Source: Methanobrevibacter sp.
GTDB lineage: Archaea; Methanobacteriota; Methanobacteria; Methanobacteriales; Methanobacteriaceae
DNA length: 64,000 bases
Direction of reading: 5' to 3'
NCBI RefSeq assembly: GCF_017539065.1
Contig: NZ_JAFYHP010000016.1
Coordinates: 62,001 to 126,000, forward strand
Positions within the stretch are counted from its first letter, which is position 1. Each line of letters starts with the position of its first letter. The notes beneath the pieces are model-generated. The model was not told the DNA's origin and did not search any database. It was given only the letters and a program-made list of their open reading frames with translations. Of the stretch, positions 1 through 64,000 are shown in pieces. The translations under genes and the position numbers were made by a program.

Positions 1-529
1 TTGCATCGATGCCTGTGAACTCACGTCCTCCATATATGCTTGTATCAAACCAGCAATATCCTTTTTCGGTTTCAATGACCGTCTTGTCGGGTGCATCATC
101 AGGATGGGCAACATATCTTCTTTTTGCATCAATTCCAATGACAACCGCCTGTGATCCGACAACCTTTGAAGCTTCTGTTAGCAATTCCGGATTTTTAATT
201 GCTGCAGTATTGGTTGAGCATTTATCCGCTCCGGCTTTAAGCATGTTAATGTAATCCTCAACCTTTCTAATTCCTCCACCTACACAAATCGGCATGAATA
301 CGTTTTCCGTCAATCTATCGATTACATCTGCCATTGTGGCTCTTCTTTCATGTGAAGCGGTGATGTCAAGCACGACGATTTCGTCTGCACCCTCTTCGTA
401 GTAACGAGTTGCTAAATCCACTGGGTTTCCAGCATATTTGATTTCTTTAAATTCGACTCCTTTAACAACACGCCCTTCAGGAACCTGTAAATCACAATCT
501 AGACAAGGAATTATTCTTTTAGTTAACAT
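1..529 (-). CDS. hisF: Imidazole glycerol phosphate synthase subunit HisF (3' end outside window)
   Basis: Reading the reverse strand from an ATG at 529 gives [20 protein letters not shown] and then a continuous frame to base 1, so the C-terminus is missing. This is the HisF cyclase (TIM barrel) that, with HisH, makes imidazole glycerol phosphate and AICAR in histidine synthesis. Support comes from the N-terminal KRIIPCLD signature with its catalytic Asp near residue 11, the phosphate-binding stretch around VCVGGGIR, and the [12 protein letters not shown] segment. The frame has no break over 176 codons. It is followed by secG in the same orientation with a gap of about 48 bp. Assignment is secure. 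Confidence 0.95.
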
Positions 530-577
530 GTTAATCAAAATTTATAAAAAAAGTAGTATATTTGTTTAAGAATATTC

Positions 578-739
578 TTAAGCAGAATATCTTAAAACAA
601 AACAAAGTATCGCTAAAATAATAGTAGCAACGATAACGTGCTCAGGTGAAAGTTTTGGACCTAAACTTTCTTCATCAAAGTATCTTACTAAACCTGCACC
701 AGTTTGAGGCATAGAAATTTTATTATCTTTTTTCGCCAT
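578..739 (-). CDS. secG: Preprotein translocase subunit SecG / Sec61-beta
   Basis: A 53-residue protein starting MAKKDNKISMPQTGAGLVRY. It has a short polar N-terminus with the PQTGAGLVRYFDEE stretch typical of archaeal Sec61-beta, then one membrane helix at about residues 32-50 and almost no C-terminal tail. It is the small tail-anchored subunit of the SecYE translocon. An AGGAG-type ribosome site lies a few bases before the ATG. The length matches the archaeal family (50-60 aa). It lies between hisF and moaC on the same strand and probably has its own promoter in the AT-rich gap before moaC. Confidence 0.93.
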   Translation of the reverse strand: MAKKDNKISMPQTGAGLVRYFDEESLGPKLSPEHVIVATIILAILCFVLRYSA

Positions 740-807
740 GATAATCTCCTATAATATTAATTTATAAAAATAATGAATATACTTATTATTTTCATCATAT
801 ATAAAGT

Positions 808-1275
808 TTAAATTTTTTCCTTTTTAATAACTTTAATATCGCTTATTCGAGTATCTGGGTACTGACCGTCTTCATCTTTTTCAACAGCCTTCACCATATC
901 CCATACAGTAAGCAATGCAACGCTTACGCCAGTGATTGCTTCCATTTCAACACCAGTTTTACCTAATGTATTAACTGCACATTTTGCAATAATCTCATCC
1001 TCCTTAACATCGAAATCAAGTTCGATTCCGGTTAAAGCTAATGGATGGCAAAGCGGTATTATTGAAGAAGTATTTTTAACAGCCTGAATTCCTGCAATCT
1101 GAGCTGTTGTTAGTACATTTCCTTTTTTAATTTCTTCATTTTGAATTAAATTAATTGTATTTTTATCTAAAAATATACTTCCACTAGCTATTGCTCTTCT
1201 TTTTTGATCTGGTTTTCCACCTACTTCAACCATGTGCACTCCACTATCTGTCAAATGTGTAAACTCATCTGCCAT
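808..1275 (-). CDS. moaC: Cyclic pyranopterin monophosphate synthase MoaC
   Basis: MoaC converts the MoaA product into cyclic pyranopterin monophosphate, the second step of molybdopterin synthesis. A methanogen needs this for its Mo/W formylmethanofuran dehydrogenase. The 155-aa protein carries the family motifs IPLCHPL (residues 73-79), GKTGVEMEAITG (105-116) and a late MVKAVEK stretch with the expected catalytic Lys. A GTG at 1290 would add five residues, but ATG 1275 is preferred. It is preceded by GAAGTGATAAT, lies 4 bp after the stop of pus10, and gives the usual family N-terminus. It is probably co-transcribed with pus10 and SRP54; moeA lies elsewhere in this window. Confidence 0.95.
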   Translation of the reverse strand: MADEFTHLTDSGVHMVEVGGKPDQKRRAIASGSIFLDKNTINLIQNEEIKKGNVLTTAQIAGIQAVKNTSSIIPLCHPLALTGIELDFDVKEDEIIAKCAVNTLGKTGVEMEAITGVSVALLTVWDMVKAVEKDEDGQYPDTRISDIKVIKKEKI

Positions 1276-1279
1276 ATTA

Positions 1280-2485
1280 TCACTTCTCACTTACTTCAAT
1301 TACATCTAATTGCTCACAAATTGCATTAACGCCCAAAATTTCACTTACATTAGGATTGCTTCTTCCCTCATCACCGGAAATCAATTCCTTAATGTAAAGG
1401 CCACCTTCGGTTTTAATTTTCATACTAAATGTTTTATCGTCTATAATTTCATAGGACAGGTCAAGTACATGCTTAACACGAATCATATCAGTACGGCGTC
1501 TTAAAACTCTTAATGGAGTTTGCTGATTGATTTCATTTAATTTGGTCAACTCCTCCAATTTTTCCTCATTAAAAGCTTCGTCACACTTTACAACTGCATT
1601 ATAGACTTTATAAGTATCTGGAGAGGATTGTTTTATTTCAGCTTTTCTAGGTCTTTCACAAAGACGCAGATTATGATAAGCGGTTTTGCCCTCATTGATT
1701 TCATTGATTTCTTTTTCAAGTTTTGCCAAGTCAAGATTTCTAATTTTTGGCTCTTTAATTTCAAGCACAAACGGTCTTCCGGAACCAAGCATCAATACGT
1801 CAATGTCTTCTCTTCCAGCACCGTGGAATTTGGCTTCACGCCCTTTGGTTAATTTTAAAAAATGCTCGGAGATTAACTCTTCTACTGATTCAGGATATTG
1901 TTTTCCTGTAAAATTGCATTCTTCACAACCTCTTCCTTTGCATTTAGTGCATGGCCATTTGGTTTGAGGAATTCCTCGTTTATATTTATTATATTTTCCT
2001 TCAATATACAACGGATTAATTTGAATTCTAACTTTAGGTTCATCTATTAAATCTACGTTGAAAACTATATCTTGTCTTTCAAATTCGGCTTCTTTATCAT
2101 ATCTCTGCCAAATTCCAAGGCCTATCAGTCTATTAACTTCTTTTTTTATAGTCTCAACACTTAAGTCAAATTTTTCAGATAATTCCTCATCTCTTTTTTG
2201 AATATCTTTATCTATTTGACTTCCTACAAGAAATGTTTCAAATTCTATTCCCAATTGGTTGATTTTATCATCGATTTTTTTGTATAACTCTTCATCCAAT
2301 TTATTGAATAGATTATCGCAGATTACACAATCGACATTATCCAAATCGATGTCCAGTTCATCGCATACCTTATCGGCGCGCTCAATGTTATTGGTGCCTT
2401 CAATCGTTTTAGATAATTTGCGTCCAAGACAATGCTTGCAGATTTTACCGTTGGTTTCCTTTAAAATGTCTTCAGCTAATTTCAT
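1280..2485 (-). CDS. pus10: tRNA pseudouridine synthase Pus10
   Basis: A 401-aa archaeal Pus10, which makes pseudouridine 54 and/or 55 in the T-loop of tRNA. The N-terminal zinc module is visible as CKHC (C16, C19) and CVIC (C53, C56), followed by a THUMP-like region to about residue 170. A second Cys group, CTKC and CEEC (C179-C190), comes before the catalytic domain. The active-site Asp lies in GREDIDV (224-230), followed by GSGRPFVLEIKEP. The RRTDMIR stretch near 330 is also typical. The position after Asp reads DVLMLG, where I would expect DVRMLG; this is a small oddity. The stop of the upstream SRP54 gene is 1-2 bp away, so they form an operon. Confidence 0.93.
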   Translation of the reverse strand: MKLAEDILKETNGKICKHCLGRKLSKTIEGTNNIERADKVCDELDIDLDNVDCVICDNLFNKLDEELYKKIDDKINQLGIEFETFLVGSQIDKDIQKRDEELSEKFDLSVETIKKEVNRLIGLGIWQRYDKEAEFERQDIVFNVDLIDEPKVRIQINPLYIEGKYNKYKRGIPQTKWPCTKCKGRGCEECNFTGKQYPESVEELISEHFLKLTKGREAKFHGAGREDIDVLMLGSGRPFVLEIKEPKIRNLDLAKLEKEINEINEGKTAYHNLRLCERPRKAEIKQSSPDTYKVYNAVVKCDEAFNEEKLEELTKLNEINQQTPLRVLRRRTDMIRVKHVLDLSYEIIDDKTFSMKIKTEGGLYIKELISGDEGRSNPNVSEILGVNAICEQLDVIEVSEK

Positions 2486-2486
2486 A

Positions 2487-3830
2487 TTATCTTTGCATAA
2501 ATTGGCCCATCATACGATTCATGGACCCGCCTCTAAGACGGCCACCACGTTTTCCAATTCCTTTCATTGTCTTTTTGGTATTGTTATAATATTTCAACAA
2601 TTCCCTAACTTCACTTTCATCGACACCTGATCCGCGTGCAATTCTTCTAATGCGGGATTGCTTTATGATTTTCGGGTTCAGCATTTCCTCTTCGGTCATT
2701 GAGGACATCATGACTTTATAAGATGTCAATTTATCTTCTGTCATTTTAGATGCTTCTTTTGTAATCTTATTTCCCATACCCGGAATCATGTTTAAGACCT
2801 GCTGCATTGGACCCATACTGTTCATCATTTCAAACTGGTTTTTCATGTCCATCAATGTGAACTTACCGCTCAACATGTTGTTCATGGTTTTTTCTGCAAT
2901 GTCTTCATCAATGTTTTCCTCTGCCTTTTCAATGAGGGATTTGATGTCTCCCATTCCAAGCAATCTTGAAATGAACCTTTCTGGGTCAAAGACTTCAAAG
3001 TCATCTACTCGCTCACCGGTACCGATGAATTTGATTGGAGCTCCTGTTTCAGCTACCGCTGACATAGCTCCTCCTCCTTTTGCTGAACCGTCCAACTTTG
3101 TAATAATGATTGAACCGATGTCGGTTGCCTGTGAAAATGCTTTTGCTTGTTCACCTGCTTGCTGACCGATAGTTCCGTCAATTACTAGAATAGCTTCATT
3201 CGGATTGATGATGTCATCCAATTGGTCCATCTCAGCAATCAGGTCGGTTTCATCCTTGTGCCTTCCTGCAGTATCGAAAATAATGACTTTCCTATTTTTA
3301 AATTCTTTCAAACCTTTTTCAGCTAAATCAAGTGCGTCTTTATTGTTAGGGTCACCATACAATGGCACATCCATTTCTTCAGTCAATTGTCTTAATTGTT
3401 CATAAGCAGCTGGCCTCCATGTGTCTGTACATACTACAGCCGGATTGAACCCTTTTTTCTGTAAATATCTGCATAATTTACCAATTGTGGTAGTTTTACC
3501 TGAACCCTGAAGACCCAAGAATAAGATTTTAAAAGGCCTTTCGTTGATTTCAAGGGGAACGGTTTCACTGCCTAAAAGATTAACCATCTCTTCATAGATG
3601 ATTGTTATTACATGCTCCCTAGGAGTGATACCCTTAGGAGGCTCTTCCTCAAGAGCACGGGACTCTATTTTTTTTGATAAATCTAAAACTAATTTAATAT
3701 TAACGTCAGATTGAATTAAAGCACGTTGTATGTCTTTTACAACTTCCTTGATTGTCTTTTTATCAATTACAGACATTCCTACTAATTTTTTCATAGTATT
3801 AGTAAGATTTTCACCTAAATTTCCAAGCAT
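2487..3830 (-). CDS. srp54: Signal recognition particle GTPase SRP54
   Basis: This is the GTPase subunit of the archaeal signal recognition particle, which binds signal sequences and 7S RNA and targets ribosomes to the translocon. From the chosen start the protein has 447 residues: a helical N domain (1-95), a G domain with GLQGSGKTT at 106-114, DTAGR near 190 and TKLDG near 246, and a methionine-rich M domain from about 300 ending in [13 protein letters not shown] at 3839 is in frame, but ATG 3830 begins the canonical MLGNLGENL and the bases AAGTGAT before it look like the ribosome site. It heads an SRP54-pus10-moaC gene string. Confidence 0.96.
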
Positions 3831-3914
3831 ATAAATCACTTCATTAGAAAACTTAATTATTATATTAAGATATATTTATATTTAACAAGTTTTAATAATT
3901 TTCGTGTGAGTACT

Positions 3915-4484
3915 ATGTTAGAAGAAGTAATAAAATCATTGGAAGCGTCCCCAGTTGTTAAAAAAGGAGATTATAATTACTTTGTAAATCCTATCAGTGA
4001 TGGTGTTCCGGCAATGGACCCGTTGCTACTTAGAGAATTAGCGCTTGCTGTTCATAAGTATGCAAATTTAAATATTGATAAAATTGTAGCTGTTGAAGCA
4101 ATGGGAATACATCTGGCAACTGCACTCTCCCTTGCAACAGATATTCCTTTTGTAGTGATTCGTAAAAGACAATACGGCCTGCCTGGCGAAACAGAAGTTT
4201 ATCAAAAAACCGGTTACGGGTCATCAAACCTTTATGTCAATGATTTGCATGAAGGTGAAAAAATTTTGCTCATCGATGACGTTGTAAGTACAGGCGGAAC
4301 ATTAGTAGCATTAATTAAAACCTTAGAGGACATGGGTTTAGATTTAAAATCCGTAGTGGCCATCATTGATAAAGGCGACGGTAAAGAAATTGTTAAAAAA
4401 GAAACTGGTATAGATGTCTTATCTATTGTTAAATTAGATGTGATTGATGGTAAAGTAGTTATTGAAAGCACAATTGAAGATTAA
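3915..4484 (+). CDS. hpt: Hypoxanthine/guanine phosphoribosyltransferase (archaeal Hpt type)
   Basis: A purine salvage enzyme that joins hypoxanthine or guanine to PRPP. The 189-aa protein begins [20 protein letters not shown], the N-terminus usual for the methanogen enzymes. It has the PRPP-binding loop [13 protein letters not shown] at 118-129 and the [13 protein letters not shown] stretch at 60-73. A GTG at 3906 is in frame three codons earlier, but the family start and the GTGAG just upstream favour ATG 3915. It is divergent from SRP54 across an 84-bp AT-rich gap that must hold both promoters. Only 1 bp separates its stop from dph2, so the two are probably co-transcribed. Confidence 0.93.
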
Positions 4485-4485
4485 A

Positions 4486-5490
4486 ATGTCAATGTATAAT
4501 ATGGATTTGGACAAAGTAATCCGTAAAATAAACTCAATAGATGCAAAAACCGTAGGACTGCAATTTCCAGAAGGTTTAAAAACACAAGCGACAAAAATAG
4601 CTAAAGCCATTGAACAAGAAACTGATGCAATCGTCATTATCTCAGGAGACCCTTGTTTTGGAGCCTGTGACGTTAGCGATTGGAAAATGAAAGGCTCAGT
4701 GGATTTGATTGTTCATTATGGCCACACCCCACTCCCACTAAAATATGAAGTACCCACATTATTCATTGAAGCATACTCAAACATTGACATTAAAAAAGAT
4801 CTTGAAAAATGCCTGGAAGAATTAAAGGACTCATCAAGGATCGGACTGGTTACTACAACACAACACCTCCATCTTTTAAATGAAACAAAAGATTTCCTGG
4901 AAGACAACGGTAAAGAAGTTATCCTAGGTTCCTCCCCATCAACCCGTAAGGGACAGGTTTTGGGCTGTAACTTCTCATCCATTAAAGACCTGGAAGTTGA
5001 TGTCATACTGTTTATCGGCAGCGGAAACTTCCATCCATTAGGAATCAAACTATTTTCAAATACCCCCGTACTGGCTCTCGACCCGTATAACTCAGAAATT
5101 AGAAACATGGATGAGTTCGCAGATAGAATTTTAAGAATACGCTTTGCAAGAATTACAAAAGCAAGAAGTGCAAAAAAATGGGGGATTTTAGTATCGTCCA
5201 AAGAAGGGCAATACCGCATGATGCTTGCAAAAGAGATTAAAAAAACCCTTGAAGATGCAAAAATGGAAAGCTACATTATTTTGGTGGATAATGTCTCACC
5301 TGATGCATTGCTTCCTTACCTGGAATTAGATGCTTTTGTCGTTAGCGCATGTCCTAGAATAGCTATTGATGATTCTCAAATGTATAAAAAACCTTTATTA
5401 ACACCACAGGAATTAGAAATTGTATTGAACAAACGTGAATGGGAAAACTATCAATTAGATGAAATTTTGTTCCATGAGCGTTACAAATAG
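4486..5490 (+). CDS. dph2: Diphthamide biosynthesis enzyme Dph2 (radical 3-amino-3-carboxypropyl transferase)
   Basis: Archaeal Dph2 is an unusual radical-SAM enzyme that moves the aminocarboxypropyl group of SAM to the histidine of elongation factor 2. The 334-aa frame from ATG 4486 has three widely spaced cysteines that should bind the 4Fe-4S cluster: C61 in FGACDVSD, C160 in VLGCNFSS and C288 in VSACPRIA. Their spacing matches the archaeal homodimeric enzyme. Upstream in-frame TTG 4464-region codons lie inside hpt and are unlikely starts; ATG 4486 is 1 bp past the hpt stop. ATG codons at 4492 and 4501 cannot be excluded. Confidence 0.93.
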
Positions 5491-5556
5491 TTTTAAATAT
5501 AAACATCAATATAATTATAATATTAAAGAAATTTTGATATTTTTGGTGATTTTAAT

Positions 5557-6126
5557 ATGAGTATAGAAAATGAAAAAATTGTAATGCCTGGAGATAAATT
5601 AGGAATTATAGAGCAATATTTACCAGGAGACGGTACTTATGATGACAATGGCGACATTAAATCAGCAGTACTTGGAAATGTTAAAATTAATCAAAAAAAG
5701 AAGGTTATTTCTGTTGTGTCAGATGCTAAACCTGCTCTTTTAAAAGTGGGAGATATTGTTTATGGTCAAATAACCGATATTAAACCTCAAAGAGCTAATG
5801 TTAAAATTGATTGTATGAAAGATAATGGCAGACCATTAGCTTTACCTTATATGGGGGCTATTCACATTTCACAAGCAAATAAAGATTATTTAGAAAAATT
5901 ATCAGATGCTTTTAGAATTGGAGACATTATTCAAGCCAAAGTAGTTAAAATAACTGGAGATAATGTTGATTTAGGAACTGTGGATGATGATTGTGGAGTC
6001 CTAAAAGCAATGTGTACCCGTTGTAGAGATTACATGCATACTACACAAAAAGAAAATGAACTTCAGTGCAATACTTGTAATAAAAAAGAAAGACGTAAAG
6101 TCTCTAAAAACTATGTTAATGATTAA
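5557..6126 (+). CDS. csl4: Exosome RNA-binding subunit Csl4
   Basis: A 189-aa cap subunit of the archaeal exosome, the 3'-to-5' RNA degradation complex. An N-terminal beta domain (MPGDKLGIIEQYLPGDGTY near 10-28) is followed by an S1 RNA-binding domain (about 62-145). A C-terminal zinc ribbon has C153, C156, C171 and C174. Length and domain order match archaeal Csl4. It starts an operon with rpoL 14 bp downstream; the gap to dph2 is 66 bp and contains TATA-like AT stretches, so it may have its own promoter. Confidence 0.93.
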   Translation: MSIENEKIVMPGDKLGIIEQYLPGDGTYDDNGDIKSAVLGNVKINQKKKVISVVSDAKPALLKVGDIVYGQITDIKPQRANVKIDCMKDNGRPLALPYMGAIHISQANKDYLEKLSDAFRIGDIIQAKVVKITGDNVDLGTVDDDCGVLKAMCTRCRDYMHTTQKENELQCNTCNKKERRKVSKNYVND

Positions 6127-6140
6127 TTAAGGTTGATAAA

Positions 6141-6419
6141 ATGGAAAATTTTGAAATTATTGAGGATAAAACTTTAGAACTCACTTTTGTTGTAAAAGAT
6201 GAAAGCCATGGAGTTTGTAATGCTTTAAGACATATCTTGATGCAAGATCCGGATGTTGAATATGCTGTTTACAATATCGATCACCCTCTTACAGGAAAAC
6301 CAGAAATGACTATCAAAACAAAAAGAGGAAAAAGACCAAGAAATGCATTAAAAAAAGCAGCTGCAGAACTCCAAAAAGAAAGTTCTGAACTTAAAAAACT
6401 TATTGACGAAGCTTTATAG
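6141..6419 (+). CDS. rpoL: DNA-directed RNA polymerase subunit L
   Basis: A 92-aa homologue of Rpb11 that pairs with subunit D as part of the alpha-like assembly platform of archaeal RNA polymerase. The family signature is clear: FVVKDESHGVCNALRHIL, then YAVYNIDHPLTGKPEMTI, then a basic helical tail ending in KKLIDEAL. Length and start are as usual. It lies between csl4 and a Nudix gene in a string of information-processing genes reading rightwards. Confidence 0.96.
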   Translation: MENFEIIEDKTLELTFVVKDESHGVCNALRHILMQDPDVEYAVYNIDHPLTGKPEMTIKTKRGKRPRNALKKAAAELQKESSELKKLIDEAL

Positions 6420-6448
6420 CTTCAAAAATTTTATTTTTATGTGATTTG

Positions 6449-6865
6449 ATGGTAAAATATAAAAATCCTTCACTTACCTGCGATATTTTTATTTATGATG
6501 ATGATTTCAATTTTATTTTGATAAAAAGAAAGAATGAACCATTTAAAGATTGCTGGGCATTACCTGGAGGATTTGTTGAATATGGTGAAAGTGTAGAAAC
6601 TGCAGCAATAAGAGAAGCAAAAGAAGAAACAAGCATTGATGTTGAACTCAAAGAGTTAGTTAATGTTTATTCGGCCCCAGATAGAGACCCAAGAGGCCAC
6701 ACTGTAACCGTTGCATATACTGCTAAAGGAGATTTAGCAACAAAAAAAGCAGATAGTGATGCAAAAGAAATTGGTATTTTTCAAATCAATGAACTAAATA
6801 AAGATGAAATTGCTTTTGACCATGCAATAATAATAAAAGACTGTTTAGAAAAAGCAAAAAAATAG
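6449..6865 (+). CDS. Nudix hydrolase
   Basis: A 138-aa Nudix protein with the complete Nudix box: Gly at the start of GGFVEYGE, a spacer, then REAKEETSI (about residues 38-60), which binds the catalytic divalent metals. The compact size and the SAPDRDPRGHTV segment recall ADP-ribose or 8-oxo-dGTP type Nudix enzymes; the substrate cannot be told from the sequence. ATG 6449 is chosen over the in-frame TTG at 6446 because GTGATTTG lies just before it. It is 29 bp after rpoL in the same direction. Confidence 0.88.
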   Translation: MVKYKNPSLTCDIFIYDDDFNFILIKRKNEPFKDCWALPGGFVEYGESVETAAIREAKEETSIDVELKELVNVYSAPDRDPRGHTVTVAYTAKGDLATKKADSDAKEIGIFQINELNKDEIAFDHAIIIKDCLEKAKK

Positions 6866-6916
6866 ATTATATTTAAATAAGTTATTCTATATATTAAGAA
6901 TAAAAAGGAGATAAAT

Positions 6917-7228
6917 ATGGAATTTTGTCCTAAATGTGGAGCAATGATGTTTCCGAGCGGAGGCATTTTAAAATGCAATACCTGCGGATATTCTGATGAA
7001 TTAGAAGATAATAATTCATATGAAGTTTCTGAAGAAATTAAAGCTAAAGAAACTGTTAAAATGGTTGGTGAAGATGTGGATGTGCTTCCAACAACAACCG
7101 AAACTTGTCCTGAATGCGGACATGATAAAGCAGTTTATAAATTATTACAAACTCGAAGTGCAGATGAAGCTCCTACAAGAATATTTACATGCACAAAATG
7201 TAAACATACTTGGAGAGCATATGACTAA
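6917..7228 (+). CDS. tfs: Transcription elongation factor S (TFS)
   Basis: A 103-aa TFS, the archaeal protein that enters the secondary channel of RNA polymerase and stimulates RNA cleavage in stalled complexes. It has two zinc ribbons: C4, C7, C20, C23 and C64, C67, C92, C95. The C-terminal ribbon carries the family motif RSADEAPT (residues 80-87) with the acidic DE pair that acts at the active site, followed by the RIFTCTKC turn. The ATG is preceded by AAAAAGGAGAT. A membrane protein gene follows after 11 bp. Confidence 0.95.
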   Translation: MEFCPKCGAMMFPSGGILKCNTCGYSDELEDNNSYEVSEEIKAKETVKMVGEDVDVLPTTTETCPECGHDKAVYKLLQTRSADEAPTRIFTCTKCKHTWRAYD

Positions 7229-7239
7229 GAGGTTTACTT

Positions 7240-8241
7240 ATGAAAAATTCTAAAGAAAAAGAGCACAGAATTTCTAATTTAAAAGAAATGATTAACAATA
7301 TCAAAGAAAGTGAAGAAATCAGATTAGATGATGAAATTCCTGAAGATGATGAGTTAATCAATTACCTTAATGAAGATTCTGGTGAATTTACAGAATTAGA
7401 AATTGATGAAGAATTCATTTATCGCCCTGGCGAAGAAGATAGTGGTGCCGTTGATTTAGAAGAAGAAGATAAACAAATTGATGAAGGATTCATCATAAAA
7501 ACTCCAAAGGTTAAAGAAACTGAAAACGAAGAAGAAGACGAAACAGAAGAATTTGAGGAAGATATTGTTGGAGATATAAGTGAAAACTTTGATAGTTTTA
7601 TTAATGCGCAAATTGGTGGAAAACCTATTTTAGCTATTGTAAGTACTGTTCTAGGTATTATTTTAATAGCAATTTCACTATTTATCTTTACTTTCCGTCG
7701 TGCCGATAGAGTTATTGATAATGTTGTTGCAGGAGAGACTAGTTTTGTATTTATTATATTTCTTGCAATTGGTGCATTGCTCATATTCTTCGGATTATAT
7801 AAGTTGCTAAATATTAAAAATCCAATTGATAATCTGATAAATAAGGCAGATTCAATTGAAGACGAAGATGACGACCAACCTAAAACACCAAAAAAGAAAA
7901 CTGAAAAACCATCCCCGAAAGTTATACCGAAAAGCGAAATTCCATTAGATAAAGACGCCTACAAGATAGGTGAATTTGATATGGAAGAAATAAGGAAAGC
8001 CCTTAAAAAACCTACTGATTCTAAAAAGAAAGCAAAAATTGAAGAAAATCTTGATGACATTCCGCCTGCAAAAGAAAAGCCACCTGAAAAAAAAGGTTTG
8101 ACTACTGAAGAAATTGAAGAAATGGAACATGACCAAGTAATTCTTGATAGTGAATCTATTGATGATATTTTTGCTGAAGTGGAAGATTTAGAGGAGTTAC
8201 CTATTATCTCTATTGATTCAGAAGATAAAGAAGAAGAATAG
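7240..8241 (+). CDS. Unknown acidic protein with two membrane helices
   Basis: A 333-aa protein of unknown role. The first 125 residues are very acidic (many Glu/Asp runs) and should be cytosolic. Two hydrophobic helices follow at about 129-151 and 168-190, joined by a short loop (RRADRVIDNVVAGE). The last 140 residues are charged, Lys/Pro-rich then acidic. I recognise no domain. The hairpin of two helices with both tails on the same side suggests a membrane anchor for cytosolic partners. It follows tfs by 11 bp and probably ends this operon, with tRNA-Arg 21 bp further on. Confidence 0.8.
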   Translation: MKNSKEKEHRISNLKEMINNIKESEEIRLDDEIPEDDELINYLNEDSGEFTELEIDEEFIYRPGEEDSGAVDLEEEDKQIDEGFIIKTPKVKETENEEEDETEEFEEDIVGDISENFDSFINAQIGGKPILAIVSTVLGIILIAISLFIFTFRRADRVIDNVVAGETSFVFIIFLAIGALLIFFGLYKLLNIKNPIDNLINKADSIEDEDDDQPKTPKKKTEKPSPKVIPKSEIPLDKDAYKIGEFDMEEIRKALKKPTDSKKKAKIEENLDDIPPAKEKPPEKKGLTTEEIEEMEHDQVILDSESIDDIFAEVEDLEELPIISIDSEDKEEE

Positions 8242-8262
8242 ATATAATTTAATTTTATTTAT

Positions 8263-8336
8263 GGGCCTGTGGTCTAGTTAGGAATGACGCAGGACTTCGG
8301 ATCCTGAGGTCGGGGGTTCAAATCCCTCCAGGTCCG
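8263..8336 (+). tRNA. tRNA-Arg (anticodon TCG)
   Basis: A 74-nt cloverleaf can be folded by eye. The acceptor stem GGGCCTG pairs with CAGGTCC, with one G-T pair and discriminator G8336. There is a short D stem (GTC/GAC). The anticodon stem CAGGA/TCCTG closes the loop CTTCGGA, giving anticodon TCG. The T stem GGGGG/CCCTC closes TTCAAAT. CCA is not encoded and there is no intron. It reads CGA-type arginine codons. The gene ends 1 bp before the stop codon of the convergent helicase gene. Confidence 0.96.
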
Positions 8337-8337
8337 C

Positions 8338-10167
8338 TTATTTTTTAACTCTGACAACTGCCTCTTTGAAAAATTCAGGTATTAATGACCTATACATAGG
8401 ACTTTTAAATAACATGTTAATATCACTGTCAATAATGTAAGTATAACATGAATCATCTTCTGCTCTCATTCCACGGCCATATGCCTGCATTAAAGTCATG
8501 ACGGTCTTATAAGCATACCATTTTTTATCCCTTTTCATTCTCATGTTGACTTGTTTATCTCCAAGATATGGGAATGGTATTTTATAGATGATTTGAAACC
8601 TACATTTATCATAAGGTAAATCAACACCTTCGCTCATTGATGGAGACACAAGCACTAATGGATTTTCATCTTTTTCAAAGAAATTAAGAACTTGTTCCCT
8701 ATTTTTAGAGTTATGGGATACTAATCTTGAATTGTTCAAGTTATTAGTAATGAATTGTTGGCATTTATAACTGTGAGTATGAATTAATCCTTTATCCCCT
8801 TCATGTTTTTTTAGGATTTCCTGCAGGATTGGAATTGTTTTTGGAGCTGTTTTTTTAATTCTGTTTGCTGACATTTTGCCTGCAAGATTAAGGATTATCG
8901 GCCTTTTCTCTTTTGTAAATGGACTGTCGACCTTAATGTGATAAACTTCATTCGGGTTGAGACCTAACCATTGGGAAAACATCTTATGGGAAAGGATTGT
9001 CGCACTCATGAATAACACAACATCCCCATATTTCAGTAAATTATTCTTAGCATAATGATGAACCCTCAACGGCTTGAACACTACGCTGGTGTCATCGGTG
9101 TCAATAACCCAATTTTTAGGTTCTTTTTCAAGATTGTTTTTAAGGGTCTTGAGCCTGCCGATTGTTGATCTGATTCTGTCAGCTTTATTTTTGCTGGCAT
9201 CTTTTAGGTCAATGTCTTCATATGCTTCTCTAATCGCATCAACTTCCATTATCCAATCTTCAAGTTCACCATCCTTCAGGATGGAATCTGACATGATCTT
9301 ATTAATGTCTTTCTCAAGTGTCCTATTATATAAAGTAACTTCCATTGTTGACATTAGCTTATTTTCAATGTTGTGGGCCTCGTCTAAAATCAATAGGGAA
9401 CGGGTGCCGAAATGCTTTACATAATTCAGCTCAACGATTGCATAATCATAGTTCATCAATGTAATTGGGGAGTTGATTGCATTGGATTTTTGATTCCAAT
9501 AATGGCAATGATTTTCTGATTGATAAAAAACAGCGCCACCAAATGAATCTTCAAAAGCAAGTTCCGCATCTAATGTTGGATTTTTAGCAACTCCATATGG
9601 GCAGAAAAACTTACTTGATGTTGGTGTGGTCTTACATGTACCCATGTCACATGTTGTTTCAAGATTATCATTTAAGCAAGCAAAGTTTCCTCTTCCTTTA
9701 ACTAATGGAAAACTAAACTCATTTGAATATTGTGATTGCAATTGCTTGGTCATGGTTAAGATATACGCAGATTCATACATTTTTGCAAGAGTTGTTGCTA
9801 TTGCTGATTTACCGGTCCCGGTTCCGGCTTCCAAAACAATATATTTATATCCTTTTTTGATTGCATCATTGATGTCCTGAATAATGTCCAATTGGCCTAG
9901 CCTAGGCTCTTTAAAAGGAAAATTGACAATGATATCATCATCTATGTGAGGATAAATTTCCTTCAGATAGGCTGCGGTTCCCTCATCCTGCTGATAATCA
10001 TCAACGGAATAAACTTCTGGAATCTCATCATCTAAAATTGATGAAGTTCTAGGCTTATTAAAACTAAACAGATTAGTAGGACCGCTAGATTCCTTTTTAC
10101 TATACCTTCCACAGGTACAATTGCTTTTAAGCATTCCACAATTTGGACAAAACAACGAATTTGACAT
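8338..10167 (-). CDS. XPD/DinG-like superfamily 2 DNA helicase
   Basis: A 609-aa helicase of the XPD/Rad3/DinG group. Walker A is EAGTGTGKS (113-121) and the DEAH box is at 262-265. Between them lie C164, C173, C178 and C189, the expected set for a 4Fe-4S cluster domain. C-terminal helicase motifs include VSPSMSEGVDLP and QAYGRGMRAEDD. An extra N-terminal zinc-ribbon-like segment has C7, C10, C17 and C19. Family members unwind 5'-to-3' in repair; the exact role here is unknown. No strong ribosome site is seen before ATG 10167, so the mRNA may be nearly leaderless. The gene converges on tRNA-Arg with a 1-bp gap. Confidence 0.9.
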   Translation of the reverse strand: MSNSLFCPNCGMLKSNCTCGRYSKKESSGPTNLFSFNKPRTSSILDDEIPEVYSVDDYQQDEGTAAYLKEIYPHIDDDIIVNFPFKEPRLGQLDIIQDINDAIKKGYKYIVLEAGTGTGKSAIATTLAKMYESAYILTMTKQLQSQYSNEFSFPLVKGRGNFACLNDNLETTCDMGTCKTTPTSSKFFCPYGVAKNPTLDAELAFEDSFGGAVFYQSENHCHYWNQKSNAINSPITLMNYDYAIVELNYVKHFGTRSLLILDEAHNIENKLMSTMEVTLYNRTLEKDINKIMSDSILKDGELEDWIMEVDAIREAYEDIDLKDASKNKADRIRSTIGRLKTLKNNLEKEPKNWVIDTDDTSVVFKPLRVHHYAKNNLLKYGDVVLFMSATILSHKMFSQWLGLNPNEVYHIKVDSPFTKEKRPIILNLAGKMSANRIKKTAPKTIPILQEILKKHEGDKGLIHTHSYKCQQFITNNLNNSRLVSHNSKNREQVLNFFEKDENPLVLVSPSMSEGVDLPYDKCRFQIIYKIPFPYLGDKQVNMRMKRDKKWYAYKTVMTLMQAYGRGMRAEDDSCYTYIIDSDINMLFKSPMYRSLIPEFFKEAVVRVKK

Positions 10168-10251
10168 TAAAAATATATTAGTTATGTATACTATAAATAA
10201 TTAGTAGACAAGTATATTTCAAAATTATATTTAAAACATTAAAGTGATTAT

Positions 10252-10956
10252 ATGGCTGAAAAAGGAAAATTATTTGGAATTGGTGTGGGACCTGGCGATA
10301 CAGAACTATTAACATTGAAAGCGGTGAAAGCATTAAAAAGCGTCCCTGTAATATTTTCACCAAAATCCTCCAAAGAAAAAGAAAGTATTGCATTATCTAT
10401 TGTTAAACCAATTCTTGAAGAAAGAGAAGATTATAAAAAATTGATGCTCGTAGCACCTATTTTTCCGATGATTGAAAATAAAGAGGAGCTTGAAAAAATA
10501 TGGACCGAAGCATCCGAAATGATTGCGCAGTATCTTGATACCGGAAGGGATGTTGCATTCATCACCCTTGGAGATCCTTCCATCTTTAGTACTTACTCTT
10601 ATGTGCAAAAAAGATTGATTGACCGCTATGAAATCGAAACAATACCTGGAATCACATCCTTTACCGCATGTGCAGCCGCTAGAAATAAGGCGCTTGTAGA
10701 GCAAAACGATATTCTAAGTGTTGTGCCTAAAATTGATGATAGATTAGGAGAAGTTTTAGAATACAGCGATTCCATTGTACTTATGAAAGCATCTAGAAAT
10801 ACATCTGATTTAGAGGCAACAATTGAAGAAAAAAATAGGCCTAAAGAAATTTATTCTGTTCAAAACTGCACACGTGAAAATGAAAAGATAATTGAAGGCT
10901 TTTCTAATGAAAAACCTTATCTTACAACAACCATAATAAAATTTAGTGATGATTAG
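10252..10956 (+). CDS. cbiL: Cobalt-factor II C20-methyltransferase CbiL
   Basis: A 234-aa SAM-dependent methyltransferase of the tetrapyrrole family. It starts with GKLFGIGVGPGD (5-16), has GDPSIFSTY for the central SAM site, and IPGITSFTACAAARNKAL for the third conserved region. The PSIFSTY and SFTACAAA details point to the C20 methylase of cobalamin synthesis, not another cobalamin methylase. Methanogens need corrinoid for the Mtr complex. The ATG follows AAAGTGATT. Its 3' end overlaps the convergent regulator gene by 4 bp. No other cobalamin gene is adjacent. Confidence 0.9.
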   Translation: MAEKGKLFGIGVGPGDTELLTLKAVKALKSVPVIFSPKSSKEKESIALSIVKPILEEREDYKKLMLVAPIFPMIENKEELEKIWTEASEMIAQYLDTGRDVAFITLGDPSIFSTYSYVQKRLIDRYEIETIPGITSFTACAAARNKALVEQNDILSVVPKIDDRLGEVLEYSDSIVLMKASRNTSDLEATIEEKNRPKEIYSVQNCTRENEKIIEGFSNEKPYLTTTIIKFSDD

Positions 10957-11723
10957 TATGATTTAACCTGTTTAGGTTCAATCTCAAAAACACATTTTTC
11001 ATCACCCATTGTGTAACATTGGGTTTCAATAACACTAACAGGAAGATTAAAGAATTCTGTAAATAAGCCTTCAAATATTCCGGTGTCTAAAAAGCATGCC
11101 GGTTTACCTGTTTTAGGTAAAAATTTACATTCGAAACAATCGTAGGTAGTTACTTTAATTGTTTGGCCTATTTTGAAGGTTAGTCTTCCTAATCCTTTTC
11201 TTTGCCAAAAATTAGCAATATTTTCCATGAAAATGTCTAAATCATCATCATATAATTTTTCAAAAATAGATTTGCCAATGCTGTTTCCAGTTGATTGTAA
11301 AATAGGATCAATATTTACTCCTTCTTGAATAAGCATTGATTTTAAAGTATGGAATAATAATGTAGAGAACTCCTCATCATTATCAACTAAATTTTTAATG
11401 AGATAATCAGACTGTGTTTCTTCAATTTGTTTTGGTTCTGAAATATTGACTGAACCCAAATATTTTGAATTAATAAAAAATATTTTTTTCCTATTATCTA
11501 CAGGATGAAGCCTATATGATATAATCCCACTTTCTCTTAAACTTTTTAAATGAACAGAAACTGTAGATTTAGATTTGCCGGTGTTTGAAACTATTTCATC
11601 AAACTCCATTTCAGTATCTCTTAACATTTCAAGGATTGTTAGTTTTACTGGACTTTTTACGACATTTACGCCGGCATTTTTATTTAAGTTTGAAAATATC
11701 TGTATTGGTTTTTGTTCACTCAT
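10953..11723 (-). CDS. msvR: MsvR-like redox regulator (ArsR-type wHTH plus V4R domain)
   Basis: The 256-aa protein has an ArsR-like winged helix (about 24-90, with SKSTVSVHLKSLRESGIISY at 51-70) and a C-terminal V4R domain (about 120-250). The V4R part has five cysteines: C196 and C199 in CFEC, C210, C236 and C244. This architecture defines the methanogen-specific regulator MsvR, which is known to sense redox state through V4R cysteines and to control the F420H2 oxidase genes and itself. Both fpaA and a rubrerythrin-like gene are in this window. ATG 11723 is preferred to ATG 11735 because GGGGGAT sits four bases before it. TACGAA/TTCGTA-type sites lie 137-175 bp upstream. Confidence 0.85.
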   Translation of the reverse strand: MSEQKPIQIFSNLNKNAGVNVVKSPVKLTILEMLRDTEMEFDEIVSNTGKSKSTVSVHLKSLRESGIISYRLHPVDNRKKIFFINSKYLGSVNISEPKQIEETQSDYLIKNLVDNDEEFSTLLFHTLKSMLIQEGVNIDPILQSTGNSIGKSIFEKLYDDDLDIFMENIANFWQRKGLGRLTFKIGQTIKVTTYDCFECKFLPKTGKPACFLDTGIFEGLFTEFFNLPVSVIETQCYTMGDEKCVFEIEPKQVKSY

Positions 11724-11859
11724 ACTATCCCCCATGATGTTATATATAATAATCTTTAATATTGTTGATTAATAAAGTTACCTATAAATTAAAAATTGTT
11801 CAAAATTATAAAAAAATTAGTAAAAATTAAACAAATACAATATCCGATGATGGAAAGAA

Positions 11860-11898
11860 TACGAACTGTTCGTTTTAAGACATATTAAATAGTTCGTA
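11860..11898. promoter_or_regulatory. Probable MsvR-type operator upstream of msvR
   Basis: An imperfect palindrome TACGAA-CTG-TTCGTT lies at 11860-11874, and a single TTCGTA half-site at 11893-11898. The same core recurs as a perfect palindrome at 13573-13589 and as a half-site before fpaA at 49454-49459. The msvR TATA-like sequence (ATTTATAGG read on the minus strand, near 11785) lies between the site and the gene. Autoregulation is known for MsvR; that this is its site is inference from position and similarity. Confidence 0.55.
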
Positions 11899-11937
11899 TA
11901 TTAACTATTGTCAAAACTGACACGACTATTTAAAACA

Positions 11938-12687
11938 TCATATTCTGAATAATTTTTTTGCATTTTCCGTGGTGATTTCAATAACTTCATCTTCTCCCAT
12001 ACCCAATTCGTCAGCTATTTTTCTTATGATATATTTCAGGTTAAGTGGTGTGTTTTTTTCTCCCCTCTTTTCCTCTGGAGTTAAATAAGGCGAATCCGTC
12101 TCCACAAGCATGTGATTAATGTCTATTTCCTTTACCACTTTTCTTATTTTCTTATTGTTGGTGTGAGTAATTGGTCCGCCTATTCCCATATAAAAACCCA
12201 ATTTAACAAATTCTTTAGCCATTTCGGATGACCCTTGATAGCAATGCATTGATCCGACAACGTCATGCTTTTTCAATATGTCAAATGTGTCCTGCATTGA
12301 TTTTCTGGAATGCACTATTACAGGCAAGCCATGCTTTTCTGCAAGATTCAACATTTTCTCAAACAATTCCTTTTGTTTATCCATGTTGTCTTTAGTATGG
12401 TAATAATCAAGGCCAATCTCGCCTACTGCGACCACCTTATCATTACTGAGTTGATTATCCAATAAAATAATATCTTCATCGGTTATCTCATCTGCAAAGG
12501 AATGAAAATAACCCAAAGCGGCATGGACATTTTCATACTTGCTTGACAATTCCAACACTTCCCTATTGCTTATGGGGTCCGTGCCGTTCAATATTATATG
12601 TATATCGTTATTTGCAGCCTCGTTTATTATTTCTTCTGCATTTTCCATTTCACTATTATAAATATGACAATGAGTATCGATTATCAT
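11938..12687 (-). CDS. tatD: TatD-family metal-dependent hydrolase
   Basis: A 249-aa TIM-barrel hydrolase of the TatD DNase family. The metal site is visible as DTHCHIY (4-10), GEIGLDYY, PVIVHSR, GSMHCYQG and the late ETDSPYLTPEEKRG. These residues are all intact, so it should be active; the natural substrate in archaea is not established. ATG 12687 is preferred over ATG 12702 because AAAGGATTTCC immediately before it serves as ribosome site and the protein then begins MIIDTHCH like its relatives. It lies upstream of msvR in the same direction, with about 200 bp between. Confidence 0.9.
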   Translation of the reverse strand: MIIDTHCHIYNSEMENAEEIINEAANNDIHIILNGTDPISNREVLELSSKYENVHAALGYFHSFADEITDEDIILLDNQLSNDKVVAVGEIGLDYYHTKDNMDKQKELFEKMLNLAEKHGLPVIVHSRKSMQDTFDILKKHDVVGSMHCYQGSSEMAKEFVKLGFYMGIGGPITHTNNKKIRKVVKEIDINHMLVETDSPYLTPEEKRGEKNTPLNLKYIIRKIADELGMGEDEVIEITTENAKKLFRI

Positions 12688-12761
12688 GGAAATCCTTTGC
12701 ATTAAGTTTTTATTGTTATAATATAATAAATTAAATTAAATTAAATCTTTTGGTGAGGGGT

Positions 12762-13481
12762 ATGAATGAGAAGTTTTCAAGAACAGAAATGTTAATTGGA
12801 AATGATGGAATGAAAAAATTGAATGATGCCAAAGTTGCCGTTTTTGGCCTTGGAGGTGTAGGATCTTTTGTTTGTGAAGGACTCGCCAGAAGTGGAATAG
12901 GCAACTTTATTCTAGTGGACTTTGACAAGATAGATGAAAGCAACATCAACAGACAATTAATTGCAACAACAAAAACAATCGGCAAATATAAGGTTGATTT
13001 AATGAAGGAAAGAATTCTAGAAATCAATCCGGATGCCAACGTTGAAATCTATAAGGAATTTTACATGGAAGATTCAAAAACTGATATCATTACAGAAGAC
13101 CTGTCATATGCTGTCGATTGTGTGGACACGATAATGGCAAAGATTGCAATAGTGTGCAAATGCGATTCCATTGGCGTTCCGGTCATTTCATCAATGGGGA
13201 CCGGGAACAAATTAGACCCTACAATGTTTGAGGTGGCGGATATTTATGAAACCTCCGTGTGCCCGCTTGCCAGAATAATGAAAAAGGATTTCAGAAAGAG
13301 AAATATAGAAAAACTAAAAGTGGTATATTCCAAGGAACAACCCATAAACACAAACGATTGTGCTATAAATCAAAAAGATTCAAAATATAAGGTGAAAGGC
13401 AGCATTTCATTTGTACCATCCGTTGCAGGATTGATAATTGCCGGTGAAGTAATTAAAGACATTACTGACAATAATGTCTAA
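12762..13481 (+). CDS. tcdA: TcdA/ThiF-like E1 adenylyltransferase
   Basis: A 239-aa protein of the MoeB/ThiF/E1 superfamily. The nucleotide loop is VFGLGGVGSFVCEGL (28-42), followed by DFDKIDESNINRQL with the conserved Asp and Arg. The region after CVDTIMAK and the ISSMGTGNKLDPTMFEV stretch match YgdL/TcdA, which cyclises t6A to ct6A in tRNA. No CXXC zinc pairs typical of MoeB/ThiF are seen. The strong GGTGAGGGG lies before ATG 12762, ruling out the upstream TTG. This is the last chromosomal gene before the left element junction at 13583. In the uninterrupted chromosome it would lie upstream of fpaA. Confidence 0.8.
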   Translation: MNEKFSRTEMLIGNDGMKKLNDAKVAVFGLGGVGSFVCEGLARSGIGNFILVDFDKIDESNINRQLIATTKTIGKYKVDLMKERILEINPDANVEIYKEFYMEDSKTDIITEDLSYAVDCVDTIMAKIAIVCKCDSIGVPVISSMGTGNKLDPTMFEVADIYETSVCPLARIMKKDFRKRNIEKLKVVYSKEQPINTNDCAINQKDSKYKVKGSISFVPSVAGLIIAGEVIKDITDNNV

Positions 13482-13572
13482 AAAATCGAATGAGGCTATA
13501 AATTAATCAACATCTATGATTAAAAGCCCCCATCACTAAAAACTCTTAATTTAAATAAGAACCCCTAAAAGA

Positions 13573-13589
13573 ATACGAATAATTCGTAT
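13573..13589. promoter_or_regulatory. Orphan perfect palindrome, probable MsvR operator cut off from fpaA
   Basis: A perfect 17-bp palindrome, ATACGAAT-A-ATTCGTAT. Its half-site TTCGTA matches those upstream of msvR (11893) and fpaA (49454). No chromosomal gene on either strand begins near it. If the two chromosomal flanks are rejoined at TTCGTATAAAAC, the palindrome falls about 15 bp upstream of the fpaA TATA box, a normal operator position. That reconstruction is inference; the palindrome and the shared half-site are seen directly. Confidence 0.65.
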
Positions 13590-13594
13590 AAAAC
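13583..13594 (+). other. attL core of the integrated element
   Basis: The 12-bp sequence TTCGTATAAAAC is repeated in the same orientation at 49454-49465. On the element side, 6 bp further in, lies AAAAGTTCCGATACTTAT (13601-13618). It is inverted (17 of 18 bases) relative to ATAAGTATCTGAACTTTT at 49429-49446, which lies 7 bp from the right core. A core flanked by near-symmetric inverted arms is the expected structure of a tyrosine-recombinase attachment site. Confidence 0.8.
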
Positions 13595-13922
13595 TTATAA
13601 AAAAGTTCCGATACTTATCGATTCGAACCACTAAAACTCTACTAAACAATTTATTTTTTACAAGTGATAAAATTTTTGGAATGCCTTTGCTGACATTATT
13701 ATTTCATTTATATAAACAATATAATAAAACGGATAATAAAGCTCTATTAGGTCTGAAACATTAATTTAATGCTTACCTAGGCATTTACGATTTATACATT
13801 TGACTTTTTTTATAGACAATTTATGTTTTAATGTTTAGCAAAATTTCGAAAAATACAAGGCTTATGGACACAATTTTTTCTCAAAAAAATGAACAGTTTA
13901 ACAATAAATACTAATAGAAATG

Positions 13923-14035
13923 TTTATATATCCAAATTAACAAACTATCAACTAGCCTCCACCATTGAAGTAAATTTTACGAAGTGAAATCAACTTTTCA
14001 CGGTAAAACAACTTTTTTTGGTGAGGCCTGAAAAT
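13923..14035 (+). ncRNA. Probable small structured RNA with its own TATA box
   Basis: TTTATATAT at 13923-13931 is a good archaeal TATA box, and the expected start about 25 bp on falls at 13950-13955. The sequence there, GCCTC-c-ACC (13955-13963), pairs with GGTGAGGC at 14020-14027. Inside is a second stem, TTTTAC (13975-13980) with GTAAAA (14003-14008), then GTGAAA (13984-13989) with TTTCAC (13996-14001) closing a 6-nt loop. The two halves are joined by 11-nt strands on each side, forming a large internal loop. No reading frame follows. The shape recalls a guide-RNA pocket, but no ACA box is seen right after the outer stem. Transcript ends are estimates. Confidence 0.5.
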
Positions 14036-14432
14036 CAATTTAGAGAGGTAAAATACTAGAAAAGAAATAGTAAAAATCAGATCATGAAAAAAGGATTATA
14101 AAAAAAATTCTTAATTGAATGACGAGTTATTAAGATATTTTTAGAATAATCCCATGGGCAGTGAGAAAAATAAAAATAATTAGACATGTCGCGAAACTAT
14201 GTTAAAAATTAATATTTTCCAAAACTTAACCCAATAACTAGTTTATTTTAAGGGATATATAAAGATTGTCAAATCCAAAAAAGCGAAACTTATCTTATTC
14301 TAAATATTGGCTAAAAGATGGAGAATTGATTTTGCCAATGCTATTTATTTTTTAAAAATTTCCTGCCCCCATGAGCTTAGACTGTCGAATTTATAATCCT
14401 CCCATGAAGGGAAAAACAGGAGAAGAAAAACC

Positions 14433-14546
14433 ATGAGAAAAAAGGAAATAAATGGAAAAATGTATGTTGCAATCCCAAAGAAACTGTGGGATAGAATGTG
14501 GGAAATTTTAGATAGAATTGAAGAAATTTGTGAGAATTTAAAATGA
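14433..14546 (+). CDS. 37-aa protein coupled to the replication-type gene
   Basis: A short frame, MRKKEINGKMYVAIPKKLWD and on to EICENLK, with an AGGAG ribosome site about ten bases before the ATG. Its stop codon overlaps the start of the next gene as ATGA, so the two should be translationally coupled. The protein is basic at the start and then an amphipathic helix with Trp/Met (LWDRMWEILDRIEEI). That would suit a small DNA-binding or copy-control helper of the replication protein. I do not recognise a family. A TATA-like GGATATATAAAG at about 14253-14264 could start this operon. Confidence 0.6.
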   Translation: MRKKEINGKMYVAIPKKLWDRMWEILDRIEEICENLK

Positions 14547-16225
14547 GTAAAGCAGCTGAATTACCCACAAAAGATACAATAGCACTCATTATCAATAGGA
14601 AAAACATTGATAAGGTTACCTACGTATTCAAAAACAAGTATGGCAATAAGATTGGAGAATATGAAAACAGATCTCCGGCTACATTGTCTTCCAGAAGTAA
14701 TGTCGCAAGACAATTCAAACAGCTCATAAATCCAAAAGGTGATATTGAACCCGCCATATTCAACAATAAGTTCACAGAATTGAAACAGCTCCTGCAACTT
14801 CACTATGAAAATGAAGTATCAGTCATTGAACAGGAAATAGCTGAAAAGAAACAGGCCGAGCAAGAAAAGGATAGTGTTAAATTAAAGGAAGCTATCACCA
14901 AATTGCAGTCATTGGTCTATCCTTTGATTTATATCGGAAGTCTTGTTGAATGGTTTACGGCAGGTGAGAGGAACAATATAATGTATGCGTTTACCGTATA
15001 TGCAGGACAAGTTGTTCTTGGAAATCCGGTATCTGTAATATGTCTTGGTGAGGCAAGCAGCGGCAAGTCCCACATACAGGAAACCGCACTGATGCTGATT
15101 CCAAAACAATACATTGTCAATGAAAAGAAAATCACTGAAGCAGCACTCTTTAACCGTGCCAAAACAGATGAATATTTTTATGACGGCAAGATTGTCAATT
15201 ACGGTGATATGGGTGGAAGCAATGACCATGAATTCATGGAGGAGTCCAAAAATCTCATGAAGGAACTGCAGTCAGACGGATTTCTAAACAAACCGTTAAG
15301 CATTCCGGACGGTGAAGGCGGATGGGAAGTCAGAGAATTGAAGTTAAAGGGAAGGCCATGCCTGACCTACACAACTGTGCCCAACCACAATTTCGATGAG
15401 CAGGAAATGAGCCGAAGCATCTTCATAACACCAAGAATGGACAACAAAAAAATATTCAATCTCAGAAAATCTGCACTTGAATTCACACATGGAAAAAGCT
15501 ACAAAATCCTAAAGAAATATGAAAAGGAAGTTGAGTTAGTGCCATATATGCTGCTGCACCTTAAGGAAGTCTTTAAAGACATTGTAATAATAAATCCTTA
15601 TATTAACTTTGTCATCAACTTCCTGAAGGATTCATCTTTCTACAAAAGGGATTTTGACAAGTTCAACGGCATACTGAAAACAATAACTGCCCTGAACTAC
15701 TATAACCATGAAGTCCATGACATTGACGGTGAAACGGTGATCCTTACCAATCTTTCAGATGTGCAGCAATTCATGAGCATACTGCAGCCCTATAAGGAAA
15801 GCATATCTGCAAACATCTCGCCCAAGGCTGTTGAGGTCTTGAATGATATCAGAAACAATATCGATGACTGGATAATGGAAATTGACCCGGAAGAATTGAG
15901 CCTGGGAATTACAACCAACCAATACTTCACACTCCAGAATCTTGGATTGAGCAAGGACTCAGTGAAGAAATACATATATGAATTGGCAAATAATGGATTT
16001 CTTCAGATAACAGATCATTCAGGAAAATCCAACGTATATAACCTGACCAAAAGTGAAGTTGCATACATCAATGATGATTTAAAGCAAATTGATGATTCAA
16101 TACATCAAATCATCTGCCGTGAGGTTGGAGAATGGGTTGTAAACATTATGATGGAAGATAAGTTCGTAGAGGATTTAAGCATTATGAACTTTGATTCGGA
16201 AGTGAAAAAACCGCCATGGCTGTGA
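14543..16225 (+). CDS. P-loop ATPase with C-terminal winged helix, probable element replication protein
   Basis: A 560-aa protein with a helical, Lys/Glu-rich N-terminal part (about 75-120) and a P-loop ATPase core. Walker A is GEASSGKS (169-176), a Walker B-like segment KIVNYGDMGG is at 216-225, and RSIFITPRMD may supply the arginine finger. The C-terminal 100 residues look like a winged helix (LSLGITTNQYFTLQNLGLSK then VKKYIYELANNGFL). This layout recalls helicases of plasmid and virus replicons of the D5/MCM-like AAA+ type; the exact family is not recognised. Codon choice looks richer in G+C than the neighbouring defence genes. An iteron-like repeat cluster begins just past its stop. Confidence 0.6.
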   Translation: MSKAAELPTKDTIALIINRKNIDKVTYVFKNKYGNKIGEYENRSPATLSSRSNVARQFKQLINPKGDIEPAIFNNKFTELKQLLQLHYENEVSVIEQEIAEKKQAEQEKDSVKLKEAITKLQSLVYPLIYIGSLVEWFTAGERNNIMYAFTVYAGQVVLGNPVSVICLGEASSGKSHIQETALMLIPKQYIVNEKKITEAALFNRAKTDEYFYDGKIVNYGDMGGSNDHEFMEESKNLMKELQSDGFLNKPLSIPDGEGGWEVRELKLKGRPCLTYTTVPNHNFDEQEMSRSIFITPRMDNKKIFNLRKSALEFTHGKSYKILKKYEKEVELVPYMLLHLKEVFKDIVIINPYINFVINFLKDSSFYKRDFDKFNGILKTITALNYYNHEVHDIDGETVILTNLSDVQQFMSILQPYKESISANISPKAVEVLNDIRNNIDDWIMEIDPEELSLGITTNQYFTLQNLGLSKDSVKKYIYELANNGFLQITDHSGKSNVYNLTKSEVAYINDDLKQIDDSIHQIICREVGEWVVNIMMEDKFVEDLSIMNFDSEVKKPPWL

Positions 16226-16230
16226 AGACT

Positions 16231-16505
16231 TGAAAAGACTTTCTTAAAAGTCTTTTCACAAAAATGGTTTACAATCGTTTTTTGGTTAATTAAAGCATCC
16301 ATCATGGTTTGATGGTGGTTGACAATTAGCTGAAAAACTGAAAAGACCATGATTTCAGAATAATAGGGAGGACATTTAAAAGTCCCCATCATCCTGAAAA
16401 AAACAGTCTTTTCAAATATGAAAGTTTATAAGAAGCCTTCTTTAACTGTTTAAATCCTTAAAAATACATATTGAAAAGACCATGCGAAAAGTTTTCATGG
16501 TCTTT
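16231..16505. repeat. Iteron-like cluster of TGAAAAGAC repeats with two long inverted repeats
   Basis: The 9-mer TGAAAAGAC recurs at 16231 (+), 16250-16258 (-), 16339 (+), 16406-16414 (-) and 16472 (+). Two copies form a perfect hairpin with 12-bp arms, TGAAAAGACTTT (16231-16242) and AAAGTCTTTTCA (16247-16258). A second inverted repeat is AAAGACCATG (16475-16484) with CATGGTCTTT (16496-16505). The bases between its arms contain GAAAAGTTTTC, itself a palindrome. A CCATCA/TGATGG pair lies near 16300. There is no coding frame across it. Placed just after the replication-type gene, this could be an origin or its operator. Confidence 0.6.
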
Positions 16506-16528
16506 ATAAATTCTTTGAAGTTAGTGTT

Positions 16529-16843
16529 ATGAAATCTATAAGACAGCAAATAATCGAAGCCAAAAAGGAAAAGCGAGAAAGGGAAGAGGAATTGTGGTTT
16601 GTGGATTACTGCAACAACTGCAAAACAGGACTGGCATTTAAAAATGATGTGGCCTGCCACCACCCATATTACTGCTGGCATGAAGGCGAACCAGCTATTG
16701 TACAATCTGCAATTGTTAGAATAGATGAATTTCGAAGACAATATGGATACGTTACAGCGCAAATGTATGAGGAATATAAACTATTAAGAAAAAGACAACG
16801 GCAATTAATATGGCACGGCAGAAGAAAATTACTGAAAGACTAA
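16529..16843 (+). CDS. Unknown 104-aa protein with possible zinc-binding cysteines
   Basis: A small basic protein. The first 22 residues are a charged helix (RQQIIEAKKEKREREEE). A Cys/His-rich part follows with CNNC (28-31) and CHHPYYC (43-49), which could bind a metal ion. The C-terminal third is again basic (LLRKRQRQLIWHGRRKLLKD). I recognise no family; a nucleic-acid-binding role is a guess from charge. It starts 24 bp after the second inverted repeat of the iteron-like region, so that repeat probably controls or lies in its promoter (GGTCTTTATAAATT looks like the TATA element). Confidence 0.6.
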   Translation: MKSIRQQIIEAKKEKREREEELWFVDYCNNCKTGLAFKNDVACHHPYYCWHEGEPAIVQSAIVRIDEFRRQYGYVTAQMYEEYKLLRKRQRQLIWHGRRKLLKD

Positions 16844-16980
16844 TTATTAATTCCATCATCTTTTCCAATTTCAATGCCCATATTTTCTCGAACCCAGTCC
16901 GATTTGTTCCATATCCAAAAAATTCCACCCAACAAATGAATATAAAAGCTTGTATATATCCATAAACATTGTTTTCGCAC
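16840..16980 (-). CDS. Possible 46-aa membrane peptide or gene remnant
   Basis: A reverse-strand frame from GTG 16980 to TAG 16840 reads through a hydrophobic, Trp-rich stretch (SFYIHLLGGIFWIWNKSDWV) into an acidic tail ending GKDDGINN. The composition looks coding, but no clear ribosome site precedes it and the start is uncertain, so it may be the decayed end of a longer gene. Its stop overlaps that of the convergent 104-aa gene by 3 bp. Confidence 0.25.
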   Translation of the reverse strand: MRKQCLWIYTSFYIHLLGGIFWIWNKSDWVRENMGIEIGKDDGINN

Positions 16981-17433
16981 TGATTTGAAGTACCAATACT
17001 GAATTATGTTTTGTTTAACCTACCAATACCCAATTACATCATGTTTTTATAATTACTAATGTAAAATTATTAATATCATATATTGAACTTAATACACGTT
17101 TAAATATTTATACTATAACTAATTTAATTTTTATATCCCTATTCAAAGTCAGATGAATCTCAAATGTAGATATTACCCTTTAATTATTTAGTTAGCAATA
17201 CTCTTATCGTGAAACATGAGTCATGTTTTTTCATGAATTTACCCTCAAATACATCATTTGATTCAAGATTTCATCACCTTATGATGCAAATAATTGGAAT
17301 TTTCAAAAAGTAGCTATTAGAAATCAAGTTAAAATCGGAATTATCAAATAGTTGACACTTAACATTTTCCCATAGCTACTATTCAATATCATATTAAATT
17401 GTAGGATAATCAAAAAAAATAATTTGATGAAAC
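16981..17433. other. Non-coding AT-rich spacer with short repeats
   Basis: No gene is supported here. TACCAATAC occurs at 16991 and again at 17021, 30 bp apart, followed each time by AATTA and a T-rich stretch. A near-palindrome AAACATGA-G-TCATGTTT lies at 17212-17228 followed by Ts, which could be a terminator or operator. The spacer separates the replication-like module from the leftward four-gene operon that ends at 17434. Confidence 0.4.
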
Positions 17434-18384
17434 CTAATTTTCAAATAAATCCCTTACTTCTTTTTCCCAACCATCTTTATGAATTATTCTTTTAATATGT
17501 AAATTATCATCCAATATTTCTTTTTTAGTTAGTTTAGTTAATTCTATACAATTTTTATTAAAGACATATATTGCATTACCATAAAGTAAAGACTCCAATA
17601 TAGTGAAGTCTTTAAACTCAAATCCGACATACCCATTAAAACCTGATTTTCCTATAAAACCAGAAATCGGCTTAAATGAAGTAATATATTTTAACCTACG
17701 TTCATCTGCTGGTTTTTTAGTCTTTTTTGTTTGATTTAAAACTGGCTCCATGTGTTCTTTTAATTTTTCCCATGGCATTTCTCCTTCAGGCAGGATTTCC
17801 CAGTTTAATCTTTTAATGTTTTTTAAGTCTGATAGTACAGTTAATTCGCTTAAATCTCCTTTTAATACTTCACATTCTTTAAAAAGCTCTAAAAATAAAT
17901 TTATTGTATGTTTTAATATTTCATCATCTTTTTTGTATCTGAATTCTTGAGTCGCTATTATGATTTTATTACCATCTTTTTCGACTATTCTTAATTCAAT
18001 ACTTGGAGGTTCAATATATTCCCTACATATTGTTTCACGTGAAAATGTACAAATATCAGTTACTTCTTCGGTTCTATACCTACCCCTCAATTCATGTCTT
18101 GTAAATTCTCTTTCATAATATTTTGTTTCTTTACCCCAGTCGGGTCTTTTAATATAAGATCCTTCTGAATTATGCCTGCTGACAGATGAACTTTTACCTA
18201 ATCCTGAATTAATAGCAGGTAAAACTTGTTCATTTAACTCTAATTTCTCTGTAAAACCTATTTTATTTAAATTATCAAATCTACCTATATCTAATACACT
18301 AACTACTAGATTATCTCCTTCTTTTATATCTAGATTTTTGAATTGAGATTCTAATTTATTAATTCTAGTTTTATTTATTAACAT
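17434..18384 (-). CDS. Unknown 316-aa protein, last gene of the XRE-ImmA-PIN operon
   Basis: No family is recognised. The N-terminal half is mixed beta-strand-like with a basic Tyr/Arg-rich stretch near 88-110 (KYYEREFTRHELRGRYR). The middle has a long helix (DDEILKHTINLFLELFKECE). The last 55 residues (GNAIYVF, LTKKEIL, RIIHKDGW) look like a compact conserved module. No membrane segment or signal peptide is seen. The start at 18384 follows AGGGGAG. The PIN gene ends 76 bp upstream on the same strand, so it is probably the fourth gene of that operon. Its role may be as effector or regulator of the cassette; this is inference from position only. Confidence 0.6.
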   Translation of the reverse strand: MLINKTRINKLESQFKNLDIKEGDNLVVSVLDIGRFDNLNKIGFTEKLELNEQVLPAINSGLGKSSSVSRHNSEGSYIKRPDWGKETKYYEREFTRHELRGRYRTEEVTDICTFSRETICREYIEPPSIELRIVEKDGNKIIIATQEFRYKKDDEILKHTINLFLELFKECEVLKGDLSELTVLSDLKNIKRLNWEILPEGEMPWEKLKEHMEPVLNQTKKTKKPADERRLKYITSFKPISGFIGKSGFNGYVGFEFKDFTILESLLYGNAIYVFNKNCIELTKLTKKEILDDNLHIKRIIHKDGWEKEVRDLFEN

Positions 18385-18460
18385 TATTCTACTCCCCTAC
18401 AATAATCAACATATTTAATATCAAACTTATCATCATCTCTTTCAACATTACATTGATTCA

Positions 18461-19033
18461 TCATTCACTTTTTAAAAATCTTTCACAATCACTTTCGTAA
18501 AGCTCATCATGGTATTCCATGAAAGAATTTTTAGGTAAATCAATACCTTCGTTAACCATTCCTTTCCATAATCCATTTGCAGTATTTTCACTGACAATAT
18601 CCTTTTCAACTGCTTTGGATAGGATCATTGAACTTGTAATGAGTTCAATATCCAAGCTATCAATATATTCTTCCACATCACTTAGATTGTTGCTTGCTAC
18701 TATTCCATTATTCAGGTGAGCCAATGCCATTGCTGCTGATTCACCATCACCGCAGCATTTACCTGTTTGACTCCAAAAGCCTTTTTTAATTAAGTTATAA
18801 GTAGTGTATTCCGGGGACATGAATTGTATTTGTCGTGTTTCTACAAATCCATCTTTTAATTTTTTAAAATTTGTTTTTACGATTGGTGGAGTGTTATTAT
18901 CCATTAGTTCTGCATAGACTTGTTCGGGAATGACAATTTTAGTGAATAACTTTTCTAGAATATGTCCTGCGTCTACAAATAAAAAACATTCTAAACAGTC
19001 AGTATCATAAAAAACCGGTTTATTCAAGGTCAT
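18461..19033 (-). CDS. PIN-fold protein (probable RNase toxin)
   Basis: A 190-aa protein that looks like a PIN nuclease. FYDTDCLECF near the N-terminus gives the first acidic residue (D10 or D12), E42 the second, GDGESAAMALA (95-105) the typical Gly-Glu helix, and NNLSDVEEY (115-123) the last acidic group. This resembles the DUF3368-like PIN proteins of toxin-antitoxin loci. Its start region overlaps the end of the ImmA/IrrE gene by 14 bp. AGGTG lies only one base before ATG 19033, so the TTG at 19027 is an alternative start. Activity is predicted from residues only. Confidence 0.7.
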   Translation of the reverse strand: MTLNKPVFYDTDCLECFLFVDAGHILEKLFTKIVIPEQVYAELMDNNTPPIVKTNFKKLKDGFVETRQIQFMSPEYTTYNLIKKGFWSQTGKCCGDGESAAMALAHLNNGIVASNNLSDVEEYIDSLDIELITSSMILSKAVEKDIVSENTANGLWKGMVNEGIDLPKNSFMEYHDELYESDCERFLKSE

Positions 19034-19745
19034 TCACCTCATTTGAGTTATGAATGATGTCATTTCTAAAACTCCTTAATAGTATCTCCCTTCGTTTTCC
19101 ACCGGTTATCTTTTCATCCGCATATGCCTTTTCGGTTAGGCGTATTAGCTCACCTATTGATGAGTATTTCTGATTTTCTGGAGATGGTTTGTAAAGGCTA
19201 GTATCGTAACCTAATCTATCAGCTTCACGTATTACATCTGCCCCATATTCATCAAATTGGTTTTGATTAATCCAATTCATTTTTTTAAGTCTTACAAGCA
19301 TGGTAGAACGGCTGACCTGATAATGCTGTTCGCATTTTATTACATCTTCGAGTGTCCAGTCTTCAATTTGGTTTTTATTTTTAAACCAGTATAGGGCACT
19401 ATCCGGCATCAAGAAAGTTGATGCAAAGTTATTTGCATTTATTTCGCTTTGGCTGTTGTTGTTGATTCCACAAACGATAAAGTCTTCAATATCCTCATAA
19501 AGCAAGTGGTATAATTCATGAGCCAGTGTGAAGTTTTGCCTTCCAATGCTATGATTGGTATTGATGAATATTACTTTGTCGTCTTTTGTTTTTGAGCAAC
19601 ATCCGCTAATGTTGGTTTTCATTGGAAACCAAAGTACTGTTAAATTTCTTATGTTGTTATAGACTAAAGAGCGTATATTTATTGAAGCAAAGCTTTCAAC
19701 GCCCCAGTCATGTCTCAACATTTCCGCTAATGCAACGCTATTCAT
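19020..19745 (-). CDS. ImmA/IrrE-family metallopeptidase
   Basis: A 241-aa zinc peptidase of the ImmA/IrrE (COG2856, DUF955) family. The HEXXH motif is HELYH at 76-80, preceded by FTLA, with a downstream Glu/Asn-rich helix (SEINANNFASTFLMP) that should supply the third zinc ligand. Such proteases are encoded with XRE repressors and cleave them to relieve repression, or act as a toxin-antitoxin pair. Here the XRE gene ends 2 bp upstream and a PIN gene overlaps downstream, so the protease may link a signal to release of the PIN protein. That chain is inference. Confidence 0.85.
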   Translation of the reverse strand: MNSVALAEMLRHDWGVESFASINIRSLVYNNIRNLTVLWFPMKTNISGCCSKTKDDKVIFINTNHSIGRQNFTLAHELYHLLYEDIEDFIVCGINNNSQSEINANNFASTFLMPDSALYWFKNKNQIEDWTLEDVIKCEQHYQVSRSTMLVRLKKMNWINQNQFDEYGADVIREADRLGYDTSLYKPSPENQKYSSIGELIRLTEKAYADEKITGGKRREILLRSFRNDIIHNSNEVNDLE

Positions 19746-19747
19746 AT

Positions 19748-20074
19748 TTAATCATCACCATCCAGTTTTCTTAGTAATTTTAAATATCCTGTAATTTCAT
19801 TCATTTTTGCAACTACGTTTAAGTCAACCTTTTCCTCACTTCGAAATGCAATACTTGATTTTTCATGTGAATCTGTTTCCCCTAAAAGATATTCGGGAGA
19901 ACAATTGTATAATAAACATAATTTATCAAGTAAAGTCATGTTAAAGTTTCTTTCACCATTTTCTATTTTTGAAAGGTTACTTTGGGTAATTCCCAAATAG
20001 CTAGAAACTTGTTCTTGCGTATATCCGCTTTCCCTCCTTAATTCGTTTAGAGTTTTTCCTACCTTTTCATTCAT
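19748..20074 (-). CDS. XRE-family HTH repressor/antitoxin
   Basis: A 108-aa protein with one lambda-repressor-like helix-turn-helix: TLNELRRESGYTQEQVSSYL, then GITQSNLSKIENGERN (about residues 8-45). The C-terminal 50 residues are a short dimerisation or antitoxin tail. AAGGTGGATTATC precedes the ATG. It heads the leftward operon with the ImmA/IrrE protease. Palindromic sequence next to its promoter suggests autoregulation. It is the likely substrate of the protease encoded next to it. Confidence 0.85.
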   Translation of the reverse strand: MNEKVGKTLNELRRESGYTQEQVSSYLGITQSNLSKIENGERNFNMTLLDKLCLLYNCSPEYLLGETDSHEKSSIAFRSEEKVDLNVVAKMNEITGYLKLLRKLDGDD

Positions 20075-20087
20075 GATAATCCACCTT

Positions 20088-20109
20088 TAGTATTTACTAT
20101 TTTGTACTA
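20088..20109. promoter_or_regulatory. Probable operator of the XRE-ImmA-PIN operon
   Basis: TAGTA-TT-TACTA (20088-20099) is a perfect palindrome and a third TACTA half-site follows at 20105-20109. The TATA box of the operon on the minus strand (TATTTATATATTTT) lies immediately to the right, near 20112-20125. The palindrome therefore covers the expected transcription start, 14-35 bp before the XRE start codon, where a repressor would block transcription. Confidence 0.5.
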
Positions 20110-20125
20110 AAAAATATATAAATAT

Positions 20126-20493
20126 TTCTATCAAAAATATGACAAAATTGTAATCAACATATAATTTTAATTTTAATAAATACAATCAATAATCAAAATT
20201 ACATAAAACAAAATAATAATCTATAATTAATATATATTACGAATTTAAATACTATATTTTAATAAATATTAGTAAAATAGTTTTAAAATAATTTTTTAAA
20301 GAATATTAACAATAATTAAATTGAAAAATAAAATTTATGGGAAAATTATTCTTTTATCTACATCAGCCATGAAAAAAAGTTACAGCTTAAAAATAATGTT
20401 AAAATAATTACAAAAACAGTTGATTAAAAACAAGTTATATGATTAACCATGCAAATAATTAATCATAAAAATAAATATTCGAGAGGTTAACAT
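20126..20493. other. AT-rich gene-free spacer
   Basis: Apart from the promoter of the XRE operon at the left edge, I see no gene, tRNA or strong structure. It is almost pure A/T with scattered short repeats. It separates two leftward operons: the XRE operon, and the adhesin-ExbB-DUF2149 genes that end at 20494. Confidence 0.5.
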
Positions 20494-20808
20494 CTAACCT
20501 CCCTCAACCATAATTAATTTTCCCGTTACCGGATCCTTATACACCTTACCCATTTCAGTGTAACCCTGACCAGATGAGTTACTGGTATCAGGTACCTCAT
20601 CCAACTGAGTGCCCTGATCAATTTCAGTAGTCTGCTGAGCCTGCTGGATTGGATTATCATCAGTCACTAACGCCTGCATATTCCAAGAAATAATAACAAA
20701 GACTAGAAACCCTACTGCAATTACAAGCATCGCATCAACTAAATTAGAAGTACCGGCCATAGGGTCTTCTTCCACTCTTTGATGTCTTGCACTTTTTCTT
20801 CGAACCAT
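20494..20808 (-). CDS. DUF2149-family membrane protein, partner of ExbB-like channel
   Basis: A 104-aa protein with a basic cytosolic N-terminus (MVRRKSARHQRVEEDP), one membrane helix (about 26-43, MLVIAVGFLVFVIISW) and a soluble C-terminal tail ending YKDPVTGKLIMVEGG. The topology matches ExbD/TolR. The SNLVDAMLV stretch fits the DUF2149 family encoded beside MotA/TolQ/ExbB genes in methanogens. The ExbB-like gene is 6 bp upstream, so they form an ion-driven stator-like pair. The partner to which they pass energy is unknown; the large adhesin gene lies just upstream. Confidence 0.8.
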   Translation of the reverse strand: MVRRKSARHQRVEEDPMAGTSNLVDAMLVIAVGFLVFVIISWNMQALVTDDNPIQQAQQTTEIDQGTQLDEVPDTSNSSGQGYTEMGKVYKDPVTGKLIMVEGG

Positions 20809-20814
20809 AACACA

Positions 20815-21453
20815 TCAATCCATATAATCAAGTACAGCATCAGAAAGTGCATCCAAATCAGCAAGGTATCTGTCATACCAGGACTTTCTGATCTTACCTA
20901 AAACGTAGCACAGTGCTCCTGAACCGATACCTACAATTGTAGTGTTAAACGCCAATGTCAGAGAAGTTGCAAGAGTGTTGATATCACCTGCACCTAAAGC
21001 AGCAAGACCCGGACCCATTGGAATCAATGTTCCCATCAAACCCAGTGTCGGGCCGATTCTTGTAATGATATCAGTCTTGTTCAGGTTCTTGTCAATGCGT
21101 TCTTCTTCCATTTCAACTAATCGTCTTGCAGCCGCTTCACGTGAAGACTTTTTCATTGAATGAGTGTCTGAAATTTTAGTTAAAATCCTTTTTTGCAAAT
21201 CAGGAATATTTGACTGATTGACAATGACTTGTAAATGCTCAATTGAAGTTGCATTGCTGATTTTAAAAATCAAATCATAAATCTCTGAAACCTTAACCTT
21301 TTTAGTTTTGAAATGTTCAGCTATTATTTCACCTAAAAGAAACAGTGAAGCAACAACTATTATCAAAAGAATTATTAGAACCGGTATTGTCAGGCTTTGT
21401 GAAATAGTATCCATTGCAGCAGATATTAATGTATCACCCGGAAATGAAACCAA
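20815..21453 (-). CDS. MotA/TolQ/ExbB-family proton channel protein
   Basis: A MotA/TolQ/ExbB channel of about 212 residues. The first membrane helix is near 20-42 (IPVLIILLIIVVASLFLLGE). Two later helices carry the family signature GPTLGLMGTLIPMGPGLAAL and TSLTLAFNTTIVGIGSGALCYVLG. These form the ion path in ExbB. No ATG fits the N-terminus: AGGTG precedes the TTG at 21453 by seven bases, so TTG is taken as start, with GTG 21468 as the alternative. It lies between the adhesin gene and the DUF2149 gene on the same strand, in a cluster also known from other Methanobacteriales. Confidence 0.85.
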   Translation of the reverse strand: MVSFPGDTLISAAMDTISQSLTIPVLIILLIIVVASLFLLGEIIAEHFKTKKVKVSEIYDLIFKISNATSIEHLQVIVNQSNIPDLQKRILTKISDTHSMKKSSREAAARRLVEMEEERIDKNLNKTDIITRIGPTLGLMGTLIPMGPGLAALGAGDINTLATSLTLAFNTTIVGIGSGALCYVLGKIRKSWYDRYLADLDALSDAVLDYMD

Positions 21454-21580
21454 AAATATACACCTCACAAAAATTCAATTTTTAAATAAACGTGTTTTAA
21501 AAGTAAAACCAGTACATTAAAAATACCAGCTTTACTTAAAATTCCTTTTAAAGGAGAAAAAACCATGAAAATTCAACAGT

Positions 21581-21605
21581 CAGATTCCCACACAGTGGGA
21601 ATCTG
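21581..21605 (-). terminator. Long hairpin between adhesin and ExbB-like genes
   Basis: CAGATTCCCAC and GTGGGAATCTG form a perfect inverted repeat with 11-bp arms and a 3-nt loop. It lies 28 bp past the stop of the 2034-aa adhesin gene and before the ExbB-like gene on the same strand. It is the strongest hairpin in the region and is G+C-rich for this genome. It could end or reduce transcription between the two genes, or protect the adhesin mRNA end. Confidence 0.5.
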
Positions 21606-21632
21606 GGAAAGACTTCAAGCCTTTCTCTTTAC

Positions 21633-24600
21633 CTAAAATTCATCACCATCCTTTTTAATCCTTCTGTAACCGTAACCTAAAATCACAATTACAGCGAATA
21701 AAATGACAGCTGCCACAAAATTCACATTGCTTTTTTCAATATTAATTACTTTTGAAACTTCATATGCATTTACAGGTTCCTCAAAGCCTTCACCAGACTC
21801 AGAACCCCCTTCAACAGAATCAGAATCTCCTTCAGCCGCAGCTTCAACACCTACAGATGGAGAATTACCGCTATCGGTTTGGATGAGATTGTTTGCGTTG
21901 CCTTCAATTTCACCTTCACGGCCGTTTACATTAGAACCGCCATGACCGTGAGAGCCATGGCCATTGCCTGAACCCTGACCGTTACCGTTACCGTTGCCAT
22001 CACCATCACCATTTCCGTTTCCACTGCCTTGACCATTACCGTTACCGTTGTTTCCATTGAACCGATTAATCATGTCATTGATACTTGGAGCTTTAGGATT
22101 AGGATTGTTGATTGCCTCACCAGCCTCATAACCCGGATCCTTATCTCTATTGGAAGAAGAATAGCCTTCACTAATAGGGATATTCCAGGAAATAGACTTC
22201 TTAATCTCTGCTGAAATCTTAGCAGTGATTGTAGTAATTGAAGAGGCAACATCAAAAGTCGCAATCGCAGAATCATTGATGAACTTAACCGTCTGAGTGT
22301 ATCTTCCTGCAGTGAATATAACATCAAAAGCAGGAATATCAGATAAATACTCGCCAGTTCTTTGGTTGATTAGTCTTAAACGGTAGGATGAATCACCAAT
22401 ACGGTCAAGAACCAAATCAACGAATCCTTCACGGTAATGAGTACCTGCAGTGATTCTCCAGTGATATGAATCAGAACCGTCCCATAGGTTATAACCGTAA
22501 CCATCACAACTGCTTTCAGTGTAAGTTGATGTTTTACGTGATTCCCATGCACGATGCTCCAATAAAATACAAATATTGTTTTCCAGATGAACTTCACCAT
22601 GGAAATTACTTGCAAGCTCAAAAACCTGAACAGCATTATGATACTGACCATATAAATCAGTCCTATGGCGGAAACCATAAAATGCATCATATTCACGACC
22701 GCTTTCAGGCTCACCATCATGCTGATGCATCTTCTGGATTAAATTATTTACAACCTCAACATTCTCACTATAACCATTGAAGTTAATGCCGTTAAAACAA
22801 CCATCCAACGTATTGTGAGTAATGTTTAGGCTAAGGTATCTTCCAGTAAGATAAATTGCATCACCAATACCCTCATAGACAGTATTGTTATCTATTAATG
22901 TGCAGTCATTGGTATTTTTTAGGTGAATGCCGAAAACACCATAGTTTATAATGTTATTGGTTATTCTTGTGTTGGTTGAACCATCCAACAATATCTGGTT
23001 AGCACTGCTGGTGTATGGATCCTCACCATTGCTTTCAAGTAATGAATCAGTTAAAATAGTGTTTTTGCTGTTTAAAATCCAAACACCATTATCATCACTA
23101 TTTTTAACTGTGATTCTTTCAAGATTAGTATTTAATGAATTGGTTACTTTTACACCATTAGTGGAATTATCAACAACAGTAACTTTAACTAATGTGTTTT
23201 TGGAATTGACGATGTTGATTCCGCAAGCGTCACTTGCAGATACAATTGAGTTTAAAACTTTCACCGAATCAGTATTGGAAATCAATATTCCATCAGCACC
23301 CTCGTTTTCAATAATAAAACCGTTTATTGTACTGTTTTTAGCGTTTTCAGTTAATGTGAAAACCGGCTGATTATTGTTTCCAACCAATCTAGTATTAACA
23401 TTACTAATAATGTTTAAAGGTTTGTTGATTGTGAAATTGGCTCCGTAAAGTTCATCGTAGTCAAATACGAACTTGGAGTTAGGTTCAGCATTATCCAACA
23501 ATTCCTGAATCTTTTGAATCAAAGTAGTGTTGATTTTATCATTGACATTGATAGCATCAGTGATGTTAAAAGTAAATGTTGAGACTTTCGCATAGTTATT
23601 GGATTCATCAACAGCAACAGCATTTAAAACAGTATAAATTTCAACACTAATAGGTTCCAGATATGTTCTTCTAGTAGAACTGTTAATAGGATTAGAACCA
23701 TCAACAGTATAGTAAATTGTATATTTGCCGGACTCATCAGATGAAACTAATGTCACAATCTGTGTCTGGTTGAAGATTCCTCCTTTGGTTTTGGTATTAT
23801 TAATGTAAGCAGTTACTGGAATCGGAGGAGTAATATCATATGATATAACTTCAATTGTAGTGTTACGGGCAAGATTAATGCCATTGTGTTCCACTACTAA
23901 TTCCACTCGATATTTGCCAGGTTCTGCATAGACATGTTTAGGATTTTGCTCTTGTGAATAATAACCATCACCAAAAGACCAGAAATAACTGTTATTACCT
24001 TTAGTTGACAAATCAGTGAACTGGATTGTACGTTCAGTTCCATTAACATGGCAATATATGAATTCTGCTGCAATATCAGCAAAAGCATAAATACCTTGAA
24101 TAGTTGTAACAATCAAAGTGCCATCATCAGTTAAAGTAGGACTTGATAAACTAAAAGCACCATCATACTTAAATGGAATATTATAACTCCACAACATATT
24201 ACCCTCTAAAGAAATAGCATAAACAGTACTATTACCAGAAACATAAACTACACTACCATTACTGATTAGTGGAGAGCTCAGTGACAAACTAGTAGTTTTT
24301 AGGGATTTAAACCATAATTGCTCACCATTGCTTGCATTAAGCGCATACAAACCGGAAGTTCCAGCAATATATAAAACACCATCATAACAAGAAGGAGTTC
24401 CAGAAACTCCAAAAATACGATTATGCCAAGCTTTAGTACCATTCAAATAAAATGCAGATACAGTATCATGATTTAAAATATAAATCAAATCATCATAAAG
24501 ACTTAATGATGCATACTTACCCGAACCATAACTGAAATATGCTGGATTACTTACATGTGCATTCATTGCTTCATCATCGCTTAAAACTCCAATTAAAACA

Positions 24601-27600
24601 TTGAATTTAAAAGTTCCATCAACATTAACTGCCAATAAAAAGTTATCATTAGATAACAGATAAATAGCTCCGTCACTACCTATAATCGGAGTGTGGGCAA
24701 TTAATGCAGGTAATTTATACGTCCACAATAGTTTTTGATTTTTAAATGCAAATAAAGTAGAATATGTATCATTTCCACTTATTACATACAAAATATCATT
24801 ATAACCAAAAACAGGACTTGAACCAGTATTATAATCACCCAAATAATATTTCCAAACCAATTTACCTGATGGAGATAAACAATACAATGTACTGTTCAGC
24901 CAGTTTGTAAAGTAAATATTACCATCATTTCCAATTGTTGGAGTGCAAATAATCTTACTAGTTGTTCCAAATCTCCAGATAACCAATCCTTGACTGTTTA
25001 AACAGTATAAATAACCATCATCTCCACCAATATAAATATGATTATCATTATCAACAACAGCAGATCCAGAACTAATGATATTCTCATTTGTCCATTTAGA
25101 AATATTATTTAACGGACCAGAATAATTTGTAGAACCAGTATTATTGATATCGCCCTGATATTGACTCCATACAGCACCAGAATCTGAAGAATTAGCTTCT
25201 TTTAAATAAGTAACAGAAAAATCATAATTATAAAAACTTACTCTTAAAGGCCAATTATATCTTCCACTATAATCTGGAATAACAATACGTAAAACACTAA
25301 TCTCATCAATGAAAAAAGGATGAGTATAAATCATAGTAGAATCACTATCCATTGGATTAGTACCATCTAACGTATAATAATTAGGTAAATAATTATAATC
25401 TGTTAAAGATTTATACCACCAAGAGAAAATTACAAAAGTTTTACTTCTAGTAAAAGTTGGAGTATTTCCTTGAAGTGTGCAGTCTTCCAACATGTAAAAA
25501 TTACCTAAAGAATCAATTGCAGCATAATGAACAACAGTAGTTTCATTAACTGTAAATGGTCCTGTGTAAACTAAACGAGTTGGACTATAACCTGGGTCAC
25601 TGCCATCTAATGTATAAAATATAACCGCATTAGAATCATTACACTCCATTCTAACTTCTAAAGTATCTTTAAAAGAAGTAGATGGAGTAATATAAGTGAC
25701 TTTCGGAACATCTTCAACAATCCATTTTTCATAAGGAAAATTTTCAAACCCCGGTTCTGAAAATTCACCAACTCTTAATGTTTGATGAACATCTAATGAC
25801 AATATTACTGTTTCTTTTCCAAACTGAACATTCATCTCACCAACATCACTGGTCAAATAACCCCAACTAAACAAGTATTCTTTAAATCCATTTTCAATAA
25901 ATATGTCAAATTCAACATTATTAAATTTAAATTCATAAAATTTAGAAGGTAAAACACTAAATTGACTTATATCCTCACCAAGATTATTATGAACCAAATC
26001 AATTGTTAAATTATAATAAGTAACACCTCTAATCCAGTAATGATAATCCAAATCATGTTTAGTGATGTTTAAAACTATCCAAGAGTTTATACCTAAGCTA
26101 GACTCATTAACTTGACAAACATCCAAATAATAATCTGGAATGATTAAACTACAATTATAACTAGGATTATTAGATCCCCACCAATTATTAGAATAATCAA
26201 TATTATCCATTGAGTATATTAAACCAAACCTTGAATTAGAATGAATCTCATTAAAATTAACATTTGCAATTCCACCACTAACACTAACACCAACCCCATT
26301 ATGTGTAATTGAATTGCTTATTAAACTTAATTCACCACCAGTTTGGTTAATTGCAACATCACAACCAGAAAAACTAGAATTAGTAACCATAGATTTACCA
26401 CCAGTTACAATAACTCCACCAACACTAACATTACAATAATCCATACCATAATTGTCATTTAAAATAGTCAAATAACAATTATTGAATTGAGTATTTCTAA
26501 TTAAAATATCTCCTTCAACTAATGTGATATTTGAATCCTTAATTAATGAATTTTCAATCATTAACTGTGATGAACTATCAGCAGATATCAAATTACTATT
26601 TCCAAAAGAAATATTATTTATAATAACTTTAGCATTGTTTTTAACACTAATAATAGGAGCGTTATTGTTTTTTGCTATTAATGTGCAATTATTGAAGTTC
26701 AATGTTAATGACTTATCAATAACCAAATTTTCATAATAACTGCTAACAAAAACATTTGGTGTTACTGTTATAACATCACCATCTGCAGCATTGTCTATGG
26801 CTTTTTGAATAGTCGAATATTCAACACCCGTACGCTCAACAGTCGGAGCAGAAACCGGCAAATCATAAAAATAAACACAACTTGAATAACTATTAGAAAC
26901 CATTAAAGTAATTCTATGATGACCTAATTTAAAAGTGTGTGTTGGGTTTTGTTGAGTACTGGTGTTTCCATCACCGAAATCCCATAGATAATTACTAATC
27001 AGACCTAATGAATGATCAGTGAAGTTAATTGTGATTTCATTACCATCAACACTAAAAGAACCCATAGTAAAATTAGCAACTAAATTTCTATTATAGATTA
27101 CATTGAAATTATCTAGAAATCCACTGCCATTGTTTTGACTTATTTTAAATTCATGCCAACCAGTAAAACCTGATACATCAAGATTGACTTCTTCCCAGCG
27201 ATTTTTAGAATAACCTGCCTTTTTAATAGTATAATCCATTACCAGATTATCATCCAAAAACAAATCAATTGATGAACCTTGAATCTTGGACATGTAATAG
27301 AATGATACTGTATCGATTGTATCAAAGTTAATTGTTTGTGAAATATAGCTGATATTGTCTTTTAGATTTATAAAATAAGTTCCATTTTTAGCATATGCTT
27401 TTCCACCAGAGACAATATCTACTTGTGAGGAATCCCAACCATCAGTATTTGACTCAAAACTAGGATTAACAACAACATCATTAACAACATAACCACCAGA
27501 AACATCCTCCTCTAAAACATCATTATTAGAATTAGATTCTAAAATATTTGAAGTATTATCAGGTGATTCAAAATACAATGTATCTGCAAGCATTGCATCA

Positions 27601-27737
27601 TCCTGAAATGTATCATCTGCACAATCTGAAATAACTGTAGTGTTATTTTCTTCATTTGCTGATACACCACCTACAGATATTAAAAAAAGCATTAACAATA
27701 AAATAATATAACACTTTTTAGACTTATTCAACAACAT
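21633..27737 (-). CDS. Giant adhesin-like surface protein (2034 aa)
   Basis: A multi-domain secreted protein. A signal peptide (about 1-27) precedes a jelly-roll-like segment (85-215). Next come a PKD domain (WDFGDGNTS near 256), a parallel beta-helix (300-540), two chitobiase/CHB_HEX_C-like repeats (FYTLDGSDP near 705; YYTLDGTNP near 785) and a PQQ-type beta-propeller of about eight blades (865-1225). Then follow a second PKD (WSFGDG near 1245), a third CHB_HEX_C-like repeat (1300-1380), a second beta-helix (1410-1660), a Gly/Asn/His-rich linker (1886-1930) and a C-terminal helix (about 1996-2020) with RRIKK after it. It should be anchored in the membrane and project through the pseudomurein wall. 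Ligand unknown. Confidence 0.88.
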   Translation of the reverse strand: MLLNKSKKCYIILLLMLFLISVGGVSANEENNTTVISDCADDTFQDDAMLADTLYFESPDNTSNILESNSNNDVLEEDVSGGYVVNDVVVNPSFESNTDGWDSSQVDIVSGGKAYAKNGTYFINLKDNISYISQTINFDTIDTVSFYYMSKIQGSSIDLFLDDNLVMDYTIKKAGYSKNRWEEVNLDVSGFTGWHEFKISQNNGSGFLDNFNVIYNRNLVANFTMGSFSVDGNEITINFTDHSLGLISNYLWDFGDGNTSTQQNPTHTFKLGHHRITLMVSNSYSSCVYFYDLPVSAPTVERTGVEYSTIQKAIDNAADGDVITVTPNVFVSSYYENLVIDKSLTLNFNNCTLIAKNNNAPIISVKNNAKVIINNISFGNSNLISADSSSQLMIENSLIKDSNITLVEGDILIRNTQFNNCYLTILNDNYGMDYCNVSVGGVIVTGGKSMVTNSSFSGCDVAINQTGGELSLISNSITHNGVGVSVSGGIANVNFNEIHSNSRFGLIYSMDNIDYSNNWWGSNNPSYNCSLIIPDYYLDVCQVNESSLGINSWIVLNITKHDLDYHYWIRGVTYYNLTIDLVHNNLGEDISQFSVLPSKFYEFKFNNVEFDIFIENGFKEYLFSWGYLTSDVGEMNVQFGKETVILSLDVHQTLRVGEFSEPGFENFPYEKWIVEDVPKVTYITPSTSFKDTLEVRMECNDSNAVIFYTLDGSDPGYSPTRLVYTGPFTVNETTVVHYAAIDSLGNFYMLEDCTLQGNTPTFTRSKTFVIFSWWYKSLTDYNYLPNYYTLDGTNPMDSDSTMIYTHPFFIDEISVLRIVIPDYSGRYNWPLRVSFYNYDFSVTYLKEANSSDSGAVWSQYQGDINNTGSTNYSGPLNNISKWTNENIISSGSAVVDNDNHIYIGGDDGYLYCLNSQGLVIWRFGTTSKIICTPTIGNDGNIYFTNWLNSTLYCLSPSGKLVWKYYLGDYNTGSSPVFGYNDILYVISGNDTYSTLFAFKNQKLLWTYKLPALIAHTPIIGSDGAIYLLSNDNFLLAVNVDGTFKFNVLIGVLSDDEAMNAHVSNPAYFSYGSGKYASLSLYDDLIYILNHDTVSAFYLNGTKAWHNRIFGVSGTPSCYDGVLYIAGTSGLYALNASNGEQLWFKSLKTTSLSLSSPLISNGSVVYVSGNSTVYAISLEGNMLWSYNIPFKYDGAFSLSSPTLTDDGTLIVTTIQGIYAFADIAAEFIYCHVNGTERTIQFTDLSTKGNNSYFWSFGDGYYSQEQNPKHVYAEPGKYRVELVVEHNGINLARNTTIEVISYDITPPIPVTAYINNTKTKGGIFNQTQIVTLVSSDESGKYTIYYTVDGSNPINSSTRRTYLEPISVEIYTVLNAVAVDESNNYAKVSTFTFNITDAINVNDKINTTLIQKIQELLDNAEPNSKFVFDYDELYGANFTINKPLNIISNVNTRLVGNNNQPVFTLTENAKNSTINGFIIENEGADGILISNTDSVKVLNSIVSASDACGINIVNSKNTLVKVTVVDNSTNGVKVTNSLNTNLERITVKNSDDNGVWILNSKNTILTDSLLESNGEDPYTSSANQILLDGSTNTRITNNIINYGVFGIHLKNTNDCTLIDNNTVYEGIGDAIYLTGRYLSLNITHNTLDGCFNGINFNGYSENVEVVNNLIQKMHQHDGEPESGREYDAFYGFRHRTDLYGQYHNAVQVFELASNFHGEVHLENNICILLEHRAWESRKTSTYTESSCDGYGYNLWDGSDSYHWRITAGTHYREGFVDLVLDRIGDSSYRLRLINQRTGEYLSDIPAFDVIFTAGRYTQTVKFINDSAIATFDVASSITTITAKISAEIKKSISWNIPISEGYSSSNRDKDPGYEAGEAINNPNPKAPSINDMINRFNGNNGNGNGQGSGNGNGDGDGNGNGNGQGSGNGHGSHGHGGSNVNGREGEIEGNANNLIQTDSGNSPSVGVEAAAEGDSDSVEGGSESGEGFEEPVNAYEVSKVINIEKSNVNFVAAVILFAVIVILGYGYRRIKKDGDEF

Positions 27738-27863
27738 GTTCTTTTTCTCTTCTCTTTAGAATTGTACCTTAAGGATTCAAACCTTAAAAGTACCCTATGT
27801 GACTAGTTAAAAAAAAATGAAAAAATAAAAGAAGAGAAAAAAATTAATTTTTTTATTCTTCTA

Positions 27864-30821
27864 TTATTTTTTAACTGTCAATTTTACTTTTTTGCTAATA
27901 GATTTGAAGTATTTGTTTCCAGCGAATTTAATAGTTCCAGTGTATTTACCTTTTTTAGTCAGTTTAGTGATTTTAAAGGTTGCTTTACCTTTACTATTAG
28001 TTGTTGCTTTGTATGTTTTTTTACCTACTTTTAAAGTAACTTTAACTTTACTCATTGCTTTTCCTTTGTTGTTTTTCAAAGTAATGGAGTATTTTTTTGT
28101 TTTAGTTTTTGCTTTAAATGTTGCTTTTTTAGCTGTTATTTTTGGAGTGGCTTTAGCTACAACTACTTTAACAGTGTTGAGGATTGATTTAGTGTATAGA
28201 CTGTCTCCTTCAAAGCTAATGGTTGCGGTGTAGGTTTTTGGTACTAAGCCTGCAATATTCAATGATACTTGACCATTGGTATTGGTAACTAGGTTTTTAG
28301 AAATGCTTCCTACTTTTACACTTACTGTTTTACCTACAACAGCTTTGCCGTTTTCATCTTTTAATGTGATGATTAAGTTTTTAGCTACATTGTATGTGGC
28401 TGAAACGCTTGGGGCTGTTATTGTTGTAGTGTATGGGAATACAAAGTTGTCTGTTTTATTTGATGCGGAATATATTTCGCTTCCTTTATAACTAACTGTT
28501 AATGCTATTGTTCCTTTTAGATTAGGAATGGTAACAGTACCGTTAATATCTGTTGCAGTGGTTGTTTCTGCATTGTTGATTTTGTATGTTACATTAGCAT
28601 TTGGAATTGCTTTGTTTTCATCATCTTTTAGTGTGATGATGATTGAGTTTCCAGCAACTGTAGTTGAGATACTTGTATCGTGTGCGAATACGAAGTTATT
28701 TTCTTTGTTGGATGGGAAGTATGTGTCATTTCCTGCATAATTAACTGTGATGCTGATTGCACCTTTTAAGTTAATAATGGATACAATACCGTTAGCATCG
28801 GTTGTTTTGTTTACTTCGTTTTCTGTGTTGATTTTGTAGGTTATGATTGCATTTGAAATATTTTTACCATTGAAATCTTTTAAAACAATTATGATTACTC
28901 CTTTTTCGGTTGAAGTAATAGTAATGTTTGTTTGTAATGGTTTTTCAACAATGCTAGCATCTTCTAGTTCGTATTCTTCGCCGAATAATGTTAATTTGAC
29001 TTCATCAGTTAATGATCCTGCTTTGAATTTTAATTCACCTTTACCATTGTGAATGGTTACTGGTGTTACTTCGCCATTAGTGGTTGTGAATTGTAAAGTA
29101 AGGTCATTTAATGCACCAGTATCAATTGTTGAAGCTTCGTTGTTGTCGGTTGTTAAATCAACACTGATATCATATTCGTCACCGGAATACATTTTAGCAG
29201 TATCTACTTTTAATACTAATCTTAGGTATTGATCAATTCCAGTTACTGTGTTTGTTCCGTACCAGTTGTTGGTACTGGTAACTGTTGCACCGGTTGCGTT
29301 GAATGCATTGGTGTTGTTGTAGATTGCATTGAAAGTAATTGTTGCATTACCACCAGTAATTTCAATACCTTTAACATTATCTTTGATAATGTTGTTGGTT
29401 ATTATTAATTCACCAGCGGTTTGACTGATAGCAACATTAGAACCTGTTAAATTACTGTTGGTGATTTTTGATTTACCACCATTAACAATAATTCCACCAT
29501 TTGCAACATTAACATTAACTAAAGTAGCATTAGCAGAAGTAATAGTTACAATACTATCATTAAAGTTAACAGCATTAATATCAATATTTCCTGCTTTTAA
29601 CTTAAGATTGGAATTAATGTTTGAATCAGCAATTATTAATTTAGATACTTCATCAGTAGATACACTAGAAACATCACTAATATTAGTTACAGTGACAATT
29701 GCACCATTGTTAATATTAATATTGCCATTTAACTTATTTCCATTAAAGTTTAAAGTTAAAGTTTGATTAATTGTTAAATCTTCTGTTAACTCATTTGGAA
29801 TTTCAATGGTTGCACCATCAACTGCATTATTAATAGCATCCTGAACACTAGCATACATTTTACCATCAATAGTAGGATAAATTAATGATAAAATTTGAGA
29901 ATAAGTATCATTAGCATCATTGTTAAATACAGTTAAAGTAACATTGTATTCACCAGGGGTAAATATTTTAGTTGGATTAATATCAGTACTGTTTGTACGA
30001 TCTCCAAAGTCCCAAAAAACACTATTGAATGTACCTTTTGCTTTATTTGTAAATTGAACAGAAATATTATCATTATTTACAGTTGGAACATATTCAAAAT
30101 TAGAAGATAATTTATCATCAAATATTACACTAAACTTATCAAAAAGCATGTATCCTCTAAATTGATTTCCATCGAATGATATTTCAAACAAATTATTCCC
30201 TAAATAATTTTTATCAGAAAGATCAATATTAACTTCTTGCCAATTATAACCTCTCTGATAATTGATTGTAGAAACTGTCTCACTACCAACAGATATTGTA
30301 AAATCACCAGCGGAAAAAAGATAATTATAATAAAAACTTATTGATTTAACTGAAGTAAAATCTATATATTGAGAAATATAATATAATCCTCCATCTTCAT
30401 ATTCAATAAATAATGCATTTCCATCAAGCATGTCTGCTTGTTCTTCAGGATCTTCAGCTACAATTTGTCCAATAGGTTCTGCTCTAGATTTGTCATATTT
30501 ACCTGTTCCACCAGGAGTTTTTGTAACATTCCACCCATAAACATTACCATAATCATCAAGAGTTCCTTCTTCAAAATCAGGATTCTCAAAAACATTAGAA
30601 TCATCTGATAACTCATCATTTACCTCATTAGACAATTTAACATCATTTGAAATATCATTAGATAACATATCATTAACTGATTGCTCATTTACAATATTAG
30701 AATCAGAATTAGACATACAACTTGAATTATCAACTGTTTCTGATGCAAAGGCAGTTCCCATTAAAAATATAAAAATAGATAATAAAAGTAATACTCCCAT
30801 CATCTTTTTTCTATTTAGCAT
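27864..30821 (-). CDS. Adhesin-like protein with Ig-like repeats and cationic C-terminal domain (985 aa)
   Basis: Signal peptide MLNRKKMMGVLLLLSIFIFL to about residue 27. A jelly-roll-like domain (75-220) is followed by a PKD domain (FWDFGDRTNS near 275), a parallel beta-helix (325-540) and at least four Ig-like repeats of about 80 residues (620-980). Each repeat has the pattern ITLKDENGKAVVGKTV then TNTNGQVSLN then FEGDSLYTKS. The last repeat is very Lys-rich (KKATFKAKTKTKKYSITL) and closely resembles the C-terminus of the 672-aa adhesin at 32639. There is no terminal membrane helix, so attachment is probably through this cationic domain. It is on the same strand as the 2034-aa gene, 126 bp apart. 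Confidence 0.88.
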   Translation of the reverse strand: MLNRKKMMGVLLLLSIFIFLMGTAFASETVDNSSCMSNSDSNIVNEQSVNDMLSNDISNDVKLSNEVNDELSDDSNVFENPDFEEGTLDDYGNVYGWNVTKTPGGTGKYDKSRAEPIGQIVAEDPEEQADMLDGNALFIEYEDGGLYYISQYIDFTSVKSISFYYNYLFSAGDFTISVGSETVSTINYQRGYNWQEVNIDLSDKNYLGNNLFEISFDGNQFRGYMLFDKFSVIFDDKLSSNFEYVPTVNNDNISVQFTNKAKGTFNSVFWDFGDRTNSTDINPTKIFTPGEYNVTLTVFNNDANDTYSQILSLIYPTIDGKMYASVQDAINNAVDGATIEIPNELTEDLTINQTLTLNFNGNKLNGNININNGAIVTVTNISDVSSVSTDEVSKLIIADSNINSNLKLKAGNIDINAVNFNDSIVTITSANATLVNVNVANGGIIVNGGKSKITNSNLTGSNVAISQTAGELIITNNIIKDNVKGIEITGGNATITFNAIYNNTNAFNATGATVTSTNNWYGTNTVTGIDQYLRLVLKVDTAKMYSGDEYDISVDLTTDNNEASTIDTGALNDLTLQFTTTNGEVTPVTIHNGKGELKFKAGSLTDEVKLTLFGEEYELEDASIVEKPLQTNITITSTEKGVIIIVLKDFNGKNISNAIITYKINTENEVNKTTDANGIVSIINLKGAISITVNYAGNDTYFPSNKENNFVFAHDTSISTTVAGNSIIITLKDDENKAIPNANVTYKINNAETTTATDINGTVTIPNLKGTIALTVSYKGSEIYSASNKTDNFVFPYTTTITAPSVSATYNVAKNLIITLKDENGKAVVGKTVSVKVGSISKNLVTNTNGQVSLNIAGLVPKTYTATISFEGDSLYTKSILNTVKVVVAKATPKITAKKATFKAKTKTKKYSITLKNNKGKAMSKVKVTLKVGKKTYKATTNSKGKATFKITKLTKKGKYTGTIKFAGNKYFKSISKKVKLTVKK

Positions 30822-30847
30822 GATTTCACCAATTTTAAGGATTTAAA

Positions 30848-31951
30848 CTATGGGAAGTTAGTATTATTATTGTAATTTGATCCTACAGATGTTACAAATC
30901 TTGGAGAGAAAGTTCCATTGAAATTTGAGTTATAAACACCAACAAATCCGGTTGCCACATAATTTGAAGTAGCATAAATATCAAAAAGAAGATTTGGTGA
31001 ATTTAATCCAATGTTACAATAAGTGATATTTAAAAAAGTTACATTATGATTATTTAGATATAATCCATACTCAATATCAGAAATATTATTATTGCAGAAA
31101 TCAACTGATAATTTACCATTAGTTTTTGCTTTTTTACCTGTAAATTCAACACCTTCTTTTACATGAGTAATAACATTACCACATATTGTACCTTTAAAGT
31201 TTCCTCCAAAGAACATTCCTACTTCAGTACTTGCGATTGAAATACCTGTGATTACATTATTAGAAATAACAGAACTGCCTCTATTAGTCCAATCACTATC
31301 ACTTAAAGTTTGATGATCTACTAAAGAAATTCCATCTCTTGTAAATCCTGAAATTTTATTATTATTTATAATTACATTATCGTATGTTTCCTTGATGTTT
31401 ATTCCATCTTTTCCACCAACAATATTATTATTTTCTATTGTTGCGTTAATTACATTTGCACCATATATTGCTGCATTTCCAGTTGTAACTTTCATGTTGA
31501 AACCAGTGATTACAATATTATTTGATCCATCAACTGTGAATAAATCACCTGAACCAGTGATATTTGCACCATTACCAGTGAATTTATTGTTGTTACCAGT
31601 TACCATTGCAAAATTTGTATAATTAGTACTATTATCAAAATAAAATTCATAACCAGTATAATTTCCATTAGCTATTTTATTATTAATATCAGTGAAGTTA
31701 GAACTAGCAGTTACATTAAATCGTTGATAAGTTATAGCTCTGTTTCCACCTTCATCTGCTTCTTTGACTGCGACATCATCCACTGCAACATCATCAGCCT
31801 GTTCATCAATCTCTTCTACTGCGACATCATCCACTGCAACGTCATCAGTAGGTTCGTCTATATCTGCGGCAATATTTTCACTAGCAGATACTGCTCCTAT
31901 TGCAAAGACAGCAAGTACTATCATTGCAATTATCATGTAATATTTAGATTT
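30848..31951 (-). CDS. Adhesin-like beta-helix protein (367 aa)
   Basis: From ATG 31951, which has GAGGAAATAATT before it, the protein begins MKSKYYMIIAMIVLAVFAIG, a signal peptide ending at AVSASE. An acidic tandem repeat follows: DDVAVDDVAV appears twice in residues 33-68, matched by a near-identical 36-bp repeat in the DNA. The rest (80-367) is a right-handed parallel beta-helix with many NN/GN turns (VVTGNNNKF, IENNNIVGGKDG). No C-terminal anchor, Ig-like repeat or membrane helix is seen, so it may be secreted or bound through a partner. It ends 27 bp before the 985-aa adhesin gene on the same strand; the three form one leftward group. Confidence 0.82.
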   Translation of the reverse strand, partial: KSKYYMIIAMIVLAVFAIGAVSASENIAADIDEPTDDVAVDDVAVEEIDEQADDVAVDDVAVKEADEGGNRAITYQRFNVTASSNFTDINNKIANGNYTGYEFYFDNSTNYTNFAMVTGNNNKFTGNGANITGSGDLFTVDGSNNIVITGFNMKVTTGNAAIYGANVINATIENNNIVGGKDGINIKETYDNVIINNNKISGFTRDGISLVDHQTLSDSDWTNRGSSVISNNVITGISIASTEVGMFFGGNFKGTICGNVITHVKEGVEFTGKKAKTNGKLSVDFCNNNISDIEYGLYLNNHNVTFLNITYCNIGLNSPNLLFDIYATSNYVATGFVGVYNSNFNGTFSPRFVTSVGSNYNNNTNFP

Positions 31952-32157
31952 CATAATTATTTCCTCTAAACTTTTATAAAGAAGAAATATCAAATAAAAT
32001 AAGTAGAGGTTTAATATAAATGTGTTAATTTGTGTTTTTTCTGTCTTAATTGTGAATTATAATTCATATCGTTATTTTTATTAAGGAGAAAAAATATAAA
32101 TGTCGTCTTCAAAACATTTACAGTAAATTAATAATTTTTTATATTTTACCTCACTTA

Positions 32158-32597
32158 TTGCTTATCGACATTTAATCTTTTTTTATCAGTGATGCGAAAA
32201 TTGTTACACATCATTTATTATATAACTTGAAATCTATATTTAAAATATTCGCTTTAAATTTTAATTTGAAGGCTAAAAATTCGCCATACTCAAAATGAAC
32301 ACATCGGGGGGGGGGCGTTAGTAAATTGGTTAAATGATTGCTTTAATCTAAAAATAAATGAATATCATTTCAAAACTATCCTAAAAATTGAACACTTAAA
32401 TAATAAAAATCATCATTACAATTTAAAATTCATCTATAAAAACAAAATCTTTTTTATAAATTACCATAACAACTTTTATATTGAACATTTTCCATTAAAT
32501 ATTAACATAGACAATTTACTATATCACCTCGATTTAGTAGTTTTACTTTACAACGAGTATTAAAAGTCAATTGTCTTATATTTTGCTTATCGATATT
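32158..32597. repeat. Direct repeat TTGCTTATCGA(C/T)ATT in the divergent adhesin promoter region
   Basis: A 15-bp sequence at 32158-32172 recurs at 32583-32597 with 14 of 15 bases identical, in the same orientation. One copy lies about 205 bp upstream of the leftward 367-aa adhesin gene. The other lies 42-56 bp upstream of the rightward 672-aa adhesin gene, just before its TATA-like ATTTTATACA. Each could bind a shared regulator. Only two copies are seen. Confidence 0.35.
32306..32315. repeat. Run of ten G residues between divergent adhesin genes
   Basis: A G10 tract stands in an otherwise strongly AT-rich intergenic region of about 690 bp. It lies roughly midway between the start codons of two divergent adhesin-like genes (31951 and 32639). 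Homopolymer G runs of this length are prone to slippage. No other such tract was noticed in the window. Apart from this and the direct repeat, the spacer shows only promoter-like AT stretches. Confidence 0.85.
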
Positions 32598-32638
32598 ATA
32601 ATCTCTATTTTATACAATATTTTTGGAGATTAAAAAAA

Positions 32639-34657
32639 ATGAATAGAAAACACATCGGCTTCACAATACTGCTAATCATTATAACATTAGTCTCGATTAG
32701 CAGCATTCAGGCAGCTAACCAGACAGACATTATTGAAAGCACTGACACTAATCCATTAGCTGAAATCAGTTTCAATGGTACAACATCAGATGACCTTCAA
32801 AAAACAATAGACAAGGCAAGTGACGGAGAGACAATAAACCTAGGTGAAAACAAGGCGTATAATCTAAACACTACAGTTGAAATAACAAGACCAGTGACCC
32901 TGAAAGGTACTAATGTAAGCATAACTTCAGAAAATGCCTTAAGCATCAGACAGACAAGCAATGTTGAAATCAACGGAATTAAATTCATAAACCCAAATCC
33001 TTTAGAAGGATATGCAGGATCTGTGAAAGGAACAGGAATTTATATTCAGGGATTAACCAATATCATAATCGACAACTGCAATTTCATAAATTATGCTTAT
33101 GGAGTCGACATGTACACATCAAGCGATTCTGTTGTGAGAAATTCCTATTTCACCGGTACAACTACTGGTGTTGTTCCTGAGCGTGCAGATGCTGGAACCA
33201 AGGCATTGCAGATTATGGGCTCACACAGCATCAAAGCCATAAACAACACTTTCGAGGGAAATATCCTTGACGGCTTAAGCATTGCCTCATCATCATACAA
33301 CGTTTACGCAGAAAACAACACTTTCATTAACAATACCTATGCAATCTTTTACGGCGGCGCTTCAACTGAAGGAAACATCTTGAAAAACAACCGTTTCATA
33401 ACCTGCGGCATGATCAACACAAGCTACACAGACCAACTGGGTAAAGTGGAAGTAAACTACCAGAACCTTCCGGTTATTAGCCTTCAAAAAGCATCAAGCT
33501 ACATTCAAATCATTGACAATGAATTTATTGTTAAAAATGACAATATTCTAATTCTATCAGAAGCTGAAAACCGTGCACATGGTTTCCCGTCAGTAATTGG
33601 TGCAATAAACATTACCGGAAACACCGTTAAAAAATATGACGCAAGTGTTGATGATTCAAGCGTCACATTCTACTACATCAATGTTTTGGAAAACCTTGGA
33701 ATAAGTCCGGTCGGTGAAATTGACGTTTATGAAAACAACTTCACAGACATACCTGGAATTGTAAACTTTAAATTAAACTTCAATGAGATAAAAGACTCAA
33801 ACAATACCGTTCACATTCCAAAGACCCAGACCAATACCTTTTTAACCGTTACATATGTTAAGGACGGCCGCATCGTGGTTGAGCTGGATGACCTTGCCGG
33901 AAGCGGAATTGTCAGTGAAAAAATAACCTACTCCATTAATGGAGGATCAGACATTACAGATGAAACCGACATGTATGGTCATATCTACATCAACGGCTTG
34001 AGCGGTGAGGTTAAACTTAAAGCCAAGTTTAAGGGAAGTGACAAATACAGTGAATGTGATTTAACAACAACCATCCAGGTCTCACCGGTACAAACCGCAA
34101 CCAGTATCGCTGCAGGCAGTTTAACTGTTAATGTAATCAGTGCCAAAGGAACTTCATATAAGTTCACACTTAAGGATGCAACAGGCAAAGCCATAGCAGA
34201 TAAACAGGTAAGCATAACCTTTGACGGTAAAATATACACTGCAACAAGTAACACTAACGGTATTGTAAGCTTTGCTTTACCTGCTGCCGCTGCCGGAAAA
34301 TATGCAGTGACAATGGCATTCAGTGGAGATACGACCTACAAGGGCAGTGTCGCAACTTCAACCATAAGCATCAACAAGCAGGCAACTAAACTGACCGTTG
34401 CTAAAAAGACCTTTAAAAAGTCTGCTACTAAAAAGGTTACTGCTGTTTTAAAGGACAATACTGGTAAAGTTTTAAGCGGTAAGAAAATGACTTTAAAAGT
34501 TAACGGCAAGACCTATACTGCTAAAACAAACAGCAAAGGTGTTGCAACCTTTAAGGTTAAACTGACCAAAAAAGGAACCTTCAAGGCAACAACCAAGTTT
34601 GCAGGCGATTCTTACTACAGTGCAAAAACAGCAAGTTCAAAAATTGTAATAAAATAG
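32639..34657 (+). CDS. Adhesin-like protein with beta-helix and Ig-like C-terminal repeats (672 aa)
   Basis: Signal peptide of about 26 residues (MNRKHIGFTILLIIITLVSI to IQAA). A parallel beta-helix (45-400) is rich in NNTF/ENNTF turns. Three Ig-like repeats follow (about 405-490, 490-580, 585-672). The last is Lys-rich (TKLTVAKKTFKKSATKKVTA) and homologous to the end of the 985-aa adhesin. TGGAGATT precedes the ATG. Codon third positions are richer in G/C than in the leftward adhesins, suggesting a different history. It is transcribed away from them across the G10-bearing spacer. Confidence 0.87.
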   Translation: MNRKHIGFTILLIIITLVSISSIQAANQTDIIESTDTNPLAEISFNGTTSDDLQKTIDKASDGETINLGENKAYNLNTTVEITRPVTLKGTNVSITSENALSIRQTSNVEINGIKFINPNPLEGYAGSVKGTGIYIQGLTNIIIDNCNFINYAYGVDMYTSSDSVVRNSYFTGTTTGVVPERADAGTKALQIMGSHSIKAINNTFEGNILDGLSIASSSYNVYAENNTFINNTYAIFYGGASTEGNILKNNRFITCGMINTSYTDQLGKVEVNYQNLPVISLQKASSYIQIIDNEFIVKNDNILILSEAENRAHGFPSVIGAINITGNTVKKYDASVDDSSVTFYYINVLENLGISPVGEIDVYENNFTDIPGIVNFKLNFNEIKDSNNTVHIPKTQTNTFLTVTYVKDGRIVVELDDLAGSGIVSEKITYSINGGSDITDETDMYGHIYINGLSGEVKLKAKFKGSDKYSECDLTTTIQVSPVQTATSIAAGSLTVNVISAKGTSYKFTLKDATGKAIADKQVSITFDGKIYTATSNTNGIVSFALPAAAAGKYAVTMAFSGDTTYKGSVATSTISINKQATKLTVAKKTFKKSATKKVTAVLKDNTGKVLSGKKMTLKVNGKTYTAKTNSKGVATFKVKLTKKGTFKATTKFAGDSYYSAKTASSKIVIK

Positions 34658-34753
34658 CTTAATTGCTATTTTACATTTTCTTTTTTAAAAACCCTATTCC
34701 TTTTCAAATGCTCTCACTAATTCTTTATATTTTGCTATATTCAATCTTATATC

Positions 34754-35034
34754 ATGAAAATAAAATATTTTAAAATTGAAAATTTTGAAAAAGAAGATGC
34801 AAATGAAATTAAAAATATTATAATAAAACCTAGAGGATTATTTTCGGTATACCTCAATTTATTGGTGTAGAAGAAACTTGGGATAATCCAATTTCATATG
34901 TTTTTAAGTTGGGAGATGCTAACAACAAAAGTGATAATTTAACTGCTGAAAAAAGCAAAGAAATATTGGATGAAATCAAAAAGGAAATTAAAGAATTGAA
35001 TGAAGAATATGAAGTGAAAGAGCATAAACTATAA
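34754..35034 (+). pseudogene. Frameshifted remnant of a small gene
   Basis: ATG 34754 opens a frame (MKIKYFKIENFEKEDANEIK) that stops after 38 codons at 34868-34870. A second frame overlaps it and continues from about 34830 to TAA 35034 with coding-like sequence (IFGIPQFIGVEETWDNPISY, then DEIKKEIKELNEEYEVKEHKL). One shift near 34830-34850 would join them into a protein of about 93 residues. I do not recognise the family. It sits between the adhesin and the RhuM gene in the gap that has no intact gene. Confidence 0.5.
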
Positions 35035-35077
35035 ACTAGCTAAACTCATAAAATACAACTTTCACCCCCTCCACGAA

Positions 35078-36124
35078 TTATTCTTTACCTTCTAATCTTT
35101 TAATATCTATAATCATTTGGTCGAAATCAGAGATGAAATTCTCATCTTGTATTTCCCTAAATTTTTTATATTTTTCTTTTGCGTGCCTTTTTGCTTCTTC
35201 AGATGAAATTTTACCTTTTCCAAGCAAAACAGGCAACCTATTTAAGGTAATGTAATCATCCAATAATTCTTTCCAGTCTTTCATTGCCATTGGTTCATGA
35301 TCCATTGCCCTATTTTCTGCTAGAGTTAAGAACCCATCTACAAGATTATTTAATTTTGTTAATTCAGACTGATTTAGATAATTTTTAGAAATAACAACAT
35401 CGGATGCTAAAATTTTACCATTTGGTGAATTTTTCCAGTTGGTTAATCCCATGTTGATTTTATTTTCATCACTTCTCATATCAATTATTTCCGCAGCAGT
35501 GTGATTACTTACAGCGTATATTAATGTGTTTTGAGCACTTGCAAAGAAGTCTTTTGTGATTTGAGCTTCTGGATCATAATTATAACTTGTTGAATAAATA
35601 TCAGTTATTTTTTGGTTGAATCTTCTTTCGGATGCTCTTATCTCCCTTATGGTTTCTAGCAAGTCATCGAAATAATCATCGGTGAATCTTCCACCTTTTT
35701 TTAGTAGCTCCACATCAAGTACAAATCCTTTTACCATATATTCTTTTAATATTTTATTTGACCATTTTCTGAACTGTGTTGCTTCTTTACTGTTTATTCT
35801 GTATCCTATTGATATGATTGCATCAAGATTATACCATATTTGAGGCCTACCTCGATTATTAGATTTTATCAACTCTGAGTTGATAAAATCAGATTCTTCC
35901 TGAAATAAGATTTTAGAACTTATACTTACTTCATTTTCTACTAGCTCGCCTTCTTCGACTATTCTATGGAAATGCTTGGATATATTTTGAGAACTGGTTC
36001 CGAATATTTCTGCAACTATTTTTTGTGATGCCCATAATGTTTCATGTCCAATTAAGAATTCTCCTTCAACATCACTATTTTCACTTTTATATTGTAAAGT
36101 TTCCATCAATCTAAATTCGGCCAT
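35078..36124 (-). CDS. rhuM: RhuM-family protein
   Basis: A 348-aa RhuM-type protein. The N-terminal half has the family pattern LWASQKIVAEIFGTSSQNIS (30-49), the HFHRIVEEGEL segment, then YNLDAIISIGYRINSKEATQFRKWSN with the Arg-Trp-rich end. The C-terminal half is helical and includes FDDLLETIREIRASERRFNQ. RhuM proteins are common on mobile elements and genomic islands; their function is not known, though a DNA- or phage-related role is suspected from their Bro/KilA-like N-terminus. It is transcribed leftwards, following two small genes on the same strand. Confidence 0.87.
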   Translation of the reverse strand: MAEFRLMETLQYKSENSDVEGEFLIGHETLWASQKIVAEIFGTSSQNISKHFHRIVEEGELVENEVSISSKILFQEESDFINSELIKSNNRGRPQIWYNLDAIISIGYRINSKEATQFRKWSNKILKEYMVKGFVLDVELLKKGGRFTDDYFDDLLETIREIRASERRFNQKITDIYSTSYNYDPEAQITKDFFASAQNTLIYAVSNHTAAEIIDMRSDENKINMGLTNWKNSPNGKILASDVVISKNYLNQSELTKLNNLVDGFLTLAENRAMDHEPMAMKDWKELLDDYITLNRLPVLLGKGKISSEEAKRHAKEKYKKFREIQDENFISDFDQMIIDIKRLEGKE

Positions 36125-36140
36125 AAATTAACCTCCATTA

Positions 36141-36360
36141 CTAACCTATGATTACTTCATAGACACTTTCTAAATCTATATAATGAACTTTATCTTTTTC
36201 AAGAAAATCAACAATCAGCCACCCCTCATCACTTAGCAAAGGTTTGCTACGGGAAGGCAACATAATTTGTTCTCCAGAACCGTACTTTAAAAGTAACATT
36301 AAAACGTTCAAGATCTTCAACTATTCTATCTTTTAAACTAGATAATTTTTCTTCTTCCAT
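36141..36360 (-). pseudogene. Broken small gene (two overlapping frames)
   Basis: From ATG 36360 a frame reads MEEEKLSSLKDRIVEDLERF and stops after 37 codons. An overlapping frame from ATG 36299 gives 52 residues with good coding character (SKPLLSDEGWLIVDFLEKDK, then VHYIDLESVYEVIIG) to TAG 36141. A single shift near 36290-36300 would fuse them into a protein of about 72 residues. Alternatively the 52-aa frame is expressed alone. It lies between the RhuM gene and the 109-aa gene on the same strand. Confidence 0.4.
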
Positions 36361-36365
36361 ACAAA

Positions 36366-36695
36366 TCACCTTATTAATGACTTATTTAGATATAAACAAT
36401 TACCTAAAAACAATTCGGTATTATCTATAGGAATTATAACAAAATCATCTTCAGATAACCCCTCGAAATTAAACTCGACTTCATTTAAAATATCTTCAAC
36501 AGAACCATCAAAAAGTTTTCCATTTTCTTTTTCCCATTTACAAACAAGATCATATTTCGCTTTATTTTGTGCAACCAATAATTCATATGCAGATTTTCTT
36601 GTTTTTTCGTCTGATTTAACATTACTTTTGGATTTTAATTTATGATAATCATCTAACAATTTTTTATATTCTTTTTTGTAGTCATATTCTTTCAT
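36366..36695 (-). CDS. Unknown 109-aa protein
   Basis: A charged protein with a Lys/Tyr-rich helical N-terminus (MKEYDYKKEYKKLLDDYHKL), likely coiled coil, and an acidic C-terminal half (VEDILNEVEFNFEGLSEDDF). No family is recognised. ATG 36695 is chosen over ATG 36710 because GGAGGTAGTTATA immediately before it is a near-perfect ribosome site. It belongs to a leftward set of small genes next to rhuM. Confidence 0.6.
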   Translation of the reverse strand: MKEYDYKKEYKKLLDDYHKLKSKSNVKSDEKTRKSAYELLVAQNKAKYDLVCKWEKENGKLFDGSVEDILNEVEFNFEGLSEDDFVIIPIDNTELFLGNCLYLNKSLIR

Positions 36696-36808
36696 TATAA
36701 CTACCTCCATAATATAATTTTATAAAAATCAATATCTATTCTAACATATATAAAGCTTCATTCAAAAAAATAATAAGAATTGGAAAAACACTTTCAATTC
36801 CTATATAC

Positions 36809-37387
36809 TTAGTTTAACATGTCAAAATCCACTTCAAAATTAGAATCAATATCTAATACTTGATTTTCAATTAGTAAATCCAATTTTACTAAATTATCAA
36901 GAGAATTACTAACTAATATTATAACATCTCTGAATCCCATGTTTCTTGCAGACATGCCTTCAATCGGTCGGGGCCCTTTAATGCCTAACGAATCAACATC
37001 ATAACTTTTACAGTAGCCAAACTCTGTTTTTAATTGTTTTAGCTTATCTAATTTTTCAAAAGTCCCAATTTTAATTAAATCTATTTTATCAAAACTGATG
37101 ATTATTTTTCCAACACTGTGAATAACTTCTTTAGTATCACAATCCTTAAGAATAACATAGGCGCATAATTCTCCCAATTCTTTGACTAAATCTTTTAGAG
37201 CATGATTTTCAAGAAATTTATAAACTCCACATTCATATCTCCAATCATTATCCCCATCTCCTGGAATTGAAAAGTCTTTTGGACCACCTTCCCACAATTC
37301 ACAATGCTTAATAATTCTATTGTATATATTACCATACATTTCCATATTATCAATTTCAATACAGATTTTTTCTTCATTACTCTTCAT
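36809..37387 (-). CDS. Unknown 192-aa protein
   Basis: A soluble protein of mixed helix and strand with no recognised domain. Features visible are the acidic DWRYECGVYKFLENHALKDL segment (48-67), a beta-rich middle (GKIIISFDKIDLIKIGTFEK) and a C-terminal acidic stretch (DIDSNFEVDFDMLN). No signal peptide or membrane helix. It is the rightmost gene of the leftward set ending at rhuM. The 426-bp gap upstream contains its promoter and that of the divergent AbrB-PIN pair. Confidence 0.6.
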   Translation of the reverse strand: MKSNEEKICIEIDNMEMYGNIYNRIIKHCELWEGGPKDFSIPGDGDNDWRYECGVYKFLENHALKDLVKELGELCAYVILKDCDTKEVIHSVGKIIISFDKIDLIKIGTFEKLDKLKQLKTEFGYCKSYDVDSLGIKGPRPIEGMSARNMGFRDVIILVSNSLDNLVKLDLLIENQVLDIDSNFEVDFDMLN

Positions 37388-37761
37388 ATAATAACCTCTT
37401 ATTTAATTTAGAAATCCCACTTTAAAGATTTCACAGTACAAGATTATCAGTCATGTGTCACCATTAACATTACATGACATCTTGACAAAAATGTACAGTC
37501 GTGCTCTACTTTTATCTTTTACCCAATAGAAAAGTAGGCATTCATACTTCCAAAAATAATACGCTAAAATAGACATTTAATTAATTCCTAAATTACGTAA
37601 AGAATGTTTCATGAGTTCGTACATGTTTATCCAATTAATCTGGCGTGGTTTATACTCATGATTGGAATAACATTCTATATACTATGTATTATGAAATTAC
37701 TATAATATAAAATTTTCGGATAAAATGAAAAATATCAGATATGTTTATATCCTATTATAGA
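37388..37761. other. Gene-free spacer with a weak inverted repeat
   Basis: No gene is supported. GTCATGT (37450-37456) and ACATGAC (37472-37478) could form a small hairpin. A single GTTCGTAC half-site occurs near 37615 but without a partner arm. The right edge leads into the TATA box (GTTTATATCC, 37743-37752) and operator of the AbrB-PIN pair. Confidence 0.4.
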
Positions 37762-37784
37762 TAGATAATATAATATATTATCTA
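37762..37784. promoter_or_regulatory. Operator of the AbrB-PIN toxin-antitoxin pair
   Basis: A perfect 23-bp palindrome: TAGATAATATA, A, TATATTATCTA. It starts about 11 bp past the TATA-like GTTTATATCC and ends 29 bp before the AbrB start codon, so it covers the expected transcription start. Antitoxins of this class bind such palindromes and repress their own operon. Confidence 0.7.
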
Positions 37785-37813
37785 AAACCAATATTTTCCA
37801 AGAGGTGAGAAAC

Positions 37814-38047
37814 ATGCTTATATTAGCTACAAGTAAAATTCAAAGCAATTACCAGACCACAATTCCAAAAGAAATAAGAAAAAATTATGACATCGACAAT
37901 AACACTGTTGTAGAATGGGCTATCAATGATAATGGGAACCCTGAAATAAATTTCAGGAAAAAAAGAAGCTTTAAAAATTTAGGCGGTGCTTTTAAATCCG
38001 ATGAAAGAACCAATGCCGTAGAATTAAAAAGGAGTTTGTACGAATGA
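37814..38047 (+). CDS. vapB: AbrB-family antitoxin (VapB-like)
   Basis: A 77-aa protein with a swapped-hairpin AbrB/SpoVT DNA-binding fold: ATSKIQSNYQTTIPKEIRKN (5-24) is the typical start of the fold. The C-terminal third (KNLGGAFKSDERTNAVELKR) is the part expected to bind and block the toxin. ATG 37814 is preceded by AGAGGTGAG; the GTG at 37805 lies inside that site. Its stop overlaps the toxin start (ATGA), the usual coupling in toxin-antitoxin operons. Confidence 0.87.
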   Translation: MLILATSKIQSNYQTTIPKEIRKNYDIDNNTVVEWAINDNGNPEINFRKKRSFKNLGGAFKSDERTNAVELKRSLYE

Positions 38048-38481
38048 GTAAAGTATTCCTGGACACCTCATTCATCTTGGCCTATGTTAATTCAAACGAT
38101 GAGTTACATGAAAACGCTTTAAGACTAGAAGAAACTGAAAATATATTATCACGAGACTGCTACATTAACAACAATGTATTAAATGAAGTCTTAACATTAA
38201 CAGGTAGGAAAATCAATATTGATGCTGCTGAAGAAATCTACTACGGTCTGATTGACAGCTTTGAAATATTGAACGAATACAATATCTTCAACTACACCGC
38301 CAAAACCTTTGATATCTTCAAAAGGATTGTTGGGCCAAACAGTAAAAAGACAAAATTAAGCTTTACCGATTCAAGTATTATATTAACCATGCAGGAATCC
38401 GGCATTGCTGATTTGATTAGCTTTGATCAGCAGTTTGAAAATTTCGATGAAATTAATTTGATTGGTTTGGATTATTTATAG
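38044..38481 (+). CDS. vapC: PIN-domain RNase toxin (VapC-like)
   Basis: A 145-aa PIN nuclease with all four acidic positions visible: D7 in VFLDTSF, E48 in NNVLNEVL, D109 in LSFTDSSII and D128 in ISFDQQF. Members cut tRNA or rRNA when freed from antitoxin. It overlaps the AbrB-type gene by 4 bp and the two share the palindromic promoter. It lies next to the DUF4062 defence-like cluster and may help stabilise the element. Confidence 0.9.
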   Translation: MSKVFLDTSFILAYVNSNDELHENALRLEETENILSRDCYINNNVLNEVLTLTGRKINIDAAEEIYYGLIDSFEILNEYNIFNYTAKTFDIFKRIVGPNSKKTKLSFTDSSIILTMQESGIADLISFDQQFENFDEINLIGLDYL

Positions 38482-38617
38482 AACAGGACTTGAACAATTA
38501 AAAGACATATTATTTATACAACATTCAATACCCATATCATTTTTACAATAGTTTGTTTTATTGGGAAAACAATTTAATTTAATGTTAATAATAAATCCCT
38601 AGAAAAGGAGTTTAAAT

Positions 38618-41600
38618 ATGATAGAAAATACTGCACCAAGAATTTTTTTAAGTTCAACAAGTCGAGATTTAGTTGAAGAAAGAAACTCCACAAAGGATGC
38701 AATTCAAAAAAATTATTTTTGTATAAACATGGAAACTTGGGGAGGTTCACCCAATCCTCCAAAAGAAAAAATAGTGGAAGAAATACAACATGCATCTGCT
38801 GTTGTCTTGATACTGGGTTTTAAATATGGATCATTAATAAAAGATGAAGAAATATCCTATACTGAATTTGAATTTAATTATGCAAAAGAAAATGAAATAG
38901 ATATCTTCGCATTTATTAAGAAAGATAAAAATGGAAAGTGGAATCCTGATGAAGAAAATGATGTAATTTCAAATAAACTAGAAAAATTTAAAGAAAACAT
39001 TGAAGATGGGCCTACTGTTGAGTATTTCACAAATGTTGAAGAGTTAAAAGAACAGGTTTTGAACACATTAAGTAAAAATAATGATAAAATACAAAAAAAT
39101 AAAGATTTCACTGACAAATTTTTTAAAGACAAATTAAAAGGTTCAATTAATGAATTAGGTCCTAGATACAATCCTGAAATTAATATTGATTTAGAATTAG
39201 ATTTTTTTAATGTAATGGCAAAAAATAAAGTTTTTAAAGAAAAGTTTAAGAACAAATTTATAGATTATTATTGTGAATTAAGAAAGTTAAAATTTCCTCA
39301 AAAATATAAAAAAGATTTTGACAATGCTCTTGAAAATTTAAAAAATGAATACAATAATATTTTTAAAGACATTGATTATGATTTCAACATATTATATAAT
39401 TTAATAGACCCTATTGAAGAAATTTTAGTAGAAATTTCAAATGAATTTGAAGAACAAAACGACACCAAATACGAAATTGATGTTTTAATTCATCAATCTA
39501 GAGAATATATGGACGCAATTTTAGGTTATTCATATAAATTACTTAAAAATCCAATTTTAATTTTAACAGGTGATGCGGGATGTGGTAAATCACATTTATT
39601 AGCAGATTTAGCATGTAAAAGAATGAATAATGAAGAGGTTAGTGTTTTATTATTAGGAACTCATTTTAATTCTGATGAAAATATCGGGAAACAAATTGTT
39701 AATGAGTTAGAATTAGATATGCCTTCTACAGAATTTTTAGAAAAATTAAATAACAAAGCAAAATATCAAAAATCTAGGATTTTAATAATAATTGATGGTT
39801 TAAATGAATGTAAAAACAGTCAACTATGGAAAAATCGGTTAAATCGATTTATTAGTGAAATAAAAAATTATAGATGGTTAGGTTTAATTGTATCCATTAG
39901 AAACACTTACATTGATTTGCTTCCTGAAGATATTATTAACAAAAATAATCATTACAATCATAGAAACTTAGGAAATAAAACTTTCGAAGGAATAAAAATC
40001 TTTTGTAATCATTATAATGTAAATTATCCTTCATTTCCACCTATAAACCCCATATTCTCAAATCCCCTATTTTTAAAGTTATTATTTGAAAATATGGAAA
40101 AATCAAACATAAATATCATACCTCAAGATTCCTTAGATTTTTCTTCAATCATTAGAGATTATTTTAAAAATATTGAAGAAATAATTCATAGAAATCCTTC
40201 AGTACCCCTTGGATTTAATATTACAAAAATGTTTGTTGACAAAGTAATCGAGTTGAAAATTAGTAATCCTAGTTCTGAATTGTTTTATGAAGATTTATTC
40301 AAAATAGGAACAAAAATATCGAATAAACTTAACATGCAAAATTTTCAAATTATTGATATTTTGATTAAAGAAGGTTTATTTTATAAAGACCGATTCGATG
40401 ACCGTCCCATTCTAAAATTTTCATATGAAAAAATTGAAGACTATTTAGTTGCGGATTATTTACTGGAAAATATTAAAAAAGAGAACTTACATAATGAATT
40501 TAAAGAAGATGGGGGAATTTATAGAATAATTAGTGAAGGAGATGAAATCAATTTTTATGGTGTTTTTGAAGCATTTGCAGTATTGATTCCTGAAAAATTT
40601 GGAATTGAACTTTTTGAAATTGATTTCAGTGCCTTCAATTTAAAAAATATTATTAACGATAAATTATTTGATTGGTTTATAAACAGCCTATATTGGAGAA
40701 AACCAAAAACTATTAATGAAAATATTTTTGATTATATTCTAAATGAAATTAAAAAATCAGAACATAATTTCACATTATTTTTCGAATCAATGATACAATT
40801 ATCTTCTAATCCAGAATATATATTAAATTCAAAAAAATTACATGAACTTCTTTTAAATTATCCTATGCCTGAACGAGACTCCTATTGGCTGCCTTGGATT
40901 GATAAACAATATCGATTAGAATATTCTGTTTATAATGTTGTTGAGTGGACGTTATTCCTAAAAAATATTAATCAAATTAACGATGACTCATTAAAATTAT
41001 TAACCATCATGTTAAGTTGGTTTTTAGCATCAAATAATAAAGAACTTAGAGATAAAAGCACTTATGCCCTTATTAATATTCTAAAATACAAACCAAAAAT
41101 TCTTCTTGAAATATTGGAATTATTTGAAAATTTGGACGATATGTACATTATAGAAAGATTATATGCTATCGCTTATGCTTGCGTATTAAATTATGAAAAT
41201 CCAGATGATATAAAAAAATTGGCAGAATATACTTATACTACAATCTTTGTAAAAAACAATTTTAAACCAAATATATTATTAAAAGATTATGGTCAAAATA
41301 TTATCGATTATTCTAATTTAAAATTTAATTTAAAATTGAATACATCTAAGTTTAAATATGATTTTCCAAAAATACCTTTTGAAAATGAAATTAATAAAAT
41401 AGAAAAAGAATATTTTAGTAAACCTACTTTGAAAGGCGGATGTTACATTTTTAGTTCGATGCAAGAACATGTTGGAAATTTTGGAAGAAACGAATTTAAA
41501 AACAAAATTAAATATTGGAATAATGAATTTACTTACAATGATTTAAGAAAACTTGTCATTAAAAGAACTTTTGAATTTTATGATGAAAAACTACATGGTT

Positions 41601-42829
41601 CCTATGATATTTCCATAGAAAAAAATAAATATAACCTAATTCACCCATATACTTACAGAATTGGTGAAAAATATCAAAGGATAGCTTTTTATGAACTATT
41701 AGATATGTTATCTACTAATTATAAAATCACTCACCCCTGGACTACTGAAGATAAACATTATCTGAAAGGTGCATGGGAAATAGGAATTAGAAATTTTGAT
41801 CCAACATTTAACTTCAAAAATAAAATAAAAACCACAAATTCTTTTTCAAATTTAATAAATTTCAACATTTCAAAAGAAAAATGGTCCGAAAGTCTTAACG
41901 GAATACCTCAAATAGAAACTTTACTAAATCAACAAAAAATATTTAATAAAAATGATGATTGGCTATTATTATTTGGTCAAATTAATTTAAATGATTCAAA
42001 TGAACTTAACTTCAAATGTCATGAACCTACAAAAGGACTATTTCTAGAATTATGGGGATTAATTATTAAAAAAGATGAAAAGCAAGAAATTGTTGAAAAA
42101 CTCAAATATGAAGAAATATCACGGATAACCCCTGACCATGATAATTTTTATCAAGTATTCGATAAAGAATTCTCATGGGCAAATTCTTATAGCAATTTAA
42201 AAGAGAACAATGAATTTGAAAAAATAATTTACTTTAATCATCCAATAAAAAATTCAATCCACATACCCTTTGATGAAAATTTATGGGAATTCAGCCACTA
42301 TTTAGAAAAAGATTTCAATAAAAATCTACTTAAACCCTCAAAATTACTTTTCGATAAAATGAATCTAGAATATGGAGATAATGATAATGTATTATATTCA
42401 AATGATACTGAAATCATGATTGATTTATCCAATGGAGACAATTTTGAATATAACCTAATTATAAATAAAAAAGAATTATTATCTTTTTTAAATGAAAATA
42501 ACTTAGACATTATTTGGTTAATACATGGCTTTAAAATTACATATGAAAATTGGTCACATAATTATGATAAACAATTATACATTGAAGGAATATATTATTT
42601 GAATGCAAATTATAAGTTAGTTGGAACTTTAACATATAATCACTATGAAAATCATTATATTGCAAATAAAAAAACAAAAATAATCCATTTAAATTCCTGC
42701 AAATATGTTAAATCTATTAAAAAAGAGAACATAAATGAAGAATTCGTGAAAGTTGATGATGCAATAAATGAAGGTTTTAAACCGTGTTCTAAATGTTTAT
42801 CCCATTTTAATAAATTTAACCCTAATTAA
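38618..42829 (+). CDS. DUF4062-STAND ATPase with C-terminal Ada-like zinc motif (1403 aa)
   Basis: An N-terminal DUF4062 domain (about 7-105: PRIFLSSTSRDLVEERNSTK, then SAVVLILGFKYGS), which belongs with TIR-like folds, is followed by a helical linker. The P-loop NTPase has Walker A GDAGCGKS (318-325) and Walker B LIIIDGLNE with D393. After it come about 800 residues of helical repeat-like sequence (500-1000) and a beta-rich part. At the very end is H1357, C1361, C1390 and C1393 in the form HxxxC ... GFKPCSKC, like the Ada-type metal-binding module. The plan (effector, switch ATPase, sensor) matches STAND antiphage proteins. AAGGAG precedes ATG 38618. Activation signal unknown. Confidence 0.8.
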   Translation: MIENTAPRIFLSSTSRDLVEERNSTKDAIQKNYFCINMETWGGSPNPPKEKIVEEIQHASAVVLILGFKYGSLIKDEEISYTEFEFNYAKENEIDIFAFIKKDKNGKWNPDEENDVISNKLEKFKENIEDGPTVEYFTNVEELKEQVLNTLSKNNDKIQKNKDFTDKFFKDKLKGSINELGPRYNPEINIDLELDFFNVMAKNKVFKEKFKNKFIDYYCELRKLKFPQKYKKDFDNALENLKNEYNNIFKDIDYDFNILYNLIDPIEEILVEISNEFEEQNDTKYEIDVLIHQSREYMDAILGYSYKLLKNPILILTGDAGCGKSHLLADLACKRMNNEEVSVLLLGTHFNSDENIGKQIVNELELDMPSTEFLEKLNNKAKYQKSRILIIIDGLNECKNSQLWKNRLNRFISEIKNYRWLGLIVSIRNTYIDLLPEDIINKNNHYNHRNLGNKTFEGIKIFCNHYNVNYPSFPPINPIFSNPLFLKLLFENMEKSNINIIPQDSLDFSSIIRDYFKNIEEIIHRNPSVPLGFNITKMFVDKVIELKISNPSSELFYEDLFKIGTKISNKLNMQNFQIIDILIKEGLFYKDRFDDRPILKFSYEKIEDYLVADYLLENIKKENLHNEFKEDGGIYRIISEGDEINFYGVFEAFAVLIPEKFGIELFEIDFSAFNLKNIINDKLFDWFINSLYWRKPKTINENIFDYILNEIKKSEHNFTLFFESMIQLSSNPEYILNSKKLHELLLNYPMPERDSYWLPWIDKQYRLEYSVYNVVEWTLFLKNINQINDDSLKLLTIMLSWFLASNNKELRDKSTYALINILKYKPKILLEILELFENLDDMYIIERLYAIAYACVLNYENPDDIKKLAEYTYTTIFVKNNFKPNILLKDYGQNIIDYSNLKFNLKLNTSKFKYDFPKIPFENEINKIEKEYFSKPTLKGGCYIFSSMQEHVGNFGRNEFKNKIKYWNNEFTYNDLRKLVIKRTFEFYDEKLHGSYDISIEKNKYNLIHPYTYRIGEKYQRIAFYELLDMLSTNYKITHPWTTEDKHYLKGAWEIGIRNFDPTFNFKNKIKTTNSFSNLINFNISKEKWSESLNGIPQIETLLNQQKIFNKNDDWLLLFGQINLNDSNELNFKCHEPTKGLFLELWGLIIKKDEKQEIVEKLKYEEISRITPDHDNFYQVFDKEFSWANSYSNLKENNEFEKIIYFNHPIKNSIHIPFDENLWEFSHYLEKDFNKNLLKPSKLLFDKMNLEYGDNDNVLYSNDTEIMIDLSNGDNFEYNLIINKKELLSFLNENNLDIIWLIHGFKITYENWSHNYDKQLYIEGIYYLNANYKLVGTLTYNHYENHYIANKKTKIIHLNSCKYVKSIKKENINEEFVKVDDAINEGFKPCSKCLSHFNKFNPN

Positions 42830-42860
42830 ATATCAACAAACTAATAATCTTTAATCAGCA

Positions 42861-45083
42861 TTATTTAAGTTTTTTAAAAAATTCGACACCATTGCAATTA
42901 GGACAAGGGGGAAGTGCATCATTTGAATCATCAAGCATTATTTCCTGATTACAATTAATACAAATATATGTTCCTACACCTGGTTTTTGACCAGATTGAA
43001 AAGTGAAATACTCTTCATCAATCTGTTTAATTAAAGAAGCACATATTTCCTTTTCATTATCATCTAATGATTCATTATTACAAACTTCAACGTATTTACT
43101 TCTTAAATCATCTATGCTTTCAAAATATTTCACCATTGATTTTAAGTTAAATTTTTGAACAATTTCAGATGGTGAATCTGCATGTATTGTTGTAGAGTTA
43201 ATGTTTCTAAATCCTCTTGCAAAACGCAAAGCATTTTTACCTTCAGAAATAAATTCCTTAACTCTTCTAACTACATCAATTTCACTGTCCCACAATTCCC
43301 AACTATCAAGAATAAATTCCAAATCTAAACTATCCCATAATTTATCAGTTTCATCCCATTTTCTGATTTTCAAAACCATCATATCTTCAAGTTTTTCTAA
43401 ATCAATTTCATCAATTAAAGCTTCAGAAACATCTTTCCTATCATTCTCATAAGTAAATCTATTATAAATAAAATCTTGGCCTGATAAAATTTCAATAGCT
43501 ACATACAAACTGTTTTCAGAATTATCAATAGCATTTTGTAATACGTCAAATCTCTCAGAGTTATTATCATACTTTTTAAGTAAATCATCCAAAATTCTAC
43601 CTAAATAAATTCTTTTATCAAAAAATGTATTAAGTGGAATATGTAACTGATCTCCTATATCGATTAATGAATTTATAAAATAATGTGCATTTTCTTTTGG
43701 AATATCTCTCATACGATTTATAATTATGTCAAAAAGGTCTTTTGTTTGATTATTTCTATCATGTTCTAAAAACATTTCAGAAATCTTTTCTACATCATCT
43801 AACTTAAATAAATCATCAATTGAAGTAGCACTTAAATCCTCAGCTTCTAAGTTTAATGTGAAATAATTATAAAAGAATTCAGTAGTGCAAATTCTAAAAT
43901 TGTATTTCCAATCGCGATAAGAATCTTCTAAATCAATATTTCGATAATACATTCTAATTCTAGGGAATAACTTTAATAAAATATGGTAAATTTCATCTTC
44001 AGACAATTTAGAATGTAACCCAATAATCTCTTGAATTTTGTTTTTATTATCCTCTTTAATATCATCTTTTTGATTTTCAGTAGAAACTAAAAATAAATCT
44101 GGATTGTCCTTAATCTTATTATAAATCTTATGTTCAAACAATTGCACGGCCAAAATCAACATGAAATCATTAATATTAACATCATCCTTAAAAACTGAAA
44201 AATAAAATGTTATGATATTGATATATCTATATAAATCCCTTAGATTATCAAAAAATAGTCTTAAATACGAATAGATATCAAAAAAGTCCTTTTGATAAGT
44301 TTCATCAACATCACGATACTTTCTATAAAAATCATCCAAATAAAATGTAACTAATTTATCTAATTGAGACGCCCTGATTTCAGGTACAACAATAGGAATC
44401 TGAATAATCTTTTCTAAAAACATATCAGGATTATAAACTTTTAAATTTTTAAGTGATCCTACAACAGCATCTTTATCAAATGATAAAATATAAACTACAT
44501 GAGGAAAATCAGCTAATGATTTAACAAGCATCATAATTTGTTTAACTTCATCATCAGATAACCTATCAATATCATCAATAATAATTATAACTTTCTTTTT
44601 AAGCTTTTTAAAATCATCAGAAATTTTATTTTTAAGACTTAATAATGTTTCTTCATCACTTAACGAATTATTAACTTCTGGATTAATACTTATTGAACCT
44701 AAACCAAAATTAAGGCTAAATGAAGTCATGTTAATTAAAGATTTGCCTAATTTTTTAAGATTATCTGTGTTTACATAATCTGTAAAATCTTTTCCAGAAC
44801 TATTAACTAAAATATCAAAAAATTGGAATAATAAGTTATTATTATTTGAAAAATACCATGGATTAAAATGAATAACAATATTTTTACTATTATTATTCCT
44901 CCAGTAATCCTCAACCATCTTAATAATTGAAGTTTTTCCAGAACCCCATTTTCCCATTAAAGAAATTGTTAAACAACTTTCCTTTTTATAATTTGAAATA
45001 GCTTGAGCTAATGATTCTGCAAATTCCCTTCTATTTAATTTATCATCATCTAACAAAGAAATAGGATTTTCCTCAATGAACAT
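42861..45083 (-). CDS. KAP-family P-loop ATPase with C-terminal zinc ribbon
   Basis: A 740-aa KAP NTPase. Walker A is GKWGSGKT (44-51), the FNPWYFS motif follows at about 73-79, and Walker B is IIIIDDIDRL near 165-174 with the KAP-type DDEVKQIM helix. Unlike many KAP proteins, I see no membrane helices between the Walker motifs, so it should be soluble. The long C-terminal part is helical, and the last 35 residues hold a zinc ribbon with C708, C711, C727 and C730. KAP ATPases are frequent in phage-defence loci. It converges with the DUF4062-STAND gene (31-bp gap) and follows the DUF4062-HATPase gene on its own strand. Confidence 0.82.
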   Translation of the reverse strand: MFIEENPISLLDDDKLNRREFAESLAQAISNYKKESCLTISLMGKWGSGKTSIIKMVEDYWRNNNSKNIVIHFNPWYFSNNNNLLFQFFDILVNSSGKDFTDYVNTDNLKKLGKSLINMTSFSLNFGLGSISINPEVNNSLSDEETLLSLKNKISDDFKKLKKKVIIIIDDIDRLSDDEVKQIMMLVKSLADFPHVVYILSFDKDAVVGSLKNLKVYNPDMFLEKIIQIPIVVPEIRASQLDKLVTFYLDDFYRKYRDVDETYQKDFFDIYSYLRLFFDNLRDLYRYINIITFYFSVFKDDVNINDFMLILAVQLFEHKIYNKIKDNPDLFLVSTENQKDDIKEDNKNKIQEIIGLHSKLSEDEIYHILLKLFPRIRMYYRNIDLEDSYRDWKYNFRICTTEFFYNYFTLNLEAEDLSATSIDDLFKLDDVEKISEMFLEHDRNNQTKDLFDIIINRMRDIPKENAHYFINSLIDIGDQLHIPLNTFFDKRIYLGRILDDLLKKYDNNSERFDVLQNAIDNSENSLYVAIEILSGQDFIYNRFTYENDRKDVSEALIDEIDLEKLEDMMVLKIRKWDETDKLWDSLDLEFILDSWELWDSEIDVVRRVKEFISEGKNALRFARGFRNINSTTIHADSPSEIVQKFNLKSMVKYFESIDDLRSKYVEVCNNESLDDNEKEICASLIKQIDEEYFTFQSGQKPGVGTYICINCNQEIMLDDSNDALPPCPNCNGVEFFKKLK

Positions 45084-45301
45084 GAAACACCAAATTAAAC
45101 CATATTAATAAATAATTATAAAATTATAATTATATAAATTTAATTAAAATCATATCCATCAAACACATTTAATAATCAAAAATATTAAAAAAATGACTAA
45201 TTAAAATAATAGTTTGATAAATATTATGCTAAATTATAAAAAGAAAAATCAATTAAAATACCCATCAAAATACCCATCAAAAATTCATGATGTCCATCAT
45301 T

Positions 45302-46756
45302 TTAATAATCTGGAGATGAGAAATAAACATTTTTACCCTTTTTATTTCTTTTAACTAAATTAAGTTTTAATAATTTTGAAAAATCTCTCTCAGCAGTAGG
45401 TTTAGATTTACCAAACATTTTAATATGGTCTTCATAAGACATTGAAACATTATCATTAGTAATTATGGTTAAAATTTCAATTTGACGTGAGTTTAATCCC
45501 AAATCTTTAAGATTAATTATATTTGTTCCACCAACAGCTCGGGACAAATCATCATCAGTTCCTTTAAATACTACTTTAAATGAATCTTTCCCCTCGCTAA
45601 ACTGAGGTTCTTCAAGACCAAAACTTTTCATTTCATCAATCATTTGTGGAATGCCTCTACCAATATGTTCCATATAATTAGTCATGTAAAACATTTCACA
45701 AATTCTTTCATTTCTATGACCTATGCCTTCATCATTTTTAATATCTTCAATTGACAAATTATTTATAAGCTTCCCAGGGCTAATAACTTCGATACGATTA
45801 TCATATATATAAAATTCAATGAAACTAGATGAAATTTCATAATTTCTATGAGCAAGTGCATTAATGATAGCTTCACGAATCGCTCTAATTGGATACTCAT
45901 CAACATTCACACGACTAACCTCATCAATGAAAAAACCAGAACGAGTATTTCTTTTATAAAATCTTTCAAATTCATTCAATAAAATTAAAAGAGTACTACT
46001 TGAATCAACACGATCAATAGCATCAAATTTACTTATACCTTTAAATCTGACCATTTTAATTTCATGTGCTAAAAATTTAGTAACATCCCTAGCAAAAAAT
46101 AATGCTCCTGCAACATTTAAATGAAAAATACCATTAATCTCTTCACCAGCACCAATACGTTGCAATGAATAAGATTTATTATCTACATTTCTTAATTTTT
46201 TATAAGAATCATCATCTTTTAACAAATCAAAAAATAAATTATATGCCTCATCATCAACATCATCAATTGTGGATTCATAAATAATTTTTTTATCATAGTT
46301 TTCATTATCTTTTTGACTATCTGATAAAAATTTGACCAAACTTTTTCTAATTTCACTAATTAACTCATTTTCATCCTTAAAAGAAGAATGTTTATTATTA
46401 GGTTCTATTTTTGATAAAAATTTCTTATTTTCAGCATCCATTTCTTCGACTTCTTTAATATAAAAAAATGAGTGTTCATTTGAAGAATGGAATGCATCAT
46501 ATTCTTCTTCAGTTGCAGATAATCCTGATTCTTTAATATTACCATAATGAGAACCAATGAGCCCAATGTAAATATCAGATTGCCGTATCTCTTCAAAATA
46601 AGTGGCTTCAGGCGATGAACCATATGATGGAGAATTTTCAAATATAAACACTTCAAAAAAAGATTTTAAGAAAAAATCTTCCTCAAATTGTTTTTTGATA
46701 AATTGTCTCTCATTAGCAAATTCTGTTTGATTACTACTGATGAAAACCTTAAACAT
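45302..46756 (-). CDS. DUF4062 fused to Schlafen/RecG-like HATPase_c_4 regulator
   Basis: The first 110 residues are a DUF4062 domain (FKVFISSNQTEFANERQFIK, then SDIYIGLIGSHYG). From about 205 the protein matches the second half of COG2865-type proteins: HLNVAGALFFARDVTKF, then YPIRAIREAIINALAHRNYE (288-307), the IEVISPGKL strand, and the HATPase_c_4 region to about 400. It ends in a winged helix (420-484). The AlbA_2 domain that normally begins such proteins is not seen; DUF4062 stands in its place. It is upstream of the KAP ATPase on the same strand with a 218-bp gap. Together with the STAND protein this puts two DUF4062 proteins in 8 kb. Confidence 0.78.
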   Translation of the reverse strand: MFKVFISSNQTEFANERQFIKKQFEEDFFLKSFFEVFIFENSPSYGSSPEATYFEEIRQSDIYIGLIGSHYGNIKESGLSATEEEYDAFHSSNEHSFFYIKEVEEMDAENKKFLSKIEPNNKHSSFKDENELISEIRKSLVKFLSDSQKDNENYDKKIIYESTIDDVDDEAYNLFFDLLKDDDSYKKLRNVDNKSYSLQRIGAGEEINGIFHLNVAGALFFARDVTKFLAHEIKMVRFKGISKFDAIDRVDSSSTLLILLNEFERFYKRNTRSGFFIDEVSRVNVDEYPIRAIREAIINALAHRNYEISSSFIEFYIYDNRIEVISPGKLINNLSIEDIKNDEGIGHRNERICEMFYMTNYMEHIGRGIPQMIDEMKSFGLEEPQFSEGKDSFKVVFKGTDDDLSRAVGGTNIINLKDLGLNSRQIEILTIITNDNVSMSYEDHIKMFGKSKPTAERDFSKLLKLNLVKRNKKGKNVYFSSPDY

Positions 46757-47049
46757 AATACTTCTCCATGAGTTTTAAAATATTATCTCAAATATAACTA
46801 TCGTTTTCATCAAATATAAACTTAACAGTTGAAAAAAAGAAATTTAAAAATAATTTTTTATATTAATAACAATATTGAAGTTTAAATCGAATATTAAAAT
46901 AAAAAAATAGCTTAAATAAGTTTAATCCATAACATCCAATATAATAATATCACCACATCTATTGAAATTTTAAGATGATAAATTTAATGATGAAATTATC
47001 CAAAAATTGAATAAAATTGGAAAGTAATTAAAGTAACTACTTCTAAATA
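46757..47049. other. Gene-free AT-rich spacer
   Basis: No gene or clear structure is seen; the right part must hold the promoter of the DUF4062-HATPase gene, read leftwards. Confidence 0.4.
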
Positions 47050-47289
47050 TTATCCAATATAATGTATTTCTGCAAGAACATCATTTCTTAAATCAAAATA
47101 TTCTCCAGCAATACAACATTCATACCCATCAATTAGAATTTTAGCATTTTTACTAATCGTGATGCTTCTAAAATTTTTAAATAAAATTCTTATTTCTTTG
47201 ATATGTACTGGATGTAATTTAAGACTTTCAAATGTACTGTATACAGAATTTAATTCTTGGATTCTATTAATAATTGTTATTTCTACCAT
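47050..47289 (-). CDS. Unknown 79-aa protein
   Basis: A small beta-rich protein (MVEITIINRIQELNSVYSTF, then VHIKEIRILFKNFRSITISK, then GYECCIAGEYFDLRNDVL). No family recognised, no membrane segment. It ends 293 bp before the DUF4062-HATPase gene and starts 54 bp after the zinc-finger membrane gene, all on the same strand, so it could belong to either unit. It could be an accessory part of the defence cluster, but nothing in its sequence shows this. Confidence 0.5.
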   Translation of the reverse strand: MVEITIINRIQELNSVYSTFESLKLHPVHIKEIRILFKNFRSITISKNAKILIDGYECCIAGEYFDLRNDVLAEIHYIG

Positions 47290-47343
47290 ATTATCACAAT
47301 AAATACTGTCTTTTTGTATTTATAAAACCATTTATTCAAAAAG

Positions 47344-47847
47344 TTATGCTGAAGATACTTGCAAATAAATTTGCACAACTATTAAAATAAGATTTGCAAT
47401 ACTTACAAACAACATTACCCTAGTCAATGAATATGTTGATTTATTTAACTCAAAACTAGACTTATTCAACTCTGCAGATTCCTCTTCAGATCTTTTAACA
47501 TAATTAAATAATTTAACATTGCTTATTATTTGTGAAGTCTCTGCAGGAGAACAGTAATTTGGAGATTCATAGGATCTTGGAATATGAGATGCACTAAACT
47601 GGCTTTTAGTGAGTTCATGTTTAAATGTGCATTTTCCCCGAATATTATCTAATTGTTTACAATATCTATAAGCAGGACAAAATCCGTAACCTGTAATAGT
47701 TTCCATAAAATTAGATTCCTCTAGTCTTTGTTCAGCACAATCGACAGAGCAAAAATATTGCTTTTTATCTTCACTCATATAAAATTCATATGCATTTATT
47801 TCTGAATTACAAACAGAACAACGATGTTTATTATTTACTTGAACCAT
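47344..47847 (-). CDS. Zinc-finger protein with C-terminal membrane anchor
   Basis: From ATG 47847 the protein has 167 residues. The N-terminal 50 residues hold a Cys-rich finger (CSVC then CSVDC), resembling TRASH/MYM-type treble-clef fingers. A second Cys/His group follows (FCPAYRYC, then CTFKH). The middle is Ser/Glu-rich and the end is a membrane helix (about 143-163, MLFVSIANLILIVVQIYL) with almost nothing after it, so it is tail-anchored with the fingers in the cytosol. GAAGTGAATAAT precedes the ATG. A hairpin AAAATCTT/AAGATTTT lies just upstream of the gene. Function unknown. Confidence 0.6.
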   Translation of the reverse strand: MVQVNNKHRCSVCNSEINAYEFYMSEDKKQYFCSVDCAEQRLEESNFMETITGYGFCPAYRYCKQLDNIRGKCTFKHELTKSQFSASHIPRSYESPNYCSPAETSQIISNVKLFNYVKRSEEESAELNKSSFELNKSTYSLTRVMLFVSIANLILIVVQIYLQVSSA

Positions 47848-47859
47848 ATTATTCACTTC

Positions 47860-48230
47860 TAATTTTTTTGAAAATCTTTCTTTGAAGATTTTTTAGCATA
47901 AAATTTACCGCCAATTACATTATTCATGAATTTATGTAAGATTATACTACTCACTACACACTCTTACCAAATAAAACTTTGATTTTAACAAAAATATTTG
48001 AATTTAAAATATCTTAGAATCAAAGCGTAATGAGAAAAATAAGAGATATTAACGATTGATTCATATAAAAAAAGAAGACAGATATTATAAATCTATAATA
48101 TTTAAATAAATCTTTTCTTAAGTTAAGTCATGTCAATCGTTTTAACATCATTATTTTTTTAATATTATCATGGCAGCATTCAGCAAAAACATGCCAAATG
48201 CTATCACCCTACTTTATCATATCTATAACA
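47860..48230. other. Spacer with nested AT-rich inverted repeats
   Basis: No gene is supported. CTTTGATT (47977-47984) pairs with AATCAAAG (48018-48025). ATATTATA (48082-48089) pairs with TATAATAT (48094-48101). AACGATTGA near 48050 is matched by TCAATCGTT near 48133. In DNA this rich in A/T such pairs arise easily, so a small RNA is only a possibility. It lies between the zinc-finger gene and the end of the integrase gene. Confidence 0.3.
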
Positions 48231-49370
48231 TTACCCTTCACCAATCATGTTTATGATGCCCAAAAGTTCTTTCTTCAAACCTCTCATCTCCTCAATTTCA
48301 TTTCTCATGCTGCCTACTTCTGACCTTAAGGATTCATTTTCCTTTTCCATTTGAATGAACTGAGGTGATTTAATAGATAGCTTTTCAACATCGGTATTGA
48401 TTGTTACTGCAGGAAGATGCTTGATATATTCAAATTTCAAATCGTCAGGATTTGTCATGAAATATGCTGCGTCCGTTTTGTTTTTGGCCTTGCCCTGCAA
48501 ATCATTGACCTTGTCCAAACTCATACCACTATTATACAATGCGGATGCATGAAACTTCCTGAGCATATGGCTTCTAAGCCTTCGATACTTTCCAACCCTA
48601 CCTAGGCCTAAAGTGTCATTGATCATTTCAAATGACTGCACCATATATGTCCTGCTAATCCTAAACAGTGGACTTTCATCAGTTAAAGGTTTATCACGAA
48701 GCAACAGATATGCATTAATGGCCTTTACAGCTTCAGGACTGCAGTATGTGATGTAATACTTGTTTGTTTTTTTCCTTAAAATGCTAAATGTCGGAACCAC
48801 ATCATCGACATTATTTAGATAATCGATTACATTAAAGATGTCCATATTCCTGTAGGGAAGATATTCAGACAATGCCTCAATATAATCTCCGATTGTCAGG
48901 CTCAGTGTTTCCGTTCTGGCACATCCGCTGGAACAGGAAAACAATATTATAGCTTTCATTAGAGGAGAAGCAATTAGAAAAGCTTCTCTAATTACTTCCT
49001 TATCCGGCAAGTCCTTGAAATATATCGGAGCCGGCTTTTGAATGCTTTTTTCATTAATCTTAGGCAGTGACAATATCTCTATGTCATAGAATTTATAGAA
49101 ATATTTGATGCAGTTCATCTCTTTTCTCACAGTTCCCGGAGCATAATGCTGATACATGTAATGCCTGTATTCAACCAATTTTGCTTTCAAGCGACTGTGT
49201 TTCCATTTCACACCATTCATCTCATCTTCTTCAGCTTCATCAAGAAGCTCTTTTAAGCTCATACCGAAATACTCACAGTACTTTCTAAGCGAAAGTTCAT
49301 AGCTTAAGAATGTGCCCTGTGAATGGTTACAGCTTATTGAAAAATTTCTTAATAACTCGTCATTTATCAT
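48231..49370 (-). CDS. int: Tyrosine recombinase (integrase) of the element
   Basis: A 379-aa integrase. An N-terminal SAM-like core-binding domain (1-110) is followed by the catalytic domain with R152 in CSSGCARTETLSL, K203 on the beta-hairpin (RKKTNKYYI), H268 and R271 in RSHMLRKF, G292 in DLQGKAK, and nucleophile Y303 in DAAYFMTNP. The last 35 residues are a coiled coil. All catalytic residues are present, so it may be active. ATG 49370 is favoured over GTG 49379 by AAAGTGATTAGT before it. The gene starts 59 bp from the right inverted arm and reads into the element, as integrases beside their attachment site do. Confidence 0.9.
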   Translation of the reverse strand: MINDELLRNFSISCNHSQGTFLSYELSLRKYCEYFGMSLKELLDEAEEDEMNGVKWKHSRLKAKLVEYRHYMYQHYAPGTVRKEMNCIKYFYKFYDIEILSLPKINEKSIQKPAPIYFKDLPDKEVIREAFLIASPLMKAIILFSCSSGCARTETLSLTIGDYIEALSEYLPYRNMDIFNVIDYLNNVDDVVPTFSILRKKTNKYYITYCSPEAVKAINAYLLLRDKPLTDESPLFRISRTYMVQSFEMINDTLGLGRVGKYRRLRSHMLRKFHASALYNSGMSLDKVNDLQGKAKNKTDAAYFMTNPDDLKFEYIKHLPAVTINTDVEKLSIKSPQFIQMEKENESLRSEVGSMRNEIEEMRGLKKELLGIINMIGEG

Positions 49371-49428
49371 ACTAATCACTTTTATTGCTTATTTATAAAA
49401 AATCTTGAGAGAGAGCGGTTGAAAAGTA

Positions 49429-49446
49429 ATAAGTATCTGAACTTTT
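49429..49446 (-). repeat. Right inverted arm of the attachment site
   Basis: ATAAGTATCTGAACTTTT here is the inverse of AAAAGTTCCGATACTTAT at 13601-13618 (17 of 18 bases). It lies 7 bp inside the right core, as the left copy lies 6 bp inside the left core. In the circular form the two arms would flank the core symmetrically. It also lies just upstream of the integrase promoter (TTTTTTATAAATAAG on the minus strand, about 49392-49406), so integrase binding could affect its own gene. Confidence 0.75.
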
Positions 49447-49453
49447 GAAACTG

Positions 49454-49465
49454 TTCGTATAAAAC
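49454..49465 (+). other. attR core, inside the fpaA promoter
   Basis: Second copy of TTCGTATAAAAC, identical to 13583-13594 in sequence and orientation. It is followed by the fpaA TATA box within a few bases. Its first six bases, TTCGTA, are the regulator half-site. To the left, TGAAACTG is element sequence replacing the TACGAATAA arm that stayed at the other junction. Confidence 0.8.
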
Positions 49466-49480
49466 AAAATTATATATAAT
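49454..49480 (+). promoter_or_regulatory. fpaA promoter with half MsvR operator
   Basis: The TATA box ATTATATATAAT is at 49469-49480, giving a start near 49500 and a leader of about 50 nt. The half-site TTCGTA (49454-49459) is about 10 bp upstream of it. The preceding bases give ACTGTTCGT, also found in the msvR upstream palindrome, but here the left arm is GAA and not TACGAA, so the operator is incomplete. Confidence 0.6.
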
Positions 49481-49552
49481 AACAATTTCAAAATAATTAT
49501 TAAATTCATAGTTGATTTTATATATGAATTAAAGCAAAATGGAGATTTAAAA

Positions 49553-50779
49553 ATGAAAGCTAATGCACAAAAAATAGCTGATGGAGTATACTGGGTTGGT
49601 GTACTCGATTGGGATTTAAGAACCTACCACGGTTACACATTAGACGGAACCACCTACAATGCGTACATTGTATTCGGTGAAGACGAAGTAGCAGTCATTG
49701 ATAATGCATATCCTGGTAAAACCAAAGAAATGATGGCACGTATCGATGATGCATTTGCTCAAGAAGGAAGAGAAGTCAAAGTCGACTACATTATCCAAAA
49801 CCACGTGGAAAAAGACCACTCCGGTGTCTTAGTGGACTTGCACAAAAGATTCCCGGAAGCACCTATTTACTGTTCTAAAATTGCAGTAAACGGTTTGTTA
49901 AAACACTACCCTGCACTTGAAGGAGCAGAATTTATCACTGTAGGAACCGGTGACAGCCTGGATGTTGGCGGAAGAACATTAGCATTCCTTGATGCATTCT
50001 TGCTACACTGGCCTGACAGCATGTTCACATTACTTGCCGATGAAACAGGAATTTTATTCCCTAATGATGCGTTTGGCCAACACTTATGTTTCACCAAAAG
50101 ATTCTCAGATGAAATCCCTGAAAACATCCTAATGGATGCGGCACAAAAATTCTATGCAAACTTAATCACCCCACTTTCAAAATTAGTTCTTAAAAAATTA
50201 AATGAAGTAGTTGAATTAGGATTGCTTGATTCAATTAAAATGATTGCACCATCACACGGTCAAATCTGGACCGACCCAATGCAAATCATTGGAGCTTACC
50301 AAAACTGGGCAACAGGTGTATGTGAAGACAAAATCACAATTATCTACGACACAATGCATTACTCAACCCAACAAATGGCTCATGAAATTGCAGAAGGTGC
50401 AATGTCAGAAGGATATGATGTGGAAATCTTCTTCTTACACGAAGATGAAAGATCAGAAATCGTTAAAAGTATCTTGACAAGTAAAGGAATAGCTGTTGGT
50501 GACCCAACAATTAATGATGTGCCATATCCTAGTATTGGTGACATCATGTACTACTTGAAAGGATTATTGTTCAACAGAACAGGTATTGAAAGAAAAGCAG
50601 TTACCTTTGGTTCAATGGGTGGAAGAGGCGGATCCCCTGCAAAACTCGCTGAAGAATTAGGAAACTGCGGATTTGATGTAATTGACACCCAAGAAATTGT
50701 TTTTGTACCAAATGCTGAAGAAGAAGAAGCAAGCTATGAATTAGGTAAAAAATTAGCACAAGCATGTAAAGAATTATAA
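49553..50779 (+). CDS. fpaA: F420H2 oxidase (flavodiiron protein FpaA/FprA)
   Basis: A 408-aa flavodiiron protein that reduces O2 to water with F420H2, a main oxygen defence of methanogens. The N-terminal metallo-beta-lactamase-like domain has the diiron ligands H84, E86, D88 (HVEKDH), H152 (LHWPDS), D172 (NDAFGQH) and H235 (PSHGQIW). The C-terminal flavodoxin domain begins at about 256 with the FMN loop [12 protein letters not shown] and has [10 protein letters not shown] later. GGAG precedes the ATG. A rubrerythrin-like gene follows after 10 bp. In relatives this operon is controlled by MsvR; here the promoter coincides with the right end of an integrated element. Confidence 0.95.
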
Positions 50780-50789
50780 TGGTGATGCT

Positions 50790-51203
50790 ATGGTAAAATA
50801 CGAACATGAAATCGGAATCACAAAAGACACTCCTGTAGAAAACTATGTGGCAGGAAATTTCGAAGGAGAAACAAACGAAGTTGGAATTTACTTAGCTATG
50901 TCCAGACAAGCTTCCAGAGAAGGTTATGGAGAATTAGCTGAAGTATTTAAAAGATTAGCATGGGAAGAAGCTGAACATGCAGCAAGATTCTGTGAAATGA
51001 ACGGAATCATTAAACCTACCCTCAAAGAAAACATCGAATGGATGATGGGCGGAGAAAAAATGGCTAACGCTGAAAAAAGGGAAGCTGCTGACAAAGCTGA
51101 AGAAGCAGGCATTGAAACTGCAGCCGACTTTTTCCGTGAAAGTTCCAAAGACGAAGGCCGCCACTACAAAATATTAGAAGGAATTTTAGAAAGATACTTC
51201 TAA
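50790..51203 (+). CDS. Rubrerythrin-like diiron protein without rubredoxin domain
   Basis: A 137-aa four-helix ferritin-like protein. The two ExxH pairs are EEAEHAAR (E60, H63) and KDEGRHYK (E122, H125), with further candidate ligands E27/E30 and E94. It ends right after the second helix pair, so the C-terminal rubredoxin domain of classic rubrerythrin is absent. Peroxide reduction or oxygen-stress defence is the likely role. GGTGATGCT precedes the ATG 10 bp after fpaA, making a two-gene oxidative-stress operon. A clear terminator follows. Confidence 0.88.
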
Positions 51204-51206
51204 ATC

Positions 51207-51246
51207 GAAAGAATTTAATTATTCTTTCAATTTTTTCTTTTTTTAA
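51207..51246 (+). terminator. Terminator of the fpaA operon
   Basis: GAAAGAAT (51207-51214) and ATTCTTTC (51221-51228) form a perfect 8-bp hairpin with a 6-nt loop, followed at once by a T-rich tract to 51246. It lies 3 bp past the stop of the rubrerythrin-like gene and just before the end of the convergent protease gene. Confidence 0.7.
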
Positions 51247-51250
51247 AAAA

Positions 51251-52381
51251 TTACATGAACCCTGCCAGTATACTGACAACGATTATCATTGCCATAACTC
51301 CGGAAATAGCATTTACAAGTGGCTTATACTGTTCTTCGGATAATCTATAGCTAAGCAATATTTCAAGCATGTACCCGCCGTCCAGTGGTTTGAGCGGAAG
51401 TAAATTGAATAAACCAATTCCCAAGTTTAACATTGAAATCCATTCAAACAGCTCGGCGAGCTCAAATAAAATCCAAGGTATTGGACCTAAACTATCATCA
51501 ATTAACTCGAAATGTTTATTTGCCTGGATTCCAAAAAATCCTCTGGACTCGTTATTTGGATTCTTTCCAAGAGTTACATGATATGTACCCTGATCTGTCT
51601 GGACCGTTACATTATCTCCTGGAGAAAATGAAGATATTATATTGCTATAAGCCTGGGAATCATTAACTTTATGATTATCAATGGCTTCTAAAATCATACC
51701 TTCTTTCAATATCCCCTCGGAAGGTGAATCTGAAACAATTCTATCGATTACAATTCCGTCCTCTTCAAAATAATGTGGTATTCCAGCAGATACTAATGAT
51801 AAAAGTAGTAATGCTATTAATGCTAGTGTTATATTCGCTATTGACCCCGCCGCATAAACTCTTAGTCTTGAAGTTCTTTTTGCCCGTTTTAATTCTTCTT
51901 CATCAGGTTCGACAAAGGCACCAGGAATAATTGCAAATAATAACAGACCTATTGATTTAATTGATATGTTTTCCCCAACTGCCTGTACACCATGTGAAAA
52001 TTCATGTACAACCAAAACTGTTGCAAGAGCAATTAAACCGTAAACAAATGGAATATAAATTGGAGATCCTGGAATATCCACCCCCGGAATAACAATAGAA
52101 ACAGAAGGCGTTTCAAAAATAGATGGCAATGTGGAAATTATCATCCATGTAATGAATATCATGGCTCCAAAAGCTACAATGATTCCGATATTCATGTACC
52201 ATCGCCAAAATTTTGGTGAAATGTTGGAAATTTTGGATATTAGTCCTCTTAACCTTTGTGTCTTCCACATTATTACTGGAAAGTTAAGCTCAACACCATG
52301 ATTTGATAATTTTTCATGGAATATTGCAACCAATATCCAGATGATAACAAAAGCTATCAAATAATAATAAATCCCATTCAT
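51251..52381 (-). CDS. Site-2 protease family membrane metalloprotease (M50)
   Basis: A 376-aa S2P-type intramembrane protease. Zinc motif HEFSH is at 126-130 within a hydrophobic helix. The second motif, NLLPLKPLDGG, is near 335-345 and supplies the Asp ligand. A PDZ-like domain lies between (about 205-290, VSDSPSEGILKEGMILEAID). Six or so membrane helices are visible, including one at the N-terminus. Such proteases cleave membrane-bound regulators; no substrate is evident nearby. It follows moeA on the same strand by 16 bp. Confidence 0.92.
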   Translation of the reverse strand: MNGIYYYLIAFVIIWILVAIFHEKLSNHGVELNFPVIMWKTQRLRGLISKISNISPKFWRWYMNIGIIVAFGAMIFITWMIISTLPSIFETPSVSIVIPGVDIPGSPIYIPFVYGLIALATVLVVHEFSHGVQAVGENISIKSIGLLLFAIIPGAFVEPDEEELKRAKRTSRLRVYAAGSIANITLALIALLLLSLVSAGIPHYFEEDGIVIDRIVSDSPSEGILKEGMILEAIDNHKVNDSQAYSNIISSFSPGDNVTVQTDQGTYHVTLGKNPNNESRGFFGIQANKHFELIDDSLGPIPWILFELAELFEWISMLNLGIGLFNLLPLKPLDGGYMLEILLSYRLSEEQYKPLVNAISGVMAMIIVVSILAGFM

Positions 52382-52397
52382 TAAAATACCTCTTCAG

Positions 52398-53615
52398 CTA
52401 CCAAAGTAGTGAATCGAATAAGATAACGTCAACTATATCATTCTTCTGGTATCCTTCATCATTTTCATTAATGATGATATAGCTGTTAGCCTCAACCATC
52501 GACCTAATTATGCCGGAACCTCTATTCAACACATGCTTCACATGTTCATCATCTGCAACCGCACGTATAAAATCAGTCCTACCTAATTGTGAAGGTATTT
52601 TAAGCTGTGATGTTCTCTTATGAATATGAAAATCAAAAGACCTTCCTTGCATTTCAAATAAGTATTTTCTAGCAAACATGTCAAACTGAGACATTGCCGC
52701 AACAGGTTGGCCTGAAAATGTAAAAATCATTTTACCATTTATAACTCCCGCACCTGCAGGTTTGCCCGGCCTAATTGCAACCCCATGGAACAATATCTCA
52801 CCGATATCATCAACTACATCAAGTACGACATCACCTTTACTAATAGCTGTTCCGCCGGTGGTCATGATAACATCATAATCTTTGCTAGCATCCAATATGG
52901 CTTGCTTTACCTCATCAAAAGTATCCCCAGCACGGCCAATATCCGCAATAGCTCCGGAATCTTCAACCATTGCTTTTATAGTAAACTGATTAGAATTAAT
53001 AATTTTTGCTTTATCGATTTCATCTTTAGTAGGCTCAACTAACTCGTTGCCTGTAATAATTATTTTGACTCTAGGTTTTTTGAACACCTTAACAGTGTCA
53101 TAGCCCGCTGAAGCAATTAACCCCAATTCCTGATATCTGATGAAGGTATTCTTATCTAAGATTTTTTGGCCTTTTTCGATATCCTCAGATTTAGGTGAAA
53201 TATTTTCGCCAGGAGTTACCTGAGAGTAAATTGTTAAATCATCACCATCAGTTGTAGTATATTCTTTCATTAAAACTGCATTAGCCCCATCGGGAATAGG
53301 TGCTCCAGTAGCTATTACAATAGCTTCATTATGATTAACTTTTTTAGATGAAAAATCTCCAGCACCAATTGCATCTATAATCTTAAATTCTTTTGGTGCA
53401 GATTGTCCTGCGCCGAACGTATCCTCTGCAATCAATGCAAATCCATCCATTGCTGATTTATCAAATGGCGGTGAATCATGAAATGCAATTATATCTTCAG
53501 CCAATACTCTTTTGTGAGCATCATGAATAGAAATTTCTTCTATTTCAGTGACCTTTTGATTATCACAAATCAGCTTTATAGCATTTTTTAGCGATTCAAG
53601 TTTTGAAAAAAACAT
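52398..53615 (-). CDS. moeA: Molybdopterin molybdotransferase MoeA
   Basis: A 405-aa MoeA, which inserts molybdate or tungstate into adenylated molybdopterin. Visible family features are PPFDKSAMDGFAL (49-61), ATGAPIPDGANAVLMKEYT (about 102-120), the MPT-binding TTGGTAISKGD (248-258) and the FSGQPVAAMSQFD segment. It ends with the domain IV region. Length is normal. It is 23 bp after purL on the same strand and 16 bp before the site-2 protease, so the three may share a transcript. moaC of the same pathway is near the left end of this window. Confidence 0.94.
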   Translation of the reverse strand: MFFSKLESLKNAIKLICDNQKVTEIEEISIHDAHKRVLAEDIIAFHDSPPFDKSAMDGFALIAEDTFGAGQSAPKEFKIIDAIGAGDFSSKKVNHNEAIVIATGAPIPDGANAVLMKEYTTTDGDDLTIYSQVTPGENISPKSEDIEKGQKILDKNTFIRYQELGLIASAGYDTVKVFKKPRVKIIITGNELVEPTKDEIDKAKIINSNQFTIKAMVEDSGAIADIGRAGDTFDEVKQAILDASKDYDVIMTTGGTAISKGDVVLDVVDDIGEILFHGVAIRPGKPAGAGVINGKMIFTFSGQPVAAMSQFDMFARKYLFEMQGRSFDFHIHKRTSQLKIPSQLGRTDFIRAVADDEHVKHVLNRGSGIIRSMVEANSYIIINENDEGYQKNDIVDVILFDSLLW

Positions 53616-53638
53616 GTGTAAACTCCCCCAAGTTAATA

Positions 53639-55780
53639 TTATGCCATATATTTTTCAATAACTCCATGATATGCATCATTTAACTGATCAAAACTAAATT
53701 CATGACCGTTGACATTTAATGAAGTGCCTTTAACCTCGCCAATAACCTCAGCTTGAACATCGATTTGATTTAAAATATCATCTAAGGCATCAGATTTAAC
53801 AGTTAACAAGTATCTTGCATGACTTTCTGAGTATAATAACTGTATTTTATCTAATTCATCATCTTGTAAGGTTACATCACATCCTAAACCTGATTTAATG
53901 ACCATCTCTGATAATGCTACAGCAAGACCTCCTGCTGAGACGTCATGAACCGCTGTGATGTTCTTATCTTTATCAGCGGAAATCAAATCTAAGACACATT
54001 GACCATTGGCAACTTCTTCATCGATTCTGATTCTTGGAGCGGTTCCTTTCTCTATTCCATGAATTACTCTATGATATTCTGAACCGGTTAACTCATCATA
54101 GGTTTTACCTATTAAGATGATTTTGTCCCCTTCGTTTTTAAAGTCAAGGGTTCTTATGTTTTCAATATCTTCCACACCTATTACGCCAACTGCAGGAGTT
54201 GGATTGATTTTGATTCCTTCGGTTTCATTGTAGAAACTTACATTTCCACTGATGACCGGTGCATTGAATTTTTCTGCAACAAGACTCATTCCCTCAATAG
54301 CTGTTTTGAATTGCCATAGGATTTCTGGAGTTTCAGGGTTTCCGAAGTTTAAACAGTCAACAACCGCATATGGAGTCGCTCCCATTGAAATTACATTACG
54401 GATTGCTTCTGCAACACATCCTCCAGCTCCATCGAATGGAGATAATTTGGTGTGAATTGTGTTTGAATCTGTTGTAAGTGCAATAGCAGTATTTTCATCA
54501 ATTCTTAAAACCGCAGCATCATCGCCCGGTTTTACAATAGTTCTAACTTGAACTTCATGGTCATATTGTTTGTAAACCCACTCTTTTGAAGCGATGTTTG
54601 GAGATGATAACAATTTAGGTAAAGATTGATAAACTCCAGGTTCTTTAAGAACTATTTTTTCAGTATCTTCTGGAATTTCTTTGATTGGCCTGTCAATTGA
54701 AGGTGGGTCTGCCAATAATATTGTTGGCAAATTAGCAATTTCTTCACCGTTGTCTGAAATAATCATGTTATTTCCTTCAATGACTTCGCCGATTACTGAT
54801 GATACGATTTCATGTTTGTCGCAGATTTCCTGAGCAAGTTCCACATCTTTTGGATTAATTACAAATACCATTCTTTCTTGGGATTCTGAAAGCATAATTT
54901 CATATGGAGTCATTCCTGTTTCTCTCAAAGGAATTGCACGTAAATCGACTAACGCTCCATTTTGAGATGAATCCACTAATTCTGAAATACAACAGGTGAG
55001 GCCTCCACCACCCAAGTCCTTAACACCGCTGACATTGATTTTTTCTAAGATTTCTAATGAAGCTTCTAAAACTCTTTTTTTGGTGAATGGATCAGCTACT
55101 TGTACAGCTGGCCTGTCTTCAGTTTCAGAATCTGATGTGAGTTCTTCTGATGCGAAGGTTACACCATGAATTCCATCACGTCCTGTTGTTCCTCCCATTA
55201 AGAAGAATACATCGCCGTGATAAGGTGCTTGTGCACGAACAATCTTATCCTTTTCAACAAGTCCCACACACATTACATTTACTAAAGGATTTGTTCTAAA
55301 TGATTCATCAAATTCAATCTCCCCAGCGACTGTTGGAACCCCTACACGATTTCCATAATCAGAAATTCCTTTAACAACATGCTCGAATAAATATCTTGAT
55401 TTTTGATCTTCTTCAAGAGGGCCGAAACGTAGAGAGTCTAAAAGTGCAATTGGCATTGCTCCCATGGAAATAATGTCTCTTAATATTCCTCCAATACCGG
55501 TTCCTGCTCCCCCATAAGGTTCAATAGCTGATGGGTGGTTGTGTGATTCCATTCCAACCGCTAAAGCATATTTGTCTGTTACGCTTACAAGTCCGGCATC
55601 GTCTCCAGGACCTAATATAATATTTTCCCCTTCGGTCGGGAAAGCCCTTAAGAAAGGTCTGCTACTTTTATATGAGCAATGTTCAGAAAACATTACGTCT
55701 AACATTCCTTCCTCTAATTCATTCATTTCCCTACCGAGGATTCCTTCAATATATTCAATTTCAGAGTCAGCTAAAGTCAT
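53639..55780 (-). CDS. purL: Phosphoribosylformylglycinamidine synthase subunit PurL
   Basis: The large FGAM synthase subunit of purine synthesis, in the stand-alone form (713 aa from ATG 55780) that works with PurQ and PurS. It has two AIRS-like halves. [15 protein letters not shown] near 30-44 and the ATP/metal region GPGDDAGLV (about 58-66), [19 protein letters not shown] and [11 protein letters not shown] are in the first half; PGDDAAVLR and [12 protein letters not shown] are in the second. ATG 55780 is preferred to the GTG at 55789 because AGGTG precedes it. The ileS stop lies 9-12 bp upstream. Confidence 0.95.
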
Positions 55781-55789
55781 GTGAAACAC

Positions 55790-58700
55790 CTAATTTTTAA
55801 TTGAAATAATTACTTTATCTCCTTCAATATCCCATTCTTTGGTATAATCTTTAGAATCTATACTGCATTGTTCTGTATCTGATATTATTAAGCTGCGTGC
55901 TCTTATTTCATGAGATATTACATCTGATTGTGGCACAATCAAATCTTTAAATTCGGATGATGTTTCAACGCTTACATCAATGTTTGCTTCAACATCCAAA
56001 TCCAAATCTTTTCTCATGTCCTGAACTCTTCTAATCAGTTCACGAGCCATAGCTTCTTGTCTGATTTCTAATGTAACATTTGTATTTACAAATACATTTC
56101 CGCCTTCAAACTCTGATGAAACAAAATCATCTGGAAGTTCTGAATCAAATAATACTTCTTCTGTGTTTAATTCAATACCTTCAATTGTTACAGTGCCTTT
56201 TTCCTCAAGCTCTGCTTTGATTTCATTACCATCAGCTTCTTTTAGGCCTTTTACAACTTTTCCCATGTCTCCTTTGAGTTTCGGACCTAAAATTTTAAGG
56301 TTCGGTTTTGCATTATATGATAATTTTTCAAATTCATTAGCGCAAAATACGTCTTTAGTATTTGATTGGTCTTTAATAATTTCAGTTAACTCTTCAACAG
56401 CCGCCAACACTTCTTCATCTTCAGATACGACTGTAATATCTGATACCGGCCATCTGAGTTTGTATTGTGCCATGTCTCTTGCTCTTATTGATGCTTCAAT
56501 TACTTCGCGAGCAACATCCATCTTGCCTTCTAACTGTTTATCGATTTCATCTTCATCATATTCCCAATCAAGCATGTGAATACTTTCAGCCGCATCAGGG
56601 TTTACGCCTTTAACAAGATTTTCATAGATTTCCTCTGATACATGAGGAGCTATTGGACATAATACTGTGATTAATTTAACAAGAGCTGTGTATAAGCTAT
56701 AGTATGCGCCTAATTTATCTGGATCATCGCTTTCTACCCAAGTTCTTCCACGAATAAGTCTTACATACCAACGGCTTAAATCTTCAATGATGAAATTATT
56801 GATTTTTCTTGTTGCGTTGTGGAAGAATAATTTATCTAAATCTTCAGAAACTTCTTTAATTAATGAATTTGCTTTAGATATAATCCATTTATCCTCTGAA
56901 CGTAAAATAATGTCGTCTTCACTTAATCCAATTGGGTTGAAGTCATCAAGGGACATGTAAGTGGTTGAAAATACATATACATTCCATAAAATGTTAAACA
57001 TTTTGTTAATGTTAATGAGCTCTTCCCATACGAATTTCAAGTCATCCCATGGTTTTGAAGCCCATAATAAGTAGAATCTAAGTACGTCAGCCCCATACTT
57101 TTCAATTACCTCTTCTGGAGCTACTACATTACCTAATGATTTGGACATTTTGTTTCCATTTTCATCTAAAACGAAACCATGCATTAACACTTTTTGATAT
57201 GGGCTTTGACCCATAGCAATTACTCCTGTACCGAGTTGTGAGTAGAACCATCCTCTGGTTTGGTCATGGCCTTCTGTAATAAAGTCATAAGGGAACCAAT
57301 CTTCGAATTTTTCCTTTTCTTCCGGATAGTAAAGTGAAGCCCAGCCAGCCACTCCGGAGTCAATCCATACATCCAAAACATCCGGAATTCTCTTGATAGC
57401 TTTTCCACATTTGTCACATTTGACTTCAACTTCGTCTACGAACGGTCTGTGGATAAGTTCAGAATCGGACACGTTGATTTCAGTTAATGATTCTTCTTTT
57501 AATTCGGCTAAAGAACCGATTACCTTTAGTTCTCCACAATCCGGACATTCCCAAATTGGTATTGGAATACCCCAGTATCTTTGTCTTGAGATTGTCCAGT
57601 CACGGGCATTGTCTACCCAATCATGGAATCTTCCTTCTCCAGCCCATTTAGGTACCCATTCTACTTTTTCAATTTCATCCAACATTTTTTGCTTAATGTC
57701 TGTTACTTTTAAGAACCACTGTTTAGTTGCACGATAAATAATAGGAGTCTTACATCTCCAACATACTCCGTATCTGTGTTCAATGGTTTCTGACCTGTAC
57801 ATTAAACCTTTATCTTCCAAGTCTTGAATGATTTGTGAGTTTTCTTCTTTTGTGAATTTGTCCGCATATTTACCTGCATCATCTGTGAAGCATCCGTCTT
57901 CGCCTACAGGACAGAAAATTGGAATTCCATTGGCCTGACCAACTTCAAAATCGTCTGGACCATGTCCAGGTGCGGTATGTACCAATCCTGTACCTTCGCC
58001 AAGCTCTACATGGTCACCAGGCAACACCTTATGAACAGCTTCGATTTCATCGAATTCGGCGTGTTTTGGAACTTCATCCATAAGTATGTAATCATAGCTC
58101 ATTCCAATCAAGTCTTCCCCTTTGACTGTTTTGATGATTTCATACATTACCTCTTTTTCTTCAATGATTTGGTCTTCTTCGTCTTCATTTTCGGCAGGTA
58201 TTTTGGTTCTGTGAATCTTGATCTGTTTGCCTAAAACATCTTCCATCAAGTTTTCGGCTAAAATATAAGTTTCCCCATCTTTGGAAACGTAAACATAATC
58301 GAATTCTGGATTTGCACAAACTGCCATGTTAGCAGGCAATGTCCATGGAGTGGTTGTCCAAACTAGGAAATAGGTATTCTCTTCACCACGAACCGGGAAT
58401 TTAATATAAATGGACGGATCCTCTTTTTCTTCATATTCGATTTCTGCAGCCGCCAATGCGGTTCCACAGTGAGGACACCAGCTGATTACCCTTTGGTCGT
58501 TTAAAAGCAAGTTTTGCTCATTTGCCCTTTTAAGCATCCACCATGAAGATTCCATGTATTTAGGATCCAATGTCATGTATGGGTCATCCCAATCCATCCA
58601 AACTCCCAATTGGTCGAATTCCTCTTCCATTGCAATTTTATTTTCAATTGCAAATTCCCTACATTTATTAACGAACTTGTCGATTCCAATGCTTTCTTCA

Positions 58701-59026
58701 ATTTCTTGTTTGGATTGGATGTTCATTAAATGTTCTACTTTATTTTCAATTGGAAGTCCGTGCATATCCCATCCAGCTTGTCTTCTTAAGCTAAATCCGT
58801 TCATGGATTTGTATCTCAAGTATGAATCCTTAATGATCTTATTCCAAGCTGTTCCTAAATGGATTTTACCACTACAGTATGGTGGCCCATCTAAAAATGA
58901 GTATCTAGGACCGTTTTCTCTAAGTTCATTTACCTTTTTAAAAGTGTCTTCTTCTTTCCAGAATTTCTGAACTTTTTTTTCTATTTTATCATGATTGTAT
59001 GATTTATCTGCCTCTTGTATTGGCAT
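55790..59026 (-). CDS. ileS: Isoleucyl-tRNA synthetase
   Basis: A 1078-aa class I synthetase of the archaeal/eukaryotic type. The HIGH motif appears as HLGT (56-59) within [16 protein letters not shown], and KMSKS is at about residue 625-629 in [11 protein letters not shown]. The editing domain lies between. The anticodon-binding domain and a long C-terminal extension (about 850-1078) follow. A Cys-rich zinc segment (WECPDCGEL, then VKCDKCGKA) is near 490-540. ATG 59026 has GAGGAGTTAAA before it and starts the usual [11 protein letters not shown]; upstream in-frame codons are rejected. Confidence 0.97.
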
Positions 59027-59282
59027 TTTAACTCCTCGTAAATTGATAGATAATATGTGTAAAAATAAAAAACCTCTAAGCGATTTAAAGGGATTTTTTT
59101 GATGTAAAAAACACATATATAATATTAATTTATAATATGTATCTTTTTGTTTGAGTTAATAAATAAAGGTTATGGCAATCTTTGAAAATCTTGAAATTTG
59201 AAGATAAATTTAATCAAATTAAACGGGATTTTCCACAAACTTACTAAAACTACATTAACAATAAAACTAAATATATTAATTC

Positions 59283-59387
59283 ATGGGATTCATGCGAAAA
59301 TACAATTCACTTTTCAAAGCAGTCGACAATATGATTAAACTATATAAAATTGCTAAAAAGAAAGATGAAGAGAAAAAGAAAAAATGA
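59283..59387 (+). CDS. Small basic 34-aa protein coupled to the DsbA-like gene
   Basis: A short frame MGFMRKYNSLFKAVDNMIKL continuing into a Lys-rich tail (KKKDEEKKKK). The second ATG at 59292 is an alternative start. Its stop overlaps the next start as ATGA, suggesting translational coupling. The first 25 residues could form an amphipathic helix. No family known. TATA-like sequence (CTAAATATATTAAT) lies just upstream at about 59267, so the gene would be near the 5' end of the transcript or leaderless. Confidence 0.45.
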   Translation: MGFMRKYNSLFKAVDNMIKLYKIAKKKDEEKKKK

Positions 59388-60049
59388 AAATTATTTATTG
59401 GAGTGATTTTAACTGCCCTTATTCATATATTGGACTCAAGCGTTTAAGTGATGCAGTTAATGAACTGGATTTGGACCCTGAATGGGAATTAAAAGCATTT
59501 GAACTTGAACCTATGCTAGATACTGAACCGACTACCCCAATGATTATTCGCCACGCCACAAAATTTGGAATCACCCCTGCCGAAGCCGAAAAGGAAATGG
59601 ATGAAATCGATGAAATTGCTAAAGAGGACGGTTTAGATATCAATTACAAAGGCACTCAATTGGTTTCTTCAAGAAATGCTCACCGGTTGGCAAAATTTGT
59701 GCAAAGAAAATATCCTGAACTTTCACAGAATCTGATTTTTAAAATTTATGATGCTAATTTTTCCAAAAATGAAATCATTTCAGACATTGACGTGCTGAGC
59801 AAAATCGCCACTTCAATCGGCCTAAACGAAGAGGAAATCAGACCTATGCTATCAGGCAACTCCTATGGCCTTGAAGTTGATCTCGATATGGAAGACGCTC
59901 GCTTCAACGGACTTAACTCTGTGCCGTTTTATGTTATAGTGTACAATGAGGAACAGCTTTCCGTGCCAGGAGCCTTTGAAAAAATAGACTTCAAAATTGC
60001 CCTTGAGGATTTGATAAGTGGCAAAATCAAATATAAAACCTTCATTTAA
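59384..60049 (+). CDS. DsbA-family oxidoreductase (FrnE-like)
   Basis: A 221-aa thioredoxin-fold protein of the DsbA/FrnE group. The active-site position reads CPYS (C11 to S14) within WSDFNCPYSYIG, so it has a single active cysteine as in FrnE/2-hydroxychromene isomerase-type members. A helical insertion (about 60-165) carries TKFGITPAEAEKEMDEIDEI and FKIYDANFSKNEIISD. The cis-Pro loop is NSVPFYV near 177-183. No signal peptide, so it is cytosolic. The substrate is unknown. It is coupled to the 34-aa frame upstream. Confidence 0.85.
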   Translation: MKIIYWSDFNCPYSYIGLKRLSDAVNELDLDPEWELKAFELEPMLDTEPTTPMIIRHATKFGITPAEAEKEMDEIDEIAKEDGLDINYKGTQLVSSRNAHRLAKFVQRKYPELSQNLIFKIYDANFSKNEIISDIDVLSKIATSIGLNEEEIRPMLSGNSYGLEVDLDMEDARFNGLNSVPFYVIVYNEEQLSVPGAFEKIDFKIALEDLISGKIKYKTFI

Positions 60050-60107
60050 ATCAATGTTGATTTTAAGTTGTTAAAAATTTTTATATTTTGAAATTAAATA
60101 TTATCTT

Positions 60108-60398
60108 ATGAAAATAATCTATGCAGATAGTTTTTTTAAACGTTTGATTGGTTTAATGGGAAAAAAAGATTTTAAGCATTGCTTAATTTTAACAAACATG
60201 AAAGATTCATCAATACACACGATGTTTATGAGATTTGAAATTGATGTCTATTTCATGGATGAAAATAAAATTATTTTTGAAAAAGCCATTTTAAAACCTT
60301 GGAAATTTTACAGACCAAAAAAACAAGCTAGATATATTTTAGAAACCAAAAAAAATAAGTTAAAATTAAAAATAGGAGATAAATTAGATTTTATCTAA
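60108..60398 (+). CDS. DUF192-family protein
   Basis: A 96-aa protein matching DUF192: RLIGLMGKKDFKHCLILTNM (12-31), the core IHTMFMRFEIDVYFMDE (36-52), then KPWKFYRPKKQARYILE. The fold is a small beta barrel; the biochemical role of the family is unknown. Bacterial members are often exported, but no signal peptide is present here. Its last 15 bp overlap the convergent flavoprotein gene. Confidence 0.88.
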   Translation: MKIIYADSFFKRLIGLMGKKDFKHCLILTNMKDSSIHTMFMRFEIDVYFMDENKIIFEKAILKPWKFYRPKKQARYILETKKNKLKLKIGDKLDFI

Positions 60399-61076
60399 TA
60401 TATCTTTAGGATTTTCAAAGATTTGAATATCATCAATACTGGCTAATTTGCGAGTATTTTCAATGTCAATATCTCTCATATAGATTGTAATGATTTTGCC
60501 TTCTGAAATTGCGTCGTTTGGACATGTATTTCTACACAAACCGCAACCAATACATTTTGTCAAGTCAATTTCCGAATGTGGAATAATGGCACCCTGTTCA
60601 CATGCCAAACTGGCAACACACTCGTCACAGTCTTGACATTTTGACAATTCTATTTTTGATGGCAGAACTGTATCAATTGGCCCTGGATGAATATCTACCG
60701 GCACCATGTAAGTCCTAACGGCACCTTTCCCGGCTTGTGCTACTGCATTTGTCACCAATGTGTCTGCTATTCCGTAGACTATTTTTGAAACTGTATTTGC
60801 TGTTGCTGGTGAGACTATTAATAGGTCGTATTTTCCCAAGGACAGGCGACCGGTAATTGGATATGAAAATTTTTGGTTGGAATCAGTAGCCAGCTCCCTA
60901 TATTTCCCACCAGTTATGCTGACAACACTTTCATAAAGTCCATACATTTTAAGGACTTCCTCTGCTGCCCCTGATAGGAATACTGTAACTTCATGCTCTT
61001 TAGCTAATTCAAGAGCAACTTGCACTGATTCTCTAAGTAAATGACCAGCTCCAGTAAACGCAAATGCAATTCTCAT
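60384..61076 (-). CDS. Archaeoflavoprotein AfpA / DmrX-like flavoprotein with two 4Fe-4S sites
   Basis: A 230-aa protein. The N-terminal 140 residues are a flavodoxin-like flavoprotein domain of the phosphopantothenoylcysteine decarboxylase type (FAFTGAGHLLRESVQ, then LLIVSPATANTVSKIVYGI). A ferredoxin domain follows with two clusters, CQDCDECVASLAC and CIGCGLCRNTCPN. This matches the dihydromethanopterin reductase (DmrX)/AfpA group, which carries electrons from ferredoxin to flavin. The exact acceptor in this organism is not established. The start codon is 1 bp from the stop of glyA, so both are one transcript. Confidence 0.85.
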   Translation of the reverse strand: MRIAFAFTGAGHLLRESVQVALELAKEHEVTVFLSGAAEEVLKMYGLYESVVSITGGKYRELATDSNQKFSYPITGRLSLGKYDLLIVSPATANTVSKIVYGIADTLVTNAVAQAGKGAVRTYMVPVDIHPGPIDTVLPSKIELSKCQDCDECVASLACEQGAIIPHSEIDLTKCIGCGLCRNTCPNDAISEGKIITIYMRDIDIENTRKLASIDDIQIFENPKDILDKI

Positions 61077-61077
61077 T

Positions 61078-62349
61078 TTAATCTAAATTATGATATTGAT
61101 AAGCTTCTCTGTCAGAGAATGCGTAATCCAATTTTGTGTATTGGTTCATGAATTCAGCTACTTCATCAGCAATGTCTTCTTTATCGACTGCTACACGTTT
61201 GATGAATTCTGCAACTTCATCCATTTCTTTTTCTTTTAATCCGCGTCTTGTAATTTCCTGAGTACCTATTCTGATACCAGATGGATCATCAGAGTTATCC
61301 CTATTATCTCCTGGCAAGAGGTTTTTGTTTAAAATTACATTATTATCAGCCAATTCTTTTGCAATATCGGATGCTGATCTGATATTGGTTAAATCAACTG
61401 CGATTTGGTGGGATTCTGTGAATCCTAAGTCTTCACATAATACATTGAATCCTCTCTCATACATTGCCTGACCTAATGCTTGTGCATTTTTAATGATTTG
61501 TTTTGCATAAGCTTCACCAAATTCTAACATTTCAGCAGTTGCAATTCCTAAACCAAGTAAATGGTGCAAGTGGTGGTTACTTACAACACCAGGGAATACT
61601 GCTTCATCGATGCGTTCTTCGTTTTCTTTGCTTGAAAGGATGATTCCTCCTTGCGGACCAGGGAATGTCTTATGAGTACTTCCCATCATCAGGTCTGCTC
61701 CTTCTTTAAGAGGTTGCTGGAATTGGCCTCCTGCAATAAGACCCAATACGTGTGCACCGTCATACATTACTGTAGCGCCGACTTCATCGGCAGCTTCACG
61801 GGCTTCCTTGATTGGGTGAGGGAACAGGAATAAGCTTCCACCAAATAAAATAATGTTTGGTTTTTCCTCAAGGATTTTTTTGTTCATAGCGTCGATGTCT
61901 ATGTTCATAACGTTTTTGTCCAATGGGTGGAAAACTGTTTTAAGGCCGCGAATACCTGCAGCGCTTACATCTGCGTGTGAAATGTGGCCCCCTGAGGGTA
62001 CTTCAAGTGCCATGACCTTGTCGCCAGGTTTACCGAATCCGAAAAATGCCGCAAGGTTTGCAGTTACACCTGAAACCGGCTGGACGTTTGCATATTCACA
62101 GTCATAAAGTTTGCATGAAAGCTTTTTGGTTTTGTCTTCAATCAAATCTATGTATTGGCATCCTTCGTAGAATCTTTGGAATGCCTGACCTTCCGCGTAT
62201 CTGTGGGCAAAATCGGTTGCTACTGCTTCGGTCACTTCTACACTTGTAACATTTTCAGAAGCGATGAGATTGATACTGTTTCTCATATATTCTGTATGCT
62301 TTTTTGCTATCTCTTCAAAGTTTAAAATTTCATCATGATAATTAGTCAT
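61078..62349 (-). CDS. glyA: Serine hydroxymethyltransferase
   Basis: A 423-aa PLP enzyme that interconverts serine and glycine using a pterin C1 carrier, tetrahydromethanopterin in methanogens. The N-terminal [10 protein letters not shown], the YAEGQ...[14 protein letters not shown] region, the PLP Lys in [12 protein letters not shown] (near residue 226) and [18 protein letters not shown] are all present. The neighbouring flavoprotein of the DmrX type, which may act on the same pterin, lies 1 bp downstream, and this supports a link in C1 metabolism. It is preceded by GGTGTAGTAA as ribosome site. Confidence 0.96.
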
Positions 62350-62607
62350 TTACTACACCTAATATCCAATTATATATTTATGATTTAATTTTTGTTTATC
62401 TTCTAATATAAGAGTTATGAATAACTTAAAAATAGTCTTAATTAAAAAAGATTATTGTTAAATTATTATTTTAATTTCCATAAAAATTATATATCATGTT
62501 TATTTGACTGCAATTTTACATAAAGACTTCAACAAGCTTTAAATTAATGATTAAACAATATATATTTAGTAAAAAGGCCCTAAAGTAATCATAGGGGGTG
62601 GATTGAT
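62350..62607. promoter_or_regulatory. glyA promoter region and start of an unexplained transcript
   Basis: The left part must carry the glyA promoter, read leftwards. At 62557-62567 CAATATATATT is a good TATA box for rightward transcription, putting a start near 62585-62590. GGGGGTGGATTGAT then precedes ATG 62608. No gene on the right strand is otherwise expected here, since hdrA runs leftwards. Confidence 0.4.
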
Positions 62608-62745
62608 ATGTTGTTAATTATATTTAACATGTATTTTTCTGCTAATTATAACGGTTTTTTCTGTCGCTGTTATGGTGTTCCCTTATTTCATCTCATAGGG
62701 GTGAGAACAGTGGAGTTAATTCTCTGCAATAAGACATTAAATTGA
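62608..62745 (+). CDS. Possible 45-aa peptide or structured RNA
   Basis: ATG 62608, with the strong GGGGGTG ribosome-like site eight bases before it, opens a 45-codon frame (MLLIIFNMYFSANYNGFFCR, then CYGVPLFHLIGVRTVELILC). The same DNA folds well: TAACGG with CTGTTA near 62648-62671, TCTCA with TGAGA around TAGGGG (62690-62705), and AATAAGACA (62728-62736) with TGTCTTATT (62777-62785). CATAGGGG occurs twice, before the start codon and inside the hairpin. It may be a short peptide gene, a regulatory RNA, or both. No family is recognised. Confidence 0.35.
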   Translation: MLLIIFNMYFSANYNGFFCRCYGVPLFHLIGVRTVELILCNKTLN

Positions 62746-62878
62746 CTATTTTTAAAATTAATATATTATTATTTCTTGTCTTATTCTAAAATTTTTCCTC
62801 TAAAAAAATCATCGAATCGTTTTTTTTTAAGAAAATACTGGAAAAAATATGCTAATTTTCAGCATAGAATCTAAAAAT

Positions 62879-62918
62879 TTAAAAAAAAAGAAAAAAAGAA
62901 ATAGAGAAATTAATCTCT
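62879..62918 (-). terminator. Terminator of hdrA
   Basis: Read on the minus strand, AGAGA-TTAATT-TCTCT forms a 5-bp hairpin at 62903-62918, 5 bp past the hdrA stop. It is followed by a long T-rich tract (62879-62902). This is the standard form for a strongly expressed archaeal gene. Confidence 0.65.
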
Positions 62919-62922
62919 AAAT

Positions 62923-64000
62923 CTATTTACCTAAGTCTTCAAGAGCAGCACTGATTTGTGCCATAATTTGCTCGGTTTTGAAGTGTTGTTGGTTCATTGC
63001 ACCAGATGGACATGCACCTACACAAGTACCACATCCTTTACATAATGCGGAGTTAATTTGTGCAAATTCTTTTCCACCTACACCGGTAGCGATTGCAATA
63101 GCGTCGAATGGACATAATTCAACACATACTTGGCAAGCACCACAAACGGTTTCGTCGTTGGATGCAATAATAGGTTCGATTTCTACTTCTCCTCTAGCCA
63201 TTGGGATTGCTGCTCTGGATGCTGCAGCTGAACCTTGTGCTACGGAGTCAGGAATATCTTTAGGACCTTGTGCTACACCAGCAATGTAAACACCGTCAGT
63301 TAAGGTGTCAACAGGTCTGAGTTTTGGGTGAGCTTCCATGTAGAATCCGTCTGCAGATCTGGAAAGACCTAATGTTTGTCTGAGTTCGTCGGATCCTGCA
63401 GAGTGTTCGAGACCTACGCTTAATACAACTAAATCGTAAGTGTATTCGGTTACTTTACCGAGTAAAGTATCTTCTGCTCTGATAGTTAAGGTTAAATCAT
63501 CGTTTTCGAAGATTTGTGCTGGTTTACCTCTGATAAATTCAATACCGTATTTTTCTTGAGATGTTTTGTAGAACTCTTCGTATCCTTTACCGAATGAACG
63601 GATATCCATGTAGTAACAGGTTACTTCGGTATCAGGTTCGTGGTCAATACATAATTGAGCGTTTTTCATGGAGTACATACAACATACTCTGGAACAGTAT
63701 GGTTTACCGATTTGTTCATCTCTTGAACCAACACAGTGGATGAATGCTACACGTTTAGGTTCGATACCGTCGGATGGTTTAATTACGTGTCCACCGGTAG
63801 GACCTGATGCGTTAATCATCCTTTCAATTTCCATAGCGGTAATTACGTTTGAGAAACGTCCGTATCCGTATTGGTAAATGCCGGATGGATCGAATGGGTC
63901 GTAACCGATAGCTGCTACAATAGTACCAACTTCTAATTCGATTTCTTCAGCTTGTTGATTGTGGTCAATTGCGTCTGGTCCACATGCTTGTACACATAAG
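62923..64000 (-). CDS. hdrA: CoB-CoM heterodisulfide reductase subunit HdrA (5' end outside window)
   Basis: The frame is open from base 64000 to TAG 62923, giving about the last 358 residues of HdrA. HdrA is the flavin and iron-sulfur subunit at the electron-bifurcating centre of the HdrABC-MvhADG complex. Visible are the CVGSRD then CCMYSMKNA segment, the FAD-binding region ending [20 protein letters not shown], and two C-terminal 4Fe-4S motifs, [13 protein letters not shown] and [13 protein letters not shown]. The codon use is that of a highly expressed gene. The N-terminal FAD domain lies beyond the window. Confidence 0.96.

Follow-up and report, generated by a model that had tools for sequence, protein, structure and literature searches.

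The repeat array that lies directly 3' of the gene for a 560-aa protein, here called Rep, in a 64-kb stretch of Methanobrevibacter DNA (the window, by which we mean the whole stretch analysed) very probably is, or was, the replication origin of a tailed-provirus replicon, of the iteron type and with its own initiator helicase. The initial annotation of this DNA had suggested an iteron-like array as a possible origin. This suggestion gains support from the comparison of relatives, since homologous elements also carry arrays and their repeat unit appears to co-vary with the winged helix of Rep. Beyond the view of that annotation lay the derivation of the whole unit from a provirus, and the larger and more regular full arrays of its relatives. 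The features concerned are the following, with other loci designated by L numbers:

13565..14430, no strand: conserved non-coding upstream stretch; the left end of the cassette is common to related species (alignments)
14433..14546, plus: short ORF of 37 codons overlapping the start of rep, conserved in L031, L037, L043 and L038
14543..16225, plus: putative initiator helicase Rep, 560 aa, with an N-terminal part, an AAA+ ATPase and a C-terminal winged helix (ORF, AlphaFold2, Foldseek, homologues)
15893..16057, plus: winged-helix domain, residues 451-505, proposed iteron reader, with residue 472 (Asp) at 15956-15958 (co-variation of domain and iteron)
16223..16506, no strand: candidate iteron array, proposed replication origin (9-mer counts and positional homologues)
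16231..16239, plus: iteron 1, TGAAAAGAC, left arm of the hairpin 16231-16258 (9-mer count, hairpin check)
16250..16258, minus: iteron 2, right arm of the hairpin (9-mer count, hairpin check)
16339..16347, plus: iteron 3 (9-mer count)
about 16367..16387, no strand: central GC-richer hairpin, region of GGAGGACATTTAAAAGTCCCC (sequence)
16406..16414, minus: iteron 4 (9-mer count)
16472..16480, plus: iteron 5, left arm of the 10-bp inverted repeat (9-mer count, sequence)
16498..16505, minus: eroded sixth half-site, inverted, TGGTCTTT (sequence and alignment of relatives)
16529..16843, plus: conserved small protein of 104 aa with the motif CxNC...CHHPxYCW, part of the module, found with rep in 17 loci
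16812..17372, minus: terminase large-subunit pseudogene with many in-frame stops, a provirus relic (tblastn 37% over 192 aa; stops common to relatives)
19020-19745, minus: IrrE/ImmA-type metallopeptidase (Pfam Peptidase_M78), divergence as low as that of rep
19748-20074, minus: HTH regulator (Pfam HTH_3), divergence as low as that of rep

The five copies of TGAAAAGAC, in both orientations within 250 bp, lie exactly where they had been annotated, and the window contains no other. Shuffled sequence yields a mean of 1.08 copies per whole window. Since the 1.84-Mb assembly holds only 21 copies, five of them in the array, the density is far above chance, as had been claimed, and the 9-mer is rare in the genome. 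The 12-bp-arm hairpin is exact (16231-16242 and 16247-16258), and so is the second inverted repeat, whose 10-bp arms AAAGACCATG (16475-16484) and CATGGTCTTT (16496-16505) enclose GAAAAGTTTTC. The hairpin pattern, TGAAAAGAC and GTCTTTTCA separated by 4-30 nucleotides, occurs in four of the 67 genomes of the genus, once in each and always directly 3' of a homologue of the 560-aa gene. The eroded half-site, a possible degenerate site (TGAAGAC) at 16223-16229 and the central hairpin had been missed; many relatives have a hairpin-forming stretch at the place of the latter in the gap alignment. The AT content of the array is 70%, compared with 68% for the window, and reaches 79% in one sub-stretch. 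The gap that the array occupies, 5' of the 104-aa gene, is rich in indels between relatives, and therefore no conserved frame spans it. The earlier statement that the region has no coding frame holds in this sense, but mechanical ORFs on the minus strand do run across the gap. A search for an ORB-like box of the host Orc1/Cdc6 type (TTACACTTGAAA) with up to two mismatches gave no match near the array and chance-level matches across the window.

The gene preceding the array had been described as being of the replication type, and the predicted fold of its product is consistent with this. The AlphaFold2 model, built with the 19 homologues (mean pLDDT 85), finds its best Foldseek matches in the PDB among MCM/CMG helicase chains, with E down to 8e-8 and a probability of 1.00; the AAA domain of PfMCM matches with a TM-score of 0.61 by target length and E 2.2e-4. 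The whole-query TM-scores are 0.35-0.40, and the likeness is therefore confined to the AAA+ core. SCCmec Cch, the primase-helicase SaPI5 Rep and SF3 helicases are also among the matches. The Walker A motif is GEASSGKS (residues 169-176), with G169, G174 and K175 invariant across the 19 homologues. In the C-terminal part, the model has the helix-helix-strand-strand order of a winged helix, which also gives a weak Pfam match at residues 455-502. At the sequence level, Rep had no confident match in Pfam, PHROGs or the PDB sequences; the MCM Pfam profile did not match, though an MCM AAA+ fold is predicted, nor did any rolling-circle endonuclease family in Pfam or PHROGs, and no fused primase was found. 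The AAA+ part weakly matched plasmid CHC2 proteins by tblastn (22-25% identity, best E 3e-8). Homologues of Rep are present in 24 of the 139 family genomes and on 17 IMG/VR viral contigs, the latter found with an alignment query, whereas a single-protein query found none; the named database records are Methanobrevibacter MAGs.

A repeat array lies directly 3' of rep in most of the homologues (about 30), down to 26% identity, and including complete proviruses and IMG/VR contigs. The presence of an array downstream of the homologues is therefore a conserved feature in terms of place, but this does not extend to the 9-mer. The unit differs from lineage to lineage, as expected of iterons with a co-evolving initiator: AAAAGAC, AAAAAC, mixed AAA[A/T]AC, ATTGCCA (L048, L064, L065), AGCGACA (L049, L068), TATGCGAA (L062, with 13 seven-mer copies), TTGCAAA (L063, L066, L067), GGCGGCCA (L059), AGTCGCG (L060), AACGACA (L057), TGGCAAA (L061), and TTGTACA, which in L050 (rep 26% identical) forms a long run from the rep stop to the next gene. 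Close homologues can be aligned over the full length of the gap that separates rep from the small gene; in those of 39-48% identity, the array keeps its place but consists of unrelated units.

The arrays of complete proviruses are longer, with plus-oriented copies about 9 bp apart right after rep and copies of the opposite orientation, at the same spacing, ahead of the next gene. In the full relatives, these two opposed clusters enclose a centre of 150-250 bp with palindromes. Measured from the end of rep, the copies lie at 18, 27, 36, 45, 54 and 63 (plus) in L057, at 34, 43, 52, 61, 70 and 79 (plus) and 304, 313 and 322 (minus) in L059, and at 347, 356 and 365 (minus) in L052. The number of sites ranges from 5 to 16. 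The window array represents five full sites of this plan, its ladder being reduced, and L031 retains all five. The count of a single 7-mer is above the 99th percentile of shuffles in about three quarters of the arrayed elements, and the remaining ones, mostly T-class or few-copy, are at or just under it. A strict detector of same-6-mer ladders caught only the most regular arrays, and the array calls therefore rest on 7-mer counts, site maps and reading of the sequences. No array follows rep in L046, L047 and L069, and in the latter two the small gene comes at once. Elements co-resident in one genome had different iteron classes, which resembled plasmid compatibility, but the numbers are too small to claim such a pattern.

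The iteron classes correspond to clades on the Rep tree. Between homologues with the same iteron, the winged-helix domain equals the AAA+ core in conservation (-1.3 points), whereas between those with different iterons it falls behind (-13.6 points), and the p-values of this pairwise comparison are descriptive, as they treat pairs as independent and ignore relatedness. The N-terminal part, the CTD1/linker region and the tail have no comparable contrast. For example, the winged helices of L048 and L064, which have a common unit, are 98% identical and their flanking regions 75% and 74%; the values for L049 and L068, also with a common unit, are 95%, 84% and 69%, while L048 and L049, with different units, have winged helices of 65% identity. 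Winged-helix similarity thus appears to track the repeat unit and that of the other domains does not, in a correlation that involves few independent switches.

The variable base of AAANAC points in the same direction. Among the 18 close homologues, the window clade, to which L031 belongs, has 6-9 G sites and a few A, the A clade, with L034 and L032 among its members, has 11-16 A sites and nearly nothing else, and the T clade, with L041 and L052, mixes A (9) with T (6-7). Residue 472, which follows LSK in the recognition helix, is Asp in the G clade, Ala in the A clade and Gly in the A+T clade, in 18/18 cases. The homologous sites of an array switch together between G, A or T, and for dispersed single-copy sites to do so would require a common reader. 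The match between residue and base may be taken as a strong lead, not as proof, because it amounts to about two independent switches, one of the G clade and another of the T clade. The repeats might also be read by the 104-aa protein, in addition to Rep or in its place.

According to the mechanism that we propose, Rep would bind the repeats through its C-terminal winged helix and oligomerise into AAA+ rings at both of the opposed clusters. The DNA would be opened mid-array, between the clusters, and Rep would act as the replicative helicase, or recruit and load it, with the remaining replication functions provided by the host. We infer these events at the array, from Rep binding through DNA melting and helicase loading to replication.

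In complete loci, rep lies between an upstream gene for a tyrosine integrase and a downstream gene for the terminase large subunit, and these loci are therefore tailed proviruses of Methanobrevibacter. Given that no integrase is adjacent to the window cassette and that its terminase is a pseudogene, the window copy is a derivative and not a provirus; it seems to have been derived by internal deletion. On the Rep tree, the window copy forms one clade with L031, L043, L037 and L038 (support 96/93). An intact terminase is missing near rep in all five, four of which have recognisable terminase relics. L031 has every one of the 12 in-frame stops of the window relic and L037 has six of them, and thus the terminase was dead before these copies split. 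Since the split, rep has evolved with a dN/dS of 0.09-0.11 (0.09 between the window and L031, with dN 0.010 and dS 0.118), and the 104-aa gene with 0.08 against L031 and 0.19-0.23 against L043 and L037. Between the window and L031, the dN of rep is lower than the divergence of the terminase relic (5%). These substitution patterns indicate that both genes are under purifying selection after the death of the terminase, and the unit is therefore probably still used; its use as a satellite-like or domesticated replicon is less certain. While rep is intact in the window and in L031, it is frameshifted in L037 and L038, which argues for partial decay.

The cassette has also moved. The window and L031 are 95.5% identical over a 7.9-kb block (13565-21486), compared with 77% and 71% in the flanks, and their dS is at least 1.3 for the host genes of the left flank and 0.11-0.15 in the rep, 104-aa and HTH/IrrE genes. 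Such low divergence between diverged flanks indicates transfer of the block from one species to another, either because it is itself mobile or through recombination. L031, L037 and L043 have the left end of homology in common (13565-13578). No direct-repeat att sites of at least 13 bp were found flanking the cassette (13300-14540 versus 17000-21000). An intact tyrosine integrase at 48231-49379 (minus), beside a flavodiiron-type gene (fprA, 49553-50779), was considered as the element's own and set aside, as it lies 32 kb from the cassette and no link was established. In L043, homologous integrase fragments lie beside the same flavodiiron-type gene, about 4 kb from its rep cassette.

Several further observations concern the contents of the cassette. 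The HTH regulator, the IrrE-type peptidase and a 190-aa protein (18461-20074, minus) travel with it in L031 and L037; the first two are probably the regulatory pair of the element, which we take to resemble the ImmR/ImmA regulation of mobile elements. The stretch 13695-14430 is non-coding and strongly conserved, and its counterpart in complete proviruses is situated kilobases upstream of rep, where it separates the integrase from the genes that follow; it is possibly a second regulatory region. A 45-bp sequence (13696-13740) recurs with 80-87% identity in several proviruses (L034:12383-12427, L034:16216-16260, L035:15051-15095), one of the L034 copies lying 12 bp past the stop of the homologue of the 104-aa gene. 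Genes of the clusters c3 and c4 (about 185 and 167 aa) are always upstream of rep in complete proviruses (L005, L010, L034 and others) and absent from window-type cassettes. Within rep, indels of -1, +2, -3 and -1 in L037, L038, L043 and L044 fall within about 8 bp at codons 150-153 (window about 14990-15005), some 20 codons before Walker A, and almost none occur elsewhere in the 1.68-kb gene. The three frame-breaking indels are all net -1. A nuclease site, programmed frameshift or slippage are possible explanations; CRISPR self-targeting was discarded, as a 30-mer search with 3 mismatches across the 139 family genomes matched only rep genes.

Other functions of the array have to be weighed against an origin. 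Rep or another regulator might bind the repeats only to control rep or the downstream gene. The location between two same-strand genes would suit such an operator array, as would the fact that iterons often double in autoregulation in iteron plasmids. However, the array is downstream of rep, away from its promoter, an operator does not usually have as many as 5 to 16 sites arranged in two opposed clusters, and the co-varying reader domain sits in a replicative-helicase-like protein, so we consider this function unlikely. That the hairpins work in the transcript, as a structured RNA or a transcription terminator, is hardly credible. It would explain the perfect 12-bp hairpin and the paired arms with some compensatory changes, but pairing alone does not need one sequence common to all stems and changing together, and the densest part of the array in complete relatives is an unpaired direct-repeat ladder. 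Moreover, the array matched no Rfam family (best matches far below the gathering scores), and its sole terminator-like site is on the minus strand. An origin of the stem-loop or rolling-circle kind is another alternative, in which the hairpin would be recognised and not the repeats. The Sulfolobus element pRN1 offers the precedent, being an archaeal element with a replication gene, a C-terminal winged helix and an origin just 3', which needs a stem-loop at that place (PMC4234260), and hairpins are present here too. In pRN1, however, a large stem-loop stands without iterons, according to its authors, and a primase-polymerase is fused to an SF3 helicase (PMC4234260), whereas here the repeats are the conserved feature. 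As Rep, in addition, matches no rolling-circle endonuclease family in Pfam or PHROGs and is predicted to fold as an AAA+ helicase, we regard a pRN1-like origin as very unlikely.

A different question is whether the window copy of the ancestral virus origin is a dead relic without present function, a possibility that we take seriously while leaning against it. The loss of the adjacent integrase and of the terminase, the reduction of the ladder to five sites and the frameshifted rep in two of the five cassettes of the clade all speak for decay. They are opposed by the intact rep of the window and L031 and by the low dN/dS of rep and the downstream gene, with a terminase already dead at the split, as well as by the retention of all five sites in L031. 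The origin of a tailed-provirus replicon, in use now or in the past, remains our preferred explanation of the array.

An iteron origin beside an initiator gene is of a known kind. In SaPI and SCCmec Cch2, the nearest parallel with experimental backing, a self-loading helicase has been demonstrated to read short repeats directly downstream of its gene through its C-terminal domain (PMC7581432). The Rep locus shares with them an AAA+ helicase gene followed directly by short repeats, here a proposed origin, in an integrated mobile element; reading by the C-terminal domain, experimental there, is what we infer for Rep. On the other hand, the setting here is one of archaeal tailed proviruses, no fused primase was found, and the units differ radically between close relatives. 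Pfam and PDB searches revealed no sequence homology of Rep to Cch (DUF927) or to Cch2/SaPI Rep (D5_N, Primase_Cterm). Rep would thus work like the SaPI/SCC modules, but we do not file it as a member, because the resemblance is one of fold without a sequence match. MCM helicases provide the nearest solved folds for the AAA+ core, yet Rep lacks a Pfam MCM match, and has its own winged helix and its own array beside it. The similarity to CHC2 primase-helicases of bacterial plasmids (Leptospira, Aureibacter and others) extends over the AAA+ part; these records are annotated as CHC2 zinc-finger proteins, and Pfam finds no such domain in Rep. At the lambda-O and P4-alpha origins, a phage-encoded initiator acts on repeats at or near its own gene, in P4 alpha with a winged helix on the repeats. 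The protein families are different there, and the repeats studied here are 3' of the gene and vary by lineage. P4 is among the phage origins treated in PMC4234260. A literature search, with incomplete coverage of some key papers, found no description of the present origin. As far as checked, the novelty lies in the family to which the protein belongs, in the setting of archaeal tailed viruses, in the 9-bp ladders of opposed orientation and in the visible co-variation of repeat unit with recognition helix.

To conclude, we tentatively propose a broader picture, in which the window represents a separate clade of virion-less cassettes made up of rep, the origin, the small protein and HTH/IrrE. 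These would have come from tailed proviruses and spread among Methanobrevibacter species, each time to the same chromosomal neighbourhood, and selection may keep them either as satellites of the related viruses or in the form of a domesticated origin interfering with these, with Rep perhaps near a one-residue/one-base code (Asp, Gly or Ala at 472 versus G, A or T, and A). The origins of tailed archaeal viruses in gut and rumen methanogens are poorly known, and the candidate origin can be located from sequence alone across the whole Rep family. Because nature provides a series of units with matching winged helices, a joint change of initiator and origin specificity is directly testable. Rep together with the array is a candidate replicon for methanogen genetic tools, and the cassettes that have outlasted their virion genes qualify as candidate satellites of archaeal viruses.
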